Under the pieces are notes generated by a model. It worked only from the letters and a program-made list of their open reading frames with translations. It ran no database searches and was not told the DNA's origin. The translations under genes were made by a program, and so were the position numbers. From positions 1 to 7,643 of the forward strand of contig JASHVC010000667.1 in the NCBI GenBank assembly GCA_030039655.1: a stretch of 7,643 bases of DNA. The letters run 5' to 3'. Each line of letters opens with the position of its first letter. The stretch's first letter is position 1. This stretch comes from Xanthobacteraceae bacterium (GTDB taxonomy: Bacteria > Pseudomonadota > Alphaproteobacteria > Rhizobiales > Xanthobacteraceae). Positions 1-7,643 of this stretch are shown here, one piece after another.

Positions 1-1
1 T

Positions 2-85
2 TACATAGCTACCTTGGAGGGCTGGCTGTCGGCGCAGCCGCTCGGCGCCGGCGGTCGCAACCTGAAGGAATTCGGATGGACGTGA
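2..85 (+). CDS. 3' end of an unrecognised protein gene (partial)
   Basis: An open frame enters from the left edge and ends at a TGA at 83-85, giving a 27-residue C-terminal tail that ends NLKEFGWT. It overlaps the acylphosphatase ATG by 10 nt, as in tightly packed co-transcribed genes, and its GC-rich third positions match the chromosomal neighbours. The acylphosphatase frame is also open upstream of its own ATG, so frame alone does not prove that this tail is real. I do not recognise the family and assign no function. Confidence 0.45.
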   Translation, partial: YIATLEGWLSAQPLGAGGRNLKEFGWT

Positions 86-372
86 TCTTCCAGGTCGTCG
101 TCCGCGGCCGCGTGCAGGGCGTCGGTTATCGCGCCTGGACCGAAGCGACTGCGGAGGAGCGCGGCGTCGAGGGCTGGGTGCGCAACTGCAGTGACGGCTC
201 GGTCGAGGCGCTGTTCGCGGGACCGGAAGAGCTCGTCCTCACCATGATCGAACTTTGCCGTGAAGGACCGCCCGGCGCGCGCGTGGACACGATCGATCAG
301 CGCGAGGCCAATACCGAAGATTTGGCGCTCCGGCGCCGCGGCGAGTTGTTCTCGGTGCTGGGAAGCGTCTGA
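76..372 (+). CDS. acyP: acylphosphatase
   Basis: This 98-residue protein has the usual length and layout of a small cytosolic acylphosphatase, which hydrolyses the carboxyl-phosphate bond of acylphosphates such as acetyl phosphate or 1,3-bisphosphoglycerate. The family signature GRVQGVGYR is at residues 11-19, with the phosphate-binding arginine at R19. The second signature, [17 protein letters not shown], begins at residue 33 and carries the catalytic asparagine N37. The ATG at 76 is preceded by a good ribosome binding site, GAAGGA at 64-69, 6 nt upstream. The start overlaps the end of the preceding gene, which suggests one operon. The last 76 nt overlap the 3' end of lipB on the other strand, so the two genes converge with no terminator between them. 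The physiological role of bacterial acylphosphatases is poorly defined. Confidence 0.92.
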
Positions 373-1076
373 GTATCGGCGCTTGCGCCGAACAGCGGTC
401 CGAACGCTGCTCGCAGCGCTACGTCGACCTCGGGCATCGTCACCGTCAGGCCGAGATCGCCGAGGGAAGTGACGCCGTAGCGCGGCTCGCTCACCCCGCA
501 CGGCACGATGCCGGCAAAGTGTGTGAGCTCCGGCTCGATATTGAGCGCGAAACCGTGCAGCGTGACCCATTGCCGTACGCGAATGCCGATCGCGGCGATC
601 TTGTCCTCGAATCCCTCACCCTTATCCGGCCGCCGTACCCACACGCCGATGCGGTCTTCGCGTCGTTCGCCACGCACATTGAATGAGGCAAGTGTCTGGA
701 TGAGCCATTCTTCGATGGTAGCGACGAAGCGGCGCACATCGGGCGCGCGGCGTCTGAGATCGAGCATCATGTAGCCGACCCGCTGGCCGGGCCCGTGATA
801 AGTGAACTGGCCGCCGCGGCCGGACGGGTGGACTGGAAAGCGCGCCTCGATCAGCTCCTGTGGCCGTGCCGAAGTGCCGGCGGTGTAAAGAGCTGGGTGC
901 TCGAGCAGCCAGACCAATTCGGGCGCTTCGCCGCGGGCGATGGCCGTAGCGCGCTCGGTCATGGCGGTAAGCGCCTGGTCGTAGTCGACCAACGCGTCGC
1001 TCACCAGCCATTCGACCGGGGGCGAGTCGCGCCCCGGCAAAAGCCCAATCGTCAGATCGTCGCGCGTAGGACCCAT
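297..1076 (-). CDS. lipB: octanoyl-[acyl carrier protein]:protein N-octanoyltransferase LipB
   Basis: LipB moves the octanoyl group from acyl carrier protein to the lipoyl domains of 2-oxoacid dehydrogenases and the glycine cleavage H protein, the first step of endogenous lipoate synthesis in the cytoplasm. Counting from the ATG at 1076 (259 aa), the motif [12 protein letters not shown] is at residues 87-98, the catalytic lysine is K159 in [10 protein letters not shown], and the catalytic cysteine is C193 in GIVPCGV. A TTG at 1124 would add 16 residues, beginning MAGFAAGR. I prefer the ATG because a possible -10 box at 1131-1136 would place the transcript start close to that TTG. Neither start has a clear Shine-Dalgarno. 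The region after about residue 230 is poorly conserved, and its last 25 codons lie antisense to the acylphosphatase gene. Confidence 0.94.
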
Positions 1077-1130
1077 TTCGTCGGTCAACCAAGGCGAGAG
1101 CCTGCCCGCCGCAAATCCCGCCAAACATTA

Positions 1131-1159
1131 AGTATATAGCGCGTCCTTTAGAATAAGCA
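1131..1159 (-). promoter_or_regulatory. possible lipB promoter
   Basis: On the minus strand a TATACT -10 box (1131-1136) lies 17 bp after a weak TGCTTA -35 element (1154-1159), in an AT-rich patch within otherwise GC-rich DNA. Transcription would begin near 1124 and leave a leader of about 48 nt before the lipB ATG at 1076. The -35 match is poor, so this is tentative. Confidence 0.3.
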
Positions 1160-1189
1160 GTCGATTGCGCCCGGCAGGGTTTCCGCACC

Positions 1190-1218
1190 TTGTCCGCACA
1201 CAGGCAAACTGTTACATC
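1190..1218 (+). promoter_or_regulatory. possible tRNA-Leu promoter
   Basis: TTGTCC (1190-1195) and TACATC (1213-1218) are 17 bp apart and sit about 40 bp upstream of the tRNA 5' end. The -35 matches the consensus at four of six positions and the -10 at three. Position is the main support. Confidence 0.25.
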
Positions 1219-1259
1219 GGCGCCGTCACGAGCCCAATCGGCGCGTGTCCACCCCACAT

Positions 1260-1343
1260 GCGGTCGTGGCGGAATGGCAGACGCACTAGCTTGAGGTGCT
1301 AGCGGGGCAACCCGTGGAGGTTCGAGTCCTCTCGACCGCACCA
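1260..1343 (+). tRNA. tRNA-Leu (anticodon GAG)
   Basis: A full cloverleaf can be drawn by eye. The acceptor stem pairs GCGGTCG (1260-1266) with CGACCGC (1333-1339), followed by discriminator A and an encoded CCA at 1341-1343. The anticodon stem is CTAGC/GCTAG with loop TTGAGGT, which gives anticodon GAG for CUC and CUU codons. A long variable arm (CGGGGCAACCCGT region) marks it as class II, as expected for leucine. The T arm is GGAGG-TTCGAGT-CCTCT. The gene is complete and followed by an integrase gene in the same direction, so its 3' half is the probable attachment site of the element to the right. Confidence 0.96.
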
Positions 1344-1350
1344 GTAACCC

Positions 1351-1368
1351 TTCCGATACCTTTCCGAT
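1351..1368. repeat. direct repeat TTCCGAT x2, 11-bp period, next to the attachment site
   Basis: TTCCGAT occurs at 1351-1357 and again at 1362-1368, one helical turn apart, directly downstream of the tRNA CCA. In tRNA-targeting integrative elements this stretch carries integrase or excisionase arm sites. That role is inferred from position only. Confidence 0.35.
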
Positions 1369-1396
1369 CAATAAGTTACCGGTTTCATTGGATTTC

Positions 1397-1441
1397 CTAC
1401 AGAGACTCTGCTACAGAAACGACTACAGAACATCTCTGTAG
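1397..1441. repeat. iterated heptamer CTACAGA (three direct copies, one inverted)
   Basis: CTACAGA is found at 1397-1403, 1411-1417 and 1423-1429, and its inverse TCTGTAG at 1435-1441, with periods of 14 and 12 bp. The cluster fills the gap between the tRNA and the int1 start. It fits arm-type integrase sites or an operator controlling int1. A weak promoter reading (TTGGAT 1388-1393, 17 bp, CTACAG 1411-1416) would put one copy on the -10 box, which would suit autoregulation. Confidence 0.5.
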
Positions 1442-1448
1442 TAGAGTC
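1404..1448. repeat. 13-bp inverted repeat upstream of int1
   Basis: GACTCTGCTACAG (1404-1416) and CTGTAGTAGAGTC (1436-1448) are inverted copies with one mismatch that would be a G-U pair in RNA. They are separated by 19 nt, and the repeat ends 4 nt before the int1 ATG. In RNA the hairpin would hold the weak ribosome binding site TAGAG (1442-1446) in its 3' arm. In DNA it overlaps the CTACAGA series. Confidence 0.45.
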
Positions 1449-1452
1449 CGTG

Positions 1453-3042
1453 ATGCCCAAGGTCGCCATTCAACTCAAGCCCGCGCCTCGCGGTGGTTTC
1501 GTTGCTCGCAAATCCATTCCGCGCGACGTAGCGGAAGAGTACGGCAAACTGTTCGGCAAGGGCGCGCCGCAATGGGAGGCTTGGTTCAATAGCGGCCCTG
1601 TAAACCTCCAGCAGGCGTCGGCGAAGCAGCGCGAATGGTTGACCGAGGTAGAGGCGCGCATCGCTAACATTCGAGCAGGGCGCAATGGCGAGGGCCGGAC
1701 GCTGACGCCGAAGGGCGCAAGGGCTTTGGCTGGCGAGTGGTACTCTTGGTTCGCGGCACGTATGGCGACCAATAAGTGGACGAAAGATCAGTGGCGTGCC
1801 TACCACGAAGCTGCCTGGGATGGCCTTTACAGCGTCATGGACGCTGGTCCGCCTCACGATGATCCATTTGAACACGTCGATATGAACTTCATCCGGCCGA
1901 TCGTCGCCGACGAAGCCAAGACCGCCCAGTTCCTTGCCGCCAAGCGGCTCCAACTCGACCTACCATCGCGTGACATGTTCCTTGATTACGTGACCCGCGA
2001 TTTCTTTGCCGCCCTGGATTTGTTGGTGCGCCGGGCCGACGGTGACTTTGGCGCGGACGACTACGCGAAGCGATTCCCGCGGCAAGGGGAGGGCGGCGGC
2101 GATCTCGATTTGACGGCATGGTCGCTGTTTGAACAGTGGATTGCGGAAGCCAAGCCAGCCGCAAGCACGGTCAATAGATGGCGTGCGGTGTTCCTAAAAC
2201 TGCAAAACGACTTTCCGAATACCGGCGCGGCTGCGTTGCTGCCTGAACAAATGCAGGATTGGGCCAAGGGGCTGATAACTGCCGAGCGTGCTGCCGTCAC
2301 TGTGCGCGATGTTTGGGTGATTGCCTGTCGCACGGTGTTCGCATGGGCCATCGGCCAAAACCTGATAACGCGCAACCCTTTCGCGGGCTTGCGGATCACT
2401 GTGCCGAAGAAAATCCGCACACGCGAAACCAAAGCGTTTACAGAGGACGAAGCCGGCACCATCCTAAGGGCCGCGATCAAGATTAAGGTTCGCACCAAGA
2501 GCGATGCCGCGAAACGATGGTGCCCGTGGCTCGCTGCTTATAACGGAGCACGCGCGGGTGAGTTAACGCAGTTGCGCGGGGCCGATGTATTCGAGCGGAA
2601 CGGAATTTGGGCCATCAAGATTTCGCCAGAGGCGGGCACAGTGAAAAACCGAACGCCGCGCACTGTGCCGCTGCATGAGCACCTTATAGAGCAAGGCTTT
2701 ATCGATTTCGTGAAGGCGAGCGGCAGACGACCGCTGTTCTATAATGAGGCCAAGAAAAAAACTGATGACGATCCAACGAATCCGAAGCGGCCCCGCGCCG
2801 TCAAAGCTCGCGAACGTCTGGCGGAATGGGTCCGTGAGATTGGTGTCACTGATCCGGAGCTGCAGCCGAATCACGCCTGGCGCCACACCTTCAAAAAGCT
2901 GGGCGACCGCGCCGGTATATCGGAGAAGATGCTCGACACGATCTGCGGTCACACGCAAGCGACCACCGGACGCAGCTACGGTGAGGCCGACCTTGCCGAC
3001 AAGGCGGAGGCGTTACGGCGATTTCCGCGGTTCAAGATTTGA
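1453..3042 (+). CDS. int: tyrosine recombinase, integrase 1 (tRNA-Leu-linked)
   Basis: This phage-type tyrosine integrase probably catalyses insertion at, and excision from, the adjacent tRNA-Leu. Counting from the ATG at 1453 (529 aa), the N-terminal 220 residues form an arm-binding and linker region without strong motifs. A helical core-binding domain follows at about 220-315, and the catalytic domain runs from about 325 to the end. Catalytic residues are R367 (ARAGEL), a likely hairpin lysine K398 (TVKNRTPRTVPLH), H474 and R477 (HAWRH), H500 (CGHTQ) and nucleophile Y509 (GRSYGE). All are present, so the enzyme looks intact. A GTG at 1450 lies just before the ATG, but the weak TAGAG binding site at 1442-1446 is better spaced for the ATG. 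Its 3' end overlaps the tail of int2 on the opposite strand by 67 nt. It is longer than Int2 and shares only the catalytic signature with it, so it is not a duplicate. Confidence 0.95.
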   Translation: MPKVAIQLKPAPRGGFVARKSIPRDVAEEYGKLFGKGAPQWEAWFNSGPVNLQQASAKQREWLTEVEARIANIRAGRNGEGRTLTPKGARALAGEWYSWFAARMATNKWTKDQWRAYHEAAWDGLYSVMDAGPPHDDPFEHVDMNFIRPIVADEAKTAQFLAAKRLQLDLPSRDMFLDYVTRDFFAALDLLVRRADGDFGADDYAKRFPRQGEGGGDLDLTAWSLFEQWIAEAKPAASTVNRWRAVFLKLQNDFPNTGAAALLPEQMQDWAKGLITAERAAVTVRDVWVIACRTVFAWAIGQNLITRNPFAGLRITVPKKIRTRETKAFTEDEAGTILRAAIKIKVRTKSDAAKRWCPWLAAYNGARAGELTQLRGADVFERNGIWAIKISPEAGTVKNRTPRTVPLHEHLIEQGFIDFVKASGRRPLFYNEAKKKTDDDPTNPKRPRAVKARERLAEWVREIGVTDPELQPNHAWRHTFKKLGDRAGISEKMLDTICGHTQATTGRSYGEADLADKAEALRRFPRFKI

Positions 3043-4277
3043 GTGGTCGTCCCTTGGCGCTTCGTGAGCACCAGACTACGAATCTGGGGGTCAGGAGTTC
3101 GAATCTCTTCGGGCGCGCCATCGTTGTTATTGATTTTCAAGGTCTTTTCTGTTCGCGTTTGTTCCGCAGCGTCGCTGGTTTGCAGTTGGTTTGCAAATTT
3201 TGTTCGCGGTGAGTTCTCGAAGTTAAAGATCGCCTCCTCGGCCAGACCGCGAGTTCGAGCGAGATAACGCTCCAAGATTTGGTGGACCGTTTTCAACGAG
3301 TGGCCAGTGATGGTCGCGATCTGCTGCGGGGTACTTCCTGCCTCCGAGAGCAAAGTGACCGTGGTTCCCCGAAGATCGTGGAAGTGTAACTTGGTCGTTT
3401 CCGCGAGGTCTGTATCGCCAATGTCCTCCAGTCCCGCCGCCTGCATCGCGGCATCCCACAGTTTCAAAAAATACCTCTTCTTGAATGAACGGCCGGTCTT
3501 GGTGCTGAGAATAAGTGTGGAGCGTCGATCCATGTTGTCCAGCATCTTGCGAAGAGCCTGGGTACAGGGAATCTCAATGACAGGACCGAGTTTCTTGCCC
3601 CTTCGCGATTTGCCCTGACGAAGCCGGATCAATTTGCCGTCATATGCTGACCAAGGCAGGCGAAGTAGATCGCCTTCGCGCTGACCCGTATGCAAGGCGA
3701 GAACTAAGGCGTAGCGTAGCTCAAGTGGCGCTACCTTCATAAAAGCTTCGATATGGTCCGGCAGCCAGATTATCTCGGATCGGTCGCTGTGGTAGAGCCG
3801 CTTGAACCCCTTCAGGTGATTGCCTGGCAGCTTCCCCCTTTCGACGGCCCAAGTGAGCATTGCCGAAACAATTGACAGGCGGTTGTCCGCCTCCCTGGCC
3901 CCGGAGCTTTTTACAACTTTGTCTCTCCACTCTAAGAAGTCAGTCCTTACACGCCAGTCATCAAGGGCAACGATCGGAAGGTCACCAAAAACCTTCTCAG
4001 CTTCGGTTATCATTCGACGATATTCTATCTGGGTGCTGCCGGCGAGGTTCTGAAACTCCGGGGAAAGAGTGTAATCTCTAACGAGGGAACCGAACGTCTC
4101 AACTCTATCAGGTCGTTTAAACTGTTCGGCAGCGGTGAAGTCTGCAAGGAATTCGGGAGAACCAGGCTCACCGCGCAGTCGATTCCCGCTGGCTCGGTGA
4201 TACCAATACTTTCTACGAGTTCCGTCCCTCAGTCTCTTGTAGGTGCAAAATACGCCCTTGAGATTAGTTCGTACCAC
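2976..4277 (-). CDS. int: tyrosine recombinase, integrase 2 (tRNA-Arg-type), frame running through its attachment core
   Basis: This is a second phage-type tyrosine integrase, 433 aa as read here. An N-terminal arm-binding segment (about 1-55, rich in YKRLRDGTRRKYWYH) is followed by a core-binding domain (about 60-160) and a catalytic domain (about 165-355). Catalytic residues are R200 (TGQREGDLL), K223 (QGKSRRGKK), H300 and R303 (HDLRGT), H326 (TGHS) and Y338 (ERYLAR). The GTG start at 4277 has GGAG 8 nt upstream and overlaps the end of the excisionase-like gene by 14 nt, so translation is probably coupled. Residues 387-404 (GAPEEIRTPDPQIRSLVL) are the antisense reading of the tRNA-Arg fragment. 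The remaining 29 residues come from sequence beyond the core, including the end of int1. Everything after about residue 385 is therefore set by what lies next to the attachment core, and the true functional C-terminus probably ends earlier. Confidence 0.92.
   Translation of the reverse strand: MVRTNLKGVFCTYKRLRDGTRRKYWYHRASGNRLRGEPGSPEFLADFTAAEQFKRPDRVETFGSLVRDYTLSPEFQNLAGSTQIEYRRMITEAEKVFGDLPIVALDDWRVRTDFLEWRDKVVKSSGAREADNRLSIVSAMLTWAVERGKLPGNHLKGFKRLYHSDRSEIIWLPDHIEAFMKVAPLELRYALVLALHTGQREGDLLRLPWSAYDGKLIRLRQGKSRRGKKLGPVIEIPCTQALRKMLDNMDRRSTLILSTKTGRSFKKRYFLKLWDAAMQAAGLEDIGDTDLAETTKLHFHDLRGTTVTLLSEAGSTPQQIATITGHSLKTVHQILERYLARTRGLAEEAIFNFENSPRTKFANQLQTSDAAEQTRTEKTLKINNNDGAPEEIRTPDPQIRSLVLTKRQGTTTQILNRGNRRNASALSARSASP
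3066..3120 (+). other. tRNA-Arg(ACG) 3' fragment, probable attachment core (attP-like) for Int2
   Basis: Bases 3066-3120 reproduce the 3' part of a tRNA-Arg. They hold the end of the D arm (GAGC), an anticodon stem CCAGA/TCTGG with loop CTACGAA (anticodon ACG), the T arm AGGAG-TTCGAAT-CTCTT, the 3' acceptor strand CGGGCGC, discriminator G and CCA. The matching 5' acceptor strand and D arm are absent; the bases to the left are intergenic sequence and the int1 end. It cannot fold into a working tRNA. A 3' tRNA piece directly beside an integrase gene is the classic form of an attachment core. It points to tRNA-Arg(ACG) as the Int2 target, different from the tRNA-Leu occupied here. Confidence 0.85.
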
Positions 4278-4554
4278 GATGTTTTCTCCACTCGTCGAGT
4301 GGATTCAATAGTTCTGTCGTGGCAATTCCACTCTGCTGGTCCATATTCATTTCAAGGAGGCGCCGATCATATCGTCGACCTGGAAGGGTCGGTCCAGGAA
4401 TTTTTCCCTCGCGTCTTGCCTTGTAAAATGTGCTCAAGGACAAGCCGTACAGCTTTGCGGCTTCCTTGCAAGTCATGCCGCGGCTACTGTGGGTAATCGT
4501 CTGCGAAATGGTTGGGTAATGACTGGGTGTGGAATTCAAAAGGTGTTCTATCAA
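4264..4554 (-). CDS. AlpA/excisionase-like helix-turn-helix protein
   Basis: This 96-residue DNA-binding protein lies directly upstream of int2 on the same strand. A helix-turn-helix spans about residues 27-53 (MTCKEAAKLYGLSLSTFYKA) and is followed by a basic wing, GPTLPGRRYDRR (54-65), as in AlpA/MerR-type excisionase folds. Its place and overlap with int2 suggest a recombination directionality factor or a regulator of int2. The start is taken as TTG at 4554 because AAGGAG lies 6 nt upstream on the minus strand. The first ATG (4476, residue 27) has no ribosome binding site and would start at the edge of the domain. The first 26 residues look unstructured. The non-ATG start may keep expression low. 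It could instead be an int2 activator without excision activity. Confidence 0.82.
   Translation of the reverse strand: MIEHLLNSTPSHYPTISQTITHSSRGMTCKEAAKLYGLSLSTFYKARREGKIPGPTLPGRRYDRRLLEMNMDQQSGIATTELLNPLDEWRKHRGTN
4288..4302. promoter_or_regulatory. 15-bp palindrome covering the int2 ribosome binding site
   Basis: CCACTCGTCGAGTGG is a perfect inverted repeat with 7-bp arms around one central base. Read on the minus strand, its last bases form part of GTGGAG, the Shine-Dalgarno for the int2 GTG at 4277. In mRNA a CCACT/AGTGG stem with a 5-nt loop could hide the site until ribosomes translating the upstream gene open it. As DNA it could be a dimer operator. It also encodes residues PLDEW of the excisionase-like protein, so coding constraint may explain some of it. 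Confidence 0.4.
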
Positions 4555-4803
4555 TATATTCTCCTTACAAAGTTCTTCCTCCTAACAAAGTGCCCTTCGA
4601 GCGAAAAGCATTGCACCTCGACCTGCGGTTTTTCCGCCGCTGTGCAAAGAAGCTCGAGAATTGACGTGAAAGCGTTGTCTATAACACAAAGGGCGTTGGA
4701 TGTCAAGGTAACATATTGTTTTGGCGGAAGTTTTTCGCTTCTTAGGCCGCTTCGACAACGGACTACGTCGTTATCCGAAGCTGTCCCGGAGGAGGCTAAC
4801 CAA
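4555..4803. other. divergent regulatory region; no gene seen
   Basis: This stretch separates the minus-strand excisionase/int2 pair from the plus-strand genes and should hold promoters for both directions. A similar motif, CC-T/A-ACAAAGT, occurs twice 18 bp apart near 4562 and 4580. An imperfect hairpin lies at 4750-4780: CTTCG/CGAAG and AACG/CGTT around an 8-nt loop, just before a strong Shine-Dalgarno at 4788-4795. TTGACG near 4661 resembles a -35 box, but no well-spaced -10 follows. A long plus-strand open frame from 4489 crosses the region but has no protein character. Confidence 0.4.
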
Positions 4804-5051
4804 ATGAGCCACGGTAAGTATTTTTTGACGACGATATGGCGACTGGTCCGGCTCGAAATCGTCGTTCCATTTGGAACACACCAACTGCTCTGTCAGACCT
4901 CTTCACTTATATCGCTCGGTCTGACGCGAACGGTGTGCCATTTAATACTCGTGTCACTGGCACGACTCTGTCGGAGGTCTTTTCATGGTCAGTTTACTGC
5001 TGGTACTTCTTTGCAATGCGAGTAAAGCTCTTCAGGAGCAATTCTCAGTAG
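4804..5051 (+). CDS. small unknown protein, readable only with a -1 frameshift at 4821-4827
   Basis: An ATG at 4804 has an excellent ribosome binding site, GGAGGAGG at 4788-4795, 8 nt upstream. Read straight, the frame gives a low-complexity hydrophobic product ending at 5025. A -1 shift at the T run (4821-4826) instead joins it to a hydrophilic, protein-like frame: MSHGKYFF, then DDDMATGPARN, then a stretch containing WNTPTALSDLFTYIARSD and NGVPFNTRVTG, ending at 5051 (82 aa in all). The downstream frame has its own ATG at 4836 but no ribosome binding site there. The three explanations are programmed frameshifting, a one-base deletion in the T run (pseudogene or sequencing error), or internal start at 4836. 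I do not recognise the protein. The region lies in the divergent leader of the element, where small accessory or regulatory genes are common. Confidence 0.4.
4821..4865 (+). promoter_or_regulatory. possible -1 ribosomal frameshift signal (T TTT TTG plus stem)
   Basis: TTTTTTG at 4821-4827 lies in the zero frame as TAT TTT TTG, the right phase for the X XXY YYZ slippage heptamer. Directly after it, ACGACGAT (4828-4835) pairs perfectly with ATCGTCGT (4858-4865) around a 22-nt loop. Known stimulatory stems usually begin 5-9 nt after the slip site; here the gap is zero, which argues against a standard signal unless the stem base is open. The Shine-Dalgarno at 4788-4795 is too far upstream to be the classical -1 stimulator. 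Confidence 0.35.
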
Positions 5052-5080
5052 CGTATCACAAAATCCATTTTCCATTTTAG
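4985..5080 (+). CDS. possible 31-aa hydrophobic small protein
   Basis: An ATG at 4985 is preceded by GGAGG (4973-4977) at 7 nt spacing. The 31-codon frame begins MVSLLLVLLCNASKA, a short hydrophobic segment, and ends HKIHFPF at a TAG at 5078-5080. It overlaps the end of the preceding reading frame in another phase, so coupling is possible. The first half could insert in a membrane or act as a weak signal peptide. Apart from the Shine-Dalgarno and hydrophobicity there is no support. It may equally be the 3' part of a decayed gene. Confidence 0.25.
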   Translation: MVSLLLVLLCNASKALQEQFSVAYHKIHFPF

Positions 5081-5104
5081 AGCGGCAAACAAATAAAACA
5101 GTTG

Positions 5105-5133
5105 TTGCAATACAAAGCCGATTTTCGTATAAG
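5105..5133 (+). promoter_or_regulatory. sigma-70-type promoter for the 5302 operon
   Basis: TTGCAA (5105-5110) and TATAAG (5128-5133) are separated by exactly 17 bp, with four of six and five of six matches to consensus. Transcription would start near 5140 and give a leader of about 160 nt that contains the tandem hairpins at 5183-5227. It is the best promoter seen in the window. Confidence 0.55.
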
Positions 5134-5182
5134 ATGAACATGGAAGAACGATCTGACTTGAAAGTCACTTAGTTCGTCCTCC

Positions 5183-5227
5183 CAATCAATCACTTCGTTG
5201 ATTGACTTGGCGGCAAACACCGCCAAG
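5183..5227 (+). promoter_or_regulatory. two adjacent hairpins in the leader of the 5302 gene
   Basis: The first stem pairs CAATCAA (5183-5189) with TTGATTG (5198-5204) around an 8-nt loop. One base later the second pairs CTTGGCGG (5206-5213) with CCGCCAAG (5220-5227) around a 6-nt loop, CAAACA. Both stems are perfect. No T run follows, so this is not a normal intrinsic terminator. Candidate roles are a cis-acting leader structure, an mRNA stabiliser, a protein-binding RNA or part of a replication origin. Confidence 0.6.
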
Positions 5228-5240
5228 AACTCCATTTCGC

Positions 5241-5250
5241 AATCGCGATT
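5241..5250. repeat. 10-bp palindrome AATCGCGATT
   Basis: A perfect 10-bp palindrome lies between the tandem hairpins and the ribosome binding site of the 5302 gene. It could be a repressor half-site pair, but the length is close to what chance gives. Confidence 0.25.
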
Positions 5251-5301
5251 TGGACAATTTCAACCCGCTGATTTTCCAGCATATCTTAAGAGGAGAATAA
5301 C

Positions 5302-5571
5302 ATGGACGTTCTGGAACAAAAACTAAAGATTGATCAAGAGTTAGATAACTCCTTGCTTCGCCCGATCACCCGGGAACACCTCGATTGTGGTTGCGCAAAC
5401 TGCGGTGGACATACTCAAGAGATCTACTTGACCTCGAATTGCCACGACAGCGCTAGTTTCGAGGCGGTTTACGACAAGCGCGATGGAACCCTAACACTGA
5501 GCTGTGACGTCTGCGGAGAACCTGTGGCCATTCTGCAGATTGCCGACAGTAAGCCCGTCAAGTCTCACTGA
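5302..5571 (+). CDS. small cysteine-rich, probably zinc-binding protein of unknown function
   Basis: The ATG at 5302 has a strong ribosome binding site, AAGAGGAG (5288-5295), 6 nt upstream. The 89-residue product has a helical N-terminus (1-27), then a metal-ligand pattern: C29, C31 and C34 (CGCANCGG), C47-H48 (NCHD) and C68-xx-C71 (CDVCGE), with strand-like segments IYLTSN, FEAVYDK and LTLSC between them. This fits a small zinc ribbon; many uncharacterised small proteins in alphaproteobacterial genomes have a similar C-terminal CxxCG strand layout. There is no signal peptide or membrane segment. It is the first gene after the promoter at 5105-5133, and two more genes follow on the same strand. 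A regulatory or nucleic-acid-binding role is possible but not shown. Confidence 0.8.
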   Translation: MDVLEQKLKIDQELDNSLLRPITREHLDCGCANCGGHTQEIYLTSNCHDSASFEAVYDKRDGTLTLSCDVCGEPVAILQIADSKPVKSH

Positions 5572-5607
5572 GAATCTTTCGGGTTTTCGGACAGACCATT
5601 TCTCCAC

Positions 5608-5736
5608 ATGGGAGGCAGCCGAACAGCGCTTCCCGTGTTGGAGAGGGCCGCTCTCGATCAAAGCAACGACGTGAAGAAGAACAGGCAATTGTTTGACACC
5701 AATCTAACAAAGAGAAAGAAAGGACCAAGAATATGA
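5608..5736 (+). CDS. possible 42-aa basic small protein, ATGA overlap with the next gene
   Basis: An ATG at 5608 opens a 42-codon frame whose TGA (5734-5736) overlaps the ATG of the next gene in an ATGA arrangement, a common sign of translational coupling. The C-terminus is lysine- and arginine-rich (LTKRKKGPRI). There is no clear ribosome binding site. The frame is also in phase with the preceding gene across its TGA, so it might be an in-frame extension rather than a separate gene. The rest of the 5572-5732 gap holds short inverted repeats: CTCC/GGAG at 5602-5614 and GAGAG/CTCTC at 5641-5655. Confidence 0.25.
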   Translation: MGGSRTALPVLERAALDQSNDVKKNRQLFDTNLTKRKKGPRI

Positions 5737-6224
5737 GTGTTGGTTATGGCGCGATTTATGTAGGTGGAGATTACAAAGGCGACCTAGAAGCTATTGTAAG
5801 AGTAATGAACCAGTTGGATTGGGGTGATAGCTATGACACCAAATTTGAAGTGATTAATAGCTCAGTCGTTCCGAAGCTTGGGTGGGCAGAATATCCAACT
5901 GCTATGCCTCGTTGCTATGTTCGAGACGACGGAACTCCCATTCCCTACAACGAAATAGACGAGGACGTCGAATTTGAATGCGATCTGGAAGACGTCGAGT
6001 TGCCAATACTCAGCCGAGACATATCGCCGCTGCTCGAAAGCGGCACATTGCGAGTATGCGCAGAAAGTCATGAACGTGAAAATATGTATTTAACAACACT
6101 CAAGATTTCTTCCGACGGTAAAGTAGAGGAAACGGCTCAATTTATTTCATTTAGCGAAGCTGACGTCGAAGAAGCTCAAAAATGGGTCTTCGAACCGAGA
6201 TCAGACCTCAGTCAGTTCATGTAA
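5733..6224 (+). CDS. acidic 163-aa protein of unknown function
   Basis: The ATG at 5733 has AAAGGA (5719-5724) 8 nt upstream. The 163-residue product starts MSVGYGAIYVGGDYKGDLEAI. It is soluble-looking, with no signal peptide, membrane segment or catalytic motif that I recognise, and it has a strongly acidic stretch at about residues 74-89 (NEIDEDVEFECDLEDVE). Predicted strands alternate through the middle and a helical C-terminus follows. Codons are more AT-rich than in the chromosomal genes, consistent with acquired DNA. It lies 18 nt before the helicase gene and in the same frame, so the two are probably co-translated. Its acidity could suit a partner-binding or DNA-mimic role, but that is speculation. 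I do not recognise the family. Confidence 0.8.
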   Translation: MSVGYGAIYVGGDYKGDLEAIVRVMNQLDWGDSYDTKFEVINSSVVPKLGWAEYPTAMPRCYVRDDGTPIPYNEIDEDVEFECDLEDVELPILSRDISPLLESGTLRVCAESHERENMYLTTLKISSDGKVEETAQFISFSEADVEEAQKWVFEPRSDLSQFM

Positions 6225-6242
6225 CTAGAGCAATTTCCTCTG

Positions 6243-7643
6243 TTGAGAATCAATTTTTGTTCGGCGCCCTGCGGTTCAGGAAAGACATATCAGATTATCG
6301 AAAGGGCCTCCCAGTTAGCAGCCAAGGGCGAAAACGTTCTCGTCCTTCAGCCGACGAAAGAGCTTATCGATAAGACTGTCGAGCAAGAGCTTCTGGCTCG
6401 ATCTAATCCTCCGAAATATGTGAAGTTCTACACGACCCCCGAAAACGCTAAGTCTGTCGGCGGTCAACTAGCCGAACACTTCAGGTATCCCCCCGATTGC
6501 GGGCACATAGTGTTGTCGACACACCAGGTTCTTCCCTTCATTCCATTCTGGACGAACAAAAACTCCTGGCATGTTCTCGTTGACGAAGAGCTGCAGGTCG
6601 TAAAGCACAACTCCCGTAATCTGCCTAAGACTCATGACCTGATTACTGACCACATTGACTTAGTGCCTCACGACAGCATCTACAGCCGGATAGTAGTCAC
6701 CGACCTTGACAGCATGTCGGCTATCGCTTGCAACAAGGAGAAGGATGAAATCTACGAGTGGTTCCGAGAAATCGCCCAACTGCTGACCAACGAGAATTGG
6801 AAGTCCTTCGTCAACACTGAGATGTACCACAAACTGAAGGAGGGCAAAGGCGAACGGCTTTCGATCCACTCGACCCTCTCACCCAAAGTTCTCTCAGGTT
6901 TCGGCTCAGCCACAATGTCCTCGGCGAACTTCCAAGACACGCTGATCTATAAGCTCTGGGGGAGGGAGGGCGTCGACTTCCATGAGGACGTCGAGCTGTC
7001 AAAGAGCCTTCGTTTCCAAGGGCACTCGAACGGGCACCTAATCACAATAAAATATGCAACCGAGCTTCCATGGTCGAAGTCCTTACAGGGTCGAAAGGCT
7101 CAACCCGACGATCAACAGGGGAGAACGGTCCTAATCGAGTATATCGAGGCAGCAAAGGCAGAGTTCCAGGACAAGCCCTTCCTCTGGCAGGCCAATAAGT
7201 CGCTGCAGGGCAATCCCTTCGGGTTCAACGGCCAGCAACTGCCTAATGTTCCCCACGGGCTCAATGACTATTCCCAATTCGATTGTTTGTGCTTCCTGTC
7301 AGCCTTGAATCCTTGGCCTGACCATTTTCATTTCCTGAAGTCTCGTGGTCTCAGCAACGAAGAAGTTCACACAGCCATTTACTGTTCGGCGGTGTACCAG
7401 TCAGTTATGCGAACTTCGATCCGCGACCCTGAGAACTTGAATCCAAAGACAATCATAGTCCCTGACCGAACAGCCGCTGAATATCTCAAAAAGCTCTTCC
7501 CTGGTTCCCAAATCGAAAAATTGAACACCGCTATTTCAGAGACCAATAACAAGCTCGGAGGTCGTCCCAGGAAGCACAAGTCCACCTCAGATCGAGTCAA
7601 GTCTCACCGAACAACTAAGAAACTCAAAAAGCTCCAAAACCTG
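6243..7643 (+). CDS. helicase superfamily 2-like ATPase of a mobile element (3' end outside window)
   Basis: An open frame runs from 6225 to the window end, at least 467 codons from the TTG at 6243. In order it shows a Walker A loop APCGSGKT (8-15), the Q/T-rich segment LVLQPTKEL, a Walker B box VDEEL (D114-E116), GSATMSS with SAT at 222-224 (motif III), and QSVMRTSIR (Q386, R390, R394) as motif VI with arginine fingers. A basic tail has GRPRK at 440-444 followed by lysine- and arginine-rich residues. This is the pattern of a superfamily 2 nucleic-acid-dependent ATPase; the start on a short strand just before Walker A means there is no N-terminal extra domain. No ATG or GTG lies in frame before Walker A, so the start must be TTG 6243 or CTG 6240. 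A poor TAGAG site lies 12 nt upstream, and coupling to the preceding gene (stop at 6224) is likely. Replication of a satellite or integrative element is the likeliest role; a defence or accessory ATPase is the alternative. Confidence 0.85.
   Translation, partial: MRINFCSAPCGSGKTYQIIERASQLAAKGENVLVLQPTKELIDKTVEQELLARSNPPKYVKFYTTPENAKSVGGQLAEHFRYPPDCGHIVLSTHQVLPFIPFWTNKNSWHVLVDEELQVVKHNSRNLPKTHDLITDHIDLVPHDSIYSRIVVTDLDSMSAIACNKEKDEIYEWFREIAQLLTNENWKSFVNTEMYHKLKEGKGERLSIHSTLSPKVLSGFGSATMSSANFQDTLIYKLWGREGVDFHEDVELSKSLRFQGHSNGHLITIKYATELPWSKSLQGRKAQPDDQQGRTVLIEYIEAAKAEFQDKPFLWQANKSLQGNPFGFNGQQLPNVPHGLNDYSQFDCLCFLSALNPWPDHFHFLKSRGLSNEEVHTAIYCSAVYQSVMRTSIRDPENLNPKTIIVPDRTAAEYLKKLFPGSQIEKLNTAISETNNKLGGRPRKHKSTSDRVKSHRTTKKLKKLQNL

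Follow-up and report, generated by a model that had tools for sequence, protein, structure and literature searches.

Two unrelated integrases around a partial tRNA-Arg behind tRNA-Leu: a probable composite of two integrative elements in a Xanthobacteraceae contig

The stretch of DNA analysed here (hereafter the window) is one entire metagenome contig of 7,643 nt from a Xanthobacteraceae bacterium, whose end at 7643 falls within a helicase-like open reading frame. An earlier note on this DNA had proposed that the two integrases belong to a single circular element, which entered the chromosome through the first integrase (Int1) at tRNA-Leu and kept a tRNA-Arg fragment as an unused attachment site of the second (Int2), with a nested or tandem insertion among its own alternatives. 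The left side of the window is chromosomal in character. It carries a lipB-like gene with a lipoyl ligase domain (297..1124, minus strand; Pfam LplA-B_cat, 6e-34), and positions 1-1450 share 72-79% DNA identity with the 30 best-placed loci from genomes of the family (L160-L189); for the lipB flank the best Xanthobacteraceae genome match is 79% identical over 1,045 bases. The G+C content changes from 0.60 in int1 to 0.47-0.53 on the int2 side.

ARAGORN calls a single tRNA in the window, an intact tRNA-Leu(GAG) at 1260..1343 on the plus strand, which the alignment with five relatives also points to as the Int1 attachment site. Behind it lies int1 (1450..3042, plus strand), encoding a tyrosine integrase of 530 aa from a tRNA-targeting alphaproteobacterial family (Pfam Phage_integrase, 4e-07; PHROG integrase, 5.7e-31). 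Residues R368, H475, R478, H501 and Y510, which we take to be catalytic, are among the invariant columns of the family alignment. A word search found three CTACAGA words and one TCTGTAG between the two genes (1397..1441, plus strand); they have no other exact copies in the window and are presumed to be Int1 arm sites. Int1 used alone as query retrieved no relative from IMG/VR or GTDB contigs, the relatives being recovered with an alignment query. A complete tRNA lies at most 400 bp upstream in 44 of the 59 locus rows of the Int1 family, a count in which, as in the 12 Int2 rows discussed below, some places were fetched and hence counted twice. Most Int1 relatives sit 78-95 bp behind tRNA genes, tRNA-Leu being the commonest and tRNA-His and tRNA-Pro also occurring, and more distant relatives are found behind tRNA-Ser and tRNA-Thr. 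When the window is aligned with L161-L164 and L170, the common sequence stops at the CCA end of tRNA-Leu (L162 shares 7 further bases; the L161 contig stops at the tRNA), and there is no int1 match behind tRNA-Leu in the roughly 0.9-1 kb visible in L162-L164 and L170. Because its relatives lie mostly behind tRNA genes and related chromosomes show the site without int1, entry through Int1 at tRNA-Leu, as the earlier note had it, appears well supported by sequence comparison. Within the window, queries made of the final 18-25 nt of tRNA-Leu, with at most 4 mismatches allowed, find no second copy of its 3' end, and a 15-nt query gives only matches with 4 mismatches; in one Int1 relative (G016) the far repeat measures 22 nt and lies about 18 kb off on the same contig.

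The second tRNA sequence lies between the integrase genes. Positions 3066..3120 (plus strand) form a 55-nt 3' piece of tRNA-Arg(ACG), the putative Int2 core, and several relatives have complete tRNA-Arg(ACG) genes whose 3' portion matches it at all 55 bases. The 23-bp spacer that separates it from int1 (3043..3065) contains neither a recognisable tRNA-Arg 5' half nor an Int2 left arm. Resemblance to a tRNA 5' half left of the core is at the random level (P about 0.63 for 23 bases and 0.83 for 35 bases). Infernal aligned 3057-3117 end to end to its tRNA model with the D arm missing, at 28.2 bits against a cut-off of 29; we count the pairing of the bases from 3057 onward as chance, and, given the chance-level similarity, we rejected a decayed 5' half despite these few paired bases. 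A complete tRNA-Arg beside int2, which would be expected of an ordinary attL, was not found in the window by ARAGORN or by the similarity test. The layout described in the earlier note, an intact tRNA-Leu, Int1, a 55-nt ACG piece without its 5' half, and Int2, is thereby confirmed. We also considered that tRNA-Arg might simply be a chromosomal neighbour of tRNA-Leu and rejected this, as 9 of 14 close genomes place a complete tRNA-Arg(ACG), its core identical, off the lipB contig (fragmented assemblies weaken the comparison). A search of IMG/VR with the exact 17-base junction word gave three matches, none adjoining a tRNA core, which were taken as chance.

The int2 reading frame as called (2976..4277, minus strand; 433 aa) has no stop ahead of the core; it continues through the tRNA-Arg piece and terminates in int1 antisense. 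Our analyses used its integrase part, about 3121-4277 (Pfam, 2.1e-14), and not the whole called frame. The int2 frames of L220-L224, five related elements, terminate 0-19 bp from the tRNA. Both integrases match Phage_integrase, and BLASTP between them yields no real alignment (best E 4.9). Overlapping int2 is an excisionase-like helix-turn-helix gene (4264..4554, minus strand) that matches HTH_17 at 4.2e-07 and the NCBIfam excise family at 2.5e-06, the latter at 27.7 bits, below the cut-off of 28.8. It has tblastn matches in 37 locus rows, mostly directly upstream of int2, and none in the closest Int2 loci, L041 and L154. The Int2 relatives compared are at most 68% identical to Int2, and the closer ones converge on complete tRNA-Arg(ACG) genes: of the 12 rows that are at least 45% identical and offer 200 bp of room or more, 10 show a complete tRNA-Arg no further than 350 bp away (nine ACG, one CCT), the remaining two being L108 and L227, whose int2 carries an internal stop. 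Below 45% identity a tRNA is present in 11 of 33 rows, and is of several kinds. Close Int2 relatives come from seven genomes. In five of these, the same contig carries another, shorter tRNA-Arg piece at a distance of 9-19 kb; in G380 about 97 kb separate the short piece from the complete gene, and in G125 the assembly is broken at the tRNA-Arg core. Virus records supplied further sites of the Int2 type. The int2 gene of the window likewise converges on a tRNA-Arg core followed by a two-word right arm, as in elements of its family.

Further to the right follow two open reading frames without a family match, of 89 aa (5302..5571) and 163 aa (5733..6224), and the helicase-like gene truncated by the contig end (6243..7643; PHROG_2467, 4.7e-51; ResIII, 9.4e-06), all on the plus strand. 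None of the three had a tblastn match at 1e-3 among the loci compared with them. A separate search (E up to 1e-10) found relatives of the helicase-like protein in 5 of 391 genomes of the family (L234-L238), with open frames of 801-898 aa in four and a disrupted one in G089. Three of the five have a tRNA and a weakly integrase-like gene no more than about 9 kb away, so the helicase-like gene may serve small integrative elements in their replication. With no matches for the cargo, and with the helicase relatives near weakly integrase-like genes at other tRNAs, we dropped the cargo as an arbiter between readings.

What the tRNA-Arg piece represents can be read from its flanks. An attP unites both ends of an element, and its left side should therefore equal the left side of the attR. 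In all 13 distinct Int2-type attR sites, motifs stand left of the core near -85 (motif A, close to GGTTTGC...CTAAxCCxTTGA) and near -33 (motif B, a word of the TTTTGC/GTTTGC type). These motifs were first described from seven sites (L199-L202 and L205-L207), from which we also selected the seed words of the arm model. Six attR added later (L248, L252, L254, L255, L257 and L258) have motif A at -84/-85 in every case with at most 3 substitutions. At -33, four of them fit a loose version of motif B that allows up to 4 substitutions, and L255 and L257 show a weaker, related word there. The 120 bases left of the core in the window contain neither pattern. The left-arm score of the window is -6.4 and those of the 13 attR are 28.5-46.3 (leave-one-out); 20,000 random stretches drawn from the fetched loci, the attR sites themselves included, score -7.0 on average (sd 6.3, maximum 42.3). 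The far-end set retained L202, whose contig carries no int2 (it belongs to G125, where the contig breaks at the core), and L207, from G380, where int2 has an internal stop and the distant complete tRNA-Arg is that described above. Excluded from it were L197 and L208 (piece at a contig edge, no left flank), L256 (left flank the same as that of L206), and sites with no adjoining Int2-family gene, namely L194, L203, L209, L210, L213 and L214 and, from close genomes, L269, L279, L280 and L286.

The edge of the core gives a second criterion. Over core bases 1-8, the window has 0 mismatches to the tRNA gene, 14 attL sites have 0-1 and the 13 attR have 2-7; the attL sites were selected for a complete tRNA-Arg(ACG), whose presence there is thus uninformative, and two of them (L051 and L157) share the same flank. 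To the right of the core, inside the int2 frame, the two GGTTTGCA words of the Int2 right arm (3177..3197, plus strand) occur with at most 3 substitutions in 14/14 attL of relatives; in the window this arm is intact and identical to that of L041. Since the left arm is missing, the core edge is of the tRNA-gene type and the right arm is intact, the junction at 3066-3120 looks like the attL of an inserted Int2 element and not like an unused attP, an assignment drawn from comparison with 13 far and 14 near ends. This comparison does not support the proposal of an unused attachment site, and the nested or tandem insertion offered alongside it fits the junction. The attL-like junction is nevertheless atypical, for its target would lack tRNA bases 1-22.

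We consider it somewhat probable that the window holds two separate integrative elements, each of a known kind, that became joined into a composite. The drop in G+C content from int1 to the int2 side speaks for this reading. One element would have inserted through Int1 at tRNA-Leu(GAG), in keeping with the habit of its family and with the relatives that lack int1 at this site. A second, comprising int2, the excisionase-like gene and probably the helicase-like gene, would then have inserted directly behind int1. The left part of the tRNA-Arg piece would be derived from the target, and its right part, together with the right arm, from the element. The target would have been a tRNA-Arg(ACG) remnant without its first 22 bases, 23 bp behind int1, either an orphan piece on the element of Int1 or a copy shortened later. 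That such a remnant was carried on the element of Int1 is plausible, because related genomes contain orphan tRNA-Arg 3' pieces that have no Int2-family gene in the surrounding 1.5 kb or so; two of these genomes (G001 and G011) have no Int2 relative at E up to 1e-30. No tRNA-Arg piece was found behind int1 in the Int1-family loci compared, many of which have a short downstream reach (less than 5 kb in 11 of the 39 loci L002-L040, plus other short loci). A target without its 5' half is unusual for the Int2 family, as 10 of the 12 close rows adjoin a complete tRNA-Arg, and no other Int2 relative is known in such a piece. It also counts against two joined elements that the Int2 relatives compared reach no more than 68% identity and that the far ends of both elements lie beyond the contig, where another tRNA-Arg piece, preceded by the -85/-33 left arm, is predicted. 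As the piece exceeds the matching stretches of 45-53 nt that relatives have at their far ends, Int2 with its excisionase might still excise its element, and Int1 could mobilise both elements provided that its far end is intact. An extension that we regard as doubtful is that the orphan tRNA piece behind the integrase of some Int1-type elements serves as a landing pad for docking elements.

A different origin of the junction would be an integrase switch or another illegitimate event, in which a module of int1 and tRNA-Leu replaced the left half of the Int2 site and left it one-armed and probably dead. Both the absence of the left arm beside an intact right arm and the position of the int1 end 23 bp from the core agree with this; the tRNA-type core edge would be unaccounted for unless the Int2 element was cut while integrated, and we hold such an event to be rather unlikely.

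Somewhat lower we place an artificial junction, in which metagenome assembly joined two places that share the tRNA-Arg core. The layout is known from a single 7,643-nt contig, and the core is a repeat that troubles assembly, as three contigs of G125 end within 2 bases of it. On the other hand, the assembler of G125 broke at the core instead of joining, the left half of a chimera would still require a tRNA-Arg piece behind int1, and the 55-nt core is shorter than a typical short read. Of the G125 contigs concerned (C53, C65, C119 and C85), three stop at the tRNA-Arg core, and the one with int2 breaks off 17 bases past the int2 match. This suggests several copies of the tRNA-Arg attachment site in one genome.

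Arrangements nearer to the one-element idea exist elsewhere in the Int1 family. In Bradyrhizobium uaiense (L005:8459-11578; genome G004) and in a second genome (L241:9929-13059; G392), an Int1-family integrase and a P4-type integrase, placed back to back, flank an orphan 3' piece of tRNA-His (48-49 nt), and in both genomes the complete tRNA-His is on another contig. The P4-type integrase of L005 has Arm-DNA-bind_3 and Phage_integrase domains and is 75% identical to that of L241. The left edge of the two pieces resembles that of a presumed tRNA-His attR (L302, 47 nt, on G007:C100), as expected of an attP; their left flank is unlike that of L302, so that any left arm is putative, and no useful bounding repeats were found for the two-integrase elements of L005 and L241. 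To the right of L302 stand TAGCTACCAC-like words, which recur next to the P4-type integrases of L005 and L241. In G392, a partial Int1-family match adjoins another tRNA-His 3' piece (L308, contig C68), possibly a decayed remnant. We regard L005 and L241 as candidate two-target elements, nearer to the single-element idea of the earlier note than the window is, and they may represent one stage of a polypartite element; for Bradyrhizobium, bipartite ICEs that use tRNA sites have been described (PMC9174649). For the window itself, one circular element with a working, unused Int2 attP ranks last in probability: the piece without a 5' half, the intact right arm, the usual position of int2, the seemingly comparable tRNA-His states and the several attP sites of polypartite ICEs, as far as the accounts consulted describe them (PMC5882170, PMC9174649), speak for it, and the missing left arm and the tRNA-type core edge speak against it.

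Composites and multi-integrase elements are already known (PMC8978831, PMC5704250, PMC5882170). In the part of the report consulted, Shewanella putrefaciens CN-32 carries a composite genomic island, CGI48 with GI21, which resembles the window in that an island at a tRNA gene (tRNA-Trp) contains a second island with its own integrase and excisionase (PMC8978831). GI21 uses a shortened attachment site there, of 9 bp instead of 21 bp, and the integrase gene of the outer island lies about 0.6 kb away (PMC8978831). The GI21 site is on the 5' side of that gene, whereas the site in the window lies 23 bp behind the int1 3' end; relatives of GI21 use yicC and, as far as that account goes, no tRNA, unlike Int2; and excision of both islands was demonstrated, whereas the window is known from its sequence (PMC8978831). 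Tandem accretion of ICEs, IMEs and CIMEs, as outlined in the source consulted in part, similarly brings two unrelated integrases side by side through entry into the attachment site of a resident element; the classical form involves elements of similar target specificity, whereas the window combines tRNA-Leu and tRNA-Arg as targets (PMC5704250). Tripartite and bipartite symbiosis ICEs share with the window several integrases and attachment sites, and the sites of the symbiosis ICE in one Bradyrhizobium strain pair tRNA-Arg with ybgC; in these ICEs every attP has a chromosomal site of its own with which it recombines, whereas the piece in the window is without the left arm expected of an attP (PMC5882170, PMC9174649). 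The exact layout of the window was not found in the literature searched, an observation of little weight given its limited coverage.

The comparison indicates that, on a short contig, arm sites and core edges together can tell apart an attL and an unused attP, and the attL assignment corrects a tempting two-target reading of the window. The genomes with an orphan tRNA-His piece (L005 and L241) offer a cleaner place to test the existence of two-target elements. If the landing-pad reading were true, docked elements would travel to tRNA-Leu, a second target, without an integrase of their own for it. Through composites of this kind, mobile DNA gains access to new sites in the chromosome.
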